Under the pieces are notes generated by a model. The model saw nothing but the letters and a program-made list of their open reading frames with translations, searched no databases and was not told the origin of the DNA. Source: Flavobacteriaceae bacterium LYZ1037 (GTDB lineage: Bacteria; Bacteroidota; Bacteroidia; Flavobacteriales; Flavobacteriaceae). Taken from it: 64,000 nucleotides of DNA. Of this stretch, positions 1 through 64,000 are shown piece by piece. The position numbers were made by a program, and so were the translations under genes. Within the stretch, counting starts at the first letter, position 1, and the number at the start of each line of letters is the position of its first letter. Where the stretch lies: positions 186,001-250,000 of the forward strand of contig QFWS01000001.1 in assembly GCA_003144015.1 (NCBI GenBank), given 5' to 3'.

Positions 1-16
1 ATAAAGTTTTGAGGTT

Positions 17-1798
17 TTATTTTTTAGTTATAATCTCTACAATGCCGTCTTTAGCTTTCTCACCATGCTTTTCAATAGCTTTCTCACCTTTTAATACATT
101 GACACTAGCTATGATGTCTGGGTTAATTTTTTCCATCTCTTCTTTAGTAATTTCTTTTCCATCTAGGAAAAAAAGTGGTGTTCCACCATTGTTTGTAATA
201 ACAGCCCCATCTTTAGCATTCATTTTCACAATTTTTACTTTTTGTTTTGTATGAGGGTCTTGAGTCGTAAAATGAAGGCCATCTTTATCAGGAGATATAA
301 TTTTTACTTCATAGTTTTTTTCTTCATGGTCACCCGATGTTTCTTCTTTTGTAAGCCATACTTTTTTAGACTTGCCGTGACTCTTAGTATCATAGACTAA
401 TGTTTCTCCATCTCCATCATCAGAAATTGTAATGATCTCGATAGTACCATCTCCATCTTTAATAGTTTGTATTTCGCCATCTTCGCTAGTAAAAACGATA
501 CCGCCATTAGATACAATTTCAAATTCTTTGTTAGAGTCCTTATCATCTGTAGATAAAACAAAAACATTTTCACTCTCATCACTAGAATTTATTTTATGTG
601 CATGTCCATCTTTAGTTATAAAAGCCATTGTGTGTTTGCTGGATTGAATAGAAACGTTTCCAATAGAAATTTGATTTCCGTCTGTATTAAAACTAATTTT
701 AATAGGAGCAATTGGTGCCATACCATTTGTGTTATAATTAGCACTAGACTCCTTAGATTTGACATCAATTTTAATGGCGATAATTTCATTAGCTGTATTT
801 CGCTTAACGCCTTTAAATTTTAATGTCAATCCTTCCTGTAACAATTTGTTTTTAATTTTTTCTAATTCTGTATCTGTGAAATCTTTAGTGATAATCACAG
901 TAGCTTTTTCTGATAAATTATTGGTTGAGGTTTGATCTAAACCAGAAGTATTAATATAAACTTCTTTGGTGTTAAAGCTCATTAAAAAGAGCCCTAATAG
1001 TGGAAGAACTAAAAATAGCTTCCAAACATTTAATTTGTTTGATTTTGATTTGTGTAACATAACGATTCGTTTTTTGATTAATGAATTATAAAAATTATTT
1101 GTAACCATCAATTGATGGTTGGTTAAACTAGCTTTAACTAATAAACGTTGGTAACTTTTCTCACATTCGGAAATTTCTTGGGCTTTATTGTCTGCAATGA
1201 ACTCTAAATTTTGTTGTAATTCTTTTTTGTATAGCCAACAAATTGGGTTTATCCAAAACACGATGCAACTTATTTGACACAGCATAACATCTATTGAATG
1301 AAATTGTTTAGCATGCACTTTTTCATGATTAATAATATGTAATAACTCGTTTTCATGAAAGTGACTAGGATTATATACAATCCAGTTAAAAAAAGAAAAA
1401 GGAGGTACATTGTTTGTTGTTTCAATAAATGTGAAACGGCCTACTTTCTTTTTTTTATTGTTTTTTATGAGTACAAACAAAGAGGCAAATTCGATAACTA
1501 ACTTTCCAAAAAAGAAAGCAAAACCAAATAAATAGATCCAATTAATCAATTGAAAAAAAGTAATGGAATTCTCAACAGTATCGTTTAATGAGCTATCAGA
1601 TACTAAACTGTTTGGCAATGTTAATTCTGTATATTCAACATAGATTGGAATAACTAATAAAGGAACTAAAGTTGACACTAATAAGCCTAAAAACAGGTAC
1701 CATCTATTGGCATTATAAAATGTTTCTTTTTGTAGAAATAGTTTGTAACAGATGTAAAAAATGCCTAAAACGACTGATGCTTTAATAAAATATTCCAT
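17..1798 (-). CDS. BlaR1-like M56 family membrane metallopeptidase with TonB-plug-like tail
   Basis: This is an integral-membrane zinc peptidase of the M56 (BlaR1/MecR1) family, 593 aa. Hydrophobic segments lie near residues 5-20, 33-53, 82-112 and 255-275, and the zinc motif HEKVH is at 158-162. After the last membrane segment comes a long, charged, extracytoplasmic region (about 280-530). The last 50 residues (FFLDGKEITKEEM, then NVLKGEKAIEKHGEKAKDG) resemble a TonB-dependent receptor plug, a fusion common in Bacteroidota. In this family, signal sensing activates the protease, which inactivates the paired BlaI repressor. The blaI-like gene lies directly upstream with a 2-bp gap, so the two form an operon. 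The signal is unknown; no penicillin-binding sensor domain is visible, so beta-lactam sensing should not be assumed. Confidence 0.9.
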   Translation of the reverse strand: MEYFIKASVVLGIFYICYKLFLQKETFYNANRWYLFLGLLVSTLVPLLVIPIYVEYTELTLPNSLVSDSSLNDTVENSITFFQLINWIYLFGFAFFFGKLVIEFASLFVLIKNNKKKKVGRFTFIETTNNVPPFSFFNWIVYNPSHFHENELLHIINHEKVHAKQFHSIDVMLCQISCIVFWINPICWLYKKELQQNLEFIADNKAQEISECEKSYQRLLVKASLTNHQLMVTNNFYNSLIKKRIVMLHKSKSNKLNVWKLFLVLPLLGLFLMSFNTKEVYINTSGLDQTSTNNLSEKATVIITKDFTDTELEKIKNKLLQEGLTLKFKGVKRNTANEIIAIKIDVKSKESSANYNTNGMAPIAPIKISFNTDGNQISIGNVSIQSSKHTMAFITKDGHAHKINSSDESENVFVLSTDDKDSNKEFEIVSNGGIVFTSEDGEIQTIKDGDGTIEIITISDDGDGETLVYDTKSHGKSKKVWLTKEETSGDHEEKNYEVKIISPDKDGLHFTTQDPHTKQKVKIVKMNAKDGAVITNNGGTPLFFLDGKEITKEEMEKINPDIIASVNVLKGEKAIEKHGEKAKDGIVEIITKK

Positions 1799-1800
1799 AA

Positions 1801-2160
1801 TTACTCTTTGTTTTCAATTAAGGCTATGATTTCTTTTAAATCTTCGACACTTATTTTTTCTTCTTTAGCAAAAAAGGAAACCACATTCTTGTAAGAGCTA
1901 TTAAAATAGTTGTCTATGGCTGTATTCATAAAACGTTCTTTATAAGCTTCTTTTGTTATAATAGGGAAATACTGATGTGTTTTGCCATAAGCATGATAGC
2001 CTACATAACCTTTCTCTTCTAAATTTCTTATAATAGTTGAAAGTGTATTATAATGTGGTTTGTCTTCTTTTATTTCAGCAAGCACATCTTTAACAAATGC
2101 TTTTTCTAGCACCCATAAAATATGCATAATTTCTTCTTCTTTATTTGTGAGTTTTTGCAT
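1801..2160 (-). CDS. BlaI/MecI/CopY family transcriptional repressor
   Basis: This is a winged-helix repressor of the BlaI/MecI family, 119 aa from the chosen start, a usual length for the family. The N-terminus (MQKLTNKEEEIMHILW) is the family's typical opening, followed by the DNA-binding wing region (HYNTLSTIIRNLEEKGYV) and a C-terminal dimerisation helix. An upstream in-frame ATG at 2181 would add seven residues, but that stretch overlaps the promoter -7 box, so 2160 is preferred. The gene is first in an operon with the M56 peptidase that presumably inactivates it. Two matching palindromes in its own promoter suggest autoregulation. Confidence 0.92.
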   Translation of the reverse strand: MQKLTNKEEEIMHILWVLEKAFVKDVLAEIKEDKPHYNTLSTIIRNLEEKGYVGYHAYGKTHQYFPIITKEAYKERFMNTAIDNYFNSSYKNVVSFFAKEEKISVEDLKEIIALIENKE

Positions 2161-2178
2161 GATGTTAATTTTATAATT

Positions 2179-2209
2179 CAAACATATAACTATTTTTCTA
2201 GTTATACAA
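2179..2209 (-). promoter_or_regulatory. Promoter of the blaI-M56 operon
   Basis: Read on the minus strand, a TTG (-33; plus positions 2207-2209) is followed after 20 bp by TATGTTTG (-7; 2179-2186), an exact fit to the flavobacterial TTG-N17-23-TAnnTTTG consensus. The blaI start at 2160 lies about 19 bp downstream. Confidence 0.75.
2185..2206. promoter_or_regulatory. BlaI-type operator 1 (palindrome between -33 and -7)
   Basis: This is a perfect dyad TATAACTA-N6-TAGTTATA with 8-bp arms (2185-2192 and 2199-2206). It fills the spacer between the -33 and -7 boxes of the blaI promoter, where a bound repressor would block RNA polymerase. A second copy of its core, with the same 6-bp spacer, lies just upstream. 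Assignment to BlaI is inference from position. Confidence 0.7.
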
Positions 2210-2223
2210 CTACCAATATAGTT
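2208..2223. promoter_or_regulatory. BlaI-type operator 2
   Basis: This palindrome, AACTA-N6-TAGTT (2208-2212 and 2219-2223), has the same half-site and spacing as operator 1. It overlaps the -33 element of blaI and lies about 45 bp ahead of the divergent antiporter promoter. Confidence 0.6.
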
Positions 2224-2291
2224 ATTTAACGAAATTTTTAGTTTTCATTAACTTATCTTAGGAAATGTTATCTTCGCCAAAAATTTTGTTT

Positions 2292-3245
2292 ATGAGTTTA
2301 GTTTGGGTTGTATTAGGGTTAATTTTATTAGTTGTTGGTGGAGAGTTTTTAGTGAGAGCTTCGGTTGCTTTATCGTTTAAATTTAATATATCTAAGCTTG
2401 TAATTGGGATGACAGTAGTGTCTTTTGCAACTTCGGCTCCAGAATTATTAGTTAGTTTACAAGCCGCATTAGATGGTTCTCCAGACATTGCACTAGGAAA
2501 TGTCATTGGTTCTAATATTGCTAACATAGGATTGGTTTTAGGTATCACAGCAATTATTTCGCCTTTAACAATTAGTCACGACTTCTATAAACTTAATTGG
2601 CCGATGATGATGCTCTTATCCATTGTCCTGTACTTTTTTTTAAAAAGTGGAAATGTCTTAGATTTTAATGAAGGTTTGATTTTATTTCTTTCACTAATTG
2701 TTTTTCTATATATATTAATTAAGAAATCAAAAAATAATAATTTAGAACCTGTTGAAGAAGTAAATGATGCCTTAAAAAAGACGTCTAATATTAAGTTGAT
2801 TATTTGGCTGTTAATTGGTGGATTTGCTCTTTATTTTGGTAGTGAGTGGTTGGTTCAAGGAGCTAAAGAAATGGCCTTTAATTTTGGTGTTAGCGAACGT
2901 GTTATTTCTGTAACCATGGTAGCTATTGGGACGAGTGTTCCAGAATTAGCGGCATCGGTAATTGCAGCCTTAAAACAAGAAAAAGCCATTTCTTTAGGGA
3001 ATTTAATTGGTTCTAATATTTTTAATATTGCGTCTGTTCTTGGAATAACTGCTATGATATCTCCTATAGGGCTAGATAACCCAAAAATTTTGACAAATGA
3101 CATTTTCTGGATGTTGGGCTTTGCATTTATCTTAATCCCTTTTATGTTACTTCCAAAAAAGTTCGAAATTGGAAGGCTTAAGGGATTTGTTATTTTAACA
3201 GCCTATTCAATGTTTATAATTTTAGCATTTTTAAACGATAAATAG
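2292..3245 (+). CDS. Calcium/sodium antiporter (CaCA family, YrbG-like)
   Basis: This inner-membrane cation exchanger has two homologous halves of about five membrane helices each. The paired alpha-repeat signatures are visible: TSAPELLVSL followed by GNVIGSNIANIGLVLG in the first half, and GTSVPELAASV followed by GNLIGSNIFNIASVLG in the second. These are the ion-binding repeats of the YrbG/CaxA type. An ATG at 2265 would add nine residues, but TATCTTCG at 2269-2276 resembles a -7 promoter box, and homologues as I know them begin about here (MSLVWVVLGLILLVVGG). The gene is divergent from blaI and ends in a strong hairpin terminator. The physiological ion is inferred from the family. Confidence 0.9.
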   Translation: MSLVWVVLGLILLVVGGEFLVRASVALSFKFNISKLVIGMTVVSFATSAPELLVSLQAALDGSPDIALGNVIGSNIANIGLVLGITAIISPLTISHDFYKLNWPMMMLLSIVLYFFLKSGNVLDFNEGLILFLSLIVFLYILIKKSKNNNLEPVEEVNDALKKTSNIKLIIWLLIGGFALYFGSEWLVQGAKEMAFNFGVSERVISVTMVAIGTSVPELAASVIAALKQEKAISLGNLIGSNIFNIASVLGITAMISPIGLDNPKILTNDIFWMLGFAFILIPFMLLPKKFEIGRLKGFVILTAYSMFIILAFLNDK

Positions 3246-3276
3246 GGTGGTCTATCTTATTTTTCGATATTTTTTA

Positions 3277-3317
3277 CAAGCAACCCCTAAAAAAATAGGG
3301 GTTGCTTGTTTGTTTTT
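3277..3317 (+). terminator. Intrinsic terminator after the antiporter
   Basis: A perfect 13-bp stem (CAAGCAACCCCTA 3277-3289; TAGGGGTTGCTTG 3296-3308) has a six-A loop and is followed by a T-rich tract. Its tail overlaps the -33 region of the glnN promoter. Confidence 0.88.
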
Positions 3318-3337
3318 CGATATTTTTTATAAATTTG
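3309..3337 (+). promoter_or_regulatory. Promoter of glnN
   Basis: TTTG at 3309-3312, a 17-bp gap, then TAAATTTG at 3330-3337 match the flavobacterial -33/-7 consensus. The start codon at 3372 leaves a leader of roughly 28 nt. Confidence 0.7.
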
Positions 3338-3371
3338 CCCCATATAACCACTTACAACTAACAAATAGATT

Positions 3372-5558
3372 ATGTCAACTTTAAGATTTCACGCAATTAA
3401 AAAATCACTAAATAGAAAACCTATTAAGATTGAAGAAAAAGTTCGTAGATCCGAACTTTTTGGACAGAATGTTTTTAACGAAGATAAGATGCGTCAATAT
3501 TTAACAAAAGAAGCATTTAATAGCGTTATGGATGCCATGCAAAATGGCACTAAAATCGATAGAGTTGTTGCAGATCATATCTCAACAGGAATGAAAGAAT
3601 GGGCTATTTCTAAAGGAGCAACGCATTATACACACTGGTTTCAACCTTTAACAGGTTCTACTGCCGAAAAACACGATGCTTTTTTTGAGCCTATAGGTAA
3701 TGGACGTGCCATTGAAAAATTTGGAGGAGGACAATTAGTTCAACAAGAACCAGATGCTTCTAGCTTTCCTAATGGAGGAATTAGAAACACCTTTGAAGCT
3801 CGTGGTTATACAGCTTGGGATCCAACATCTCCTGCTTTTATTTATGGTACAACCTTATGTATTCCTACAGTGTTTGTATCTTATACTGGTGAAGCTTTAG
3901 ATTACAAAACGCCTCTATTAAGAGCTTTGCAAGCAATTGATAATGCTGCTGTAGACGTTTGTAAGTATTTTGATAAAAATGTTAAAAAAGTAAATGCTTC
4001 TTTAGGTTGGGAACAAGAATATTTTTTAATAGATAGGGGTCTCGCTGCTTCTAGACCAGATATTCAGTTAACTGGAAGGACGTTACTTGGTCATTCTTCT
4101 GCAAAGGGACAACAATTAGACGACCATTATTTTGGTACCATTCCAAACAGAGCTATGCAATATATGCGTGATCTTGAAACAGAATGCATGTTGCTTGGTA
4201 TTCCCGTTAAAACCAGACATAACGAAGTAGCTCCAAATCAGTTCGAATTAGCTCCAGTTTTCGATGAAGCCAATTTAGCTGTAGACCATAATTCCTTATT
4301 AATGGATGTGATGGATAAAGTAGCTGAACGTCATGATTTTAAAGTCCTGTTTCACGAAAAACCTTTTAAAGGTGTTAATGGGTCTGGAAAACATAACAAC
4401 TGGAGTTTAAGTACTAATACTGGAGTAAATTTATTAGGTCCAGGAAAAACACCTATGAGTAATCTTCAGTTCTTAACCTTTTTTGTAAATACTATTAAAG
4501 CTGTTTATGATAACGAAGAATTAGTAAGAGCATCTATAGCTTCTGCTAGTAATGATCATAGATTAGGTGCTAACGAAGCGCCTCCGGCTATTATTTCAGT
4601 ATTTATAGGAGAACAGCTAACTAGTGTTTTAGATGAATTACAGAACGTTACAAATGGTAAGTTGTCTCCAGAAGAAAAAACAGACCTTAAATTAAATGTG
4701 GTTGGAAAAATTCCTGAAATTTTATTAGATAATACAGATAGAAACAGAACATCTCCTTTTGCTTTTACTGGAAATAAATTTGAGTTTAGAGCCGTTGGTT
4801 CAACAGCTAATTGTGCTAATCCAATGACTGTTTTAAATACCATAGTTGCTAATCAGTTAATTGAGTTTAAGAAAGAAGTCGACGCCCTAATTAAAAGTAG
4901 AGGTTTAAAGAAAGACGAGGCTATCTTTAATATATTAAGAGAGTATATTAAAAAATCTAAAAACATTTTATTTGAAGGAAATGGTTATGGTGAAGCATGG
5001 GAAAAAGAAGCCAAAAAACGTGGGTTGAGTAATCATAAAACAACTCCTGAAGCCTTAAAAGCAAAAGTGTCTAAAAAGACTTTAAGTCTTTTTGAAGATT
5101 TAGGAGTTATGAATAAGGTTGAATCTATTTCTCGTTACGAAATTGAAATGGAAGAATATGTGTTGCATATTCAAATAGAAGGTCGTGTTTTAGGTGATGT
5201 TGCTAGAAATCACGTGGTTCCAATAGCAGTTAGATATCAAAATAGATTGATTGAAAACGTCAAGGGTTTAAAAGAAATTTATGGTACAGGATTTAAAAAA
5301 CTAGCTAAGGAGCAAATGACTCTTATTGAAGAAATTTCTGGTCATATCGAATCTATTAATTCGAATGTTACCAAAATGACGAATGAAAGAAAAGTAGCTA
5401 ATAACATTGAAAACTTAGAAGAAAAAGCTAGTGCTTATTGTAACAAAGTGAAACCAATTTTTGATGAAATTAGATATCATTGCGATAAGTTAGAACTGTT
5501 GGTGGATGATGAGCTTTGGCCATTAACAAAATACAGAGAATTGTTATTTACCAAATAA
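3372..5558 (+). CDS. glnN: Glutamine synthetase type III
   Basis: This enzyme makes glutamine from glutamate, ammonia and ATP, the main entry point of nitrogen. At 728 aa it has the length of the GSIII class, far longer than GSI (about 470 aa). It shows an N-terminal GSIII beta-grasp region (THWFQPLTGSTAEKHDAF) and a GS catalytic domain with GWEQEYFLID, NEVAPNQFELAP, HEKPFKGVNGSGKHNNWS and SNDHRLGANEAPPA. A long alpha-helical C-terminal region of about 200 residues is also typical. It is monocistronic: its own promoter lies upstream and a terminator follows. No PII or adenylyl-transfer gene is nearby. Confidence 0.97.
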   Translation: MSTLRFHAIKKSLNRKPIKIEEKVRRSELFGQNVFNEDKMRQYLTKEAFNSVMDAMQNGTKIDRVVADHISTGMKEWAISKGATHYTHWFQPLTGSTAEKHDAFFEPIGNGRAIEKFGGGQLVQQEPDASSFPNGGIRNTFEARGYTAWDPTSPAFIYGTTLCIPTVFVSYTGEALDYKTPLLRALQAIDNAAVDVCKYFDKNVKKVNASLGWEQEYFLIDRGLAASRPDIQLTGRTLLGHSSAKGQQLDDHYFGTIPNRAMQYMRDLETECMLLGIPVKTRHNEVAPNQFELAPVFDEANLAVDHNSLLMDVMDKVAERHDFKVLFHEKPFKGVNGSGKHNNWSLSTNTGVNLLGPGKTPMSNLQFLTFFVNTIKAVYDNEELVRASIASASNDHRLGANEAPPAIISVFIGEQLTSVLDELQNVTNGKLSPEEKTDLKLNVVGKIPEILLDNTDRNRTSPFAFTGNKFEFRAVGSTANCANPMTVLNTIVANQLIEFKKEVDALIKSRGLKKDEAIFNILREYIKKSKNILFEGNGYGEAWEKEAKKRGLSNHKTTPEALKAKVSKKTLSLFEDLGVMNKVESISRYEIEMEEYVLHIQIEGRVLGDVARNHVVPIAVRYQNRLIENVKGLKEIYGTGFKKLAKEQMTLIEEISGHIESINSNVTKMTNERKVANNIENLEEKASAYCNKVKPIFDEIRYHCDKLELLVDDELWPLTKYRELLFTK

Positions 5559-5579
5559 ACATTTTCTTTAAGTTAAAAA

Positions 5580-5610
5580 AAAAATCCTGTGTAAAAACAG
5601 GTTTTTTTTT
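5580..5610 (+). terminator. Intrinsic terminator after glnN
   Basis: A short stem CCTGT (5586-5590) / ACAGG (5597-5601) is flanked by an A-run and followed by nine T residues. Confidence 0.75.
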
Positions 5611-5740
5611 GGTCAAAAATCAAGTGAAATGTCGTTTGTCTGATTTAATTTGTAAATCAACGAAAAATTGATAAATGCAACTTCCTGTATGCTCTTTTTT
5701 AGTAATTTAGCACTGCTATTAATCAATTATTCTATTTAAC

Positions 5741-5869
5741 ATGAAAAGGCTCATTATAAGTGTACTTATGCTTATGGCAGCAACTTTAATATTTTCACAA
5801 AAAAATAATGAAAATACAAAAGTGAATGCACAACACGACCTGGTAGTTCACGAACAACCAGCTTTATAG
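5741..5869 (+). CDS. Small exported peptide, 42 aa, unknown function
   Basis: The reading frame codes for MKRLIISVLMLMAATLIFSQ followed by a hydrophilic 22-residue remainder ending HEQPAL. The first 20 residues form a clear signal peptide (KR, then a hydrophobic stretch, then SQ), so the mature product would be about 22 residues and exported. It is isolated between the glnN terminator and a very strong terminator of its own. I do not recognise a family. The clean signal peptide and the terminator placed after it argue that it is a real gene; conservation was not tested. Confidence 0.55.
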   Translation: MKRLIISVLMLMAATLIFSQKNNENTKVNAQHDLVVHEQPAL

Positions 5870-5930
5870 ATTTAATATTATTTATTTAATGGAAAATACC
5901 ATTTAAATATTCTTTATTTTTAAAGATATA

Positions 5931-5984
5931 AAAAAACACTCTATAAGTTAAATTTTACAATTTAACTTATAGAGTGTTTTTTTT
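5931..5984. terminator. Strong bidirectional terminator
   Basis: A perfect 18-bp stem (5937-5954 with 5959-5976) has a TTAC tetraloop. It is preceded by six A and followed by eight T, so it can work on both strands. It ends the 42-aa peptide transcript. The rest of the 5559-6100 interval holds nothing else I recognise. Confidence 0.9.
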
Positions 5985-6100
5985 ATGTTTGCACTTTTTT
6001 TATTTACCAGGCAATATATTTGTTTTCAAGTCTAACTTATTGATTATTTGTTATATTGCACTGAATTATAGCGTGTTATTGAAAGAAAAATTCTTTTAAA

Positions 6101-6754
6101 ATGAAAAAAAAGCAAAGGTGTTATAAATATTTAATTCTAATATTCCTTGGTTTAGCAGGTTTGAATGGAATGGCTCAAAAGAGTAGTAAATCAAAATTAG
6201 GGTTTAATACATTGAGAGGGAATAATGTGGTAGATATGGCTTTTGGGACTGCAGTCCCAAATGGAGATTATTCAAATCCCATGTTTGAAATTTACATGCA
6301 TTTTGGTTATAAAAGATATGTAGTTCCTCATTTAAATATTAATTTCAGTTATAATAAGTTTAACATTGCTTTCAAGGATGCTTTTAATGAAGGGTATATG
6401 TCTTTCGATGTGAACTTGGAAGGGACTATCTTTCCAGACAAAAAATTCACACCTTATGTGTTTGTTGGAGGAGGCGTAAATGCCTCTAACTATTTTGAGC
6501 AATCGGAAGCAAAAGCACAAGGAGGATTAGGTGTTGAGTATCTTATTTCAGATAAAATAGGTGTTAAATTATTTTCAGATTATAATTTGCTTTTTAGTGA
6601 TGAGCTTGATGGTAGAATTTATGGAAATTCAGACGATGTTTATTGGAGAATGGCTTTGGGACTTAATTATTATTTTGGAGGTTCTAAAAGAAAAGTTAAA
6701 ACTGATAGAAACGAGCCTACAATTATCAATTCCAATCCTATAATTAACAATTAA
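6101..6754 (+). CDS. Outer-membrane beta-barrel protein, unknown role
   Basis: The 217-aa product has a cleavable signal peptide (MKKKQRCYKYLILIFLGLAGLNGMAQ, cleavage after residue 26). The rest has alternating aromatic/hydrophobic strands with glycine turns (YVFVGGGVNASNYF, GGLGVEYLISDKIGVKLF, MALGLNYYFGG), as in small eight-stranded OmpA/OmpX-like or PorT-like barrels. It probably sits in the outer membrane. It is followed after 40 bp by purM with its own -7 box, so the two are probably transcribed separately. No specific function can be read from the sequence. Confidence 0.75.
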   Translation: MKKKQRCYKYLILIFLGLAGLNGMAQKSSKSKLGFNTLRGNNVVDMAFGTAVPNGDYSNPMFEIYMHFGYKRYVVPHLNINFSYNKFNIAFKDAFNEGYMSFDVNLEGTIFPDKKFTPYVFVGGGVNASNYFEQSEAKAQGGLGVEYLISDKIGVKLFSDYNLLFSDELDGRIYGNSDDVYWRMALGLNYYFGGSKRKVKTDRNEPTIINSNPIINN

Positions 6755-6769
6755 GTAAATAACAATTAT

Positions 6770-6777
6770 TACTTTTG
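6770..6777 (+). promoter_or_regulatory. -7 box of purM
   Basis: TACTTTTG followed by C is an exact TAnnTTTG match 17 bp before the purM start codon. No good -33 element is visible. Confidence 0.5.
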
Positions 6778-6794
6778 CATTTCAATAAAACGTC

Positions 6795-7973
6795 ATGAGC
6801 GAAGAAATAAGCAAAAGGTATTCTCAAAGAGGTGTTTCTGCCTCAAAAGAAGATGTTCATAATGCCATAAAAGATATCGATAAGGGGCTTTTTCCTAAGG
6901 CTTTCTGTAAGATTGTGCCAGATTATTTAACAAATGATTCTGATTATTGCTTGGTTATGCATGCAGATGGAGCTGGTACAAAAAGTGCATTAGCTTATAT
7001 GTATTGGAAAGAGACAGGAGATCTTTCAGTTTGGAAAGGTATTGCTCAGGATGCACTTATCATGAATATTGACGATTTGCTGTGTGTTGGTGCAACAGAT
7101 AATATCATGTTGTCGTCTACAATTGGAAGAAATAAGAACCTGATTCCTGGAGAAGTGATTGCTGCTATAATTAATGGCACAGAAGAACTTATTTCAGATC
7201 TTAAATCATTTGGTGTAACCATTCATTCAACAGGAGGAGAAACTGCAGATGTTGGAGATTTAGTACGAACTATTATTGTAGATTCTACAGTAACAGCTAG
7301 AATAAAACGTAAAGATGTTATAGATAATGCTAACATACAGGCAGGCGATGTGATTGTTGGTTTAGAATCGTTTGGCCAAGCATCCTATGAAAAAGAGTAT
7401 AATGGAGGTATGGGGAGCAATGGCTTAACTTCTGCTAGACATGATGTGTTTCATAAATACCTTGCTACTAAGTATCCAGAGAGTTTTGATGCCACTGTTC
7501 CGGAAGATTTGGTTTATTCAGGGCAGGTTAAGCTAACTGATACTGTGGAAAATTCGCCTATTGATGCTGGGAAATTAGTGCTTTCTCCTACGAGAACTTA
7601 TGCGCCAATTATTAAAAACATTTTATCCAAATATAATAGTAAAGATATCCATGGAATGATTCATTGTTCAGGTGGAGCTCAAACAAAAATTCTTCATTTT
7701 ATCGATAATCTTCATATCATTAAAGATAATATGTTTCCAGTTCCTCCTTTGTTTAAGCTTATTCAAGAGCAATCTAAAACAGATTGGAAGGAAATGTATC
7801 AGGTGTTCAATTGCGGCCATCGTATGGAGCTGTATGTATCGTCAGAAGTAGCTCAAGATATTATAAGTATTTCAAAATCGTTTCAAGTGGATGCTAAAAT
7901 AATTGGTCGTGTTGAGGCTTCAGATGCAAAACAGTTAACCATATCAAGTCAATACGGAGAGTTCAATTATTAG
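6795..7973 (+). CDS. purM: Phosphoribosylformylglycinamidine cyclo-ligase (AIR synthetase)
   Basis: This cytoplasmic enzyme of purine synthesis closes the imidazole ring (FGAM + ATP to AIR). The 392-aa sequence starts MSEEISKRYSQRGVSASKEDV and has the PurM/ATP-binding elements HADGAGTKSALAYMYWKE, the MNIDDLLCVGA segment and STGGETADVGD. A C-terminal AIRS domain carries GMIHCSGGAQTKI and FNCGHRMELYV. It is the longer, divergent Bacteroidota form rather than the 345-aa proteobacterial form. It precedes a DUF3078 gene by 19 bp. Confidence 0.92.
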   Translation: MSEEISKRYSQRGVSASKEDVHNAIKDIDKGLFPKAFCKIVPDYLTNDSDYCLVMHADGAGTKSALAYMYWKETGDLSVWKGIAQDALIMNIDDLLCVGATDNIMLSSTIGRNKNLIPGEVIAAIINGTEELISDLKSFGVTIHSTGGETADVGDLVRTIIVDSTVTARIKRKDVIDNANIQAGDVIVGLESFGQASYEKEYNGGMGSNGLTSARHDVFHKYLATKYPESFDATVPEDLVYSGQVKLTDTVENSPIDAGKLVLSPTRTYAPIIKNILSKYNSKDIHGMIHCSGGAQTKILHFIDNLHIIKDNMFPVPPLFKLIQEQSKTDWKEMYQVFNCGHRMELYVSSEVAQDIISISKSFQVDAKIIGRVEASDAKQLTISSQYGEFNY

Positions 7974-7992
7974 TTTTTAAAAATTCGGGTTA

Positions 7993-8946
7993 ATGAAGAA
8001 GTTTCTATTCATTTTATCTATCGTAAGTTTTCAGTGTATCATTGCTCAGCCAGATTCTTTATATTTTAAGACTGAAAACATCAATATTCCTAAATGGTCT
8101 CAAAACAACAAAGCTAGTGTACTTCTAAGTGAAGTGGCTTTTGTTAATTGGAATGCAGGAGGTAGTAATTCTATATCAGCATTGTTCAACTTTGAAAGCG
8201 CTTTAAAATATAGGTATAGACATCTCGTGTGGCAAAGTATTTTAATTTCTCGTTATGGAATTAATAAGCAAGAAAATCAAGGCTTAAGAAAAACGGATGA
8301 TATCCTGGATGTAAGCTCTACCTTAGGCTTTAGAAGGAACGAATTTACCAATTGGTTTTTTTCTTCCAGATTTCATTTTAAAACACAATTCACTAAAGGG
8401 TATAATTATCCAGACGATACAAATGTTTTGTCCAGATTTATGGCTCCAGGTTATTTGTTTGTTGGAGGAGGAATTGAATATGGAAAAAACATTGAAGAGT
8501 TTTCGTTTTACTTTTCACCCCTAACTGTTAAAACAACGTTTGTTTTAGACGATACGTTGGCTAATTCTGGTTCTTTTGGAGTTACTCCTGCAGTTTATGA
8601 TGATCAAGGGAACATACTTGAAGAAGGAGAGCGCATTAGAAATGAATTTGGAATTTTATTAACAAGTATCTACGAAAAAGAAATTTTTCAGAATGTCTTA
8701 CTTACTAATTATGTTAGTTTTTATACAGATTATATAAACGAGTTTGGAAATATTGATATCGATTGGCAAATTAATTTCGATTTTAAAGTTAATAACTTCA
8801 TGAAAGCTAATTTTGGTTCCCACTTAAAGTATGATAACGATGTAAAAACTCTGGTTGAAACAGAAGAGATAGATGAGTATGAAACCAAAGGAGCAATGGT
8901 GCAATGGAAGCAAATCCTTGGTGTAGGCGTGGTTGTTGACTTTTAA
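7993..8946 (+). CDS. DUF3078 domain-containing outer-membrane-type protein
   Basis: This 317-aa secreted protein has a signal peptide (MKKFLFILSIVSFQCIIAQ). The typical DUF3078 segment VNWNAGGSNSISALFNFE appears near residue 52, and the rest is rich in beta strands (NEFTNWFFSSRFHFKTQF, FLFVGGG-like turns), consistent with an outer-membrane barrel. The family is widespread in Bacteroidota and has no established function. It follows purM by 19 bp and may be co-transcribed with it. Confidence 0.85.
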   Translation: MKKFLFILSIVSFQCIIAQPDSLYFKTENINIPKWSQNNKASVLLSEVAFVNWNAGGSNSISALFNFESALKYRYRHLVWQSILISRYGINKQENQGLRKTDDILDVSSTLGFRRNEFTNWFFSSRFHFKTQFTKGYNYPDDTNVLSRFMAPGYLFVGGGIEYGKNIEEFSFYFSPLTVKTTFVLDDTLANSGSFGVTPAVYDDQGNILEEGERIRNEFGILLTSIYEKEIFQNVLLTNYVSFYTDYINEFGNIDIDWQINFDFKVNNFMKANFGSHLKYDNDVKTLVETEEIDEYETKGAMVQWKQILGVGVVVDF

Positions 8947-9123
8947 TAAAAAATAAAAAATTTGTGAACTTTTTATTGTTAATAAATTTTTACACTACTG
9001 ATAAACAGGATTTTATGTAAATTTCTTGTAAACTTTATGATTTTAGTCATGTTTTAAGTGTAAAATTTTTACGTTCTTTATGTTTTCAAAAAAAGAATAT
9101 AAATTTTTTAATTAATCCAAAAC

Positions 9124-11679
9124 ATGCCAACAAAAACCCAAGAGAAAGTACTTCCTCCTACTTATTCACAAGATGATGCCTTTCAGGCCTCAGTAAAATA
9201 TTTTAAAGGCGACGATTTAGCTGCTCGCGTTTGGATCAATAAATATGCTTTGAAAGATTCTAAAGGTAATTTATACGAGTTAACACCAAACGATATGCAC
9301 AAACGTATTGCTAAGGAAATAGCAAGAGTTGAGTCGCGATATCCAAATCCATTATCCGAAGAAACTATTTTCGATTTAATTAAAGATTTTAAATACATCG
9401 TGCCTCAAGGAAGCCCGATGGCTGGAATTGGTAATCCATACCAAATCGCATCGCTTTCAAATTGTTTCGTGATAGGAAATGAAGGTGATTCAGATTCCTA
9501 TGGTGGTATCATGAAGATTGACCAAGAACAGGTGCAACTTATGAAACGCCGTGGAGGAGTTGGTCACGATTTATCTCACATTCGCCCTAAGGGCTCTCCT
9601 GTAAAAAATTCAGCGTTAACCTCTACAGGCATTGTACCTTTTATGGAGCGTTATTCTAATTCAACTCGCGAAGTGGCGCAAGACGGTCGTCGAGGAGCTT
9701 TAATGTTATCGGTTTCAATTAATCATCCAGATTCCGAAAACTTTATTGATGCTAAATTAGAGCAAGGTAAAGTGACTGGAGCTAATGTTTCGGTAAGAAT
9801 TGATGACGAGTTTATGAAAGCTGTAAAAGCGAATTCAACCTATACTCAGAAATATCCAATTTTTAGTCAAAACCCAAAATTCTCAAAAACCATTGAAGCC
9901 AATAAAATTTGGAAAAAGATTGTTCATAACGCATGGAAATCAGCTGAACCAGGTATTTTATTTTGGGACACCATTATCAACGAATCGGTTCCAGATTGTT
10001 ATGCAGATTTAGGTTATAAAACGGTGTCTACAAATCCGTGTGGCGAAATTCCGTTGTGTCCATATGATTCTTGCAGACTGTTAGCTATTAATTTATTTTC
10101 TTATGTAGAAAATCCGTTTACTGAGCAAGCATCTTTTAATTTCGAATTGTTTAAAAAACACATCCATGTCGCACAACGTATTATGGATGATATTATCGAT
10201 CTTGAATTGGAAAAAATAGACGCTATTATCGCTAAAATTGATGCAGACCCAGAAGCCGATGAAGTAAAGGCAACTGAAAGAAATTTATGGTTAAATATTC
10301 AAACCAAAGCAAACGAAGGTCGTAGAACCGGAATAGGCATCACTGCTGAAGGTGATATGCTTGCTGCTTTAGGAATTAAATATGGAAGTAAAGAAGGAAA
10401 TGCTTTTTCTGTTGAAGTACACAAAACGTTAGGAATTGAAGCATATAGAGCTTCAGTTTATGCAGCAAAAGATAGAGGGGCTTTCGCCATTTTTGATGCT
10501 GAACGTGAAAAAAACAATCCATTTATCCAACGTTTAAAAGAAGCAGATGATAAGCTGTATTACGAAATGCTGGAACATGGACGTAGAAATATTGCTTTGT
10601 TAACCATTGCTCCTACAGGAACTACTAGTTTAATGACCCAGACATCTTCAGGAATTGAACCTGTTTTTATGCCAGTTTACAAACGTAGAAGAAAAGTAAA
10701 CCCTAACGATAAAAATGTACGCGTAGATTTTGTGGATGAAGTAGGAGACTCTTGGGAGGAATATGTGGTATTCCATCACAGATTTAAACAATGGATGGAA
10801 GTGAATGGTTTTGAGGTTTCGAATAATTACGACCAAAAGGAACTAGATGCTATGGTTAAAAAGTCACCTTACTACAAAGCGACCTCTAACGATGTCGATT
10901 GGATGAGTAAAGTAAGCATGCAAGGTGCTGTACAAAAATGGGTAGACCATTCTATTAGTGTGACCATCAATTTACCAAATGATGCTACCGAAGAGTTGGT
11001 AGGGCAATTATATATGGAAGCATGGGAAGCAGGTTGTAAAGGAGTAACTGTTTATCGTGATGGTTCACGTTCTGGTGTTTTAATTTCAAACGAAGAAAAG
11101 AAAGAAGAAGAACAGGAAACCTTAACTCATTTTCCAACAAAAAGACCTCAAGTGTTAGAGGCAGATGTGGTTCGCTTTCAAAATAATAAAGAAAAATGGA
11201 TTGCTTTTATAGGCTTAATTGACGGAAAACCTTATGAAGTGTTTACGGGTCTTGCTGATGATGAAGATGGTATTTTAATACCAAGATGGGCAAACAAAGG
11301 GCTTATAATTAAAAATAGAAATGAAGATGGTAGCTCTCGTTACGATTTTCAATATAAAAATATAAGAGGCTATAAAACGACAATTGAAGGTCTGTCTCAT
11401 AAATTCAACCCAGAATATTGGAATTATGCGAAACTGATTTCAAGTACCTTGCGTCATGGGATGCCTATTGATAAAATTGTAGATTTAATTAATAGCTTAC
11501 AATTGGATAGCGAATCTATAAATACATGGAAAAACGGTGTGGTTCGCGCCATAAAACGTTATGTGGAAGATGGAACTCATGCCAAAGGACAAATGTGCTC
11601 TAACTGTAGTTCTGAAAATTTAATTTATCAAGAGGGCTGCTTAACTTGTAAAGACTGTGGTTCATCTAAATGTGGATAG
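9124..11679 (+). CDS. nrdJ: Adenosylcobalamin-dependent (class II) ribonucleotide reductase
   Basis: This enzyme makes deoxyribonucleotides using a B12-derived thiyl radical, independently of oxygen. The 851-aa protein has the N-terminal redox cysteine C114 (SLSNCFVIGNE), the finger-loop NPCGEIPLCPYDSCR with C306 and E308, and the TSCPD-like C-terminal domain. It ends in a cysteine-rich tail (CSNCSSENLIYQEGC, then CKDCGSSKCG) that probably re-reduces the active site. No nrdB-like subunit gene is adjacent, as expected for class II. No cobalamin riboswitch signature is visible in the 177-bp upstream gap. It ends at a terminator shared with the convergent ABC gene. Confidence 0.95.
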   Translation: MPTKTQEKVLPPTYSQDDAFQASVKYFKGDDLAARVWINKYALKDSKGNLYELTPNDMHKRIAKEIARVESRYPNPLSEETIFDLIKDFKYIVPQGSPMAGIGNPYQIASLSNCFVIGNEGDSDSYGGIMKIDQEQVQLMKRRGGVGHDLSHIRPKGSPVKNSALTSTGIVPFMERYSNSTREVAQDGRRGALMLSVSINHPDSENFIDAKLEQGKVTGANVSVRIDDEFMKAVKANSTYTQKYPIFSQNPKFSKTIEANKIWKKIVHNAWKSAEPGILFWDTIINESVPDCYADLGYKTVSTNPCGEIPLCPYDSCRLLAINLFSYVENPFTEQASFNFELFKKHIHVAQRIMDDIIDLELEKIDAIIAKIDADPEADEVKATERNLWLNIQTKANEGRRTGIGITAEGDMLAALGIKYGSKEGNAFSVEVHKTLGIEAYRASVYAAKDRGAFAIFDAEREKNNPFIQRLKEADDKLYYEMLEHGRRNIALLTIAPTGTTSLMTQTSSGIEPVFMPVYKRRRKVNPNDKNVRVDFVDEVGDSWEEYVVFHHRFKQWMEVNGFEVSNNYDQKELDAMVKKSPYYKATSNDVDWMSKVSMQGAVQKWVDHSISVTINLPNDATEELVGQLYMEAWEAGCKGVTVYRDGSRSGVLISNEEKKEEEQETLTHFPTKRPQVLEADVVRFQNNKEKWIAFIGLIDGKPYEVFTGLADDEDGILIPRWANKGLIIKNRNEDGSSRYDFQYKNIRGYKTTIEGLSHKFNPEYWNYAKLISSTLRHGMPIDKIVDLINSLQLDSESINTWKNGVVRAIKRYVEDGTHAKGQMCSNCSSENLIYQEGCLTCKDCGSSKCG

Positions 11680-11701
11680 TCCATATAAATATGTAGAAAA
11701 T

Positions 11702-11737
11702 AAGAAGCTATTTCAATGGAAATAGTTTCTTTTTTTA
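11702..11737 (+). terminator. Terminator after nrdJ
   Basis: A stem of 13 bp with one G-T pair (11702-11714 with 11719-11731) has an AATG loop and runs into a T-tract. It lies between two convergent genes and overlaps the 3' end of the ABC ATPase gene. Confidence 0.8.
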
Positions 11738-12394
11738 AAAGGTATTTTGACTGATGTATTTAAAATCTTCAAGCATTTTTAAGTCTGTGATTAATTTAGA
11801 GTTTCCATCTTTTATTAAATACAAATTATCACTTGTGTCGATAATATCTCGATATAGATGATCGGTAATAATGATGATTTTTCGTTGCTTTTCTTCCGAA
11901 ATTAGTTTTTTTATGGTTTGTATATACAAAGGGGCCACATGCGAAAAAGGTTCATCTAAAAGAATGATTTTTGTGGAACTTTTTAAAAGTAAATAGGTCT
12001 CTACTACTCGGCGTTCACCCCCAGAAAGCTGTCTGAGTCTATTATTTTTATAAATTGTAAAGGTTTCAAAATGCGACGTAAATTCCTCCCAATTTACTTG
12101 AAATAATTTGAAAGCAGTTTTTAGTTTCAAGCTATTAGGTGCTATAGGCAGTTGAGGTAGATACTTCACCAGTTTTGTTTGATAAAGTGGTTTTAAAATG
12201 GGCTTGTTGTCTAAACGAATCAGTTTGTATTTTGGTTTCAGTGTGCCAAAAATAATATTCAGTATGCAACTTTTACCACTGCCATTACTTCCTAGTATGC
12301 CAGTAACTTCGCCTGTTTGCGCTTTAAGATAGATGCCATTGAGAATGCGTTTTTCTTTAAAATACAATTCGACATTATCTAATTCTAAAATCAT
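11735..12394 (-). CDS. ABC transporter ATP-binding protein (orphan ATPase)
   Basis: This 219-aa single nucleotide-binding domain has Walker A GSNGSGKS at 35-42, signature LSGGER at 123-128, Walker B ILLDEP at 144-149 and H-loop H179. All catalytic elements look intact, so it should hydrolyse ATP. It overlaps by 4 bp with an upstream gene for a 96-aa membrane protein, which is the only candidate partner nearby; no standard permease is present. The fold is closest in feel to LptB/branched-chain type ATPases. The substrate is unknown. Confidence 0.9.
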   Translation of the reverse strand: MILELDNVELYFKEKRILNGIYLKAQTGEVTGILGSNGSGKSCILNIIFGTLKPKYKLIRLDNKPILKPLYQTKLVKYLPQLPIAPNSLKLKTAFKLFQVNWEEFTSHFETFTIYKNNRLRQLSGGERRVVETYLLLKSSTKIILLDEPFSHVAPLYIQTIKKLISEEKQRKIIIITDHLYRDIIDTSDNLYLIKDGNSKLITDLKMLEDFKYISQNTF

Positions 12395-12681
12395 ATAAAA
12401 ACACTAATCAATTTAAATAAAAGACTAGTTATAAAGATATCAATTAAATACATGATCCCGAAAAGTTTTAAAGAAGATATCCCAAGGTTTTTATAGAAAA
12501 GAAGTTTGCGTTTAGCAGTGGTTTCTGAAAGGAAATACCATAAAAAAGCAGTTAAAAAGAATTTTGCGATATAGATAACTACTAAATTGGATTTAAAAGC
12601 TATTAAAAAAAGGGTTATACCAAAAGACCAAAATATATAAGGTTTATAAAATATAAATATGGCTCCTAATCGCTGCATCAT
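12391..12681 (-). CDS. Small membrane protein, probable partner of the ABC ATPase
   Basis: The 96-aa product is very hydrophobic, with about three membrane segments (near residues 7-27, 32-51 and 70-95). A short basic stretch (TAKRKLLFYKN) lies between the second and third. It overlaps the ABC ATPase start by 4 bp, which suggests translational coupling and a shared complex. I do not recognise a family. It is too small for a normal ABC permease, though a homo-oligomer is possible. Confidence 0.65.
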   Translation of the reverse strand: MMQRLGAIFIFYKPYIFWSFGITLFLIAFKSNLVVIYIAKFFLTAFLWYFLSETTAKRKLLFYKNLGISSLKLFGIMYLIDIFITSLLFKLISVFI

Positions 12682-12776
12682 AGAATAAAAACGCCTTTTT
12701 AAGAAAAATATTTTCTAATAAATCTTTTAGCTAAAAATTGAAGAATCTAAAAAATTATAAAATCCATAAATTATCG

Positions 12777-12784
12777 TATTTTTG
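12777..12784 (+). promoter_or_regulatory. -7 box of prfA
   Basis: TATTTTTG matches the TAnnTTTG consensus exactly and lies 21 bp before the prfA start. A -33 TTG at a proper distance is not evident. Confidence 0.45.
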
Positions 12785-12805
12785 ACACACAATTTAGAAT
12801 AATAC

Positions 12806-13882
12806 ATGTTAGATAAATTACAAATAGTAAAACAACGTTTTGATGAGGTTAGCGATTTAATTATCCAACCAGATATAATGACAGATCAAAAGCGTTATGT
12901 AGAATTAAATAAAGAATATAAAGATTTACGTGTCTTAATGGACAAACGTGAACAGTATATAGCGTTGACGAATAACTTAAAAGAAGCAGAAGAAATTATT
13001 GCAGATGGAAGCGATCCTGAAATGGTGGATATGGCTAAATTGCAGTATGATGAAGCCAAAGAAGGGATTCCTAAATTAGAAGACGAAATAAAGGTGCTTC
13101 TAATACCTAAAGACCCTGAAGACACTAAAAATGCTGTCGTTGAATTACGAGCAGGAACAGGAGGTGATGAGGCCAGTATTTTTGCTGGGGATTTGTTTAG
13201 AATGTATTCCAAATATTGTGAAAGCAAGGGTTGGAAAGTCGACACTGTAGATTACAGCGAAGGTACCAATGGAGGTTTCAAAGAAATTCAATTTGAAGTA
13301 ACTGGTGATGATGTATATGGAACTTTAAAATTTGAAGCTGGCGTGCATCGTGTGCAACGTGTGCCACAAACAGAAACTCAAGGACGTGTTCATACTAGTG
13401 CAGCAACAGTTATGGTATTTCCAGAAGCTGAAGAGTTTGATGTGGAAATTAACCCAAAAGACGTACGTATCGATTTTTTCTGTTCGTCTGGTCCAGGAGG
13501 TCAATCTGTAAACACTACCTATTCTGCTGTACGTTTAACACATATTCCAACAGGTTTGGTAGCACAATGCCAGGACCAAAAATCGCAACATAAGAATAAA
13601 GAGAAAGCCTTTAAGGTGTTACGTTCTAGATTGTACGATATGGAGTTGGCAAAGAAAAATGCTGAAGATGCTGAAAAACGTGGCTCTATGGTTAGTTCTG
13701 GAGATAGGTCAGCTAAAATTAGAACCTATAATTATTCTCAAGGTCGTGTAACAGATCATAGAATTGGACTGACTTTATACGATTTAAGTAATATTGTAAA
13801 TGGCGATATTCAACGTATTATTGACGAACTTCAGTTGGCTGAAAACACCGAAAAGTTAAAAGCAAGCACTGATGTAATTTAA
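12806..13882 (+). CDS. prfA: Peptide chain release factor 1
   Basis: RF1 ends translation at UAA and UAG. The 358-aa protein carries the stop-codon reading PxT motif as PQT at 187-189 ([19 protein letters not shown]) and the peptidyl-hydrolysis GGQ at 231-233 ([17 protein letters not shown]). The PxT type, and not SPF, separates it from RF2. The usual Ala or Val in the middle of PxT is Gln here. A terminator follows immediately, between prfA and pyrF. Confidence 0.97.
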
Positions 13883-13887
13883 AACCT

Positions 13888-13911
13888 AGCCTCTTTTTTG
13901 AGGCTTTTTTT
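13888..13911 (+). terminator. Terminator between prfA and pyrF
   Basis: The stem AGCCTC (13888-13893) / GAGGCT (13900-13905) has a six-T loop and a seven-T tail. The tail ends only 5 nt before the pyrF start codon, leaving no room for a promoter between them. Confidence 0.85.
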
Positions 13912-13916
13912 ATAAA

Positions 13917-14744
13917 ATGACAACAAAACAACTAACAGAACAAATCAAAAAAAAGAAATCCTTTCTATGTATTGGATTGGATGTTGATTTAAATAAAATC
14001 CCACAACATTTATTAAAAGAAGAAGATCCCATTTTCGCATTTAATAAAGCTATTATCGACGCAACACATCACTTATGTGTTGCTTATAAACCAAACACTG
14101 CTTTTTATGAAGCTTATGGATTAAAAGGATGGGAATCTTTAGAGAAAACCATTAAATATTTAAATTATAACCATCCTGAAATATTCACTATTGCAGATGC
14201 TAAACGTGGTGATATTGGAAATACAAGTAGCATGTATGCCAAAGCTTTTTTTGATGATTTAGGGTTTGATAGCGTTACTGTTGCTCCATATATGGGAAAA
14301 GATTCTATAGAACCTTTTTTGGCTTTTGAAAACAAACATACCATCATGTTGGCTTTAACTTCAAATCAAGGTGCTTTCGATTTTCAAACGAAAACGGTTG
14401 AAGGAAAAGAATTATACAAACAGGTTATGGAAACGTCTAAATCTTGGGAGAACTCTAAAAACTTAATGTATGTGGTTGGAGCCACCAAAGCAGAATATTT
14501 TGCAGATATTAGAAACATCGTTCCAGATAGCTTTTTACTAGTTCCTGGTGTTGGAGCACAAGGTGGAAACTTACAAGATGTTTGTACATTTGGTTTAAAC
14601 AAAAATGTAGGCTTACTTATCAATTCTTCAAGAGGTATTATTTATGCTTCAAATAAAAAAGATTTTGCTGAAGCTGCTGCTATAAAAGCAAAAGATCTTC
14701 AAAAGGAAATGGAAAAGATTATTAAAAGTCAATTCTCTGATTGA
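13917..14744 (+). CDS. pyrF: Orotidine 5'-phosphate decarboxylase
   Basis: This enzyme carries out the last step of UMP synthesis, OMP to UMP plus CO2. The 275-aa length and the motif [11 protein letters not shown] (D94, K96, D99) place it in the type 2 OMPDC subfamily. Further family segments are [21 protein letters not shown] and [11 protein letters not shown] near the phosphate-binding end. The gene begins right after the prfA hairpin, so it is expressed by read-through or from a promoter inside prfA, and the hairpin might act as an attenuator. Confidence 0.96.
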
Positions 14745-14758
14745 AAATTAGCTAGCAT

Positions 14759-14776
14759 TGAGCGTAGTCGAAATGT
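14759..14776 (+). repeat. Short dispersed REP-like motif, copy 1
   Basis: TTGAGCGTAGTCGAAATG lies between pyrF and the BtuF-like gene. It matches the motif at 20371-20388 at 15 of 18 positions. Motifs of this type recur in intergenic DNA of flavobacteria. Confidence 0.5.
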
Positions 14777-14789
14777 GGTAATCTTACAA

Positions 14790-15575
14790 ATGAAAGACCA
14801 ACTAAATAGGACCATTCAAATAAAACGTACTCCTAAACGGATAGTTTCCTTAGTACCTTCACAAACGGAGTTACTGTATGATTTAGATTTGGAACCTTCC
14901 ATAGTTGGTATTACTAAATTCTGTGTTCATCCACGACATCTCATTTCTAATATTGATGTTGTTGGAGGAACCAAGCACGTGCATTTCGATAAAATAAAAG
15001 CGCTTCAGCCAGACATTATTTTGTGTAATAAAGAGGAAAATACGCAAGAGATGATTTTGGAACTAGAAAAAATAGCTCCAGTGCATATTAGCGATATTTA
15101 TAATATTGAAGACTGTTTGGAGTTAATTCGTATGTATGGAGCATTATTTTCAGTCGAAGAGAATGCTAAAGAAATTATTGCTACCATTAAAAAAGAACAA
15201 GAAGAATTTCAAGACTTTATAAAAGACCAACCAAAATTAAAAACAGCCTATTTTATTTGGAAAAATCCGTGGATGGTTGCAGCACAGAATAATTTTATAA
15301 ATGCTTTAATGGCTGTTGGTAAATTTGAAAACCACTTTAGAGCTTTAGAAAGATATCCAGAAATCGATTTAGAAAAAGATCTTGGAACAGATGTAGAGGT
15401 TATTATGCTTTCAACTGAGCCCTTTCCGTTTAAGAAAGTACACATTGAGAGTATGAAACTACAATTCCCTCAAGCTAAAGTGTTATTGGTAGATGGAGAA
15501 TTATTTTCGTGGTATGGCTCTAGATTGGCTAAGTCTTTTCAATATTTTAAGTTATTAAGACTTGAATCTTTATAG
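14790..15575 (+). CDS. BtuF-like helical-backbone metal receptor (cobalamin/siderophore binding fold)
   Basis: This 261-aa protein of the class III periplasmic-binding fold starts with KRTPKRIVSLVPSQTELLYDL, the typical opening of BtuF/FecB-type receptors, and continues with GITKFCVHP and ALQPDIILCNKEEN. No signal peptide or lipobox is visible, which is odd for a binding protein, so it may be cytoplasmic or exported another way. A GTG at 14775 in the same frame would add five residues, but it overlaps a dispersed repeat, so ATG 14790 is preferred. Cobalamin as ligand is inference, made attractive by the B12 enzymes nrdJ and icmF in this window. Confidence 0.8.
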   Translation: MKDQLNRTIQIKRTPKRIVSLVPSQTELLYDLDLEPSIVGITKFCVHPRHLISNIDVVGGTKHVHFDKIKALQPDIILCNKEENTQEMILELEKIAPVHISDIYNIEDCLELIRMYGALFSVEENAKEIIATIKKEQEEFQDFIKDQPKLKTAYFIWKNPWMVAAQNNFINALMAVGKFENHFRALERYPEIDLEKDLGTDVEVIMLSTEPFPFKKVHIESMKLQFPQAKVLLVDGELFSWYGSRLAKSFQYFKLLRLESL

Positions 15576-15611
15576 AAAAAGAAACCCATTAAAATTGCAA
15601 AAATTAATTAC

Positions 15612-15812
15612 TTATAAGTGCTGTTGTTTTACAGGTTCTCTGCTTAAATAGTTTAATCTATTTAATTTGTTTAAGAGTTTGATAGCTTTAAACTCCGATA
15701 TATCACTCAATGCACAATCGGTTTCTCGAAGATTATAAGCTTTTTCAATAAGGCGTTTGTAGCGTTTTTGTAACTTGACTTGGTTTTCTTTTATTTTGTT
15801 TGAATTTTCCAT
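15612..15812 (-). CDS. Small Lacal_2735-family-like protein
   Basis: This 66-aa, charged, mostly helical protein has the core LQKRYKRLIEKAYNLRETD followed by a segment around KAIKLLNKLNRL. It resembles the small flavobacterial Lacal_2735 family (a helical hairpin with K-rich heptads and a conserved YxxLxxEAY-like start). There is no signal peptide or membrane segment, so it is cytoplasmic. The role is unknown. Family assignment is from memory of the pattern and is moderate. Confidence 0.65.
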   Translation of the reverse strand: MENSNKIKENQVKLQKRYKRLIEKAYNLRETDCALSDISEFKAIKLLNKLNRLNYLSREPVKQQHL

Positions 15813-15884
15813 TGCTTACACCTTTGAGAATTAAATATATCTAAAATAATAGAATTCAGCAAGTTAAATGTTTGGTTTTTTTAT

Positions 15885-15916
15885 AAAAAAAAATCGATCC
15901 GTTGCGAATCGATTTT
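15885..15916 (-). terminator. Terminator after the DUF4197 gene
   Basis: A perfect 9-bp stem (15890-15898 with 15908-15916) has a 9-nt loop. On the minus strand it is followed by a run of T residues (plus-strand A-run 15885-15893), as expected for the end of the gene at 16073. Confidence 0.75.
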
Positions 15917-16072
15917 AATTTAATAACTAACTAACTTAATTCAAATGAATCACAAGGGATGTGAAATTAACTTTTTGAAATAAAATCAGTACAAAGATGA
16001 CGTTTTTGTACTTGGTCTATGTTAGCTTAATGTCAATTTAAGTTAAAGTTTTAATGAACTGAGTTTTATATA

Positions 16073-16780
16073 TTAATCTTGTAGCGCAAATACCTGTTTT
16101 AATAAATCGGTAGTTCTAGAAGTATATTTGGTTCTAATGTCTTTTTCTTCAACCGCAATCATTTTATAAACTCCTTTTAGTGCTTCTTCAGTAACATAGT
16201 CTGTTAAATCAGGATTTACATTAGATGTAAATGGTATGTTGTTGTATTTATTAATTAAATTAGACCAAATTTGATCTGCTCCAACTTTTTTGAAAGAGTT
16301 GTTTATTACGGGATGAAATTCAGTGTAAAGTGCAGATTCAGTTCTTCCAGCTAGATACCGTGTTGCAGCATCATCATTTCCTAAAAGAATGTTTTTCGCG
16401 TCTGCAAATGTTATGCCTTTAACAGCATTTATAAAGATTGGTGTTGCTGTGCTTACCGCATCTTCAGCTGCACGATTTAAGACTTTTAAACCTTCATCAG
16501 CTAAAGAACTTAAACCAATATCTCTAAGCGCTTTGTCTACTTTCTGTAATTCCTCAGGAAGCAATATTTTTACCAAATCGTTTTTATAAAATCCATCTGT
16601 TTGTGTCAACTTTGTTACTTGCTTATCAATACCTTGGTCTAAAGCTGCTCTTAAGCCTTCAGCGATTTGGGTGTTACTAATTCCAGTTGTGCTTTCAGGT
16701 AGTTGATTGACTACTTCTTGCAATTCGGCACAAGACATAAAGTTGATAACTAATAAAAAGAGAAAATATTTTTTAATCAT
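16073..16780 (-). CDS. DUF4197 domain-containing lipoprotein
   Basis: This 235-aa protein begins MIKKYFLFLLVINFMSCAEL. The MSC lipobox predicts a lipoprotein anchored in the cell envelope. The remainder is helical and matches the DUF4197 layout: repeated acidic/aliphatic helices, GLRAALDQGIDKQV, AAEDAVSTATPIF and FADAKNILLGNDDAATRYL. An in-frame ATG at 16810 would put ten charged or polar residues before the signal peptide, so 16780 is preferred. The family has no proven function. The gene is divergent from icmF. Confidence 0.88.
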   Translation of the reverse strand: MIKKYFLFLLVINFMSCAELQEVVNQLPESTTGISNTQIAEGLRAALDQGIDKQVTKLTQTDGFYKNDLVKILLPEELQKVDKALRDIGLSSLADEGLKVLNRAAEDAVSTATPIFINAVKGITFADAKNILLGNDDAATRYLAGRTESALYTEFHPVINNSFKKVGADQIWSNLINKYNNIPFTSNVNPDLTDYVTEEALKGVYKMIAVEEKDIRTKYTSRTTDLLKQVFALQD

Positions 16781-16871
16781 GAGGTGTTTTTTTTTACAAA
16801 GATAAGACACTCAAATTTAATTCTGAATGGGATTAAATAAAAGTAATAAGGTAGATTTATTGAATATTGCG

Positions 16872-16879
16872 TAAATTTG
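16872..16879 (+). promoter_or_regulatory. -7 box of icmF
   Basis: TAAATTTG, followed by TGCC, matches the flavobacterial -7 consensus exactly and lies 24 bp before the icmF start codon. Confidence 0.5.
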
Positions 16880-16903
16880 TGCCACAAAAATTAAGATCTA
16901 TAC

Positions 16904-19900
16904 ATGAAAGCCATAACACCTTATAAACCCAAACATAAAGTACGAATTGTTACAGCAGCCTCTCTATTTGATGGGCACGATGCATCTATTAATATCATGA
17001 GACGAATTATTCAGTCTACTGGTGTTGAAGTGATTCATTTAGGACATGATAGAAGTGTGGAAGAGGTTGTTAATACAGCCATTCAAGAAGATGCTAATGC
17101 TATTTGTTTAACGTCCTATCAAGGTGGACACAACGAGTACTTTAAGTATATGTACGATTTGTTGAAAGAGAGAGGTGCCGAACACATTAAGATTTTTGGT
17201 GGAGGTGGTGGAGTCATTCTTCCTTCGGAAATTAAAGAATTAATGGATTACGGAATTGCTCGCATCTATTCTCCAGACGATGGAAGAGCTCTTGGTCTTC
17301 AGGGAATGATTAACGATTTGGTTGAACAAGCAGATTTTGCTATTGGTGATGTATTAGATGTTGACGTTAATTTACTCTCTAAGAAAAATGCTAAATCTAT
17401 TGCAAGAGTTATTTCTTCAGCAGAGAATTTTCCTGAAGTAGCAAAAGACACTTTAGATAAAATACATACTAAGAACAAGACATCTAAAACGCCTGTTTTG
17501 GGAATTACAGGAACTGGAGGCGCTGGAAAATCGTCATTAGTAGACGAGCTGGTGCGCCGATTTTTAATAGACTTTCCTAAAAAAACAGTAGGTCTAATTT
17601 CTGTCGATCCTTCAAAAAGAAAAACAGGAGGTGCGCTTTTAGGAGATAGAATTCGTATGAATGCCATTAATAATTCTCGGGTTTATATGCGAAGCTTGGC
17701 CACGCGACAATCGAACTTGGCGCTTTCTAAATATGTTCATGAAGCTATTGAAGTGCTAAAAGCAGCTGAATACGATTTAATTATTCTTGAAACCTCTGGT
17801 ATTGGACAGTCTGATACTGAAATTATTGAACATTCAGATGTATCTTTATATGTAATGACTCCAGAATTTGGAGCTGCCACCCAATTGGAGAAAATTGATA
17901 TGCTTGATTTTGCCGATTTGGTAGCCATAAATAAATTTGATAAACGTGGAGCTTTAGATGCTTTACGAGATGTTAAAAAGCAATATGTACGCAACCATTT
18001 GCTATGGGATGCCAAGCCTGAAGATTTACCAGTTTTTGGAACCATTGCATCACAATTTAACGATCCTGGAATGAATACGCTTTATAAAGCTATTATGGAT
18101 GAGTTGGTTGAGAAAACAAATGTAAAATTAAAATCAGATTTTAAAATTACAGAAGAAATGAGCGAAAAGGTGTTTGTTATTCCACCTGCAAGAACTCGCT
18201 ATTTATCTGAAATCTCTGAAAACAATCGCGCTTACGATAAGACAGCAAATGAGCAAGTTGAGGTAGCTCAAAAACTCTATGGTATTTATAAAACCTTAGA
18301 GTCCATTTCTGGAATCACACCCGAATTGGACAAAGCTGGTATAGATTCAAAATCTATAGAATCTAAAGAACAGAAAGACTTTATTAAATTACTCGTAGGC
18401 GAATTCGACCGAGTAAAACTAAACCTAGATCCTTACAACTGGGAAGTGATTACAGGTTGGAGCGAAAAAGTCAATACATATAAAAACCCTATTTATTCCT
18501 TTAAAGTAAGAGATAAAGAAATAAAAATAGAGACACATACAGAGTCGCTTTCTCATTTACAAATACCAAGAGTCGCTTTGCCTAAGTATCAAGCTTGGGG
18601 AGATATTCTAAAATGGTGTTTGCAAGAAAATGTGCCAGGAGAATTTCCTTATACCTCTGGATTGTATCCGTTTAAAAGAACAGGAGAAGACCCAGCAAGA
18701 ATGTTTGCTGGTGAAGGTGGTCCAGAGCGTACCAACCGTCGTTTTCATTATGTAAGTGCTGGATTACCTGCAAAGCGTTTATCTACAGCATTTGATAGTG
18801 TGACGCTTTACGGAAACGATCCAGATTTACGTCCAGATATTTATGGAAAAATAGGAAATGCTGGAGTATCTATCTGTTGTTTAGACGATGCTAAGAAACT
18901 GTATTCTGGTTTCGACTTAGCAAATGTCATGACATCTGTAAGTATGACAATTAATGGTCCAGCACCTATGTTGCTAGGATTTTTTATGAATGCAGCCATT
19001 GACCAGCAATGTGAATTTTACATTAAAGAAAATGGACTAGAAAAAGAAGTTGAAGCAAAAATTGCTGAAATTTATAAAGAAAAAGGTGTAGAAAGACCTA
19101 AATATCTTGGTGAACTCCCAGAAGGAAATAATGGCTTAGGTTTAATGCTTTTAGGTGTTACTGGTGATCAGGTTTTACCAGCCGATGTCTATTTAGATAT
19201 TAAAACAAAAACCATTGCTCAAGTTCGTGGAACGGTTCAAGCCGATATTTTAAAAGAAGATCAAGCACAAAACACCTGTATTTTCTCTACGGAATTTGCT
19301 TTGCGATTAATGGGTGACGTTCAAGAATATTTTATAGAGAATAATGTGCGTAATTTTTATTCGGTGTCTATTTCAGGTTACCATATTGCCGAGGCAGGAG
19401 CGAACCCAATTACCCAATTGGCGCTAACGCTTTCTAACGGATTTACCTATGTAGAGTATTATTTATCTCGTGGTATGGACATCAATAAATTTGGTCCAAA
19501 CCTATCGTTTTTCTTCTCGAATGGTATCGATCCAGAATATGCTGTAATTGGTCGTGTAGCCAGAAAAATTTGGGCAAAAGCTATGAAACATAAATATGGA
19601 GCTAATGCTAGAGCTCAAATGTTGAAATACCACATTCAGACATCAGGGCGTAGTTTACATGCTCAGGAAATTGATTTTAATGATATTAGAACCACACTTC
19701 AAGCTTTATATGCTATTTATGATAACTGTAACTCGTTACATACAAATGCCTACGATGAAGCTATAACCACGCCAACTGAAGAATCTGTACGTCGAGCCAT
19801 GGCTATTCAGTTAATCATCAACAAAGAATTAGGATTAGCTAAGAATGAAAACCCGATTCAAGGGTCATTTATTATAGAAGAATTAACCGACTTAGTAGAA

Positions 19901-20320
19901 GAAGCTGTTTTAGTAGAATTTGATAGAATTACTGAAAGAGGAGGCGTTCTTGGTGCTATGGAAACTATGTACCAACGTTCTAAGATTCAAGAAGAGAGTT
20001 TGTATTATGAAACCTTGAAGCATAATGGAGAATTCCCTATTATTGGTGTAAACACTTTCTTAAGTTCAAAAGGTTCTCCAACGGTTCAGCCTGCTGAAGT
20101 TATTAGGGCTACAGAAGAAGAAAAACAATCTCAAATAAAAACTTTAGAGAATTTGCATAAAGCAAATGATACTACAGACCTTTTAAAAGACCTTCAAACC
20201 AGAGCTATTCACAACGAGAATATATTTGAAGCCTTGATGGAGGTTTGTAAAGTGTGTTCTTTAGGTGAAATAACTTCTGCTTTATTTGAAGTAGGAGGTC
20301 AGTATAGACGGAATATGTAA
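16904..20320 (+). CDS. icmF: Fused isobutyryl-CoA mutase-type B12 enzyme with its G-protein chaperone
   Basis: This is a 1138-aa adenosylcobalamin-dependent acyl-CoA mutase in the IcmF arrangement. The N-terminal B12-binding domain has [14 protein letters not shown] (axial His25). It is followed by a MeaB-like GTPase chaperone with P-loop GTGGAGKS at 203-210, then the TIM-barrel mutase ([34 protein letters not shown]). IcmF proteins interconvert isobutyryl- and n-butyryl-CoA and sometimes pivalyl/isovaleryl-CoA. Classic methylmalonyl-CoA mutase lacks the built-in GTPase. Its likely role is branched-chain amino acid or fatty acid catabolism. The exact substrate cannot be read by eye. Confidence 0.93.
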
Positions 20321-20370
20321 GTAAGAACCACTTTTCGTTTTTTTTACGAAGAGTGAGTGAATCACTTATG

Positions 20371-20388
20371 CTGAGCGGAGTCGAAGTG
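20371..20388 (+). repeat. Short dispersed REP-like motif, copy 2
   Basis: CTGAGCGGAGTCGAAGTG lies in the gap after icmF and matches the motif at 14759-14776 at 15 of 18 positions. It may be part of a larger degenerate element. Confidence 0.5.
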
Positions 20389-20439
20389 TCTTTTTGAAAT
20401 AACAAAAGTATGAGAATTACTTAAGTTTATAGAACCTTA

Positions 20440-20491
20440 AACCTCACAAGTCCCATTCGATTTGTGAGGTTTTTTTTTTTTTTTTTTTTTT
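20440..20491 (+). terminator. Terminator with a 22-T run after icmF
   Basis: The stem ACCTCACAA (20441-20449) / TTGTGAGGT (20462-20470) has an 11-nt loop and is followed by 22 consecutive T (20470-20491), far longer than a terminator needs. Confidence 0.85.
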
Positions 20492-20555
20492 GAAACTTTT
20501 GCATCTTTTTTAATACTTCAACGTCTATTATATGAATTTTAAAAACATCATTTAA

Positions 20556-20657
20556 ATGAAAAATAACGAATGTACTTGCAACTGCTCAGGTTGTAAAGAT
20601 GGAAATTGTAAAAACTGTACTTGTCAAAATTGCACTTGTGCTAACTGCAACTGTTAA
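20556..20657 (+). CDS. Cysteine-rich mini-protein, metallothionein-like
   Basis: This 33-aa reading frame holds eleven cysteines, at positions 6, 8, 10, 13, 18, 21, 23, 26, 28, 31 and 33. They are arranged as CTCNC, CKNCTC, CQNCTC and CANCNC, all C-x-C or C-x-x-C, with no aromatic residues. That composition is what is expected of a metallothionein-like metal (Zn, Cu, Cd) thiolate cluster. The ATG at 20556 starts just before the first cysteine and the frame ends in TAA. The next gene is a SigZ-like sigma factor with its own CC and CxxC tail, so the pair may belong to one metal or thiol stress response. Metal binding is inferred from composition only. Confidence 0.7.
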   Translation: MKNNECTCNCSGCKDGNCKNCTCQNCTCANCNC

Positions 20658-20677
20658 GGAATGCTAATTAACAGAGA

Positions 20678-20725
20678 AACAGCAACTATTTTAGTAATTT
20701 TATACTAAAGAAGTTGCTGTTTTTT
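20678..20725 (+). terminator. Terminator-like hairpin in the sigZ leader
   Basis: An outer stem AACAGCAACT (20678-20687) / AGTTGCTGTT (20712-20721) and an inner stem TTTAGTA (20690-20696) / TACTAAA (20703-20709) are followed by T residues. It ends about 13 nt before the sigma factor start codon, so it may be an attenuator as well as the terminator of the Cys-rich gene. Confidence 0.75.
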
Positions 20726-20738
20726 AATTTTAAAAAAA

Positions 20739-21278
20739 ATGACTACCCAAACGATATGGAATTTGTATGCAGAAGATGTTAAATACTTTATATTGAGTAA
20801 AGTAAAAGATAGCTCTATTGCAGACGATTTACTTCAAGACACTTTTATTAAAGTACATACCAAAAAAGACACTTTAAAAGATGAAGCGAAATTAAAAGCG
20901 TGGTTATTTTCTGTAGCTAGATTTACGGTATTGGATTACTTTAGGCAACATAAAATAACGACTGACGAAACAAATATCGATGTTCCTTTTTTGGAAAACG
21001 ACAACAAACATACGGAGCATGATTGTTTGCATGGGATTATAAAAAGCTTACCAAAAAAATATCGAGATCCTTTATTTCTAGCAGATATAAAAGGATTAAA
21101 ACAAGATGAGGTTGCCAAACAATTAAAATTACCTCTTCCAACTGTTAAGTCTCAAATACAAAGAGCTAGAAAACAAATTGCTCAAGGATTTATGGAATGT
21201 TGCGATTTTAAAATGAATACGAATGGCTATTTAGTAGGAGAGATTAAAGAGAAAAAAGACTGCAAAGTCTGTAATTAA
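20739..21278 (+). CDS. SigZ-like ECF RNA polymerase sigma factor with Cys-rich tail
   Basis: This 179-aa ECF sigma factor has region 2 at about 5-70 (DDLLQDTFIKVH, WLFSVARFTVLDYFR) and region 4 at about 95-150 (LPKKYRDPLFLADIKGLKQDEVAKQL, then LPTVKSQIQRARKQI). The last 30 residues carry C154-C155 and C175-x-x-C178, a feature I associate with SigZ-type factors and a possible metal or redox sensor. No anti-sigma gene is adjacent. Upstream are the 11-Cys mini-protein and a hairpin. Regulation by direct sensing through the tail is inference. Confidence 0.88.
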   Translation: MTTQTIWNLYAEDVKYFILSKVKDSSIADDLLQDTFIKVHTKKDTLKDEAKLKAWLFSVARFTVLDYFRQHKITTDETNIDVPFLENDNKHTEHDCLHGIIKSLPKKYRDPLFLADIKGLKQDEVAKQLKLPLPTVKSQIQRARKQIAQGFMECCDFKMNTNGYLVGEIKEKKDCKVCN

Positions 21279-21298
21279 TTTAATTATTTTGAATGTGT

Positions 21299-21330
21299 AC
21301 ATCGTCTTTACTTAAAGACGATGTATTTTG
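21299..21330 (+). terminator. Terminator after the SigZ-like gene
   Basis: The stem ACATCGTCTTTA (21299-21310) pairs with TAAAGACGATGT (21313-21324), closing on a very short loop, and is followed by ATTTTG. Confidence 0.75.
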
Positions 21331-21339
21331 TCTTAATTA

Positions 21340-21374
21340 TTTGTAACTGTATGTTTTTTAAAGCAATAAATTTG
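21340..21374 (+). promoter_or_regulatory. Promoter of the 43-aa gene
   Basis: TTTG at 21340-21343, a 23-bp gap, then TAAATTTG at 21367-21374 followed by C fit the flavobacterial consensus. The predicted leader to 21451 is about 70 nt. Confidence 0.65.
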
Positions 21375-21450
21375 CGCTTCGGCTAAAATATTATTATTAC
21401 ATTTTTTCTATCTATAACTTTAAGTTAGTTCAATTTTAAACTCTATTATT

Positions 21451-21582
21451 ATGGAAGCGACTTTAAACTACAGTTTTAACAGAAAATCTGAAAATCATTT
21501 TGATTGGTTATTAAATGTTATTAAATCTGAAAAATACTACGAAGCAGATAGTTCTATTATTCCATTAAACAAGGCTTCTTAA
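21451..21582 (+). CDS. Small 43-aa protein of unknown function
   Basis: The product begins MEATLNYSFNRKSENHFDW and continues LLNVIKSEKYYEADSSI. It is soluble, without signal peptide or membrane segment, and has one tryptophan and several aromatic residues, which is unusual for a chance frame in AT-rich DNA. It has its own promoter and is isolated between two terminators. I do not recognise a family. The remaining DNA of the 21279-21692 gap holds only these signals. Confidence 0.5.
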   Translation: MEATLNYSFNRKSENHFDWLLNVIKSEKYYEADSSIIPLNKAS

Positions 21583-21620
21583 TTCATGTAGCAGTTAATT
21601 AAAATCTCAATTTATTATAT

Positions 21621-21650
21621 AAAAAAAAGTCCAAACCTGTGTTTGGACTT
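21621..21650 (-). terminator. Terminator of the acyl-CoA dehydrogenase gene
   Basis: The stem AAGTCCAAAC (21627-21636) / GTTTGGACTT (21641-21650) has a CTGT loop. The A-run at 21621-21628 gives the T-tail on the minus strand. It may also stop the 43-aa gene from the other side. Confidence 0.82.
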
Positions 21651-21692
21651 TAGAAATTGAATTTATTCTATATATTGTATTCTTATAAAAAG

Positions 21693-22835
21693 TTAATCTC
21701 TTAAGACTCCTCTTGAGATTACAATTTTTTGTATCTCAGAAGTACCTTCATAAATCTGAGTGATTTTTGCATCACGCATTAAACGTTCTACATGATATTC
21801 TTTAACAAAACCATTTCCACCATGTATTTGCACGGCTTCTACTGTATGTGTCATGGCTACTTGCGATGCGTAAAGTTTTGCCATTGCGCTAGACATGTCG
21901 TAGTTGTTTCCTTGGTCTTTATCCCAGGCAGCTTTCATTACTAGCATTCTTGCAGCTTCAATTTCGGTTGCCATATCTGCTATTTTAAAAGCAATGGCTT
22001 GATGGTTGCAAATTTCTGTTCCAAAAGCTTTACGTTCTTTAGAATATTTTAAAGCTAATTCGTATGCCCCAGAAGCAATACCTAAGGCTTGAGCAGCAAT
22101 TCCTATACGACCACCAGAAAGTGTTTTCATGGCAAATTTAAATCCAAAGCCATCTTCCCCAATTCTATTTTCTTTAGGAACTTTTACATCGTTAAATTGT
22201 AGCGTATGTGTATCACTACCTCTAATGCCTAATTTATCTTCTTTTGGACCAACATCGAATCCTGGCATGCCTTTTTCTACAATAAATGCATTGATTCCTT
22301 TGTGACCTTTGTCTTTATCTGTTTGGGCAATAACCAAGTAAACTTCTGCACGACCACCATTGGTAATCCAGTTTTTTGTTCCGTTTAAAACATAATGGTC
22401 TCCCATGTCTATAGCCGTAGTTTTTTGCGAAGTGGCATCACTACCAGCTTCAGGCTCACTTAAACAAAAGGCACCAATAACTTCGCCTGTAGCTAATTTG
22501 GTAAGGTATTTTTGTTTTTGAGCTTCGTTTCCATAAGCTTCTAAACCATAACAAACCAAAGAGTTATTTACAGAAACCATAACAGAAGCTGAGGCGTCTA
22601 TTTTAGATAGTTCTTCCATTATTAACACATAAGAAATGGCATCCATGCCAGAACCTCCATATTTTGGATCGACCATGATTCCCATAAAACCAAGCTGTCC
22701 CATTTTGCGTACAATGCTTTCTGGGAAGGTTTGTGCGTTATCACGTTCTATAACTCCAGGAAGTAATTCGGTTTGAGCAAAATCGCGAGCTGCATCGCGA
22801 ATCATTATGTGTTCTTCTGTAAGATTAAAATCCAT
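21693..22835 (-). CDS. Acyl-CoA dehydrogenase
   Basis: This FAD-dependent enzyme oxidises acyl-CoA to enoyl-CoA. At 380 aa it is full length, with the three ACAD domains: N-terminal helices, then the beta domain with GAFCLSEPEAGSDA and NGTKNWITNGG, then the helical C-terminus with RIGIAAQALGIASGAYELAL, QIHGGNGFVKEYHVERLMRDAKI and the catalytic-base region QIYEGTSEIQ. The sequence fits the short/branched-chain or butyryl-CoA type, which would suit use of the isobutyryl/butyryl-CoA handled by icmF. It is monocistronic, with its own promoter and terminator. Confidence 0.94.
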   Translation of the reverse strand: MDFNLTEEHIMIRDAARDFAQTELLPGVIERDNAQTFPESIVRKMGQLGFMGIMVDPKYGGSGMDAISYVLIMEELSKIDASASVMVSVNNSLVCYGLEAYGNEAQKQKYLTKLATGEVIGAFCLSEPEAGSDATSQKTTAIDMGDHYVLNGTKNWITNGGRAEVYLVIAQTDKDKGHKGINAFIVEKGMPGFDVGPKEDKLGIRGSDTHTLQFNDVKVPKENRIGEDGFGFKFAMKTLSGGRIGIAAQALGIASGAYELALKYSKERKAFGTEICNHQAIAFKIADMATEIEAARMLVMKAAWDKDQGNNYDMSSAMAKLYASQVAMTHTVEAVQIHGGNGFVKEYHVERLMRDAKITQIYEGTSEIQKIVISRGVLRD

Positions 22836-22870
22836 AGTTTCTTATGATTGTAGTATTATTTAAAAGTGCA

Positions 22871-22902
22871 CAAAGATACTTTTTTATTAGCATTTTTTCA
22901 AA
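22871..22902 (-). promoter_or_regulatory. Promoter of the acyl-CoA dehydrogenase gene
   Basis: On the minus strand, TTTG (plus 22899-22902), a 20-bp gap and TATCTTTG (plus 22871-22878) match the consensus at both boxes. It overlaps the possible longer N-terminus of anmK and so supports the shorter anmK start. Confidence 0.78.
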
Positions 22903-22925
22903 ACGGATTGTTATTTTTACAGGAT

Positions 22926-23993
22926 ATGAATAAAACTGAATATCGTATTGTTGGTGTTATGTCTGGAACGTCTTTAGATGGTGTGGATTTGGTTTTTGCT
23001 ACTTTTAATAATATTCAAGGCAATTGGAGTTTTAAAATTCACACTTCTAAAACCTTAGCTTATACAAATGAATGGTTTAATACTCTTAAACATTTAGTTT
23101 TAAAACCTCTTGAGGAACTCCAAGAAATAGATATTAAGTATACAGAATATTTAGCAGGAATTATTCAAGATTTTATCCATGAAAATAAGATTACACATTT
23201 AGATGCTATTTGTTCTCATGGTCACACAGCTTTACATCAACCAGAAGAAGGGATGACCTATCAAATTGGTAACTTGCCAAGTTTATTTCAAATATTACAG
23301 CGTACGATTGTTTGTAATTTTAGAGTTCAAGATGTAACTTTAGGTGGTCAAGGAGCTCCGTTAGTTCCTATAGGTGATAAGTTGTTATTCTCTAAATATG
23401 ATTTTTGTTTAAATTTAGGAGGTTTTGCAAATATTTCATTTGAAAAAAACAATCAAAGAGTTGCTTACGATATTTGTCCTGTAAACATAGTTTTAAATCA
23501 TTATGTGTCTAAGTTAGGATTTGATTTTGATGATAAAGGAACCATCGCTTCAAGAGGAAGTGTCCATCAAAAACTTTTAGATCAATTAAATGAATTAGAG
23601 TTTTATAAGCAAGAACCCCCAAAATCTTTGGGATTAGAATGGGTGAATAAAAACACGATACCACTAATAGATGGTTATAAACTGCCAATTGAAACTATTT
23701 TAAGAACGTTTGTAGAACATATTGCTATTCAGATTTCGAATAACATCAATCATCAAGAAAAGGCTTGTGTTTTAATAACGGGTGGAGGTGCATATCATCA
23801 GTTTTTAATACAAAACATTCAAAAAAAGACAGCAAACACATTGGAAATTCCTGAAAACGCCTTAGTTGAATTTAAAGAGGCATTGGTTTTCGGGTTCTTA
23901 GGGGTTTTAAAATTACGGAACGAAATCAATTGTTTGCAAAGTGTAACAGGAGCAAATTACAATCATAGTTCAGGTGTTATTTTTAATAATTAA
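22926..23993 (+). CDS. anmK: Anhydro-N-acetylmuramic acid kinase
   Basis: This cytoplasmic kinase recycles cell-wall sugar by opening and phosphorylating 1,6-anhydro-MurNAc to MurNAc-6-phosphate. The 355-aa sequence from ATG 22926 starts MNKTEYRIVGVMSGTSLDGVD, the family's nucleotide-binding opening. It continues with ICSHGHTALHQPE, GNLPSLFQ, VTLGGQGAPLVPIGD, NLGGFANISF and VLITGGGAYHQF. An in-frame ATG at 22866 adds 20 residues, but these overlap the divergent promoter, so the shorter start is chosen. The C-terminal SVTGANYNHSSGVI is usual for the Bacteroidota form. Confidence 0.93.
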   Translation: MNKTEYRIVGVMSGTSLDGVDLVFATFNNIQGNWSFKIHTSKTLAYTNEWFNTLKHLVLKPLEELQEIDIKYTEYLAGIIQDFIHENKITHLDAICSHGHTALHQPEEGMTYQIGNLPSLFQILQRTIVCNFRVQDVTLGGQGAPLVPIGDKLLFSKYDFCLNLGGFANISFEKNNQRVAYDICPVNIVLNHYVSKLGFDFDDKGTIASRGSVHQKLLDQLNELEFYKQEPPKSLGLEWVNKNTIPLIDGYKLPIETILRTFVEHIAIQISNNINHQEKACVLITGGGAYHQFLIQNIQKKTANTLEIPENALVEFKEALVFGFLGVLKLRNEINCLQSVTGANYNHSSGVIFNN

Positions 23994-24031
23994 ATTTATT
24001 GTAATTTTAATAAAGTAGCCTATTAGTTTTT

Positions 24032-24039
24032 TATATTTG
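24032..24039 (+). promoter_or_regulatory. Possible -7 box upstream of the amino-acid dehydrogenase
   Basis: TATATTTG matches the -7 consensus exactly, but no -33 TTG is at the right distance and the leader would be about 110 nt. Confidence 0.35.
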
Positions 24040-24154
24040 TTTTTACATTTACACATTAATCATCCGAATGAAATGTCAGCATATTGATAATTCTCTTTTA
24101 TGGAGTTTTTAATATTTCATTTCTTTCAATTTGTTTTAAAATGAACCTCACCTA

Positions 24155-25381
24155 ATGAAAGAATTACTTCAGAAGTACGAAAACAAAGAACCAGAAATAA
24201 TATTTAATTGGAAAGATCCAGAAACAGATGCCGAAGGTTGGACTGTTATCAACTCGCTTAGAGGAGGTGCAGCAGGAGGTGGAACTAGAATGCGAAAAGG
24301 CTTAGACATGAACGAAGTTTTGTCTTTAGCTAAAACCATGGAAGTGAAGTTTACTGTCTCTGGTCCTGCTATTGGTGGCGCAAAATCTGGTATTAATTTT
24401 GACCCTAAAGACCCAAGAAAAAAAGGGGTTTTACAGCGCTGGTTTCAGGCTGTTTCTCCTTTACTAAAAAGCTATTATGGAACTGGTGGCGATTTAAATG
24501 TTGATGAAATTCATGAAGTTATTCCTATTACCGAAGAAAGTGGTGTCTGGCATCCACAAGAAGGTGTTTTTAATGGCCATTTTAAACCAACAGAGGCAGA
24601 TAAAATTAATAGAATTGGTCAATTAAGACAAGGCGTAATTAAAGTGATAGAAAATCCAAATTACTCTCCAAGTGTTAAAAGAAAATATACAATTGCAGAT
24701 ATGATTACGGGTTTTGGAGTTGCCGAAGCAGTAAAACAATATTATAGCATTTATGGAGGAAGCGTTGCTGGTAAAAAAGCCGTTGTTCAAGGTTTTGGAA
24801 ATGTAGGAGCAGCAGCCGCTTTTTATTTAACTCAAATGGGAGCTAAGGTTGTTGGGATTATTGATATTTCTGGCGGATTGATTAATGAAGATGGCTTTAC
24901 TTTTGAAGAAATAACCAATTTATTTTTAGCTAAAACTGGCAACACACTTGTGGCCGAAAATGTGATTCCTTTCGAAGAAATCAATGAAAAAATTTGGTCT
25001 CTGCAAACAGAAGTCTTTGCACCTTGTGCTGCATCTAGATTAATTACAAAAAATCAAATAGATCAAATGATTGACAGTGGTTTGGAAGTGATTTCTTGTG
25101 GTGCTAATGTGCCATTTGCCGACAAAGAAATCTTTTTTGGACCAATCATGGAACATACAGACAAACGAGTCAGTTTAATTCCTGATTTTATATCTAATTG
25201 TGGTATGGCTCGAGTTTTTGCTTACTTTATGGAAGCTCGCGTTCAAATGACTGATGAAGCTATTTTTAATGACACATCAAGTACCATTAGGAAAGCGATT
25301 CAAAATGTTTATAATCAAAATAAATCTAAAACCGATATTAGCGAAACTGCATTCGAAATTGCACTTAGTCAACTTATTTAA
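24155..25381 (+). CDS. Glu/Leu/Phe/Val family amino-acid dehydrogenase
   Basis: This NAD(P)-dependent oxidative deaminase has 408 aa. The substrate domain has RGGAAGGGTRMRKG and the catalytic lysine in GPAIGGAKSGINFDP. The cofactor domain has a Rossmann motif in VQGFGNVGAAAAFYL. Spacing and sequence around GYGTGGDLNVDE-like positions (SYYGTGGDLNVDEIHEV) place it in the ELFV family, but whether it acts on glutamate, leucine or valine cannot be decided by eye. It is first in a run of six closely spaced co-directional genes that ends with folC. Confidence 0.88.
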   Translation: MKELLQKYENKEPEIIFNWKDPETDAEGWTVINSLRGGAAGGGTRMRKGLDMNEVLSLAKTMEVKFTVSGPAIGGAKSGINFDPKDPRKKGVLQRWFQAVSPLLKSYYGTGGDLNVDEIHEVIPITEESGVWHPQEGVFNGHFKPTEADKINRIGQLRQGVIKVIENPNYSPSVKRKYTIADMITGFGVAEAVKQYYSIYGGSVAGKKAVVQGFGNVGAAAAFYLTQMGAKVVGIIDISGGLINEDGFTFEEITNLFLAKTGNTLVAENVIPFEEINEKIWSLQTEVFAPCAASRLITKNQIDQMIDSGLEVISCGANVPFADKEIFFGPIMEHTDKRVSLIPDFISNCGMARVFAYFMEARVQMTDEAIFNDTSSTIRKAIQNVYNQNKSKTDISETAFEIALSQLI

Positions 25382-25392
25382 TAGTTAATTTT

Positions 25393-26790
25393 ATGGAAAC
25401 AATTATCATATTAGTATTTGTATTAGGCTACTTAGCCATTACTTTAGAACACAATTTAAAAATTGATAAGCTTATTCCAGCCCTTGTCATGATGGCTATC
25501 TGCTGGGCTCTGATTGCATTAGGCTTAGATCACTTCACCCAATGGTTTGATTCTTCTAAACACTCTCTTTTAGAGAATTTTGGACTCTTGGCCCATGAGG
25601 AAAAGATGCATTTAATGGAGGAAACCTTATTGCATCATTTGGGTAAAACATCCGAAATTTTAGTATTCCTTTTAGGAGCCATGACCATTGTAGAGATTAT
25701 AGACTATTTCGACGGTTTTGCAACAATAAAAAGCTTTGTTAAAACTAAAAGTAAAAAACGTATTTTATGGATTTTTGGCTTTTTAGCATTTTTCCTTTCT
25801 GCCATTATTGATAATTTAACAGCTACCATTGTCTTAATTTCTATTTTACAAAAATTAGTAAAAGATAGAGATGTAAGAATCTGGTATGTTGGTTTAATTG
25901 TGATAGCTGCAAATGCTGGAGGAGCATGGTCTCCAATTGGAGATGTTACAACAACCATGTTATGGATTGGCAAAAAGGTGACTACTGGTCATTTATTTGT
26001 GTATTTATTTTTACCTTCATTATTATGTATGTTGGTACCAACTTTTATCGCTTCATTTTTACCTGCTTTTAAAGGTAATTTGGAAAATAATGAGGAAGAT
26101 AAAGATGATAAACCTAAAAGCAAATTTAGTGCAACCATGTTGTATTTAGGTTTGGGTGGTATTGTTTCCGTACCTATCTTTAAAACCATCACTCATTTAC
26201 CTCCTTATGTAGGAATGATGTTGGCTTTAGGGGTTGTAGCAATCTTTGCCGAGTTGTACAGTAATTCAAAATTTGCTCTTTCATTTAATACAGATGAAAA
26301 TGCAGACCATCAAGGGCATCATAGTCCTGTACATTCATCACTATCTAAAATTGAGCTACCAAGTATCCTATTCTTTTTAGGAATTTTAATGGCTGTTGCT
26401 GCACTTGAATCTTTAGGAATTTTATTCGGTTTTGCATCTAGTTTACAAGATAATATGCCAATGTTAGGAACGGAGCTACATCATGCTGGCGTTTCAGATT
26501 TGGTGGTGTTGCTTCTAGGTATTGGATCTGCAGTTATAGATAATGTGCCATTAGTAGCCGCAAGTTTGGGGATGTTTACAGAGCCTATTGATAACGAATT
26601 ATGGCACTTTATAGCTTACTCAGCCGGAACAGGAGGAAGTATGTTAATTATTGGTTCAGCTGCTGGAGTTGTTGCTATGGGAATGGAGAAAATTGACTTT
26701 TTCTGGTACCTTAAAAAAATTGCTTGGTTAGCATTTGTTGGCTTTCTGGTTGGAGCAATTGCTTTCATGTTTACTAGAACCATCTTTTAA
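25393..26790 (+). CDS. nhaD: Na+/H+ antiporter, NhaD family
   Basis: This inner-membrane antiporter of 465 aa has about twelve membrane helices. Family segments seen are SAIIDNLTATIVLISIL and ANAGGAWSPIGDVTTTMLW in the first half, and GIGSAVIDNVPLVAASLGMF and AGTGGSMLIIGSAAGVVAMG in the second, the repeated DN and S/T-rich ion-binding cores of the IT superfamily. It exports Na+ for salt and pH homeostasis, in line with a marine lifestyle. It is 11 bp after the dehydrogenase gene and 53 bp before exbB. Confidence 0.92.
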   Translation: METIIILVFVLGYLAITLEHNLKIDKLIPALVMMAICWALIALGLDHFTQWFDSSKHSLLENFGLLAHEEKMHLMEETLLHHLGKTSEILVFLLGAMTIVEIIDYFDGFATIKSFVKTKSKKRILWIFGFLAFFLSAIIDNLTATIVLISILQKLVKDRDVRIWYVGLIVIAANAGGAWSPIGDVTTTMLWIGKKVTTGHLFVYLFLPSLLCMLVPTFIASFLPAFKGNLENNEEDKDDKPKSKFSATMLYLGLGGIVSVPIFKTITHLPPYVGMMLALGVVAIFAELYSNSKFALSFNTDENADHQGHHSPVHSSLSKIELPSILFFLGILMAVAALESLGILFGFASSLQDNMPMLGTELHHAGVSDLVVLLLGIGSAVIDNVPLVAASLGMFTEPIDNELWHFIAYSAGTGGSMLIIGSAAGVVAMGMEKIDFFWYLKKIAWLAFVGFLVGAIAFMFTRTIF

Positions 26791-26843
26791 TTATAATTTA
26801 ATTAATAAACACACGTTATAAACGTAAATATATTATAGAATCT

Positions 26844-27545
26844 ATGTTAAATTCAATTATGCAAGGCGCACAGGAAGGTACAGAGCTACTGAATGAAGGC
26901 GAATCTCTAGAAAAAACATTATCCATTATAGAATTAATAACTAGTGGAGGAACTGCTGGTATGGTTATAATCACTATTTTATTTGTGCTGTTAATTGTAG
27001 CCACATACATTTATTTCGAAAGATTATTTGCAATTAAAGCTGCTTCAAAAATGGATGCGAACTTTATGAATCAAATAAAAGACCACGTAACAAATGGAAA
27101 AATAGATTCGGCTCAAGTATTATGTGCTCAACAAAATTCACCAGTTTCAAGACTAATTGGAAAAGGGATTACGCGAATTGGTAAACCTTTAGAAGACATT
27201 AATACAGCTATTGAGAATGCCGGACGTTTAGAGATTTATGAACTTGAAAAAAATGTAAGTGTTCTTGCAACCATTTCAGGTGCAGCACCAATGATTGGGT
27301 TTCTTGGAACTGTTATTGGAATGATTCTTTCCATTTTTGAGATTGCTAATTCTGGAGGGCAAATAGATATTAAATTATTAGCCGATGGATTATATACAGC
27401 CATGACAACAACAGTTGGAGGTTTAATAGTTGGAATTGTAGGATACATTGCTTACAATCATTTGGTGGTAAAAACAGATAAAGTTGTTTATCAAATGGAA
27501 GCCAATTCGCTAGAATTTTTAGATCACTTAAACGAGCCTATTTAA
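26844..27545 (+). CDS. exbB: MotA/TolQ/ExbB proton channel family protein
   Basis: This 233-aa inner-membrane protein has an N-terminal membrane helix (AGMVIITILFVLLIVATYIYF, near 33-53) and two more near 135-160 and 175-200. The conserved channel segments are TISGAAPMIGFLGTVIGMI and TAMTTTVGGLIVGIVGYIAY. With ExbD it forms the proton-driven motor that energises TonB or Tol systems. Its stop codon overlaps the exbD start by one base, so translation is coupled. Confidence 0.92.
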   Translation: MLNSIMQGAQEGTELLNEGESLEKTLSIIELITSGGTAGMVIITILFVLLIVATYIYFERLFAIKAASKMDANFMNQIKDHVTNGKIDSAQVLCAQQNSPVSRLIGKGITRIGKPLEDINTAIENAGRLEIYELEKNVSVLATISGAAPMIGFLGTVIGMILSIFEIANSGGQIDIKLLADGLYTAMTTTVGGLIVGIVGYIAYNHLVVKTDKVVYQMEANSLEFLDHLNEPI

Positions 27546-27937
27546 TGAATTTAAGAGGAAGAAATAAAGTAACACCAGAGTTCAATATGTCGTCTATGAC
27601 AGATATTGTCTTTTTGTTACTTATCTTTTTTATGCTTGCGTCTACTTTAGTGACTACTAATGCTATCGATATATTACTCCCTAAAGCTAGTGGTAAAACT
27701 GAAAATAAGAAATCGGTTGCAGTAAGTATTAAAAAGGATTTGACTTATTATATAGACCAAAAGCGTGTTGGAGAAAGCGTCTTAGAATCTGAATTGATTG
27801 CGGCTTTATCTACCGAAGACAAGCCGACTTTAGTTTTAAGAGCTGAAAAATCAGTACCTGTAGAACATGTTGTTAAAGTCATGGATATAGCTAATAGAAA
27901 CAAGTTTAAGGTTATTTTAGCAGTGAAACCTAATTAG
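27545..27937 (+). CDS. exbD: ExbD/TolR biopolymer transport protein
   Basis: This 130-aa protein has a short cytoplasmic N-terminus, one membrane helix with the proton-carrying aspartate (MTDIVFLLLIFFMLAST, Asp near residue 19) and a periplasmic domain. It is the stator partner of ExbB. It is followed after 4 bp by the TonB-like gene. Confidence 0.93.
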   Translation: MNLRGRNKVTPEFNMSSMTDIVFLLLIFFMLASTLVTTNAIDILLPKASGKTENKKSVAVSIKKDLTYYIDQKRVGESVLESELIAALSTEDKPTLVLRAEKSVPVEHVVKVMDIANRNKFKVILAVKPN

Positions 27938-27941
27938 ATTC

Positions 27942-28835
27942 ATGAAATATTTCGAGACCAAACACGAGCGTAATTCCGCAAAGATTACAACACTTATTGC
28001 AGTGTTAATTATTTTGTTGTTGTTTGTTGTTGGTACACAATATATGGATCCTCCAGAAGAATATGGAGTTGCTGTAAATTTTGGAACTACGGATTTTGGA
28101 AGTGGCGACGTGCAACCAACAAAGCCAATAAAATCTGAGCCAAGAGAAGTTGAAAAACAGCCACAAGAAACGGTTAAACAGCCTGAGCAGAAACAAGCCG
28201 AAGCCGCTTCAGCTAAGACAAAAGCCGAAGATGTTTTAACTGAAAACAACGATGAAGCTATAGCCATAAAAAAACAAAAAGAAGCAGAAGCGAAAGCAAA
28301 AAAGGTTGCTGATGCTAAAGCAAAGGCTCAAGCTGAAGCAGATGCTAAAGCTAAAGCAGAAGCAGACAAATTAGCAAAAGAGCAAGCTGAAAAAGAGGCT
28401 AAAAAGAAAAAATTAGATGCTTTAATTGGAGGTGTTAGTAAATCTGAAGGACAAGAAACTGGAGGAGAAGGAGACGATAATAAAGCAGGAGATAAAGGAC
28501 AATTAGATGGAGATCCTTATGCAGCAAGTTATTTTGGAGAGCCAGGTTCTGGTAATGGAGGCGTAGGTTATGGTTTAAAGGGCAGAGGTGCTCCAACAAA
28601 AAAAGTATTTAAACAAGATTGTAATGAATCTGGAATGGTTATCGTGAAAATAGTAGTTAATAGAAATGGCGATGTTATTGAAGCGACTCCTGGTGTTAAA
28701 GGGACAACCAATACAGCTTCCTGTTTATTGGAACCAGCAAAAAAAATAGCCTTATCTCATAAATGGCGAGCAGATAGCAAGGCACCAACCAAGCAAGTTG
28801 GCTTTGTAAAAGTAAACTTCAATTTAGGTCAGTAA
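27942..28835 (+). CDS. TonB-family energy transducer with TolA-like helical linker
   Basis: The 297-aa protein has one N-terminal membrane helix (ITTLIAVLIILLLFVVGTQYM) and a Pro/Glu/Lys-rich stretch. A long Ala/Lys/Glu-rich helix follows at about 95-170 (repeats like ADAKAKAQAEADAKAKAEAD), then a Gly-rich hinge and a C-terminal domain (about 220-297) resembling TonB/TolA C-termini (GMVIVKIVVNRNGDVIEATPG). The helical linker is closer to TolA than to the Pro-rich linker of typical TonB, so the trio may work as a Tol-type envelope system. It shares an operon with exbB and exbD. Confidence 0.87.
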   Translation: MKYFETKHERNSAKITTLIAVLIILLLFVVGTQYMDPPEEYGVAVNFGTTDFGSGDVQPTKPIKSEPREVEKQPQETVKQPEQKQAEAASAKTKAEDVLTENNDEAIAIKKQKEAEAKAKKVADAKAKAQAEADAKAKAEADKLAKEQAEKEAKKKKLDALIGGVSKSEGQETGGEGDDNKAGDKGQLDGDPYAASYFGEPGSGNGGVGYGLKGRGAPTKKVFKQDCNESGMVIVKIVVNRNGDVIEATPGVKGTTNTASCLLEPAKKIALSHKWRADSKAPTKQVGFVKVNFNLGQ

Positions 28836-28839
28836 CAAC

Positions 28840-30057
28840 ATGACATATCAAGATACAATTAATTGGATGTTCTTACAGCTCCCAATGTATCAAAGACAAG
28901 GGAAATCGGCATACAAGGCTAATTTAAACAATACACATTTATTAGCTAAGCATTTAAACCATCCAGAGCATAAAATTAAAACCATTCATGTAGCAGGAAC
29001 CAATGGAAAAGGCTCTACAAGTCATATGTTAGCTTCAGTTTTACAAGAAGCTGGATATAAAGTCGGATTATTTACTTCACCACATTTAAAAGATTTTAGA
29101 GAGCGCATCAAAATTAATGGAGCCGTAATTAGTAAAGCTTTCGTAAATGGTTTTGTTAAACGTAATAAAGCATTTTTAGAAACACAAAATTTGTCGTTTT
29201 TCGAGATGACTTCTGGTATGGCATTCGATTATTTTTCAAAAAAAAAAGTAGATGTAGCTATTATTGAAGTTGGCTTAGGAGGCAGACTTGATTCTACAAA
29301 TATTATTACCCCAGAAGTATCAGTAATTACAAATATTGGATTCGATCATACACAGTTTTTAGGAAATACCTTAGAAGCCATTGCTTTTGAAAAAGCTGGC
29401 ATTATAAAACCACATATCCCTGTGGTTATAGGCGAAACACAAAAGGAAACAACAAATGTGTTTGTAGAAGTAGCGGAAAAGAAAGCGTCTGAAATATATT
29501 TTGCTGATTCATCTATTTCTGAAGTTTTTCTTAGCGATTTAAAAGGGAGTTATCAACAAAAAAATATTAAAACAGTCATACAAACCATTTACCTTTTAAA
29601 ACAGAAGATTTTTAAAATTTCAGAAGAAGATATTAGAAAAGGATTATTACATGTTGTAAAAAACACAGGTTTACAAGGAAGATGGCAACAGCTTCAGGAA
29701 GAACCTAAAATTATTTGTGACACTGCTCATAACAAAGAAGGATTAAATTACGTTGTAAAACAACTAGAAAATGAAACATTTAATCATTTGCATATAGTGT
29801 TTGGAGTGGTAAAAGATAAAGATCTTAGTTCAATTTTAGATATCTTACCAAAAAATGCAACCTATTATTTCTGTAAACCTAATGTTCCAAGAGGTATGGA
29901 GGTTGATGAGTTACAAGAAATTTTTACTACCAAAGGATTTGTTGGAAGCAGCTATCTTGGTGTAAATGAAGCCTTAAAAGCTGCAATTAAAAATGCTTTG
30001 GATACAGATTTAATATATATTGGTGGTAGTACTTTTGTGGTTGCAGAAATAATTTAA
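28840..30057 (+). CDS. folC: Folylpolyglutamate synthase / dihydrofolate synthase
   Basis: This cytoplasmic ATP-dependent ligase adds glutamate to dihydropteroate or folates. The 405-aa Mur-ligase-fold protein has the P-loop HVAGTNGKGSTSHMLASVL, LFTSPHLKDFRERI, the acidic VAIIEVGLGGRLDSTNI, TNIGFDHTQFLG and EKAGIIKP. It ends with ICDTAHNKEG and YIGGSTFVVAEI. It starts 4 bp after the tonB-like gene, so it is the last gene of that operon. Confidence 0.95.
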   Translation: MTYQDTINWMFLQLPMYQRQGKSAYKANLNNTHLLAKHLNHPEHKIKTIHVAGTNGKGSTSHMLASVLQEAGYKVGLFTSPHLKDFRERIKINGAVISKAFVNGFVKRNKAFLETQNLSFFEMTSGMAFDYFSKKKVDVAIIEVGLGGRLDSTNIITPEVSVITNIGFDHTQFLGNTLEAIAFEKAGIIKPHIPVVIGETQKETTNVFVEVAEKKASEIYFADSSISEVFLSDLKGSYQQKNIKTVIQTIYLLKQKIFKISEEDIRKGLLHVVKNTGLQGRWQQLQEEPKIICDTAHNKEGLNYVVKQLENETFNHLHIVFGVVKDKDLSSILDILPKNATYYFCKPNVPRGMEVDELQEIFTTKGFVGSSYLGVNEALKAAIKNALDTDLIYIGGSTFVVAEII

Positions 30058-30120
30058 TTTTTTTTCAAAAAAGCTTTTGCAGTATGGAAAACTAATTTAT
30101 ATTTGCAGTCCAATTACAAA

Positions 30121-30195
30121 GGGCGCGTAGCTCAGTTGGTTCAGAGCACCTGGTTTACACCCAGGGGGTCAGGGGTTCGAATCCCTTCGCGCCCA
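30121..30195 (+). tRNA. tRNA-Val (anticodon TAC)
   Basis: The cloverleaf can be drawn by eye. The acceptor arm is GGGCGCG with CGCGCCC, the D-arm GCTC...GAGC, and the anticodon stem CCTGG/CCAGG with loop TTTACAC (anticodon TAC). The T-arm is AGGGG-TTCGAAT-CCCTT, with discriminator A at 30195. CCA is not encoded. A terminator follows. The 3' end is part of a direct repeat. Confidence 0.97.
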
Positions 30196-30240
30196 CATTA
30201 AATAAACAATCCACACTTTTAAGTGTGGATTTTTTTATTT
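30180..30240 (+). repeat. Direct repeat copy 1: tRNA-Val 3' end plus terminator
   Basis: The 61 bp from the T-loop of tRNA-Val through its terminator are repeated at 30349-30410. The copies differ only by one extra T in the terminator loop of copy 2. A repeat starting in the T-loop and covering the tRNA 3' end has the form of an integrase attachment site. Confidence 0.85.
30208..30237 (+). terminator. Terminator of tRNA-Val
   Basis: The stem AATCCACACTT (30208-30218) / AAGTGTGGATT (30221-30231) is followed by a T-run. A second copy lies at about 30377-30407 within the duplicated segment. Confidence 0.85.
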
Positions 30241-30278
30241 ATTCTAAATTCAAGATCTTTTGAAGATTTAGAATAAAT
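30237..30278. repeat. Inverted repeat between the two tRNA-end copies
   Basis: ATTTATTCTAAAT (30237-30249) and ATTTAGAATAAAT (30266-30278) are perfect 13-bp inverted repeats around a 16-bp centre that itself contains the palindrome AAGATCTT. A smaller dyad, AAATTGC/GCAATTT, is at 30290-30307. Confidence 0.75.
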
Positions 30279-30348
30279 AAAAAAGAACAAAATTGCAGTA
30301 GCAATTTGGATTGTCAATTTGCAGAAGAGGTTTCGTTTGGGGATATTT

Positions 30349-30410
30349 AATCCCTTCGCGCCCACATTAAATAAACAATCCACACTTTTTAAGTGTGGAT
30401 TTTTTTATTT
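30349..30410 (+). repeat. Direct repeat copy 2: orphan tRNA-Val 3' end plus terminator
   Basis: This second copy of the tRNA-Val 3' end and terminator has no tRNA body in front of it; the preceding bases only loosely recall a T-arm (GGGGATATTTAATCCC). It ends 1 bp before the 3' end of the araC-type gene that opens the hydroxyproline island. Confidence 0.85.
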
Positions 30411-31265
30411 CTACATGTTATGAGAGTTTTCGCTTTTATAGATTAAAGGGGTTAAGTGTTTTACTTTTTTAAACTGTCGATTAAAATTTGAAATGTTATT
30501 GAAACCTACTTTATAAGCTATATCAGAGATGGTAAGGTTCTTTTTTGATAGCAGAAGTTTACAGGCATGTTCGATGCGTAGTTCGTTTAAAAACTGTCCA
30601 TAAGTTTTATTGGTGTATTTTTTAAAATACTTGCAAAAAGCATTCTTTGTCATGTTAGCGACATTTGCTATAGATTCTAAAGTAATATCTTTATTATAAT
30701 TGGTCATGGTGTATTCAAAAACATCACGCATTCGTTCGCCTTCAATAACAGAAAATGTTTTTTCATATATAAAAGATGATAAACTTTTATACTCACTAAT
30801 TGAGAAAAGGTTTAATAACTTTAAAAGTATTATAAATCGTTCTGATTTTGTTGCAGTTTTAATCCTTTTGAAAAGGGCTGTTATTTCAGTTTGATTGGAT
30901 GTGATTTTAAATCCGTGTTTGGCTTTTTTAAAAAATGCTTTTGATTCTGCTAATTCATCTAGCTCAAAAAAATCGTTACCAAAACTGGTTTCTGTAAAAA
31001 ATAAAGTGAGCATATGAGACTGTTTGTACTGTTCCTGGTCACTTTCAAAAACATGCGGTAACTGACTTCCTATTACAATTATATCTCCTGTTTTATAGTA
31101 ATTTATGGTATCCCCAACAATTAAAGTGCCTTCTCCTTTTACAATATAACTTAATTGAATTTCTTCATGTTGATGGAGTTTGTCATAAAAAAAAGGTACT
31201 AAGTCTTCTTGGTATACTAATGCAGCCGACTCAGGTTTTGGTATTTTAAATGGAAGTACTTTCAT
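30411..31265 (-). CDS. AraC-family transcriptional regulator
   Basis: The 284-aa regulator has an N-terminal cupin-like sensor (about 20-110: HEEIQLSYIVKGEGTLIVGD, PHVFESD). The C-terminal AraC domain has two helix-turn-helix units (about 180-280: ITLESIANVANMTKNAFCKYFKKYT and LTISDIAYKVGFNNISNFNRQFKK). It is divergent from the hydroxyproline operon and is the obvious candidate for its activator, probably responding to hydroxyproline or an intermediate. This link rests on gene order. Confidence 0.92.
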   Translation of the reverse strand: MKVLPFKIPKPESAALVYQEDLVPFFYDKLHQHEEIQLSYIVKGEGTLIVGDTINYYKTGDIIVIGSQLPHVFESDQEQYKQSHMLTLFFTETSFGNDFFELDELAESKAFFKKAKHGFKITSNQTEITALFKRIKTATKSERFIILLKLLNLFSISEYKSLSSFIYEKTFSVIEGERMRDVFEYTMTNYNKDITLESIANVANMTKNAFCKYFKKYTNKTYGQFLNELRIEHACKLLLSKKNLTISDIAYKVGFNNISNFNRQFKKVKHLTPLIYKSENSHNM

Positions 31266-31358
31266 TAGGAGGTTATTTTATATACAAAATTAAGCAATAA
31301 TTAATGGTTTATGACATAATAAGATAATATAGTATTATAAGTGGATAACGAAAGGTTA

Positions 31359-31387
31359 TTGATTGGTTTTTTTCTTAATTAATTTTG
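31359..31387 (+). promoter_or_regulatory. Promoter of the hydroxyproline operon
   Basis: TTG at 31359-31361, an 18-bp gap and TAATTTTG at 31380-31387 match the consensus. The first gene starts at 31410. A palindrome ATAATA-TAG-TATTAT at 31324-31338 just upstream is a possible regulator site. Confidence 0.68.
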
Positions 31388-31409
31388 TACTAATTAAAAC
31401 AAATATATT

Positions 31410-32324
31410 ATGAGTATTCAATGGAAAGGCGTTATGCCTGCAGTTACAACAAAGTTCACAGATGCAGATGAACTTGATTTAAAAATGTTTGAAGTAAATA
31501 TTAATGCGCAATTAGAAGCAGGAGTTCATGGTATTGTACTTGGTGGTACTTTGGGTGAAGCCAGTACTTTGTTGGACGAAGAAAAAAGAATGCTTACCCA
31601 AACAACAGTTGATATTGTAAAGGGAAAAGTTCCAGTGCTTATAAATATTGCAGAACAAACAACTAAAGCAGCTATACAAGCAGCTCAGAAAGCAGAAGAT
31701 GATGGTGCCAGAGGACTTATGATGTTACCACCTATGAGATATAAATCTGGAGATAGAGAAACAGTAGAATACTTTAAAGCTGTTGCAAACAATACCTCAT
31801 TACCTATAATGGTGTATAATAACCCTGTGGATTATAAAATTGAGGTTTCATTAGACATGTTCGAAGAGTTATTAAAATGTAACAATATTGAAGCTGTTAA
31901 AGAATCTACAAGAGATACAACAAATATTACACGAATAAAAAATCGTTTTGGAGATCGTTTAAAGATTATGACTGGTGTTGATACTATTGCACTTGAAAGT
32001 TTGTTATTAGGTGCCGATGGTTGGGTTGCAGGATTAGTTTGTGCTTTCCCTGCAGAAACAGTTGCTATTTACGAATTACAAAAAGCAGGAAGAATAAAAG
32101 AAGCTCTAGAAATTTACAGATGGTTTATGCCTTTGCTAGAGTTAGATATTAACGCTAAATTAGTACAAAATATTAAATTAGCAGAAGTTGCTACAGGGAT
32201 TGGTACTGATAATGTTAGAGCACCACGATTACCACTAATAGGAGATGAGCGTAAACATGTATTAAAAGTGATAGAAGAAGGTTTAAAAAACAGACCAACA
32301 CTTCCAAATTATAAGAACTTATAA
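31410..32324 (+). CDS. DapA-family lyase, likely pyrroline-4-hydroxy-2-carboxylate deaminase
   Basis: This 304-aa TIM-barrel enzyme of the dihydrodipicolinate synthase / N-acetylneuraminate lyase family has GGTLGE at 45-50, Tyr136 in VYNNP and the Schiff-base Lys164 in AVKESTRDTTNI. The neighbours are hydroxyproline epimerase, a D-amino-acid oxidase-like enzyme and a semialdehyde dehydrogenase. The expected reaction is therefore deamination of pyrroline-4-hydroxy-2-carboxylate to 2-oxoglutarate semialdehyde. True DapA is less likely because no lysine-pathway gene is near. It is first in the operon, 1 bp before the next gene. Confidence 0.87.
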   Translation: MSIQWKGVMPAVTTKFTDADELDLKMFEVNINAQLEAGVHGIVLGGTLGEASTLLDEEKRMLTQTTVDIVKGKVPVLINIAEQTTKAAIQAAQKAEDDGARGLMMLPPMRYKSGDRETVEYFKAVANNTSLPIMVYNNPVDYKIEVSLDMFEELLKCNNIEAVKESTRDTTNITRIKNRFGDRLKIMTGVDTIALESLLLGADGWVAGLVCAFPAETVAIYELQKAGRIKEALEIYRWFMPLLELDINAKLVQNIKLAEVATGIGTDNVRAPRLPLIGDERKHVLKVIEEGLKNRPTLPNYKNL

Positions 32325-32325
32325 G

Positions 32326-32592
32326 TTGTTAGAAATAAGGCCTACATGTGAGCATTGTAACAAATCATTGCCTTTTGATTCTCAAGAAGCGATGATTTGC
32401 ACCTTTGAATGCACCTTTTGTAAAGATTGCGTTAAAACAGTACTACAGCATGTTTGTCCTAATTGTAATGGTGGTTTTGAAAAGCGCCCAATTAGACCAA
32501 AAGTATTATTAGAAAAATACCCAGTATCTACAAAAGTGGTTTATAAACCAGTCGATATTGAAAAACATTTAGAAAGAATAAATAAAAAATGA
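32326..32592 (+). CDS. DUF1272 zinc-finger-like protein, TTG start
   Basis: This 88-aa protein matches DUF1272: LEIRPTCEHCNKSLPF, MICTFECTFCKDCV, VCPNCNGGFEKRPIRP. Eight cysteines in CxxC pairs suggest one or two zinc sites. The start codon is TTG (32326), 1 bp after the stop of the deaminase gene; no ATG precedes the conserved region. It overlaps the next gene by 4 bp. Its function is unknown; its place inside a catabolic operon suggests a helper or regulatory part. Confidence 0.82.
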   Translation: MLEIRPTCEHCNKSLPFDSQEAMICTFECTFCKDCVKTVLQHVCPNCNGGFEKRPIRPKVLLEKYPVSTKVVYKPVDIEKHLERINKK

Positions 32593-34172
32593 TAACAGGA
32601 AAAAATTATATTGGTAATCAACTTTCAGCAAAAGGAACTAAAACGTATAAAACGTTTAATCCACAGTTAAATCTAGAAAATAATCCTATTTATACTGAAG
32701 CTACTAAAGAAGAAATAGATGAAGCAGTTGCTTTAGCTTCTAAAGCATTTAAATCTTTTAGACAAACATCAGGAAAGCGAAAAGCCGAATTTTTAAATAC
32801 CATTGCAGACGAAATTTTAGCTTTAGATTCAGAATTGATAGAAACCTATTGCTCAGAGACTGGTTTACCAGAAGGAAGAGCTATGGGAGAAAGAGGTAGA
32901 ACTGTTGGACAATTACGTGCCTTTGCTGAATTACTCCAAGAAGGTTCTTGGGTTGAAGCAGCCATTGATACTGCTCAACCAGACAGACAACCTATGCCGA
33001 AATCCGATATTAGAAAAATGTTGGTGCCTTTAGGACCAGTAGTTGTTTTTGGAGCAAGCAATTTTCCGTTAGCATATTCTACTGCAGGTGGAGATACTGC
33101 AGCAGCTTTAGCAGCTGGTTGTCCAGTAATCGTAAAATCGCATCCTATGCATGCTGGAACTGGTGAATTAGTTGCTTCGGCAATTATCAAAGCAGCTGAA
33201 AAAACAGGTATGCCAAATGGTGTGTTTTCAAATTTAAATAGTAGTGGCATAGAAGTAGGAACACAATTGGTGTCTCATCCTGGTGTAAAAGCTGTTGGTT
33301 TTACAGGTAGTATTCGTGGTGGTCGTGCTTTGTACGATTTAGCTGCTAAACGCGAAGAACCAATTCCAGTTTTTGCTGAAATGGGAAGTATTAATCCTGT
33401 GATTATATTGCCTAATGCTTTAAAAAATAGAGGAGAGGCTTTAGCTAAAACTTATGCTGGTTCCATTACTTTAGGAACAGGTCAGTTTTGTACCAATCCA
33501 GGTTTATTGTTAGGAATTAAAGGTGAAGAATTATCTAATTTCATTAAAAAGTTATCAAATGAAATTGTGAAGATTGAACCATCAAGCATGTTACATCCAA
33601 ATATTATTGGAGCTTATGAAAACAACAAGCAAAAAGCACTGTCTCAACCTGAATTAACGGTTGTTGCAGATTTTAATTCTGACGTGAAACCTAATTATGC
33701 CAGACAAACGGTAACTACTGTTGAAGGAGCTACTTTTATAAAGAATACCACCTTACATCAAGAAGTTTTTGGACCCTATTCTATGGTTGTTCAGTGTGAA
33801 AATGCCGAACAATTAGAACAGATTATTTCAAAACTAGAAGGTCAATTAACAGGCACTTTAATAGCAGATAATGACGAAGCTTCACAATATTCTCAAGTTA
33901 TAGATGCACTTCAAAATCGCGTAGGACGTATCATCTTTAATGGTGTGCCTACTGGAGTTGAGGTTTGCCCTTCTATGGTTCATGGTGGTCCTTATCCGGC
34001 TTCAACAGATTGTCGTTTTACAGCTGTAGGAATTCATTCAATTAAACGTTGGGTGAGACCTTTTAGCTATCAAGATTGGCCAAATAATTTGTTGCCAGAT
34101 GCATTGAAAAATGAAAATCCATTAAAAATTTCACGTTTAGTAAATAACAAGCAAACTACAGATACTATTTAA
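32589..34172 (+). CDS. Aldehyde dehydrogenase, likely 2-oxoglutarate semialdehyde dehydrogenase
   Basis: This 527-aa aldehyde dehydrogenase has oxyanion Asn158 (FGASNFPLAYS), general base Glu264 (VFAEMGSINP) and nucleophile Cys301 (TLGTGQFCTNPG). Its length and motifs match the longer ALDH group that includes 2-oxoglutarate semialdehyde dehydrogenases of hydroxyproline and sugar-acid pathways. In this operon it would oxidise the semialdehyde to 2-oxoglutarate, feeding the TCA cycle. It overlaps the DUF1272 gene by 4 bp and is 4 bp before the DUF885 gene. Confidence 0.9.
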   Translation: MITGKNYIGNQLSAKGTKTYKTFNPQLNLENNPIYTEATKEEIDEAVALASKAFKSFRQTSGKRKAEFLNTIADEILALDSELIETYCSETGLPEGRAMGERGRTVGQLRAFAELLQEGSWVEAAIDTAQPDRQPMPKSDIRKMLVPLGPVVVFGASNFPLAYSTAGGDTAAALAAGCPVIVKSHPMHAGTGELVASAIIKAAEKTGMPNGVFSNLNSSGIEVGTQLVSHPGVKAVGFTGSIRGGRALYDLAAKREEPIPVFAEMGSINPVIILPNALKNRGEALAKTYAGSITLGTGQFCTNPGLLLGIKGEELSNFIKKLSNEIVKIEPSSMLHPNIIGAYENNKQKALSQPELTVVADFNSDVKPNYARQTVTTVEGATFIKNTTLHQEVFGPYSMVVQCENAEQLEQIISKLEGQLTGTLIADNDEASQYSQVIDALQNRVGRIIFNGVPTGVEVCPSMVHGGPYPASTDCRFTAVGIHSIKRWVRPFSYQDWPNNLLPDALKNENPLKISRLVNNKQTTDTI

Positions 34173-34176
34173 TTCT

Positions 34177-35916
34177 ATGAAAGTTTCAAAAGGTGTATTA
34201 TTCTTTTTATTGGTTAATTTAATGACTTGTAAAAATGACGAGGCTAGCAATACAATTGCTTCAGAAGATTTATTAGAAGATGTCATCAAAGCCTATGAAA
34301 CTGAAAGAGAATACGATTTTGAACCATTTGAATCCGTAGAAAATACAATTGCATTTTATCAAAAGGAAGCAACTTTTGCAGAAGAACTTCAACAGAAACT
34401 TTTAAAAGTTAATGAAGAAACTCTTACAGAGTCTGAGCAAATTTCTTTGGAATTATTACGTTTTGAACTTCAGGATAAAATAGATACAAATACATACAAA
34501 ATGTATCTAAATACCATTACGTCAGAATCGGCTTTTCATTTGAATTTAAGTAATATGGCTGATGTTAATTTTGAAGACTATGATGATGTCAAGGCCTATT
34601 TAGATAAATTAAACAAATTGCCAAAAACGGTAGATTATAACTTGGCATTATTACGGGAAAGCATCAAAGAAGGCATGACGCAACCAAAAGTTGTTTTTGG
34701 AGACTATAGCTATACTTACAACAAACATCTGGTTGAAGATTATACACAAAGTGACTTTTACCAGCCTTTTAATACCTTACCAGAAAGTTTAACCAGTCAG
34801 CAAAAAGATAGTGTTTTAACTGTAGCAAAAGCTAGTGTTGAAAATAATGTCGTTGGGCAATATCAAAAAATTAAAGACTTTTTTGAAATCGAATATTTCC
34901 CAAACTCTCGTACAGAATTAGGTATTACTTCTATACCAAATGGGGAAGCCTTTTATCAAAATAGTATTAATTATTTTACAACGAGTGATCAATATACTGC
35001 AGAGAATATTCATCAAATAGGATTAAAGGAAGTCGCCAGAATAAGAGCTAAAATGCAAGTAATTATTGACGAGTTAGGCTTTGAAGGAAGCTTTGCAGAT
35101 TTTCTAGCATTCTTAAGAACCGATTCGCAGTTTTATGCCAAAACGCCTAAAGAATTAATGATGTTTGCTAGAGATATTTCCAAACGGATTGATGGCGAAC
35201 TTCCAAAATATTTTAAAACCTTGCCTAGAAAACCTTATGGTGTCGTTCCAGTTCCTGAAGCTATTGCACCAAAATATACCGGAGGAAGATATTCAGGATC
35301 TTACGATGATAAAACAGCTGGATTTTATTGGGTGAATACGTATAATTTGCCAAGTAGAACCTTATATACTATACCAGCTTTGACTGCTCACGAAGCTGTT
35401 CCAGGACATCACTTGCAAATTTCCTTAAACAATGAGCTTGGCGATTCTATTCCACAATTTAGAAGAGACTTATATCTTTCAGCTTATGGTGAAGGTTGGG
35501 GATTATACTCCGAATATCTAGCTGATGAAATGGGCATTTATACCACACCATATGAGAAATTTGGTCAGCTAACATACGAAATGTGGAGAGCCTGTAGATT
35601 GGTTGTCGATACTGGCGTGCATGCTCTAGGATGGACACGACAGGAGGTTCTAGATTATCTGGCATCGAATACTGCTTTGTCTATTCATGAAGTAACTACA
35701 GAAACGGATAGATATATTTCTTGGCCAGCACAAGCCATTTCCTATAAAATTGGAGAGATAAAAATTAGGGAATTACGTGAAAAAGCAGAAACCGAATTAC
35801 AAGATAAATTCGATATTCGCGAGTTTCATGAAGTCATTTTAGGCGAAGGCACAGTGACTTTGTCTATTATGGAAGATAGAGTAAATAGTTATATTGAAGC
35901 TGTTAAAAATGAATAA
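34177..35916 (+). CDS. DUF885 family lipoprotein, probable zinc peptidase
   Basis: This 579-aa lipoprotein has the signal MKVSKGVLFFLLVNLMTC, with Cys18 as the likely lipid anchor. The C-terminal half carries the DUF885 metal motif HEAVPGHHLQ (HExxPGHH) followed by YGEGWGLYSEYLADEMG, whose Glu residues may complete a zinc site. DUF885 proteins resemble metallopeptidases but few are characterised. Its position between the semialdehyde dehydrogenase and epimerase genes, overlapping the latter by 8 bp, suggests it trims hydroxyproline-containing peptides outside the inner membrane. Confidence 0.88.
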   Translation: MKVSKGVLFFLLVNLMTCKNDEASNTIASEDLLEDVIKAYETEREYDFEPFESVENTIAFYQKEATFAEELQQKLLKVNEETLTESEQISLELLRFELQDKIDTNTYKMYLNTITSESAFHLNLSNMADVNFEDYDDVKAYLDKLNKLPKTVDYNLALLRESIKEGMTQPKVVFGDYSYTYNKHLVEDYTQSDFYQPFNTLPESLTSQQKDSVLTVAKASVENNVVGQYQKIKDFFEIEYFPNSRTELGITSIPNGEAFYQNSINYFTTSDQYTAENIHQIGLKEVARIRAKMQVIIDELGFEGSFADFLAFLRTDSQFYAKTPKELMMFARDISKRIDGELPKYFKTLPRKPYGVVPVPEAIAPKYTGGRYSGSYDDKTAGFYWVNTYNLPSRTLYTIPALTAHEAVPGHHLQISLNNELGDSIPQFRRDLYLSAYGEGWGLYSEYLADEMGIYTTPYEKFGQLTYEMWRACRLVVDTGVHALGWTRQEVLDYLASNTALSIHEVTTETDRYISWPAQAISYKIGEIKIRELREKAETELQDKFDIREFHEVILGEGTVTLSIMEDRVNSYIEAVKNE

Positions 35917-36919
35917 GAGCACTTTTGTTTGCATCGATGCACATACTTGTGGAAATCCTGTAAGAGTGATAAAGCAAGGTGGTCCAGAATTGGTTGGAAA
36001 TACCATGAGCGAAAAGCGTCAGCATTTTTTAAAAGAATACGATTGGATTCGAAAAGGTCTCATGTTCGAGCCTCGTGGTCACGACATGATGAGTGGCAGT
36101 ATTTTATATCCGCCGCATAACCCAGAAAACGATTTTGCCATTCTGTTTATAGAAACTTCCGGTTGTTTACCAATGTGTGGGCATGGCACTATTGGAACTA
36201 TAACTATTGCTATTGAAGAAGGCTTAGTAACTCCAAAAGTTCCTGGAAAAATTAGAATGGAAGCTCCTGCTGGTTTGGTTGAAATTAAATACCAACAAAC
36301 TGGAACAAAAGTCGATTGGGTAAAACTTACCAACGTAAAAAGTTATTTAGCAGCAGAAGGATTGACGGTTGATTGTCCAGAATTAGGAGAAATTAGGTTC
36401 GATGTGTCTTATGGTGGAAATTATTACGCCATTGTAGATCCACAACAGAATTTTTCTGGGGTTCAGGATTTTTCTGCTTCAAAAATCATTCAGTATTCGC
36501 AAGTGGTAAGACAACGAATTAACCAGAAATATCCTAATCTATTCATTCATCCAGAAAACGAAACTATTAAGGATGTGACACACATGCTTTGGACAGGAAC
36601 TCCTATCGATCCAACATCTTCTGGTAGAAATGCGGTATTTTATGGAGATAAAGCCATCGATAGAAGTCCTTGTGGTACAGGAACTTCAGCAAGATTAGCA
36701 CAATTATATGCTAAAGGAAAATTGAAAGTAGGGGAAGATTTTATTCATGAGAGTTTTATTGGAAGCAAATTTATTGGTCGTGTTGAAAAAGAAACTACTT
36801 TAGATGGTAAATTAGCTATTATTCCAAGCATACAAGGTTGGGCGAAAATTTATGGACATAATACCATTACTATAGATTCTGAAGACGATCCGTATGCGTT
36901 TGGTTTTCAGGTAATTTAA
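35909..36919 (+). CDS. 4-hydroxyproline 2-epimerase (proline racemase family)
   Basis: This enzyme epimerises trans-4-hydroxy-L-proline to cis-4-hydroxy-D-proline. The 336-aa product from ATG 35909 starts MNKSTFVCIDAHTCGNPVRV. Both catalytic cysteines of the family are present: Cys90 in LPMCGHGTIGT and Cys255 in DRSPCGTGTSAR, as expected for a racemase/epimerase and not a dehydratase. An ATG at 35894 is possible but would overlap the DUF885 gene more. Substrate choice over proline is inferred from the operon. Confidence 0.92.
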   Translation: MNKSTFVCIDAHTCGNPVRVIKQGGPELVGNTMSEKRQHFLKEYDWIRKGLMFEPRGHDMMSGSILYPPHNPENDFAILFIETSGCLPMCGHGTIGTITIAIEEGLVTPKVPGKIRMEAPAGLVEIKYQQTGTKVDWVKLTNVKSYLAAEGLTVDCPELGEIRFDVSYGGNYYAIVDPQQNFSGVQDFSASKIIQYSQVVRQRINQKYPNLFIHPENETIKDVTHMLWTGTPIDPTSSGRNAVFYGDKAIDRSPCGTGTSARLAQLYAKGKLKVGEDFIHESFIGSKFIGRVEKETTLDGKLAIIPSIQGWAKIYGHNTITIDSEDDPYAFGFQVI

Positions 36920-36924
36920 TTTTC

Positions 36925-36965
36925 AATGAAATAATGAAACAATGATTTAATGAACTAATAAATAA
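36925..36965 (+). repeat. 8-bp-period array upstream of the four-helix-bundle gene
   Basis: Units ATGAAATA, ATGAAACA, ATGATTTA, ATGAACTA and a decayed ATAAATAA follow one another from 36926. The 13-mer AATGAAATAATGA at 36925-36937 is present as an exact inverted copy at 37385-37397. Confidence 0.8.
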
Positions 36966-36969
36966 AATC

Positions 36970-37335
36970 ATGGATAAATCAGAATTTGTTGAGCAATTAA
37001 AGGATAGAACAAAGAAGTTAGCCGTAAATGTTATTTTGTTTTATGATGATATAAAAAAAACGGAAGCTACAAAAGTAATTGGCTATCAAATTATTAAATC
37101 TGTAACTTCAACTGCAGCAAATTATAGAGCCGCTTGTATAGCTCGTTCACAAAAAGAGTTTTTTGCCAAAATTTCCATAGTTGTTGAAGAAGCAGACGAA
37201 ACCTTATTTTGGTTAGAAATATTAAAAGACACAAAATTAGCTTCAGAAAAAGATTTAAAACCTTTAATAAGCGAAGCTTTAGAAATCCTTAAGATTGTTT
37301 CAAAAGCTAGGAAGAATATATATCCAAACAATTAA
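36970..37335 (+). CDS. Four-helix-bundle protein (23S rRNA IVS / S23-like family)
   Basis: The 121-aa protein is all helical: DKSEFVEQLKDRTKKLAVNVILFYDDI, VIGYQIIKSVTSTAANYRAACIARSQKEFFAKISIVVEE and LFWLEILKDTKL are cut from the typical four-helix-bundle (TIGR02436/S23) pattern, including the TSTAANYRAA and EADETLFWLE hallmarks. The family is known from intervening sequences in 23S rRNA genes and includes relatives of Avd of diversity-generating retroelements. Here it interrupts a catabolic operon and is bracketed by inverted 8-bp-period arrays, so it is probably a passenger and not part of the pathway. Confidence 0.9.
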   Translation: MDKSEFVEQLKDRTKKLAVNVILFYDDIKKTEATKVIGYQIIKSVTSTAANYRAACIARSQKEFFAKISIVVEEADETLFWLEILKDTKLASEKDLKPLISEALEILKIVSKARKNIYPNN

Positions 37336-37404
37336 CTCATTAACTCATTTACTCATTAACTCATTAACTCATTTACTCATTAACTCATTATTTCATTAAC
37401 ACAT
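37333..37404 (+). repeat. 8-bp tandem array downstream of the four-helix-bundle gene
   Basis: Nine units of 8 bp run from the gene's own stop codon: mostly TAACTCAT and TTACTCAT, then TATTTCAT and TAACACAT. Read in reverse complement they are ATGAGTTA-like, the same pattern as the upstream array in inverted orientation. Confidence 0.88.
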
Positions 37405-37419
37405 AAATAAACTGACTCA

Positions 37420-38667
37420 ATGTCAAAAAAAATAATCATCATAGGTGGCGGAATCATCGGTTTGTGTTCTGCTTACTATCTTCAAAAGGAAGGTCATCAT
37501 GTGACAATAATTGACCAATCCAACATGGATGCAGGTGCATCTTATGTCAATGCTGGGTATTTATCGCCAAGTCATTTGGTACCATTATCTGCTCCTGGAG
37601 TCATGAAAAAAGGTTTGAAATGGATGTTGAATCCAGCAAGTCCTTTGTATATAAAACCTCGTTTGGATGCCGATTTTATTAAGTGGACACTCGCTTTTAA
37701 TAAATCCTGTAATGCCAATCACGTTGAAAAAGCGATTCCTGTTATTAAAGAAATTACTTTATTAACTCAAGACTTATTCGATGATATAAAGCGTGATGAG
37801 AATTTCAGTTTTCAATATGAAAAGAAAGGCTTGCTTATGTTATGTCAGACAGATAAAATGCTTGAAGAAGAAATTGAAACAGCACATATCGCAAAACAAG
37901 AAGGGTTAGATGTCGATGAAATCAGTAAAGAAGAATTACAAGTTCTTGAACCCAATGCGACCTTCAATATTAAAGGTGCAGCTTATTATAAATGCGACTC
38001 CCATACTACGCCTCATGAGTTTATGACAGAAATGAAAGCCTATTTGAAAGCCGCTGGAGTTACGCTTTTTTCTAATGAGAGAGTTGAAAATTTAGTAATC
38101 AATAATGGAAAAATTGAAGCTGTTAAAACACAAAACCAAATTTTAAAAGCTGATGAATTTGTGCTTGCAGCTGGTTCGTGGAGTTCTTTATTAAGTAAGA
38201 AATTGGGTTTAAAATTATTGCTTCAAGCAGGAAAAGGCTATCGGATTAATACCACACAAAACACAGGAATTACTATTCCTTCCATTTTAGCAGAAGCCAA
38301 AGTAGCAGTTACACCAATGAATGGCTTTACACGTTTTGCTGGCACGATGGAAATAGCAGGTATTAACGATAAAATCAATAAAGTTCGTGTAGAAGCTATT
38401 GCAAAAGCTGCTAACAGTTTTTATCCAGATGTTACTCTAACACATGAAGAAAAAAACAATGTGGCTTCAGGTTTGCGCCCAGTGTCTCCAGATGGTTTGC
38501 CTTATATTGGGAAATCTTCAAAATGCGATAATCTAACCATTGCAACAGGTCACGCCATGATGGGTTGGAGTATGGGTCCAGCTACTGGAAAATTGGTTTC
38601 AGAAGTTATTTCAGATAAAAAAAGTACATTAAATTTAAATCCGTTTCATCCAGATAGAACCTTTTAG
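37420..38667 (+). CDS. FAD-dependent D-amino-acid (D-hydroxyproline) dehydrogenase, DadA-like
   Basis: This 415-aa flavoprotein has an N-terminal FAD-binding motif (IIIIGGGIIGLCSAYYLQ), a DAGASYVNAGYLSPS segment and a C-terminal SGLRPVSPDGLPYIG followed by ATGHAMMGWSMGPATGK. This is the DAO/DadA pattern. In the pathway it would oxidise cis-4-hydroxy-D-proline to pyrroline-4-hydroxy-2-carboxylate, the substrate of the DapA-family enzyme. It follows the four-helix-bundle cassette by 84 bp and precedes the aminopeptidase by 2 bp. Confidence 0.92.
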   Translation: MSKKIIIIGGGIIGLCSAYYLQKEGHHVTIIDQSNMDAGASYVNAGYLSPSHLVPLSAPGVMKKGLKWMLNPASPLYIKPRLDADFIKWTLAFNKSCNANHVEKAIPVIKEITLLTQDLFDDIKRDENFSFQYEKKGLLMLCQTDKMLEEEIETAHIAKQEGLDVDEISKEELQVLEPNATFNIKGAAYYKCDSHTTPHEFMTEMKAYLKAAGVTLFSNERVENLVINNGKIEAVKTQNQILKADEFVLAAGSWSSLLSKKLGLKLLLQAGKGYRINTTQNTGITIPSILAEAKVAVTPMNGFTRFAGTMEIAGINDKINKVRVEAIAKAANSFYPDVTLTHEEKNNVASGLRPVSPDGLPYIGKSSKCDNLTIATGHAMMGWSMGPATGKLVSEVISDKKSTLNLNPFHPDRTF

Positions 38668-38669
38668 TT

Positions 38670-39968
38670 ATGCGTTACAATCAGATTCCAAATAGTTTAT
38701 TCATAAAAAACCGAAACAATTTTACTGCTAGAATGAAGGCTAATACGTTAGCTATTCTAACTTCTAATGATGTGAAGCATAACAATGCAGACGATGTCAT
38801 GGGTTTTACCCAAAACAACGATTTGTTTTATCTGTGTGGGATTGATCAAGAGGAAACTCTTTTGGTACTTTATCCTGATGCTACTAAAAAGGAAAATCGT
38901 GAAATCTTGTTTGTTAAAGAAACCAATGAACAAATTAAAATTTGGGATGGTGACAAATTAACCAAAGAACAAGCGACCGAAATTTCAGGTATAAAACGTG
39001 TAGAATGGATTCAAGATTTTGAAAAAGTTTTGCAATTAATGGCTTTTGAAGCCGATGGAATTTATTTGGGACATAATGAACACATCAAACGTGTGACCCA
39101 TAATCAACAAACGCAACAAGACCGAATGATTGCATGGTGTAAGGAAAAATATCCTTTACATGAGTATCATCGAGCAGCAAAAATTACTCGAGATTTAAGA
39201 CTTATTAAATCTGAAGAAGAAATTGCTTTAATGCAACAAGCAGCAAATATTAGTGTGGAATCTTTTAAACGCGTCTTGAAAGCATGTAAACCAAACATGA
39301 AGGAATACGAGTTGGAAGCCGAATTATCTTATAATTTAATAAAATCTGGTGCCACACGTCATGCCTTTAAGCCTATTGTGGCTTCTGGGAAAAATGCCTG
39401 CGCACTTCATTATAACACCAATGATGCTGTTTGTAAATCTGGAGATATAATTCTATTGGATTTTGGCGTTTGTTATGCCAATTACAATAGTGATACAACC
39501 AGATGTTTTCCAGTAAACGGTAGGTTTGCTGAAAGACAAAAAGAGGTTTACAGTGCTGTTTTACATTGTTTGAAAGAAGGAAGCAAATTGTTGAAACCTG
39601 GTGTTTTATCTTCAGATTATGAAACACAAATGGCAAAACTTGTTGAAACCGAACTTATAAAATTAGGTTTACTTAAGGCAGAAGATGTTGCCAATCAAAA
39701 TCCAGAGAAACCTTTGTATAAAAAATATTTTATGCATGGCACAGCGCATCATATAGGATTGGATGTGCATGATGTTGGTTTGTATTCTCAAGTTTTAGAA
39801 CCTGGAATGGTTTTAACTTGCGAACCAGGAATCTATATTCCTGAAGAAGGAATTGGTTGCCGTTTGGAAAACGATTATCTAATAACCAAAGACGGGAACA
39901 TCAACTTAACAGAAGCTATGCCAATAGAAATCAATGAGATTGAAGCCTTAATGAATTCTTTATCTTAA
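38670..39968 (+). CDS. Aminopeptidase P family (Xaa-Pro aminopeptidase)
   Basis: This 432-aa M24B peptidase releases the N-terminal residue before proline. After an N-terminal creatinase-like domain come the metal ligands: Asp pair in LLDFGVCYANYNSDTTR, His in HGTAHHIGLDVHD, Glu in LTCEPGIYIP and Glu in GCRLENDYL. Collagen peptides are rich in X-Pro and X-Hyp bonds, so it fits the hydroxyproline operon as the peptide-opening step. It has no signal peptide, so it is cytoplasmic. Its 3' end overlaps the convergent dehydratase gene by 9 bp. Confidence 0.93.
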   Translation: MRYNQIPNSLFIKNRNNFTARMKANTLAILTSNDVKHNNADDVMGFTQNNDLFYLCGIDQEETLLVLYPDATKKENREILFVKETNEQIKIWDGDKLTKEQATEISGIKRVEWIQDFEKVLQLMAFEADGIYLGHNEHIKRVTHNQQTQQDRMIAWCKEKYPLHEYHRAAKITRDLRLIKSEEEIALMQQAANISVESFKRVLKACKPNMKEYELEAELSYNLIKSGATRHAFKPIVASGKNACALHYNTNDAVCKSGDIILLDFGVCYANYNSDTTRCFPVNGRFAERQKEVYSAVLHCLKEGSKLLKPGVLSSDYETQMAKLVETELIKLGLLKAEDVANQNPEKPLYKKYFMHGTAHHIGLDVHDVGLYSQVLEPGMVLTCEPGIYIPEEGIGCRLENDYLITKDGNINLTEAMPIEINEIEALMNSLS

Positions 39969-41027
39969 TATAAATCCATTTTTCATAGGATCATTAGGAT
40001 CGATAACAAAAGTATGCATTCCTGTTATATGAGCTGTTCCTTCAACTTGTGGAATAACAGCTTTAAAAGGCCCAAAATTTTCTTCAGATATAATGGAGCC
40101 TTTAAACACAGAGTCGGTAATACTTTCTATAGTCATTTCTTCTCCGTAAGTGATTTCATTTCTAGCTTTGTGTATTGCCATTCTTCCCGAAACACCAGAA
40201 CCTGTTGGACATCTGTCGACTTCGCCTTCAGCAAAAATGCAGACATTACGACTATCTATTCCAGACTCTTGTTGTTTATTATCTATAAAAATGGTGCCAT
40301 AAAGGAAGCTTAAATCTTCTTCAAATGGATGAGTAATCTCTTTGTCATTTTTCATGACAGCATGTTTAATATCCATGCCTTTTGAAATTAATGAGCGATA
40401 GGATTCAGGTTTTAAATCAAAATCAAAATTATTTTTAGCCATATCCACGTATGCATAAAAAGCACCTCCATAAGCTAGGTCATAAGTTACTTCTCCTATG
40501 CCATCTACATGCACTTTATTATCTAAACTAACTACAAAACTTGGTACACAATGAAATTTAACACCAGTTACTTTTCCATTTTCAACATGAGTAAAAGAAG
40601 TGATTCTACCACAAGGTGCATCAATCTTTAAGATATTATTACCTTCTTTTACGTCTATCCAATTCATTTCTACAGCCAAAGTTGAGATAGCAATAATGGC
40701 ATGACCACACATGGTGGAGTAGCCTTCGTTGTGTAAAAAAATAATCCCAAAATCGCCTTCATTATCGTTTGGAGGTGTTAAAATACAACCATACATGTCT
40801 GCATGACCACGAGGTTCAAACATTAAAGCAGTTCGTAAATGGTCGAAATTTTGTTGACAATATCTTCTATATTCTAATACAGAGTTCCCTTTTAGTTCTG
40901 GAAACCCATCTACAATGACACGTAGTGGCTCTCCACCTGTATGCATATCAATGGTTTTTATTTGAAGCCAATTGCTATCAGGTTTAAAATTGGTTTTATT
41001 AAGAATGTTTTGGTAGGTGTTAGTCAT
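39960..41027 (-). CDS. trans-3-hydroxy-L-proline dehydratase (proline racemase fold)
   Basis: This 355-aa protein is homologous to the epimerase encoded at 35909 but differs at the second catalytic position. Cys107 is kept in STMCGHAIIA, while the second cysteine is replaced by Thr275 in DRCPTGSGVSGR. That Cys/Thr pair is the known mark of trans-3-hydroxyproline dehydratases, which make pyrroline-2-carboxylate. The gene overlaps by 8 bp the upstream gene for a pyrroline-2-carboxylate reductase-like enzyme, which would complete conversion to L-proline. Confidence 0.9.
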   Translation of the reverse strand: MTNTYQNILNKTNFKPDSNWLQIKTIDMHTGGEPLRVIVDGFPELKGNSVLEYRRYCQQNFDHLRTALMFEPRGHADMYGCILTPPNDNEGDFGIIFLHNEGYSTMCGHAIIAISTLAVEMNWIDVKEGNNILKIDAPCGRITSFTHVENGKVTGVKFHCVPSFVVSLDNKVHVDGIGEVTYDLAYGGAFYAYVDMAKNNFDFDLKPESYRSLISKGMDIKHAVMKNDKEITHPFEEDLSFLYGTIFIDNKQQESGIDSRNVCIFAEGEVDRCPTGSGVSGRMAIHKARNEITYGEEMTIESITDSVFKGSIISEENFGPFKAVIPQVEGTAHITGMHTFVIDPNDPMKNGFILR

Positions 41028-41979
41028 TTTTAAATTTGTTGTAATAATAAGTAGCAGCTGTTAAATCTTCAAGTGAATGACCCACGGACTTAAATAAAGT
41101 TATTTCTTCATTATTCTTTCTTCCCGATTTCTGATTTGAGCAAAGCTCAAACAAATCTGCTTTAATGTCTTCTTTTTTTAGAACACCACTTTGTAAAGGA
41201 ATAAAAATATCACCACTTTCTTTTAATCCACCTTGATAGGTGTCGATAAATACAGATGTTTTTTTAATGGTATCATCATCTGCTTCTCTCATAGTAGGTC
41301 TGTAAGCGCCAACTAAGTCTATATGCTGTCCAGGTTTTAAATAAGCGCCTAATACTAAAGGTGTTTTAGACAAGGTGGCACAAGAAACAATATCAACTTC
41401 AGAAATCTTTTCTTCAATAGATTGAATAGGATAGACATTGAATTTTTCGTTTTTGAGTTCAGCTGCAATTGCTTCAGCTTTATTGAAGTTTCTTCCCCAG
41501 AGATACACATTTTCTATAGGTCTAACTGAAGCGTGTGCTTTAATTAGGTTTATGGATAAAGCACCAGTGCCAATCATTAACATGGATTTTGAATCTTTCC
41601 TTGATAGATAAGTTGAAGCCAAAGCTGATGCAGCAGCCGTACGTTTAACCGTGAGACTTTTAGCTTCTATTATGGCTTTAACACTTCCTTTTAGTGCGTC
41701 AAAATAAATATAGGTTCCTTGAATGGAGGGCAAATCGAATTGACTGTTTTCTGGACTAACAGTAACTATTTTTACACCTGCAATTTTACTTGGATTCCAG
41801 GCAGGCATTAACAGAAGTGTCGAATCTGAATTTACTTCAGGATTTGGAAAATCGTGATGATGACGTAGTGGAACAATAACATTGCTGTTAGAAAAACTCT
41901 GATTTAATTCTTGAATTAATTCTGAAAAAATCGTGTTTTGCTCAATAAATGAGTCTCCAATTTGTAAAATACTATCCAT
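41020..41979 (-). CDS. Ornithine cyclodeaminase/mu-crystallin family, likely pyrroline-2-carboxylate reductase
   Basis: This 319-aa NAD(P)-binding protein of the OCD/mu-crystallin family has family segments LRHHHDFPNPE-like near residue 40, TVKRTAAASALASTYLSRKDS and the dinucleotide motif MLMIGTGALSINLIKAH. It also has VDIVSCATLSKTPLVLG and HIDLVGAYRPTMREADD. Several relatives reduce pyrroline-2-carboxylate to proline. Translational overlap with the 3-hydroxyproline dehydratase gene makes that reaction the best assignment here. Confidence 0.9.
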   Translation of the reverse strand: MDSILQIGDSFIEQNTIFSELIQELNQSFSNSNVIVPLRHHHDFPNPEVNSDSTLLLMPAWNPSKIAGVKIVTVSPENSQFDLPSIQGTYIYFDALKGSVKAIIEAKSLTVKRTAAASALASTYLSRKDSKSMLMIGTGALSINLIKAHASVRPIENVYLWGRNFNKAEAIAAELKNEKFNVYPIQSIEEKISEVDIVSCATLSKTPLVLGAYLKPGQHIDLVGAYRPTMREADDDTIKKTSVFIDTYQGGLKESGDIFIPLQSGVLKKEDIKADLFELCSNQKSGRKNNEEITLFKSVGHSLEDLTAATYYYNKFKND

Positions 41980-42091
41980 AATTTAAAGGTAGCCAAAATT
42001 TGAATTCTAATCACATTTTGGATATTAAACAGCTAAAATGGTATCAATATTGGATAAGATAGTATCTAAAATGAGAGGTTTGTTAACGCTC

Positions 42092-43405
42092 TTATTCTTT
42101 TAGCCAACCATCGATTATGTTGTAGATTTCTTTCTGACTTTCAGGGCTAAAACTTTTTATTCTAGTTGTATGGCTTCCTTGTGGTTGTACAAATTTATAA
42201 ACATCTCTATCTGATGCATCCTTTTCTAATTCAACGGCAGTAGCACTCCAGGAATCGTATTCACCATATATAAAAAGCATATCTTCTGCTGAATTATCTA
42301 AAAACGTTTGAACCTCTTTCATTGGTATTGGATCAAAGGGTTTAGTAATCCCCTCTGGGAATGCCCAATCAAATTTATAAATTTCTTCAGTATTTAAATA
42401 TTGTTTAAATGGCGCTGTTTCATAACCATATATACCTTGTTGCGTTAACGCAGCCCAGAAGTAAGGTTGTAAATTATCAACAGCTTTTTCTTCAAAAAAA
42501 CCATAACCAACAACACTAATAAGATGGTTGTATATTTCTTTAGCTGAAGCACTTTCAGTTGGAATACTTTCAATGGGTGTTCCCCATTGCCAGAAAGCAA
42601 AAGAGTATTCTAATATGGTATAATCAATAGCTTTATCTACGCCAAACTCCCAAGACATATCTTTTTCTATGGCTGCTTCTTTCATCATTTCTAATAAGGC
42701 TGTTCTGTTTTCAAAGCATAAGTTTTGAAATGCTTTTACTTTATCTCTATTCTCTTGAGTGCTGACATTATTTAAAAATTCATACACCCTTGGATCTTCA
42801 CGTTCAAAATTTAAAGGACCAACATAACATACACAAGCATCTACGTTCTCAGGAAAATATCTGCGATGTATCATGGTAGTTTGGCACCCTTTTGAAATTC
42901 CGGTAGAAATAAACTTAGCATTTGGATAGACTGCTTTTCTAATTGCATTTATTATCCTTGTTTGGTCTTTGGCAGCATTTTCAATTGTAAGGGTGTTCCA
43001 ATCTATAGTTTTTGGTCGAGAATTGTTAAAGTAACGATGCTCAATGTTTAATTGGTTTGATTTGTAATGACTTGCCAATTCACCTGCTTTTTCTGTACCA
43101 ATACCATAACCATGAAGTTCAACAATAACAGGCTGTGTTGGATTTTCGAAACCAAGTAAAACACGTTGTCTGAAAGTGCCTTTGGATAAGTCGTTATAAT
43201 CTATGGGTTGTTCAAACCAGATTTCATAATTTTCATCAAAATGACTAACGGGTTCTCTTTTTTCAATAGTGACCACATTTTCAATACTAGCTAATTTTTC
43301 AAAAGTTGAGAGTTCGTGTTCTGTTGTAACAGAAGTTTGAGGTGTTTTACACCCTACTAATAATAGAAGGAAAATGGATATTGATAACGTGCGAATTAAT
43401 TTCAT
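42092..43405 (-). CDS. S28-family serine peptidase lipoprotein (prolyl/tripeptidyl aminopeptidase type)
   Basis: This 437-aa lipoprotein has the signal LSISIFLLLLVGCKTPQ (lipobox VGC) and an alpha/beta-hydrolase core with nucleophile motif STGISKGCQTTM (GxSxG-like). A late His in QPQGSHTTRIK and the Asp region IYGEYDSWS complete a likely triad. S28 and PS-10 relatives cut after proline or release tripeptides. It sits in the outer part of the envelope next to the hydroxyproline genes and would supply short Pro/Hyp peptides. It is 112 bp upstream of the reductase gene on the same strand. Confidence 0.85.
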   Translation of the reverse strand: MKLIRTLSISIFLLLLVGCKTPQTSVTTEHELSTFEKLASIENVVTIEKREPVSHFDENYEIWFEQPIDYNDLSKGTFRQRVLLGFENPTQPVIVELHGYGIGTEKAGELASHYKSNQLNIEHRYFNNSRPKTIDWNTLTIENAAKDQTRIINAIRKAVYPNAKFISTGISKGCQTTMIHRRYFPENVDACVCYVGPLNFEREDPRVYEFLNNVSTQENRDKVKAFQNLCFENRTALLEMMKEAAIEKDMSWEFGVDKAIDYTILEYSFAFWQWGTPIESIPTESASAKEIYNHLISVVGYGFFEEKAVDNLQPYFWAALTQQGIYGYETAPFKQYLNTEEIYKFDWAFPEGITKPFDPIPMKEVQTFLDNSAEDMLFIYGEYDSWSATAVELEKDASDRDVYKFVQPQGSHTTRIKSFSPESQKEIYNIIDGWLKE

Positions 43406-43455
43406 GTTTTGTAGATTACGTGTTGTTTCTAAAAAGCTAAATATACAGATTTAAA

Positions 43456-44730
43456 CTATAATAATTCTAATATCCGTTCTAAAGCCATGCCTCGAGACCC
43501 TTTAATAAGTAGTGTTGCATTATTTAGAGTTTTAAAATGAAATTGTTCTTTAAAATCATTAAATGTTTTATAAGCTTCATTGGTTTTAGGAATGGCATCA
43601 TAAAAATTTTCACCAATAAAAATTACTTTTGAAAGCGGTAACGAAGTTGCTAATTCTGCAATAGCTTCATGTTCTTTTTTAGCATCTTGACCTAATTCGA
43701 ACATATCTCCAAGAATAGCTATTTTATTTTTAGATTCTAATTTCCCAAAATTCTGTAAAGCAACTGTCATACTAGATGGATTGGCATTGTATGCATCTAG
43801 AATTATTTTATTATTACCTTTTTCAACAATTTGTGACCTGTTGTTTTTTGGTGTGTAGTTTTCAATGGCTTCTTTAATTTGGCTTTCAGCTACCTTAAAA
43901 TGAGCGCCAATGGCAATAGCTACAGAGATGTTGTTGAAATTGTATTCACCAATGAGTTGGCTGTGTATTTCGTTAATATTAAAAGTAACCGTCACATTTG
44001 GTTGTGCGCTTTTAAAATGAATTTCAAAATCGTCGGTTTTCTTTGAGCCAAAAGACAAAGTTTTTGATCCTTGACTTTTCTCAAGCTGAATGGGATCGTT
44101 AGAGTTTATAAAAATAGTTTTATCATGAGATATTAGATGTTTATAGAGTTCAGATTTTGCTTCAATAACGCCTTCAACACTACCGAAGCCTTCTAAGTGT
44201 GCTTTTCCAAAATTAGTAATGAGTCCATAATCAGGAAAAGCGATGTTGCATAAAAATTCAATTTCTTTTTTATGATTGGCTCCCATTTCAACAATGCCCA
44301 TTTCAGTTTCCTGATTCATTTTTAATAGCGTCAATGGCACACCTATATGGTTGTTAAGGTTTCCAACAGTCGCTACAGTGTTATATTTTTTTGAAAGTAC
44401 GGCATGTATTAATTCTTTGGTAGTTGTTTTTCCATTGCTTCCTGTTAAAGCAATAATGGGTAATTTTAAATATTTTCTATGGAAAGTAGCTAATTCCTGT
44501 AAGGTTTTTAAAACATCTTCAACCAGAATACATTGTTTATTTAAAGCTTGAGTTTCTTCATCAATAATGCAGTAAGAGGCCCCATTCTCTAAAGCTTGCT
44601 TGGTAAAAGTATTACCATTAAAGTTTTCGCCTTTAAGAGCGAAATAAATATCGTTTTTCGTAATTTTTCTGGTGTCTGTAGAAACAGAAGGATGGTTTAA
44701 AAAAAGCGTATGTAGTTGTTCAATATTCAT
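43456..44730 (-). CDS. murF: UDP-N-acetylmuramoyl-tripeptide--D-alanyl-D-alanine ligase
   Basis: This cytoplasmic ligase of peptidoglycan synthesis adds D-Ala-D-Ala to the UDP-MurNAc-tripeptide. The 424-aa sequence has the N-terminal MurF domain (DTRKITKNDIYFALKGENFNG), the ATP loop ALTGSNGKTTTKELIHAVL, the middle-domain GIVEMGANHKKEI and GEYNFNNISVAIAIG. The C-terminal domain has ILDAYNANPSSM and AILGDMFELG. It follows gldJ on the same strand, separated by a terminator. Confidence 0.96.
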   Translation of the reverse strand: MNIEQLHTLFLNHPSVSTDTRKITKNDIYFALKGENFNGNTFTKQALENGASYCIIDEETQALNKQCILVEDVLKTLQELATFHRKYLKLPIIALTGSNGKTTTKELIHAVLSKKYNTVATVGNLNNHIGVPLTLLKMNQETEMGIVEMGANHKKEIEFLCNIAFPDYGLITNFGKAHLEGFGSVEGVIEAKSELYKHLISHDKTIFINSNDPIQLEKSQGSKTLSFGSKKTDDFEIHFKSAQPNVTVTFNINEIHSQLIGEYNFNNISVAIAIGAHFKVAESQIKEAIENYTPKNNRSQIVEKGNNKIILDAYNANPSSMTVALQNFGKLESKNKIAILGDMFELGQDAKKEHEAIAELATSLPLSKVIFIGENFYDAIPKTNEAYKTFNDFKEQFHFKTLNNATLLIKGSRGMALERILELL

Positions 44731-44743
44731 AAAATAAAAGTAT

Positions 44744-44772
44744 AAAAAAAGTCCTAACTAATTGTTAGGACT
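44744..44772 (-). terminator. Terminator after gldJ
   Basis: The stem AGTCCTAAC (44750-44758) / GTTAGGACT (44764-44772) has loop TAATT. The plus-strand A-run at 44744-44750 gives the T-tail on the minus strand. Confidence 0.82.
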
Positions 44773-44794
44773 TTTTTAAAAGATTGAAATTTTA

Positions 44795-46480
44795 TTAATT
44801 TTTTGTTTTGTTCTTGTTTTTAGATTTAGAACCTACACGAGACATTGCACATCTAAAGCCAATATAATCTGTAGCCATAGTCTGTGGGAAGTAACGTCTT
44901 TGTGCTGGATCTAACCAGTATTCTCTGTCTTTCCAAGAACCACCTTTATAAACACGAACTTCATCGTTAATTAAAGATGTTCTTTTATTAGATTTATCGT
45001 ACTCTCTAATTAATGCACCAGTAGAATCATCTACATCTACATTGTGTTTTGGAGAGTTGTACATTTTCCCTGTCATAGAGGTTTCACTTGTAACACCTTC
45101 TTCGTCTCCAAAGCTTTCTCTGTATTGACGAGACGATTGTTTGTCTCCATCTCTAAAGTTTCTGTTGTCGCTTCTATCGAAATTTTGTCTTAAATAGGTT
45201 TCATCTTCATCAACAGCTACTTGCGAAATTTCACCAGGTAAATCTCTAGCAACAACTTTTCCATTAGGTAAAGTATCGAAAACAATTTCGTCTGTAGTAA
45301 CAATTTTTACAGTACCATCTTCGTTGATTGCGTTTTTAGTATAAACGTTTCCACGATAGTAGTTAAAGTCGTTAAACTCATCATCTACTATTGGTCTATA
45401 AACATCAGCTACCCATTCGGCAACATTTCCAGCCATATCGTATAAACCATAATCGTTTGGTTGGTATTGTTTTACTTCATTGGTAATATCTGCACCATCG
45501 TCAGACCATCCTGCAATTCCACCATAATCTCCATTTCCTTGTTTGAAATTGGCCATTTGATCTCCTCTAACTTTACGTTTTCCAGAACGTGTGTATTGTC
45601 CATCCCAAGGGTATTTTTTTCTACCTCTATAAATGTTATAATTACGTAATTCTGTTAAACCTAAAGCAGCATATTCCCATTCTGCTTCTGTTGGTAGTCT
45701 ATAACTAGGAGAAATAATGCCTGTTTCTCTACCAGCGTAAACACCTATAGTGTCTCCTGAAGCAGTAGTAGTTACTCTTCTTCTAGTATTTTCTGGGTTA
45801 GTAAGACTATCGTTTCCACCATATACTTGTGTAGGCGCATTAATATATGTGTCTGTGTTAAAAGTTTCACCAGCTTCTACACTAGTAATTTTAGCATCTC
45901 TAGTAATATAACCTGCATCTTCTAAATACATTTCGTTTACACGATCAGTTCTCCAGCTAGCAAATTCTACCGCTTGAATCCAACTAACACCTACAACAGG
46001 ATATTCTCCATATCCTGGATGACGTAAATAGTTTTCGGTCATCACTTCATTATAACCTAATCTATTTCTCCAAACTAATGTGTCTGGAAGCGCACCATTG
46101 TATATAGCTTTGTAGTTTTCTTCTGATGGCGGATAAATTCTTTTTAACCAATCTAAGTATTCCATATACATTTTGTTGGTTACTTCAGTTTCATCCATAT
46201 AGAATGACTGAATGTGTTGTTGATTTGGAGTATTGTTCCAATCGTGCATCACATCATCTTGAACTTGTCCCATTGTAAAAGTTCCTCCTTCTACAAAAAC
46301 AAGGCCAGGAGCCGTTTCTTGCTCTTTAAATTGTGTGTTATATTGGAATCCTCCATCTCTGGAATTAATATCCCAACCGGTAGCTCTGGAGCTGTTTGAG
46401 CTAGATGATCTTTTACAACCAACTGTTGTTATACATATTGTTAATACTAACAATATCTTAAATGCCATTACTTTTTTCAT
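44795..46480 (-). CDS. gldJ: Gliding motility lipoprotein GldJ
   Basis: GldJ is a lipoprotein needed for gliding and stable type IX secretion in flavobacteria. The 561-aa product starts MKKVMAFKILLVLTICITTVGC, with lipobox VGC. It contains a formylglycine-generating-enzyme/sulfatase-modifying fold (FVEGGTFTMGQVQDDV, SFYMDETEVTNKMYMEYL, YRLPTEAEWEYAA, YDMAGNVAEWVAD, YIGFRCAMSRVG). An ATG two codons upstream (46486) is equally possible. It is divergent from porU-porV, a conserved neighbourhood in this family. Confidence 0.95.
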   Translation of the reverse strand: MKKVMAFKILLVLTICITTVGCKRSSSSNSSRATGWDINSRDGGFQYNTQFKEQETAPGLVFVEGGTFTMGQVQDDVMHDWNNTPNQQHIQSFYMDETEVTNKMYMEYLDWLKRIYPPSEENYKAIYNGALPDTLVWRNRLGYNEVMTENYLRHPGYGEYPVVGVSWIQAVEFASWRTDRVNEMYLEDAGYITRDAKITSVEAGETFNTDTYINAPTQVYGGNDSLTNPENTRRRVTTTASGDTIGVYAGRETGIISPSYRLPTEAEWEYAALGLTELRNYNIYRGRKKYPWDGQYTRSGKRKVRGDQMANFKQGNGDYGGIAGWSDDGADITNEVKQYQPNDYGLYDMAGNVAEWVADVYRPIVDDEFNDFNYYRGNVYTKNAINEDGTVKIVTTDEIVFDTLPNGKVVARDLPGEISQVAVDEDETYLRQNFDRSDNRNFRDGDKQSSRQYRESFGDEEGVTSETSMTGKMYNSPKHNVDVDDSTGALIREYDKSNKRTSLINDEVRVYKGGSWKDREYWLDPAQRRYFPQTMATDYIGFRCAMSRVGSKSKNKNKTKN

Positions 46481-46521
46481 ATCCATACCTTTAAGTAAGC
46501 TTAATCATGTTTTTGGTGACG

Positions 46522-46550
46522 CAATATAAGCATTATAGCGAATATTACAA
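46522..46550 (-). promoter_or_regulatory. Possible promoter of gldJ
   Basis: On the minus strand, TTG (plus 46548-46550), a 19-bp gap and TATATTG (plus 46522-46528) approximate the consensus, with one T fewer in the -7 box. Confidence 0.45.
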
Positions 46551-46679
46551 GATAAAATGTAAAATTTGATTAAAAAAATACGCATTTCATCCTATTTATT
46601 ATACGTTACAACGATGTTTTTTGCGCTTTTAATCGGTAATTTGTGTTTAAATAACGCACAATTTTATAAATTATTATTG

Positions 46680-46687
46680 TATTTTTG
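46680..46687 (+). promoter_or_regulatory. -7 box of porU
   Basis: TATTTTTG matches the consensus exactly and would give a leader of about 58 nt. No -33 TTG is at the right distance. Confidence 0.45.
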
Positions 46688-46751
46688 AATCGTTTTTTTA
46701 AAATTGTTTGTTTTTTAATAATATCAGGCAATTATTCACGTTATTTAGTCA

Positions 46752-49700
46752 ATGAAAAAGAAATTTGTATTCCTATTATTTTTTGTCACTTTAATTGCTT
46801 TTTCCCAACAAAAACAATTTGAAATCAATTGGGAAGGATCTAAAGTACTGTCAACTGAAAGCTTTAAGTTATCGGTTCCTTCATTTAATAAGGCTAATTT
46901 TAATTTTAGTTTAACTGATGGGTTACAATTTGTTTCTCAATGGTCAATTTCGCAAATTATAGATGAAAACTCTGTCTCAATTAATAATGTACAGTATGCT
47001 ACAATAACAAGAGCGGAATTAAAAGATCTAAATGTTGAAACAATTCCTAATGAATTAACCTATAGCTTAAAAACATCCATTGCGAGAAATTCGTATAGTG
47101 CATATTTGGTTTTATCTCCAATTGTTAAAACGAGTGAAAATACTTATAAAAAAGTTGTTTCATTTTCTGTGTTTTATTCTAATGGAAGGTTTAATACTAA
47201 TAATTCTCGCTTTCAAAATCGTGTCATTACTAATTCAGTATTGAGTAGTGGACAATGGTATAAGTTTTATATAGATAAAACCGGTGTTTTTAAAATTACA
47301 AGAGATTTTCTTTCTAATTTAGGAATCAACATGGATAATGTTGATCCAAGAACTATAAAATTATACGGAAATGGTGGAAGAATGATTCCTTATGCTAATT
47401 CTGAACCTTATCCAATAGATGTGCAAGAAAATGCCATTAAAATTATTGGTGAAAGTGATGGCTATTTTAATGATAGCGATTATATGTTGTTTTACGGTCA
47501 AGGGCCAAGAGGTTACGATCAAGTAAGTAATACCAATATAAACTGTTATTCGGATAAAACATATTATTATATTAATATAAGTTCAGGACATGGAAAAAGA
47601 ATTCAACCTTTTGTTCAGCCCTCTGGCCCAGTGGATTTAATGATTGATACGTTTCAAGATTATAAATTTCATGAAGTAGACGAATATAACTTGGTAAGTG
47701 TAGGAAGACGCTGGTTTGGTGATAAATTTGATATAGAGCACACGAAAACTTTCGATTTTAATTTTCCAGATTTAATTCAAACAGAACCCATTAATTTTAA
47801 AGTATATCTTGGTTCTACTTCTCAGATTCCTACAAGTATGCAAGTTGGTATAAACAGTAATACGATTGCAACTTTGCCATTGCCAGCTACAACAGATTCT
47901 AATTTAGCTACCGAAGCAAGTTATGATAGCAACATACTTGTAAGCTCTTCAAACCTAACAGTAAATTTAAATTATAACAATGGAGGCAACCCTTCCTCTT
48001 TAGCTTACATAGATTATATTTCTATAGAAGCTACACGAGCCTTAAATTTTTCGGGAAGTCAAATGGCTTTTAAAAACAAAGCGGTAACTCAATTATCTGG
48101 GATTGGACAATATAATGTTACCAACACTTCTCAAGTTTCAGAAATATGGAATGTGACAGATATATACAATGTCACAAATCTTATAAATTCAAATTCTAGT
48201 TCAAGCATTAGCTTTACATCTTCATTAGGAAGTTTAAAAACCTACGTATTAGTTGCTCCATCAAATTATTATGAACCTATGATTGGTTCTTATACAACGG
48301 TTAATAATCAAGATTTAAAAGGGACCATATTTCAAGATTCTCAAGGGCAATTTCAAGATGTAGATTATCTAATTGTTACTCCAAATAGTTTTAGAGATCA
48401 AGCAGAAAGGTTGGCTCAAATAAATAGAAATGAGAATCAATTAAATGTCAAAGTCGTTACTTTAGATCAAATATACACAGAGTTTAGTACAGGAAATCAC
48501 GACATTGGAGCCATTAGAAATTTTGTAAAATACATTTATGATAATGCTAGTACACCAGACAAAAGAATTAAATATCTTTGTTTGTTTGGTGATGGTTCAT
48601 TCGATTATAAAGACAGAATCTCTAATAACACGAATTTTGTACCTTCTTGGAATGCTTATAACAGTTTTAATTTAACGAACTCCTTTGTATCAGATGATTT
48701 TTTTGGTATGATGGATTTTAATGAAGGCAATTTAGAACCTTCAGATCATTTAGATATTGCCGTTGGTAGAATTCTTGCCGACTCCTATCAAAGAGCCAAA
48801 GACCTTGTAGATAAGGTAGAAAGATATTATATAGAAGCATCGTTTGGAAGTTGGAGAAATAATTTTGTGGTAATTTCAGATGATGTCGATGAAACTTGGG
48901 AACAAGCTATTCAGGCAACAACTGATGTAATTGGAGACGATGTAGCGGCAGAAAAACCTTTTATAAATGTTACTAAAATTCATTCAGATGCTTTTCAGCA
49001 AGAATCTTCTGCAGGTGGAGAAAGATACCCAACAGTTAATACAGCTATAAAAAACGCATTAGAAACAGGTGCTTTGGTTGTTAATTATTTTGGACATGGA
49101 GGAGAAGATGGCTTGGCTCATGAACGTATTTTTGAAAAACCAGATGCACAAGGGTTAAATAATGTGTGCAAGCTTAATTGTTTTGTTACAGTAACTTGCG
49201 AGTTTACCAAATTCGATAACCCTATCCGTCCAACAGCAGGAGAATATACCTATTGGAATAAAGATGGAGGAGCTATAGCTTTAATTACAACAACAAGACA
49301 AGTTTTTGTGAATGTAGGAATTACTTTTAATACAGTTTTAGAACAATATTTATTTTCTTATAGTGATAATGATCCTTATCCCGATCATGAGTATCCAAGT
49401 ATGGCGGAGGCTTTAAGGTTAACAAAAACAGACCCTGCAGTTTCTATTATTGGACAAAGAAGGTTGGTGTTTTTTATTGGAGACCCAGCAATGAAATTAG
49501 CATTTCCAAAACCTAATATTGTATTAACAAAAATAAACGATGCGCCAATTTCTGGAACAACCGATGTGTTACAAGCACTAGGTCATGTTAAACTATCTGG
49601 GGAAGTAGTTGATTTGAATGGAAATGTTAGAACCGATTTTAATGGTGTGCTTTCAACAACTATTTACGATAAAAACATTGAAAGACAAACCTTAGGAAAT

Positions 49701-50633
49701 GATAATACAAGGGATAGTGGGCAACTTATTATTTTAGATTTTGAAACTTTAGGACCAATAATTTTTCGAGGGCAATCTACTGTTACTAATGGGCAATTCG
49801 AGATGGAATTTGTTGTTCCAAGAGATATTGGTATTCCAGTTGGTTATGGAAGGGTTAGTTTTTATGCCAAACAAGATGGACGACTTGTAGATCAAGCTGG
49901 CGCAAGTGTCAATCAGGTCCAAATAGGAGGGTTAAACGAAAACGCTGAAGAAGATAATATTGGACCTGTAATTCAAGCATTTATGAATGACGAAAGCTTT
50001 GTTTCTGGAGGTATTACAAATAAATCGCCAAGTTTAATTTTAAAGTTGCAGGACGATAATGGAATTAATACTGCTAGTGGCATTGGTCATGATATCGTTG
50101 GAATTCTTGATGGTGACGAAGCAAACCCATATGTGTTGAACGATTATTACCAAACGGAGTTAGACGATTATCAAAGAGGTGTTGTTAATTATCCATTAAG
50201 AGATTTAGAGCCAGGACTGCATACATTAACTGTAAAAGCTTGGGATGTTTATAACAATTCATCAACCACAGAAATTCAATTTGTGGTGTTTGACGAGAAT
50301 CAAGAGTTGATTGTCGAAAATGTTTTAAATTATCCAAATCCCTTCGTTAATTACACAGAATTTTGGTTTAATCACAATAGTTCAGAACCTTTAGACGTTT
50401 TAGTACAAATCTTCACAGTTACAGGAAAAATTGTTAGAACCTTAAGTGGGCAAACAAACAGTGGAGAGTGTTGTAATCAAGGAGCTTCATCTTTATCTCG
50501 AGAAATTGTTTGGGATGGAAGGGATGATTTTGGAGATAAAATTGGAAAAGGAGTTTATATTTATAAACTAACCGTTCGATCTTCAACCTTTAATAAAACC
50601 GTAGAAAAAATAGAGAAACTTGTTATCCTATAA
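46752..50633 (+). CDS. porU: Type IX secretion system sortase PorU
   Basis: PorU is the C25-family peptidase that removes the C-terminal signal of T9SS cargo at the cell surface and links it to a glycolipid. The 1293-aa protein has a signal peptide (MKKKFVFLLFFVTLIAFSQQ) and a long N-terminal prodomain. The gingipain-like catalytic domain has His782 in NYFGHGGEDG and Cys816 in VTCEFTKFDNP. Beta-sandwich domains follow, ending with NVLNYPNPFVNYTEFWFNH and YIYKLTV. It forms an operon with porV, 33 bp downstream. Confidence 0.95.
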   Translation: MKKKFVFLLFFVTLIAFSQQKQFEINWEGSKVLSTESFKLSVPSFNKANFNFSLTDGLQFVSQWSISQIIDENSVSINNVQYATITRAELKDLNVETIPNELTYSLKTSIARNSYSAYLVLSPIVKTSENTYKKVVSFSVFYSNGRFNTNNSRFQNRVITNSVLSSGQWYKFYIDKTGVFKITRDFLSNLGINMDNVDPRTIKLYGNGGRMIPYANSEPYPIDVQENAIKIIGESDGYFNDSDYMLFYGQGPRGYDQVSNTNINCYSDKTYYYINISSGHGKRIQPFVQPSGPVDLMIDTFQDYKFHEVDEYNLVSVGRRWFGDKFDIEHTKTFDFNFPDLIQTEPINFKVYLGSTSQIPTSMQVGINSNTIATLPLPATTDSNLATEASYDSNILVSSSNLTVNLNYNNGGNPSSLAYIDYISIEATRALNFSGSQMAFKNKAVTQLSGIGQYNVTNTSQVSEIWNVTDIYNVTNLINSNSSSSISFTSSLGSLKTYVLVAPSNYYEPMIGSYTTVNNQDLKGTIFQDSQGQFQDVDYLIVTPNSFRDQAERLAQINRNENQLNVKVVTLDQIYTEFSTGNHDIGAIRNFVKYIYDNASTPDKRIKYLCLFGDGSFDYKDRISNNTNFVPSWNAYNSFNLTNSFVSDDFFGMMDFNEGNLEPSDHLDIAVGRILADSYQRAKDLVDKVERYYIEASFGSWRNNFVVISDDVDETWEQAIQATTDVIGDDVAAEKPFINVTKIHSDAFQQESSAGGERYPTVNTAIKNALETGALVVNYFGHGGEDGLAHERIFEKPDAQGLNNVCKLNCFVTVTCEFTKFDNPIRPTAGEYTYWNKDGGAIALITTTRQVFVNVGITFNTVLEQYLFSYSDNDPYPDHEYPSMAEALRLTKTDPAVSIIGQRRLVFFIGDPAMKLAFPKPNIVLTKINDAPISGTTDVLQALGHVKLSGEVVDLNGNVRTDFNGVLSTTIYDKNIERQTLGNDNTRDSGQLIILDFETLGPIIFRGQSTVTNGQFEMEFVVPRDIGIPVGYGRVSFYAKQDGRLVDQAGASVNQVQIGGLNENAEEDNIGPVIQAFMNDESFVSGGITNKSPSLILKLQDDNGINTASGIGHDIVGILDGDEANPYVLNDYYQTELDDYQRGVVNYPLRDLEPGLHTLTVKAWDVYNNSSTTEIQFVVFDENQELIVENVLNYPNPFVNYTEFWFNHNSSEPLDVLVQIFTVTGKIVRTLSGQTNSGECCNQGASSLSREIVWDGRDDFGDKIGKGVYIYKLTVRSSTFNKTVEKIEKLVIL

Positions 50634-50666
50634 TAAAAATATATATTTGTTAAATAAATAAAATTT

Positions 50667-51914
50667 ATGAAGAAATCAATTTTAATGTTATCCGCATTAT
50701 TTTTTGCAACCCAAATACAATCACAAAATATTGTTGAAGAAATCACACCAAATCCTTACGATTCAAGAGTTATCACAACAGGAGTTCCTTTCTTATTAAT
50801 AGCATCCGATGCTCGTTCGGCATCCATGGGAGACATGGGGGTTGCAACATCTGTGGATGGTTTTTCTCAGCAATGGAATTCTTCAAAATATGTATTTTCA
50901 GAAACGAAACAAGGTGTTGCCATTAGCTATACACCTTATTTAAGTAAGCTAGTAAACGATATCTTTTTAGGAAGTCTTACTTATTTTAATAGATTAAATG
51001 ACAGAAGTTCTTTTGCAGCCAGCTTTAGATATTTTTCTTTAGGAGAAATTGAGTTTGTAGAAGACGAAAACCAAACACCTTTAATTCAAAGTCCTAACGA
51101 ATTTACTTTTGATATTTCTTATGCCTTAAGATTAAGTGAACAATTCGGGATGTCTGTAGCTATGCGTTATTTGAATTCTGATTTAAAAATTCCAGACGGA
51201 AACGGTGACACCTCTGCTGCAAGCACTTTTGGTGTTGATATTTCTGGTTATTATCAAAGCGAAGAACAAGCATACAACAGTTTTAATGGGAGAACAAGAT
51301 TTGGATTTGCTATTCAAAATATAGGACCTAAATTTAAGTATGATGAAGGTGGACAGGAAAATTTCCAACCAACAACCTTGCGATTAGGAGCAGGTTTCGA
51401 TTTTATACTAGACGATTTTAATAAAGTATCATTAACTGGTGAAGTTACCAAATTATTGGTGCCAACACCTCCAATTACTGGAACCAAATTAGTGTATGAC
51501 GATGTGAATGATGATGGCGAGTATAATCCAGCTGATGGAGATATAAAAATTAGCGAAGACAGTAATTATATTATAGAAGGTAAAGATCCAGATGTAAGTT
51601 TTGTTAAAGGGATGTTTCAATCTTTTAGTGATGCACCAGGAGGTTTTAGCGAAGAAATGCAGGAATGGACTTGGGCCTTAGGTGCCGAATACTCATACCA
51701 AGACTCTTTTGCGTTTAGAGCAGGATATTTTCACGAGAGCCCAGAAAAAGGTGCTAGACAGTTTTTTGCTATTGGAGCAGGATTTAAATACAATGTTATT
51801 GGTTTAGATTTATCTTATTTATTCTCAGCATCAAAAGTGCCAAGCCCATTAGAAAATACACTTCGTTTTTCTCTTACCTTTAATATAGATAGAGAAGCTT
51901 ATAGTGAATATTAA
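50667..51914 (+). CDS. porV: Type IX secretion system outer-membrane protein PorV
   Basis: PorV (LptO) is an outer-membrane barrel of the FadL-like family that carries T9SS cargo to PorU. The 415-aa protein has a signal peptide (MKKSILMLSALFFATQIQSQ) and the typical start of the mature form GVPFLLIASDARSASMGDMGVATS. Alternating strands (GVDISGYYQSEEQ, FGFAIQNIGPKFKY, LRLGAGFDFIL) lead to a C-terminal strand. It follows porU and ends at a strong terminator. Confidence 0.96.
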   Translation: MKKSILMLSALFFATQIQSQNIVEEITPNPYDSRVITTGVPFLLIASDARSASMGDMGVATSVDGFSQQWNSSKYVFSETKQGVAISYTPYLSKLVNDIFLGSLTYFNRLNDRSSFAASFRYFSLGEIEFVEDENQTPLIQSPNEFTFDISYALRLSEQFGMSVAMRYLNSDLKIPDGNGDTSAASTFGVDISGYYQSEEQAYNSFNGRTRFGFAIQNIGPKFKYDEGGQENFQPTTLRLGAGFDFILDDFNKVSLTGEVTKLLVPTPPITGTKLVYDDVNDDGEYNPADGDIKISEDSNYIIEGKDPDVSFVKGMFQSFSDAPGGFSEEMQEWTWALGAEYSYQDSFAFRAGYFHESPEKGARQFFAIGAGFKYNVIGLDLSYLFSASKVPSPLENTLRFSLTFNIDREAYSEY

Positions 51915-51993
51915 AAATTATTTATAAGACTTGCGAATGAAGATTTTTTTAAATAGAATTAATAGACTCTTCGCATCTTTCAGAATAACTACA

Positions 51994-52025
51994 AAAAAAA
52001 CTATTGCAAACGCAATAGTTTTTTT
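51994..52025. terminator. Bidirectional terminator after porV
   Basis: The core CTATTGC/GCAATAG is extended by A- and T-runs to a 14-bp perfect stem (51994-52007 with 52012-52025) with an AAAC loop. Confidence 0.9.
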
Positions 52026-52066
52026 GTCTAAAATAGTATCAGTAACTTTAGTAATATTTAAAATGT

Positions 52067-52549
52067 ATGAAGGAAATAAAAATTGAATCTATATTAACAG
52101 TTTACGATAATATAGAAGAGCTTCCAACAGATGTTTCAAAACTAATGGATCAAGCTACTTTGGCTAGAAAAAACTCCTATTCGCCATATTCTAAGTTTAG
52201 TGTTGGAGCTGCCATATTATTAGATAATAATGAGGTTGTTTTAGGATCTAATCAAGAAAACGCGTCATATCCATCTGGATTATGTGCCGAGCGCACAGCT
52301 ATCTACTATGCGGGATCGCAATATCCAGAAGCTAAAATATTAAAAATGGCGATTGTTGCAGGGTCTCGAATTCGTCAAACCATTACGCCAATTCCTCCTT
52401 GTGGAGCTTGTAGGCAAGCTATTGCAGAATATGAAATAAAACAAGTTGCTCCTATAGAAATTTATTTTATGGGGGAAACTGGAAAAGTTGTAAAATCTCA
52501 TTCTTTAGCTAATCTACTACCTTTGGTGTTCGATAAATCTGTACTTTAA
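52067..52549 (+). CDS. cdd: Cytidine deaminase
   Basis: This enzyme deaminates cytidine and deoxycytidine to uridine forms for pyrimidine salvage. The 160-aa length fits the homotetrameric type. Zinc-binding motifs are GLCAERTAIYYA (Cys and catalytic Glu) and PPCGACRQAIAEY (two Cys), and the substrate region is YSPYSKFSVGAAILL. It is cytoplasmic. It lies alone between the porV terminator and pdhA. Confidence 0.95.
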   Translation: MKEIKIESILTVYDNIEELPTDVSKLMDQATLARKNSYSPYSKFSVGAAILLDNNEVVLGSNQENASYPSGLCAERTAIYYAGSQYPEAKILKMAIVAGSRIRQTITPIPPCGACRQAIAEYEIKQVAPIEIYFMGETGKVVKSHSLANLLPLVFDKSVL

Positions 52550-52626
52550 ATAATGATATATGACAAATAATTAAGATCATATTAATTTTTTACGAATTAC
52601 AGTTTTTTCATTAGTAACTAAAGTAG

Positions 52627-52634
52627 TATTTTTG
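52627..52634 (+). promoter_or_regulatory. -7 box of pdhA
   Basis: TATTTTTG matches TAnnTTTG exactly, 28 bp before the pdhA start. No -33 TTG is seen. Confidence 0.42.
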
Positions 52635-52662
52635 TTAATCGTTTATCAAAGTAACGTAACCA

Positions 52663-53661
52663 ATGCAAAAAATAACAAAAGAAGTTTACCTTAAATGGTA
52701 CGAAGACATGTTGTTCTGGAGAAAGTTTGAAGACAAACTTGCTGCCGTTTACATTCAACAAAAAGTAAGAGGATTTCTTCACTTATATAATGGTCAAGAA
52801 GCTGTATTAGCAGGAGCTTTACATGCTATGGACTTAACAAAGGATAAAATGATAACGGCTTACCGTAATCACGTACAACCTATAGGTATGGGAGTCGATC
52901 CTAAACTTGTAATGGCTGAACTGTATGGCAAAGCCACAGGAACTTCTCAAGGTCTAGGTGGTTCCATGCATATTTTTTCGAAAGAACACCGTTTTTATGG
53001 AGGTCATGGAATTGTAGGTGGTCAAATCCCATTAGGTGCAGGTATTGCTTTTGGAGATAAATACCACAATGTAGATGCAGTAACACTCTGTTGTTTTGGA
53101 GATGGAGCTGCTAGGCAAGGATCGCTTCATGAAACCTTTAATATGGCCATGCTTTGGAAACTTCCAGTTGTTTTTGTTTGCGAAAACAATGGGTATGCAA
53201 TGGGAACATCTGTATCCCGTACGGCAAACCATACAGATATTTGGAAATTAGGTTTAGGTTACGAAATGCCTTGCGGACCAGTAGATGGTATGAATCCTGT
53301 TAAAGTGGCCGAAGCTTTTGATGAAGCTATACAACGAGCAAGAAGAGGTGATGGGCCGACATTCTTAGAGTTAAAAACATACAGATATAGAGGGCACTCC
53401 ATGAGTGATGCGCAACATTATAGAACAAAAGATGAAGTTGCAGAGTACAAGAAAATTGACCCTATTACGCAAGTAAAAGATATTATTCTTGAAAAGAAAT
53501 ATGCATCTGAAGCAGACATCAAAAAAATTGATAAGCGTGTCAAAGATTTAGTTAATGAATGTGAAAAATTTGCAGACGAATCTCCTTATCCTGAATTAAA
53601 TGTGATGTACGATGCTGTTTACGAGCAAAAAGATTATCCATTTATAGAACACAAAATATAA
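52663..53661 (+). CDS. pdhA: Pyruvate dehydrogenase E1 component, alpha subunit
   Basis: This is the thiamine-diphosphate-binding alpha chain of the heterotetrameric E1 that decarboxylates pyruvate. The 332-aa sequence has the GGSMHIF and GGHGIVGGQIPLGAGIAFG segments, the ThDP motif GDGAARQGSLHETFNMA...NN (CENNGYAMGTS), and the loop YRYRGHSMSD. It is 3 bp upstream of the E2 gene, so they form an operon. The E1 beta and E3 genes are not in this window. Confidence 0.96.
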   Translation: MQKITKEVYLKWYEDMLFWRKFEDKLAAVYIQQKVRGFLHLYNGQEAVLAGALHAMDLTKDKMITAYRNHVQPIGMGVDPKLVMAELYGKATGTSQGLGGSMHIFSKEHRFYGGHGIVGGQIPLGAGIAFGDKYHNVDAVTLCCFGDGAARQGSLHETFNMAMLWKLPVVFVCENNGYAMGTSVSRTANHTDIWKLGLGYEMPCGPVDGMNPVKVAEAFDEAIQRARRGDGPTFLELKTYRYRGHSMSDAQHYRTKDEVAEYKKIDPITQVKDIILEKKYASEADIKKIDKRVKDLVNECEKFADESPYPELNVMYDAVYEQKDYPFIEHKI

Positions 53662-53664
53662 GCT

Positions 53665-55311
53665 ATGGCAGAAATTATAAACATGCCTCGTTTAAGCGAT
53701 ACCATGGAAGAAGGTACTGTGGCTACTTGGTTGAAAAAAGTTGGTGATAAAATTGAGGAAGGTGATATTCTTGCCGAAATTGAAACGGATAAAGCCACCA
53801 TGGAATTTGAATCTTTTCACGAAGGAACATTGCTTCATATTGGTGTTCAAGAAGGTGAAACAACTAAAGTAGATGAATTATTAGCTATTATTGGTGATGA
53901 AGGAGAGGATATTTCAGAATTGATAACAAATTCTAATTCTAAAGCTTCAGAAGAAAAAACAAATTTAAAAGATGGAACGTCTAATGATGATGAGATTCAG
54001 AGCGATAACGAAGCATCTAAATCTAATTCAAATGAAGACTCAAATACAGAAACAAAGCTACCTGAAGGTGTTATTATAGTTACCATGCCACGATTAAGTG
54101 ATACCATGGAAGAAGGTACTGTAGCCACTTGGCTTAAAAAAGTAGGCGATGCCGTTTCTGAAGGAGATATTCTAGCAGAAATTGAAACAGATAAAGCCAC
54201 TATGGAATTTGAAAGTTTCCAAGCAGGTACCTTGTTATATATTGGTTTAGATGAAGGAGAGTCTGCTAAAGTCGATTCACTATTAGCGATTATTGGTCCA
54301 AAAGGAACAGATGTTTCAGACATAGCCAAAAACTTTAAAACAGAAGATACTTCAGAAAAGAAGGAAGCACCATCTAAAGCTGAACCTAAAAAAGAAACGA
54401 CTGTCACTTCTAGCGAAGACAAGAAGTCTCAAACATCAACATCAGCATCAACTTCAGACTCAAGTAGAATATTCATTTCTCCTCTAGCTAAAAAAATGGC
54501 AGATGAGAAAGGGATTAACCTATCTCAAGTAAAAGGCTCTGGAGAAAATGGAAGAATCATTAAACGCGATATAGAGAACTTTACACCATCAACCTCAGCT
54601 TCAGTGGGCAAATTTGTACCAACTGGACAGGAAGATTTTGATGAGGTAAAACACTCACAAATGCGTAAGGTAATTGCCAAACGTTTAGCAGAGTCTAAAT
54701 TTACGGCACCACATTATTATTTAAATGTGGAATTTGATATGGAAAACGCCATAGCCTTCCGTCAGCAATACAATTCAATTCCAGAAACTAAAATTTCTTA
54801 TAACGATATGATTGTTAAAGCTTGTGCTTTAGCATTAAAGAAACATCCACAAGTCAACTCTCAATGGTTTGACGACAGAATGCAGATAAATAATCATGTG
54901 CATATTGGTGTAGCAGTAGCCGTTCCAGATGGGTTGGTTGTTCCAGTTGTAAAATTTGCGAACGAGCAAAGTTTAACCCAAATTGGAGCAGCAGTAAAAG
55001 AGTATGCTGGAAAAGCCAGAAATAAGAAACTAACACCTCAAGAAATGGAAGGCAGTACTTTTACCATTTCTAATTTAGGGATGTTTGGGATAGAAAGTTT
55101 TACGTCTATTATCAATCAGCCAAATTCAGCTATTTTATCTGTTGGTGCTATTGTATCTAAACCAGTAGTTAAAAATGGTCAAGTAGTAGCAGGAAACACC
55201 ATGAAATTAACCATGGCTTGCGACCACAGAACAGTGGATGGAGCAACAGGCTCAGAATTCCTTTTAACCTTAAAAGGATATATTGAAAATCCTGTGACGA
55301 TGTTGGTATAG
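53665..55311 (+). CDS. Pyruvate dehydrogenase E2, dihydrolipoamide acetyltransferase
   Basis: This core protein of the pyruvate dehydrogenase complex transfers acetyl groups to CoA. The 548-aa protein has two nearly identical lipoyl domains (about 1-80 and 137-215), each with the lipoylated lysine in ETDKATMEFES. A Ser/Glu/Lys-rich linker follows, then a peripheral-subunit-binding domain (about 270-305, SPLAKKMADEKGINL) and the catalytic domain ending ACDHRTVDGATGSEFL (HxxxDG). The two lipoyl repeats are very similar even at DNA level, which points to a recent or homogenised duplication. It ends at a terminator. Confidence 0.95.
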   Translation: MAEIINMPRLSDTMEEGTVATWLKKVGDKIEEGDILAEIETDKATMEFESFHEGTLLHIGVQEGETTKVDELLAIIGDEGEDISELITNSNSKASEEKTNLKDGTSNDDEIQSDNEASKSNSNEDSNTETKLPEGVIIVTMPRLSDTMEEGTVATWLKKVGDAVSEGDILAEIETDKATMEFESFQAGTLLYIGLDEGESAKVDSLLAIIGPKGTDVSDIAKNFKTEDTSEKKEAPSKAEPKKETTVTSSEDKKSQTSTSASTSDSSRIFISPLAKKMADEKGINLSQVKGSGENGRIIKRDIENFTPSTSASVGKFVPTGQEDFDEVKHSQMRKVIAKRLAESKFTAPHYYLNVEFDMENAIAFRQQYNSIPETKISYNDMIVKACALALKKHPQVNSQWFDDRMQINNHVHIGVAVAVPDGLVVPVVKFANEQSLTQIGAAVKEYAGKARNKKLTPQEMEGSTFTISNLGMFGIESFTSIINQPNSAILSVGAIVSKPVVKNGQVVAGNTMKLTMACDHRTVDGATGSEFLLTLKGYIENPVTMLV

Positions 55312-55353
55312 AATGTCTATTAGAGCAATACAAACAAGAATTTTGTAAAATAA

Positions 55354-55387
55354 AACCTGTTTCATAATAATTGAAACAGGTTTTTTT
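55354..55387 (+). terminator. Terminator after the E2 gene
   Basis: The stem AACCTGTTTCA (55354-55364) / TGAAACAGGTT (55372-55382) has a 7-nt loop and is followed by T residues. Confidence 0.88.
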
Positions 55388-55413
55388 ATCTTTAAACCAA
55401 AATAAATTTAACC

Positions 55414-56409
55414 ATGAAGCATTTTTTATTCCTTTTTAGTGTCGCATTACTTTTAATTGGGTGTAAACCGTCAAGTGTTGTTGTAAATAACAACAATCAA
55501 GACCAATCTTCTATTCTTGAAACTCCTAAAAAAACATCGTTAATAACCAACTTAGAACTTAAAGAGGCTGTTGCGTTTTTAGCATCAGACAATTTAAAAG
55601 GTAGAAATACAGGAAGCGACGGCATTGAACAAGCAGCTGTTTATATAGAGAACAAATTTAAATCTTATCAACTTGAACCTTATTTTGAAACCTATAGAGA
55701 TTCGTTTATAGTAGGAGAGAAGAACGCTTATAATCTGGTTGGTTTTTTAGAAGGACAAGATGAAAAACTAAAAAAGGAAATTATTATTATTGGAGCACAT
55801 TATGATCATATTGGGTATGGTAAGACTGTAGAAAGTGATTCCATAGCAAATGGAGCAAACGATAACGCATCTGGTACTTCTGCTGTTTTGGCTATGGCAA
55901 AATATTTTTCTGAAGCAAAATCTAACGGAAGAAGCTTGATGTTTGTACTTTTTTCTGCTGAAGAAATGGGTTTGTTGGGTTCAAAACACTTAGCGGGAAA
56001 ACTAAAAGCAGATAGCATTAATTTATATACCATGCTAAATTTTGAAATGATAGGTGTTCCCTTCAAAGATAGAGATTATGTGGCTTTTGTAACAGGTTAC
56101 GACTTGTCTAATATGGGAGCAAAGATCAATGAATATGCTGGTAGTAACTTAGTAGGATTGTCCGAAATAGCTAAACAGTATCAACTGTTTAAGGCATCAG
56201 ATAACCATCCTTTTTACGAAGCTTTTAAATTGCCATGTCAGACAATTGCTTCTTGCGATTTATCTAATTATGATTACTATCATCATGTAAAAGATGAAGC
56301 AAATCAATTAGATTACAACCATATGGCAACTTTAATAAACAGCATGATTCCTGTTGTTGAGAAAATGAGTTTAACTACAACAAAAGAAATTGTTTTACAT
56401 GAAGAGTAA
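55414..56409 (+). CDS. M28 family zinc peptidase, lipoprotein
   Basis: This 331-aa exopeptidase-type protein has a lipoprotein signal (MKHFLFLFSVALLLIGC). The co-catalytic zinc motifs of family M28 are IIIGAHYDHIGYG (His, Asp), GANDNASGTSAVLAMA (Asp), SAEEMGLLGSKH (Glu-Glu) and a late His in DNHPFYEA or YHHVKDE. It probably acts as an aminopeptidase in the periplasm or at the outer membrane. Its last 11 bp overlap the SDR gene. Confidence 0.92.
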   Translation: MKHFLFLFSVALLLIGCKPSSVVVNNNNQDQSSILETPKKTSLITNLELKEAVAFLASDNLKGRNTGSDGIEQAAVYIENKFKSYQLEPYFETYRDSFIVGEKNAYNLVGFLEGQDEKLKKEIIIIGAHYDHIGYGKTVESDSIANGANDNASGTSAVLAMAKYFSEAKSNGRSLMFVLFSAEEMGLLGSKHLAGKLKADSINLYTMLNFEMIGVPFKDRDYVAFVTGYDLSNMGAKINEYAGSNLVGLSEIAKQYQLFKASDNHPFYEAFKLPCQTIASCDLSNYDYYHHVKDEANQLDYNHMATLINSMIPVVEKMSLTTTKEIVLHEE

Positions 56410-57085
56410 ACATATTATTATAACTGGAACCAGTAGAGGAATAGGTTTCGAACTTGTAAAACTATTTGCAAGTCAGGGGCATCAAGTATTGGCCTTATCT
56501 AGAAATTCAGACCCTATAAATAAGCTTAAAAATAAGAATGTAACTTGTTTTTCTTGCGATATCTGTGATGTATCAGAATATAAAAAAATAGCAGATTTTA
56601 TTAAAAACAAATGGCATCAGGTAGATATATTAATTAATAATGCAGGTGCCATATTAAATAAACCATTTTCTGAAACGACTTTTCAAGATTTTGAACAAGT
56701 CTATAAAACCAATGTGTTTGGTGTTTCAGAAATGATAAGAACAGTTATTCCCTTTATGAAAAAAGATGGACATGTGGTAACAATAAGCTCGATGGGAGGC
56801 GTTCAAGGTAGCGTTAAATTTCCTGGACTTTCAGCTTACAGTTCTAGTAAAGCTGCTGTTATTACACTTACCGAATTATTAGCCGAAGAATACAAAGAAA
56901 CAGGTCCTTGTTTTAATGTATTAGCATTGGGTGCAGTTCAAACTGAAATGTTAGAAGAAGCATTCCCTGGATACCAAGCTTTAATGACTGCAACTGAAAT
57001 GGCAAAATACATTTCAGAATTTGCTTTGAATGGTCAAAAATATTATAACGGAAAGATGCTTCAAGTTTCAAATTCAACACCCTGA
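56399..57085 (+). CDS. Short-chain dehydrogenase/reductase
   Basis: This 228-aa classical SDR has the cofactor motif TGTSRGIGFEL, NNAG in ILINNAGAILN, catalytic Ser in TISSMGG and Tyr-Lys in YSSSKAA. ATG 56399 is used because the family usually starts a few residues before the Rossmann strand; an ATG at 56390 adds three residues. It overlaps the M28 gene, so they are translationally coupled. The substrate is unknown. Confidence 0.9.
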   Translation: MKSKHIIITGTSRGIGFELVKLFASQGHQVLALSRNSDPINKLKNKNVTCFSCDICDVSEYKKIADFIKNKWHQVDILINNAGAILNKPFSETTFQDFEQVYKTNVFGVSEMIRTVIPFMKKDGHVVTISSMGGVQGSVKFPGLSAYSSSKAAVITLTELLAEEYKETGPCFNVLALGAVQTEMLEEAFPGYQALMTATEMAKYISEFALNGQKYYNGKMLQVSNSTP

Positions 57086-57149
57086 GTTTAAAAGTTGCCA
57101 AGTTTTTAAAATGTTTTATTAGTGGGTTTTTATGTGTTAAAATACAGTT

Positions 57150-57188
57150 TAAAGAATTTAATTTACATTTTATAGATTAAATTCTTTA
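57150..57188. repeat. 13-bp inverted repeat upstream of the haloperoxidase chimera
   Basis: TAAAGAATTTAAT (57150-57162) and ATTAAATTCTTTA (57176-57188) are exact inverted copies around a 13-bp centre, 43 bp before the start codon. No T-run follows, so it is not a typical terminator; it may be a protein-binding site. Confidence 0.6.
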
Positions 57189-57231
57189 GAGTTGTAAAAT
57201 ATGCTTTCATTTATTGTAAAATAAATCAATT

Positions 57232-60200
57232 ATGAAAACAAAATTACATTTAAATCTAATTAATAGCATTCTTATATTTATATGTTTTTCGTTGCAAGTA
57301 ACTGCTCAAGTATTCGAAAGAGCAGAAGCTATTTCGGGCCTAGGTTCGATAGAACAAAACAATGGTGTAGCAGTTGCAGATTATAATGGAGATAACGCCA
57401 TGGATATATTTGTAGTAGCTAAAGCTATAGATAGAAATGGTGTAGAAAGAACACATAGTAGACTCTACAGAAACAATAACGATGGTTCTTTTACAGATGT
57501 AACAGATGCCTCTGGACTAACAAATTTGTTAATTGAAGATTATAGTTTAGATGGTGTATTTTACGGCTTCGATGGTTTTAAAATTGGAGCTTATTGGGGA
57601 GATTATGATAATGATGGTCATCCAGATTTGTTCTTTACAAACACATTTAATGTATTATTATATAGAAATTTAGGAGATGGTACTTTCGAAGATGTTACTG
57701 TTGCTGCTGGTTTTAATTTAGCTACTTCTTGTCAATACACTGGAGCTACTTGGTTCGATTATAATAATGATAGTTATTTAGATATTTATATAAGCGATTG
57801 GGGAGGTTGTACGTCTAATTTGCTTTATAGAAATAATGGAAATGGAACATTTACCGATGTAACAGTAACTACAGGAATTCAAGAAACTACTGCTCGTCAA
57901 AGTTTTGTTGGAATGCCATACGATTTTAATGGTGATGGATACCTAGATTTATATGTGTCAAACGATTTTGGTTACAGAAATTATTTATACATGAACCAAG
58001 GTGGAACCAGTTTTGTTGAACAAGCTGCTATCATTGGATTAGATAATAATTTTGATGATATGGGAATCGCTATGGGTGACTATAATAACGATGGTGCTTT
58101 CGATTTTTATATTACAGGAATAGACGAAACTGCCTTATTTACTAATAATGGCGATAATACCTTTTTTGAAAACTCAGTCGTAAACAATGTCTTTGGAGCT
58201 GGTTGGGCTTGGGGAACTAAGTTTGCAGATTTCGATTTAGATGGAGATGATGATCTTTTTGTTACAAATGGATACATTTTTGAAGGTAGAAATGCTGAAT
58301 ATAATAAGTATTATAAAAACAATTATGTTGAAGGTTTAAATAACTTTACAGATGAATCTGTATCTTCTAATTTAAATGATTTAACTATAGGGATTGAAGC
58401 ACTAGATTTCGATTATGATAATGATGGAGATTTAGATATATATGTTACAAATACAGATACCTATTCATATTTATATGAAAATAAAACTTTAAGTTTCGAT
58501 CAGCCTAATGCCATCCATTATTTAAAAGTGTCGTTAGAAGGAACCGTTTCAAATAAAAGTGCGATTGGAACAGAATTAACAATTGTTACTAATAGTGGAA
58601 CCTTTAAAAAATATTTTAATGGTGTTGGTTTCTTAGGTCAGAGTATCAAGCCTGTTATTTTTGGATTAAATGCTGAGACTGTAGTTACAGATTTAACAAT
58701 AAAATGGCCATCAGGAACTGTAGAAACGTATAATAATATTACTGCAGATACACATGTAAAAGCAACAGAAGGTGTAGGTTTAGTAACACTTGCAGTATCA
58801 CCGAGTGTTAAAGTATACGGTTGTACAGACCCACAGTCTTGTTCTTATAACCCAGCTGCAACCGTAAATGATAACTCTTGTACTTACTTAGCCTCAGATG
58901 TTATTACAGGAGCAACAACTTCTGGATTTTTGAAAACAGAAACTTATTCATATGCACCAACTGGTGGAGGTACATTGAATTGGCAAGTATCAGGAGGCGA
59001 ATTGGTTTCAGGACAAGGAACGAATCAAATTACAGTTAAATGGGGAGTTAATGCTTCAGGAACTGTGTCTGTAAGCGAGCATAATGGCGTGTGTTCTAGT
59101 CCAACAATATCAGAAACAGTTACTATGGTGCTTTATCAAACACCAAATAATATTTCTGTAGCTAGACTTTGGAATGAAGCTTTGCTTGAGGCTATTAGAA
59201 AAGATTTTGCCAGACCAACAGTACATGCAAGAAACTTGTTTCATACAAGTGTTGCCATGTATGATGTTTGGGCAATCTACGATCCAGTTGCAAGACCATA
59301 TTTAATGGGTAATCAAGTGCATGGATTTACTAGTGTTCTTGAAAGTTTTACATCCAATGAAAGTCTTGATGCCTCATTTAGAAAAGCCATAAGCTATGCT
59401 GCCTATAGATTGTTGACTTATAGATTTGCCAACTCTCCAGGAGCAACTGAATCTCAAGAAAGATTTGATTTATTAATGACTAAGATGAATTATAATAAAA
59501 ATAATACATCTGTAGATTATCAATCTGGAGATCCAGCAGCTTTAGGGAACTATGTAGCACAAACCCTTATTGATTATGGATTAGTTGATGGTTCTAGAGA
59601 AGCTACAGGATTTGATAATGCTTATTACGAACCAATAAATCCGCCTTTAGCTCCTGCATTAGAAAGTAATACGATTCTATTTCCGAATAGATGGCAACCA
59701 TTAAGCCTAGAAACATATATCGATCAAAGTGGAAATTTAATTGATGGAGATGTTATTCCATTTTTAGGTCCAGAATGGGGGAATGTAAATGCGTTTGCGT
59801 TATCTGCTTCAGATAGAACTACTTTCCAAAGAGATGGTGATAATTATCTGGTTTATAAAGACCCTTCAGATCCTCCATATTTAGACAATACAGGTAATAG
59901 CGCTTCTAGTGATGCTTATAAATGGAACTTTGCCTTAGTGTCTATCTGGGGAGCTCATTTAGATCCTGCAGATGGTGAGCTTTGGGATATTTCACCTGCT
60001 TCAATAGGAAACATACCATACTCATCTTTACCTACTAATTATTTACAATATCCAAATTTTTACGATGTTTTAAATGGTGGAGATATTAGTACAGGTAGAA
60101 ACACAAATCCGGTTACAGGACAACCATATGCTCCACAAATGGTGCCGAGAGGTGATTATACTAGAGTATTAGCAGAGTTCTGGGCAGATGGTCCAGATTC

Positions 60201-61272
60201 TGAAACACCTCCTGGTCACTGGTTTACACTTTTAAATCACGTGTCTGATCATCCACAATTTGTAAAACAATTTAACGGACAAGGAGCTGTATTAGGTCCC
60301 TTAGAGTGGGATGTAAAAACATATTTCATCTTAGGTGGTGCAATGCATGATTCGGCAATTACAGCCTGGGGAATAAAAGGTTGGTACGATTATATCAGAC
60401 CGATATCTGCGCTTCGTTATATGGCTGAAAAAGGACAAAGTACCAATCAAGCTTTAAGTAATTACGATCCAGAAGGAATTCCATTACAACCAGGATTTAT
60501 CGAGGTAGTAGAAACTGGAGATCCTTTAGCTGGAGCTTTAGATCAACATGTAGGGAAAATTAAGGTGTATAGCTGGAAAGGACCAAGTTATATTAATAAT
60601 CCTGCTACAGATCACGCTGGTGTCGATTGGATTTTGGCTGAAGATTGGTGGCCATATCAAAGACCTTCTTTTGTAACACCTCCATTTGCAGGTTATGTTT
60701 CTGGACACTCAACGTTCTCTAGAGCTGCAGCTGAAGTTATGACCTTAATGACTGGAGACGAATATTTTCCAGGAGGAATGGGAGAGTTTCATGCTAGAAA
60801 AAATGAATTCTTAGTCTTTGAAGAAGGCCCTTCTGTGGATGTAACCTTACAATGGGCAACCTATAGAGATGCTTCAGACCAATGTAGTTTATCTAGAATA
60901 TGGGGAGGAATCCATCCACCTGCTGACGATATTCCAGGACGTATAATTGGTGAAGAAATTGGAGTTGAAGCTTACGATTTTGCAGTCCCTTATTTTACAA
61001 GTCCTACGATTGGAATTGAAGAGTATGCTTTATCAAGTATATTCCCTAACCCAGTAAATTCGGGAGAGGTTATTAATATCTCTAATGCAAAACCAGATAA
61101 TAGATATGAATTATTTGATGTTAGTGGAAGATATATCAAGATAACTCATACAGATTTTAACTATCAGAATGGATCAGCAAGAGTTACCATACCTGCTTCT
61201 ACATCTTCTGGAGTATATTTCTTAAGATGGAATGGATACACTAAAAAAATCATAGTTAAAAAAGGAAACTAA
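57232..61272 (+). CDS. Secreted FG-GAP / vanadium-haloperoxidase-like chimera with T9SS sorting domain
   Basis: The 1346-aa protein has a signal peptide (1-26, ending VTAQ) and seven FG-GAP/VCBS calcium-loop repeats (for example DYDNDGHPDLFF, DFNGDGYLDLYV; about 45-410). An ASPIC/UnbV-like segment (SAIGTELTIVTNSGTF to IKWPSGTVETY) and a short Cys module (GCTDPQSCSYNPAA) follow. From about 640 to 1250 it is a PAP2/vanadium-haloperoxidase domain with the three site motifs K1049-x6-R1056-P, SGH1159 and SR1222-x5-H1228. The last 80 residues (IFPNPVNSGEVINIS to FLRWNGYTKKIIVKK) are a type A T9SS sorting signal. Activity could be haloperoxidase or phosphatase; vanadium use is inferred. Confidence 0.9.
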   Translation: MKTKLHLNLINSILIFICFSLQVTAQVFERAEAISGLGSIEQNNGVAVADYNGDNAMDIFVVAKAIDRNGVERTHSRLYRNNNDGSFTDVTDASGLTNLLIEDYSLDGVFYGFDGFKIGAYWGDYDNDGHPDLFFTNTFNVLLYRNLGDGTFEDVTVAAGFNLATSCQYTGATWFDYNNDSYLDIYISDWGGCTSNLLYRNNGNGTFTDVTVTTGIQETTARQSFVGMPYDFNGDGYLDLYVSNDFGYRNYLYMNQGGTSFVEQAAIIGLDNNFDDMGIAMGDYNNDGAFDFYITGIDETALFTNNGDNTFFENSVVNNVFGAGWAWGTKFADFDLDGDDDLFVTNGYIFEGRNAEYNKYYKNNYVEGLNNFTDESVSSNLNDLTIGIEALDFDYDNDGDLDIYVTNTDTYSYLYENKTLSFDQPNAIHYLKVSLEGTVSNKSAIGTELTIVTNSGTFKKYFNGVGFLGQSIKPVIFGLNAETVVTDLTIKWPSGTVETYNNITADTHVKATEGVGLVTLAVSPSVKVYGCTDPQSCSYNPAATVNDNSCTYLASDVITGATTSGFLKTETYSYAPTGGGTLNWQVSGGELVSGQGTNQITVKWGVNASGTVSVSEHNGVCSSPTISETVTMVLYQTPNNISVARLWNEALLEAIRKDFARPTVHARNLFHTSVAMYDVWAIYDPVARPYLMGNQVHGFTSVLESFTSNESLDASFRKAISYAAYRLLTYRFANSPGATESQERFDLLMTKMNYNKNNTSVDYQSGDPAALGNYVAQTLIDYGLVDGSREATGFDNAYYEPINPPLAPALESNTILFPNRWQPLSLETYIDQSGNLIDGDVIPFLGPEWGNVNAFALSASDRTTFQRDGDNYLVYKDPSDPPYLDNTGNSASSDAYKWNFALVSIWGAHLDPADGELWDISPASIGNIPYSSLPTNYLQYPNFYDVLNGGDISTGRNTNPVTGQPYAPQMVPRGDYTRVLAEFWADGPDSETPPGHWFTLLNHVSDHPQFVKQFNGQGAVLGPLEWDVKTYFILGGAMHDSAITAWGIKGWYDYIRPISALRYMAEKGQSTNQALSNYDPEGIPLQPGFIEVVETGDPLAGALDQHVGKIKVYSWKGPSYINNPATDHAGVDWILAEDWWPYQRPSFVTPPFAGYVSGHSTFSRAAAEVMTLMTGDEYFPGGMGEFHARKNEFLVFEEGPSVDVTLQWATYRDASDQCSLSRIWGGIHPPADDIPGRIIGEEIGVEAYDFAVPYFTSPTIGIEEYALSSIFPNPVNSGEVINISNAKPDNRYELFDVSGRYIKITHTDFNYQNGSARVTIPASTSSGVYFLRWNGYTKKIIVKKGN

Positions 61273-61294
61273 TAATTTAAACATATTAATAAAT

Positions 61295-61331
61295 ACAAAA
61301 GAGATATAAACCTAGTTTATATCTCTTTTGT
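61295..61331. terminator. Bidirectional terminator between convergent genes
   Basis: A perfect 17-bp stem (61295-61311 with 61315-61331) has a CTA loop and A/T-rich ends, serving the chimera gene and the DUF3124 gene. Confidence 0.9.
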
Positions 61332-61354
61332 TTTATTGTAAAATGGAAAGGGAT

Positions 61355-61861
61355 TTATAATTTTATTCCTTGTGTTGTAAATGAAATACCTTGCTGACCA
61401 GAGGTAGAAATCATAACAGCATCAAAAACTGGTTCATGGCTGTTTGGTTTTAAAGCCCAATCAAACACAAAATTAGCTCCTGAACCACCATGAGAGTCTT
61501 TTTCATCTATAACTATTTCTATAGTTTCTAGAGGTTTTAAAAGAATCGGATTTTCAAAATATGTTCTTATTAAATCGCCTTTAGTGTTGTAATATGAGGC
61601 TTCTAGTAGATAAACAGGCTCAGTAACACTAACATTTCTTAAACTAACTGTTACTGTCAATGCAATGGTTCTGTGTTCTGTTATACTGTATATTTCAGAA
61701 TAGACAGATAAATAACTTTTACCTTGAGCTAAACTGTCGTTTTTAGGTAGATTAACACTTCTGTTTTTCCAGTTAATTGGATTGATATCTTCGGTTCGAT
61801 TGTTTTCTTGACATGATACAGTTAGTAAACAAGTGAGCAAAAGAAGTAAAATGTATTTCAT
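61355..61861 (-). CDS. DUF3124 domain-containing lipoprotein
   Basis: This 168-aa lipoprotein has the signal MKYILLLLLTCLLTVSC, with Cys17 lipidated. The body matches DUF3124: YLSVYSEIYSITEHRTIALTVTV, VSLRNVSVTEPVYLLEASYY, LIRTYFENPILLKPLETIE and the strongly conserved GGSGANFVFDW followed by FDAVMISTSGQQGISF. It is an envelope protein of unknown function. It ends at the shared terminator with the convergent chimera gene. Confidence 0.85.
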   Translation of the reverse strand: MKYILLLLLTCLLTVSCQENNRTEDINPINWKNRSVNLPKNDSLAQGKSYLSVYSEIYSITEHRTIALTVTVSLRNVSVTEPVYLLEASYYNTKGDLIRTYFENPILLKPLETIEIVIDEKDSHGGSGANFVFDWALKPNSHEPVFDAVMISTSGQQGISFTTQGIKL

Positions 61862-61976
61862 AACACAAAGGTTTTATTAATCATTTTTATGGTCGTTTAA
61901 ATTTACAATTTTTATTGCTTTACACAATTACATTTCATTTTAATAAAGTAATTTTGCAATTCTAAAAATCAAATTT

Positions 61977-62912
61977 ATGTTACAGACAACAAACACTATT
62001 TTAATGATTCGTCCAATTAATTTTAGGATGAATGAGCAAACGGCTGTCAATAATTTTTTTCAGGAAGATTTAGATATTAAAAACACTGAAATTAATGCAA
62101 AAGCACAAGAAGAGTTTGATGCTTTTGTTAATAAATTACGTGCTGTAGGTGTAAATGTGATTGTTGAAAATGATGATAAACTCATGGATACTCCAGACTC
62201 TATATTTCCAAATAACTGGGTGAGTTTTCATGAAAATGGTAATGTAGGATTGTATCCAATGTTTGCAGAAAACAGAAGAAAAGAACGCCGTGATGAGGTT
62301 TTTATTCGATTAGAGAAAGAAGGCTTTGTTATCAATAACATTATTGATTATACTAGTGCTGAAGAGGAAGGTGTATTTTTAGAAGGTACTGGAAGTTTGC
62401 TTTTAGATCGTGTAAATAGTAAAGCTTATTGTGCCTTATCTCCAAGAGCAGATGAAGATTTGTTTATTGAGTTCTGTGAAGATTTTGAATATACGCCAGT
62501 TATTTTTACAGCCTATCAAACAGTTGAAGGTAAAAGAGAAGCTATATATCATACCAATGTGATGATGTGTTTGGCCGAAGACTTTGCAGTTATTTGTTTA
62601 GATTGTATTGATGATAAAAAAGAGCGTAAAAATGTATTAAAACATTTGAAAGAAGATGGTAAAGAAGTAATTGCTATTACGGAAGATCAAGTTGCTAATT
62701 TTGCTGGAAATATGCTTCAAGTTAGAGGAGAAAATGATAAAAGATATCTAATTATGAGTGAGGCTGCCTATACATCTTTAACAAAAGCACAAATACAAGC
62801 TATTGAAAAGCATTGCGATATCCTATCTAGTTCATTAGAAACAATTGAAACTTGTGGTGGAGGTAGTGCACGTTGTATGATGGCAGAAGTGTTCTTGCCA
62901 AAGAATGATTAA
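61977..62912 (+). CDS. ctlX: CtlX-type guanidino-group hydrolase (citrulline utilisation / arginine deiminase related)
   Basis: This 311-aa protein of the amidinotransferase/DDAH fold starts with TNTILMIRPINFRMNEQTAVNNFFQ, as in CtlX. It continues with DTPDSIFPNNWVSFHENG (substrate-binding Asp), YPMFAENRRKERR, FLEGTGSLLLDR, YHTNVMMCLAEDFAVICLD (catalytic His) and the C-terminal Cys in ETCGGGSARCMMAE. The family hydrolyses arginine- or citrulline-like substrates; the exact one here is unknown. Its 3' end overlaps the convergent kinase gene by 4 bp. Confidence 0.9.
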   Translation: MLQTTNTILMIRPINFRMNEQTAVNNFFQEDLDIKNTEINAKAQEEFDAFVNKLRAVGVNVIVENDDKLMDTPDSIFPNNWVSFHENGNVGLYPMFAENRRKERRDEVFIRLEKEGFVINNIIDYTSAEEEGVFLEGTGSLLLDRVNSKAYCALSPRADEDLFIEFCEDFEYTPVIFTAYQTVEGKREAIYHTNVMMCLAEDFAVICLDCIDDKKERKNVLKHLKEDGKEVIAITEDQVANFAGNMLQVRGENDKRYLIMSEAAYTSLTKAQIQAIEKHCDILSSSLETIETCGGGSARCMMAEVFLPKND

Positions 62913-63997
62913 TTCTGTGGGTTAGATTTTGGTAATTCAACATAAAACGTAGTACCTACATTTAAATCGCTTTCAACCCAAATTTTACCAAGATTTAACT
63001 CTACCAACTCTTTACAAATTGTGAGTCCTAAACCAGTACCTTTTTCATTTTTTGTACCAATGGTTGTGTAAGAGGTGTTTTTAAATAACTTTTCCTGATT
63101 TTCTTTAGAGATTCCAACTCCAGTATCAGAGATGCTAATAATTGATTTACCATTGCTAATATGATTAGCGATGGTAATTGTATCCCCTTCTTTACTAAAT
63201 TTAATAGCATTGGTAAGTAGGTTTTGAATAATTATCTCGACCATACTTTTATCTGCATAGACAAAATCTCTCAATGTTTTATCTCTTAAAATAATGCCTT
63301 TCTTCTCCAGCTTTTGTTCCAGTAAATTCATTTTATCTTCAAACACTTCTTGTAAATCAAATAAACTAGGACTAGGTTCAAGAGACTGCATTTGAGACTT
63401 AGACCAGTTTAATAAGTTGAATAATAATAAGGACGCATTGTTAGCGTTTTCGCTTAATTCTGGAATTAAAGTTTTAAATTCTTCTTGTGTTAAAGATCCA
63501 TCTTTTAATAAATCTATAAAACCTTTTATGGACGTTAATGAATCTTTTAAATCGTGAGAGACTATAGAAAACAACCTGTCCTTAACTTTATTAATATCTT
63601 CAAGATGTTTGGTTTGTTCGAGAATAGCTTCATTTTGAATCTCAATGCGTTTGTTTTTCTCTTCGAGTTCTCGTGTGTATTTTAAACGACTATTTCTTTT
63701 TAAATAGATAAGTATTAAAAAAGTTGAAAGAATTGCTACAGCACCTAATAATGCGTAAAAAATAATACGTAATCTATCGAATTCTTCCTGATTATTTGAA
63801 GACTCCGTTAATTGATTAGATTTTAAAGAATTGTCAATCGCTTCTTCTGTTAACACATTGTCAATTAAATTAGTGTCTTCTGGTTCAGAATAAGTTTTTT
63901 TAGAAGCATTATTAATCTGACTTTGTAATTGATAATATTCGCGTTGCCAAACAAAAGCTCTATCAAATCTTCTATTGGTTGAATCTAAAGCCTTCAT
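62909..63997 (-). CDS. Sensor histidine kinase (partial, continues past the window)
   Basis: 362 aa are visible. One membrane segment (IIFYALLGAVAILSTFLILIYL) is followed by a coiled coil (EEKNKRIEIQNEAILEQTKHL), a HisKA domain with H-box SIVSHDLKDSLTSIKGF, and an HATPase domain with N-box LLTNAIKFSKEGD, G1 ISDTGVGIS and G2 GTGLGLTICKELV. The frame stays open to the right edge and the ATG at 63997 precedes no obvious signal peptide, so the true N-terminus, perhaps with TPR-type sensor repeats, lies outside. No response regulator is visible here. Confidence 0.88.
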   Translation of the reverse strand: MKALDSTNRRFDRAFVWQREYYQLQSQINNASKKTYSEPEDTNLIDNVLTEEAIDNSLKSNQLTESSNNQEEFDRLRIIFYALLGAVAILSTFLILIYLKRNSRLKYTRELEEKNKRIEIQNEAILEQTKHLEDINKVKDRLFSIVSHDLKDSLTSIKGFIDLLKDGSLTQEEFKTLIPELSENANNASLLLFNLLNWSKSQMQSLEPSPSLFDLQEVFEDKMNLLEQKLEKKGIILRDKTLRDFVYADKSMVEIIIQNLLTNAIKFSKEGDTITIANHISNGKSIISISDTGVGISKENQEKLFKNTSYTTIGTKNEKGTGLGLTICKELVELNLGKIWVESDLNVGTTFYVELPKSNPQN

Positions 63998-64000
63998 TAA

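Follow-up and report, generated by a model that had tools for sequence, protein, structure and literature searches.

We analyzed a 64,000-nucleotide window of the 3.19-Mb genome of Flavobacteriaceae bacterium LYZ1037. At the locus studied here, a single four-helix-bundle gene lies between two protein genes, outside any rRNA gene, and is enclosed by two arrays of short words that are inverted to each other (Table 1). As read from the sequence, the S23 ORF has the same orientation as the host operon. The neighbors are the two hydroxyproline-pathway enzymes mentioned in a preliminary description of this DNA. Upstream lies a 4-hydroxyproline epimerase (NF010578, 588 bits against a cut-off of 376). 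The downstream enzyme, a DadA-like FAD oxidase, scored below the cut-off of each family among the best 25 of the 76 matches listed.

Table 1. Features of the cassette and its neighbors, in window coordinates
Feature	Position	Strand	Basis or remark
Upstream host gene, 4-hydroxyproline epimerase	35894..36919	+	ORF start listed as TTG at 35894; true start possibly more internal
5' arm, degenerate 8-bp array, unit AATGAAAT / AATGAnnT	36925..36965	+	Tandem Repeats Finder, period 8, 5.2 copies, score 47; inverted pair with 3' arm
13-mer with exact reverse complement at 37385-37397	36925..36937	+	Read off the sequence
Four-helix-bundle gene (S23/TIGR02436, PF05635), 121 aa	36970..37335	+	Profile matches
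3' arm, ATTAACTC in nine units of 8 bp, in inverted orientation to 5' arm, overlapping the stop codon	37331..37404	+	Tandem Repeats Finder, period 8, 9.2 copies, score 113
Inverted copy of the 13-mer	37385..37397	-	Read off the sequence
Downstream host gene, DadA-like FAD-dependent amino acid dehydrogenase	37420..38667	+	
Whole block between both host genes	36920..37419	+	Missing in its entirety where relatives have a closed junction

The S23 identity proposed for the enclosed gene is borne out by a profile search, in which it scored 71.6 bits against TIGR02436 and 49.3 bits against PF05635, above the respective cut-offs of 24 and 33.8. The best named match of the protein is an identical one in Xanthomarina spongicola, which makes Xanthomarina (Flavobacteriaceae) the most likely genus of the window. 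In an alignment of 29 relatives, Q40, S47, N51, and E77 were invariant, and a profile of these relatives matched PDB entries 2rld and 2gsc. We found no Rfam family match in positions 36000 to 38500. A consensus scan, which is weak evidence in this respect, listed no promoter-like site on the plus strand from 36920 to 37420; none would be expected if the gene is transcribed as part of the operon.

The arms are unusual for this window. The 60-nt stretches at 36907-36966 and 37356-37415 are 73% complementary, and the exactly inverted 13-mer noted in the preliminary description was not equaled in any of 500 dinucleotide shuffles of the 3' flank (longest inverted match, 11). When the 150-nt flanks of the 46 genes in the window were scored for inverted similarity, the four-helix-bundle gene ranked first with 41, and the next gene reached 25. 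The word pair ACTCATTNACTCATT is confined to this locus in the window genome (6 overlapping matches), and the loci that we labeled L003 to L008 are overlapping matches of this same array. Chance repeats were ruled out by the shuffles and the window-gene controls. Thus, the inverted arrays of 8-bp period that had been described on both sides of the gene are real, but the 3' array runs over the stop codon. Moreover, both the word and its period of 8 bp are features of this protein lineage and not of the family.

We surveyed the epimerase/oxidase junction by searching 40 relatives with the oxidase, 18 of which matched at an E value of ≤1e-60. The full block was present in the window genome and in genome G007, with nine versus seven units in the 3' array. 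The gene is also kept in G013, from another genus, where the arrays have the same words but the 5' one is long and the 3' one short. G005 and G002 (L101 and L102) carry a decayed gene and remnants of both arrays between neighbor genes that are still open, and in G003 (L098) the gene is gone, leaving an array with 22 copies of GAATAR and then a remnant of the old 3' array. Other junctions are closed: the host genes are separated by 1 nt in G004 (L100), by 11 nt in G006, where a word-like scrap is retained, and by one base to some twenty in L106, L108 to L110, L112, and L113. Arms and gene are therefore present, decayed, or absent together, the exception being L098, in which arrays outlasted the gene. 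Three loci (L105, L107, and L111) had different upstream neighbors. In G001 (L099), the junction is filled by an unrelated ORF of ∼90 codons without obvious arms.

The empty sites that the preliminary description had proposed to look for thus exist, the array-gene-array block being missing in L100, L106, L108 to L110, L112, and L113. A role of the arrays as transposon ends was not supported. We saw no target-site duplication by eye when filled and closed junctions, which are short and diverged, were compared. At the junction of the window, how far the four-helix-bundle protein has diverged is weakly to moderately correlated with the divergence of its two neighbors (r, 0.45 and 0.56; 105 pairs from 15 loci).

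The cassette layout is much more general than the single locus in the window. The S23 family is multicopy, with 2 to 14 matches per genome in eight genomes of the genus, and of the genomes searched it occurs in 74 of 100 from the same bacterial family (at most 17 matches each) and in 114 of 148 from the phylum. Both nearest ORFs were co-directional with the S23 gene in 230 of 249 rows, mostly from Bacteroidota; L240 is apparently the same place as L036, so that these rows represent at most 248 places. By set, the counts were 87/87, 57/60 (held-out copies), 22/29, 21/23 (2 at contig ends), and 43/50. The control comes from the window alone, where co-directionality held for 24 of its 46 gene triples and for 33 of its 47 junctions. 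The first set comprises 89 loci less L015 and L026, dropped because they lie at contig ends, and a decayed copy (L263) was excluded from the set of 23. The 60 held-out copies came from the top of the list of places without a locus and are therefore better-scoring members; we passed over three rows for in-frame stops, although a fourth such row was kept, and three more at contig ends or in a fragmented assembly, and two were already in the set.

We defined a site by the homology of both neighbors, which splits some places, e.g., L081, L071, and L094 by methionine synthase genes. The first 147 copies occupied 68 junctions when both neighbors had to match and 55 groups when either one sufficed. 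The three orientation exceptions among these copies are singletons, and hence 65 of 68 junctions conform. L206 and L207 are antisense to both neighbors, and L184 and L199 have a convergent downstream gene. In three Planctomycetota loci (L287, L291, and L301), the S23 gene lies 3' of the signal recognition particle (SRP) RNA (RF00169), with dnaX downstream and clear arms in L291; the upstream partner thus need not be a protein gene. Published tables hold further copies. A four-helix-bundle gene of Flavobacterium columnare is listed among phage elements between guanylate kinase and nicotinate-nucleotide adenylyltransferase, 34 to 36 nt from both neighbors by the published coordinates (PMC5524665). 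In another report, a copy of Flavobacterium psychrophilum is listed with altered expression in biofilm (PMC5787105), which indicates that such genes can be transcribed.

To score arms, we took the best local match between the 150-nt upstream flank and the reverse complement of the downstream flank. For the 87 copies, the median score of a gene's own arms was 25, compared to 17 for mismatched arms, and 25 copies lay above the 99th percentile of mismatched pairs (distal flanks, 0 of 87). The held-out 60 gave medians of 23.5 and 16, with 11 copies over the 99th percentile and none of 60 for distal flanks. Among distant relatives, mostly Bacteroidales, the medians were 38.5 and 18, and 11 of 50 exceeded the 99th percentile (50 of 56 loci, the six with short flanks being excluded). 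Shuffle, similarity, and swap tests used those 128 of the 147 copies that had at least 15 nt on both sides. At a P value of <0.01 against shuffled flanks, 66 of the 128 had inverted arms and 13 had direct ones. The proposed enrichment of arrays beside this gene family is therefore strong in other genomes, but 62 of 128 copies had no inverted arms that beat shuffles at this threshold. The arms of L033 and L051 are direct and not inverted. Base composition is skewed in a mirrored fashion: G exceeds C in the upstream arm of 107 copies and falls below it in 14, and the downstream arm shows the reverse (107 and 17).

Some arrays were overgrown on one side, with 13 copies of GGTCAGT in L039, about nine copies of a 14-bp unit, counted by eye, in L083, and 13 copies of GAGTAA in L120. 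An assembly gap (a run of N) falls within the array of L010; such arrays may therefore break assemblies and be undercounted. L032 (G002) has a tandem duplication that extends into host sequence: a second copy of the 5' part of the element, together with the end of the upstream gene, lies downstream (direct score, 172).

Which word the arms carry depends on the protein lineage and not on the site. Different lineages carry different words, among them GTGAAAC, TTTGACAATT, TTAGTGTTTGG, AAGGCATA, CAGTCTCAGT, and AATCAAGA. For pairs at different junctions, arm similarity was 0.139 when the proteins were less than 35% identical (n = 5113) and 0.31 when they were at least 65% identical (n = 34), a difference reached in none of 2000 permutations. 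This association remained when all pairs sharing even one homologous neighbor were removed (0.139, n = 5096, versus 0.291, n = 30; 0 of 2000 permutations). Pairs at the same junction with less than 45% protein identity had an arm similarity of only 0.14 (n = 127). When arms were swapped between same-site pairs at 45 to 55% protein identity, own arms matched better than swapped ones (25.5 versus 14.8; 39 pairs, 4 sites). The gap was 26.3 versus 20.4 at 55 to 65% identity, and own and swapped arms hardly differed at 65% and above (24.8 versus 23.7 and 25.3 versus 25.2). It is important to note that the pairs in the similarity and swap tests are not independent of one another. The window lineage illustrates the pattern, as its core word AATGAnnT occurs at three junctions. 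The epimerase/oxidase junction carries it in many genera. In Aquimarina it is found where a 103-aa ORF precedes a LytTR response regulator, and in Roseivirga and a Flavobacteriaceae MAG it is found at an aldehyde dehydrogenase/epimerase junction (the last two junctions labeled from tests on L253 and L256).

We next consider how often copies have changed place. On a protein tree of 131 rows and 119 columns with many open forks, the 12 sites with at least three copies required 15 changes, against a minimum of 11. Sites were thus mostly occupied once and then inherited, and movement is rare. Some junctions have probably been taken more than once. At sdhA/sdhB (site 3; tested on L009), two of 3 changes are forced by starred branches, and the copies L009/L010/L013, L029, and L042 bear three different words; at the junction of a FadB-like protein and a thiolase (site 0; tested on L018), starred branches force 1 of 4 changes. 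High protein identity also occurs at different junctions (L040/L042, 81.5%; L033/L051, 80.7%). At most compared sites, flanks and element diverge alike. The median dN/dS was 0.108 (64 pairs), which shows purifying selection on the four-helix-bundle protein. Between L002 and L036, a tract of ∼750 nt is 98.5 to 100% identical per 150-nt window, compared to 81 to 96% around it, which suggests local exchange in this one case. In L034 (G006) and L048 (G005), the element and the ends of the neighboring genes are 100% identical, although the two genomes differ at the window junction; this may reflect recent transfer or shared contamination.

From this distribution we infer that the cassette may be mobile. 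The preliminary description had inferred a repeat-bounded cassette that moves, and one part of that idea holds, in that arms track the protein lineage over unrelated operons, but mobility in the present day is unsupported, sites being mostly occupied once and then inherited.

Certain copies lie at the division of a gene or within one. At site 2 (L001, L017, and others), the cassette sits exactly where methionine synthase is split into two ORFs; in L001, the profile was matched up to position 338 in one and from 339 on in the other. In L187, L190, and L209, the S23 gene and its flanks lie inside an N6_N4 methylase ORF, and in L208 they lie inside an N6-methylase with a DUF559 end. The outer frame of these four copies is another frame on the same strand and is free of stops through the whole insert, whereas such a frame was open in 0 of 177 other copies. 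It stayed open in 107, 38, 206, and 74 of 2000 synonymous reshuffles of the four copies, respectively. L187 and L209 are alike, so that there are at most three independent cases. We rejected in-frame fusion as an explanation for L187, L190, L208, and L209, as the S23 ORF has its own stops and the outer ORF runs in another frame.

The GxxExxY family (TIGR04256; Pfam PDDEXK_3), intended as a control, resembled the S23 family: 26 of 29 copies were co-directional with both neighbors, and own arms had a median score of 29, compared to 18 for mismatched arms. Three of the 29 were above the 99th percentile (40), a value that shared words may raise. Of 37 loci, eight that were partial or at contig ends were excluded, including three that had been part of an earlier count of 7/7 co-directional copies. 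The words here are CACAGAGATT, CGCAAAGG, CACGAAT, and CGCAGATTA. With comparable anatomy and other words, this family indicates that the anatomy is not private to the four-helix bundle. L114 and L116 have nearly identical GxxExxY flanks in G005 and G006, which again points to exchange between these two genomes.

The known system closest in anatomy is the intervening sequence (IVS) of 23S rRNA genes in Leptospira, Coxiella, and others, an element of similar size (428 nt in Coxiella) that has an S23/PF05635 ORF and complementary borders and is excised by RNase III (PMC4990558). In both, the borders are able to pair with the ORF between them, the ORF runs in the sense of its transcribed host, and the distribution is patchy. 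That paper describes S23 proteins as having no known function and traces IVS mobility to a hypothesis in papers of 1990 and 1993 (PMC4990558). The operon cassettes differ from the rRNA IVS in that they lie in mRNA junctions, are bordered by tandem arrays of degenerate words where the IVS has a single 28-bp stem (PMC4990558), reach up to 17 matches per genome, and encode a protein under clear purifying selection. Not being in rRNA, the cassette falls outside the rRNA IVS as defined; it agrees on the other features that could be tested. Long inverted ends made of short tandem subrepeats are also found in Drosophila foldback elements, much like the cassette arms, but these elements are eukaryotic, much larger, and tied neither to operons nor to a protein lineage. 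Correia elements and other bacterial MITEs are non-coding and have one shared end sequence, whereas each protein lineage of the cassettes has its own word. They are alike in being short and having inverted ends, and RNase III can bind and cut Correia elements (PMC2649163).

The reading that we favor, on which our confidence is evenly balanced, is that a sense cassette of ∼470 bp, consisting of a word array, an S23 gene, and an inverted word array, works like the 23S rRNA IVS but in mRNA. Such a cassette would depend on transcription that reads through the host operon. Pairing of the arms in that transcript could form a long imperfect hairpin with the gene in its loop, a structure that may be processed without harm to the neighboring ORFs. 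The protein, a relative of Avd, would recognize its own word, and this would explain why word and protein change together. Arms and gene would on rare occasions be copied jointly into another transcribed junction and then be inherited vertically for a long time; the copying enzyme would not have to be a resident reverse transcriptase. In the predicted RNA fold of 36905 to 37420, the arms form an outer stem that encloses the gene; at -86 kcal/mol, this fold is moderately better than those of shuffles (z, -1.86), 6 of 100 of which folded as well. Selection for RNA pairing was considered and set aside: it should yield an excess of G-U among arm mismatches, and the reverse was found (A-C, 122; G-U, 84), so such selection cannot be claimed, although an A-rich sense strand on both sides may confound this count. 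Recognition of the word by the protein would explain the co-inheritance of word and protein better than selection on RNA pairing.

The strongest competing account, which we consider unlikely but worth serious attention, is a resident, slowly evolving host regulator whose arms are an operator on mRNA or DNA, serving autoregulation or the tuning of the downstream gene, and which moves only with its operon. The low dN/dS (0.108), the long vertical inheritance at sites, the in-operon sense position (230 of 249 rows), and the co-variation of word and protein all fit an operator and its regulator. Such a regulator sits poorly with up to 17 matches per genome and 55 to 68 junctions among 147 copies, with closed junctions in close relatives, with the presence of three separate lineages with different words at sdhA/sdhB, and with the decayed copies L101 and L102 beside open neighbors. 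It is improbable that the arms are a functionless, neutral by-product that arose beside a gene when AT-rich intergenic DNA underwent slippage and inverted template switching. Fast change in unit number (9 versus 7) and overgrown arrays (L039, L083, L098, and L120) are what slippage would produce, but own arms match better than those of other copies and than shuffles, the word stays with the protein across unrelated sites, other genes in the window have no such arms, and comparable anatomy surrounds GxxExxY.

We regard as highly improbable a retroelement in which reverse transcriptase acts in trans and the Avd-like protein is an accessory factor, as in diversity-generating retroelements (DGRs). 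Its RNA intermediate would account for the near-strict sense orientation. PF05635 resembles Avd, whose four-helix bundle is homologous, and was the most common Pfam in a DGR survey (PMC10053308); 62% of DGR reverse transcriptases are reported to co-occur with an Avd-like domain (PMC8934634). Unlike in DGRs, RVT_1 had no match in the window genome, nor in 52 of 74 S23-positive genomes of the family, including G014 with its 17 copies, and a reverse transcriptase was therefore set aside as a requirement. We counted 117 S23 copies in 25 genomes with reverse transcriptase and 217 in 75 without, the higher mean in the former being perhaps a matter of genome size. Least probable, and only slightly entertained, is a DNA element resembling a MITE or IS, with a transposase working on its ends in trans. 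Inverted ends, multiple copies, and empty sites speak for it. Against it, there is no single shared transposase end, since the degenerate arrays at the ends differ between lineages in step with the protein that they enclose; inspection of the compared junctions by eye revealed no target duplication; and near-exclusive sense insertion in operons is unexpected of DNA transposition.

Returning to the cassette that works like an IVS in mRNA, we more tentatively suggest that it could belong to a passenger class as yet undescribed: sense-only cassettes in transcribed junctions, with inverted word arrays read by their own protein, in at least two families (S23 and the PD-(D/E)XK-type GxxExxY), spreading slowly between operons with protein and word matched, nesting in coding genes with the outer frame kept open, and having the rRNA IVS as the best known special case. 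We found no published description of such arms in open PMC papers, a body of literature that leaves most subscription journals and bioRxiv outside its coverage. With more than 200 natural copies, closed junctions, decayed copies, reused junctions, and a word that changes with its protein, function is directly testable. The cassette may benefit its host, and expression may be altered in the housekeeping operons that hold copies, such as those for succinate dehydrogenase, fatty-acid oxidation, and methionine synthase. If true, this reading would account for word-like inverted repeats between genes in the operons of Bacteroidota.
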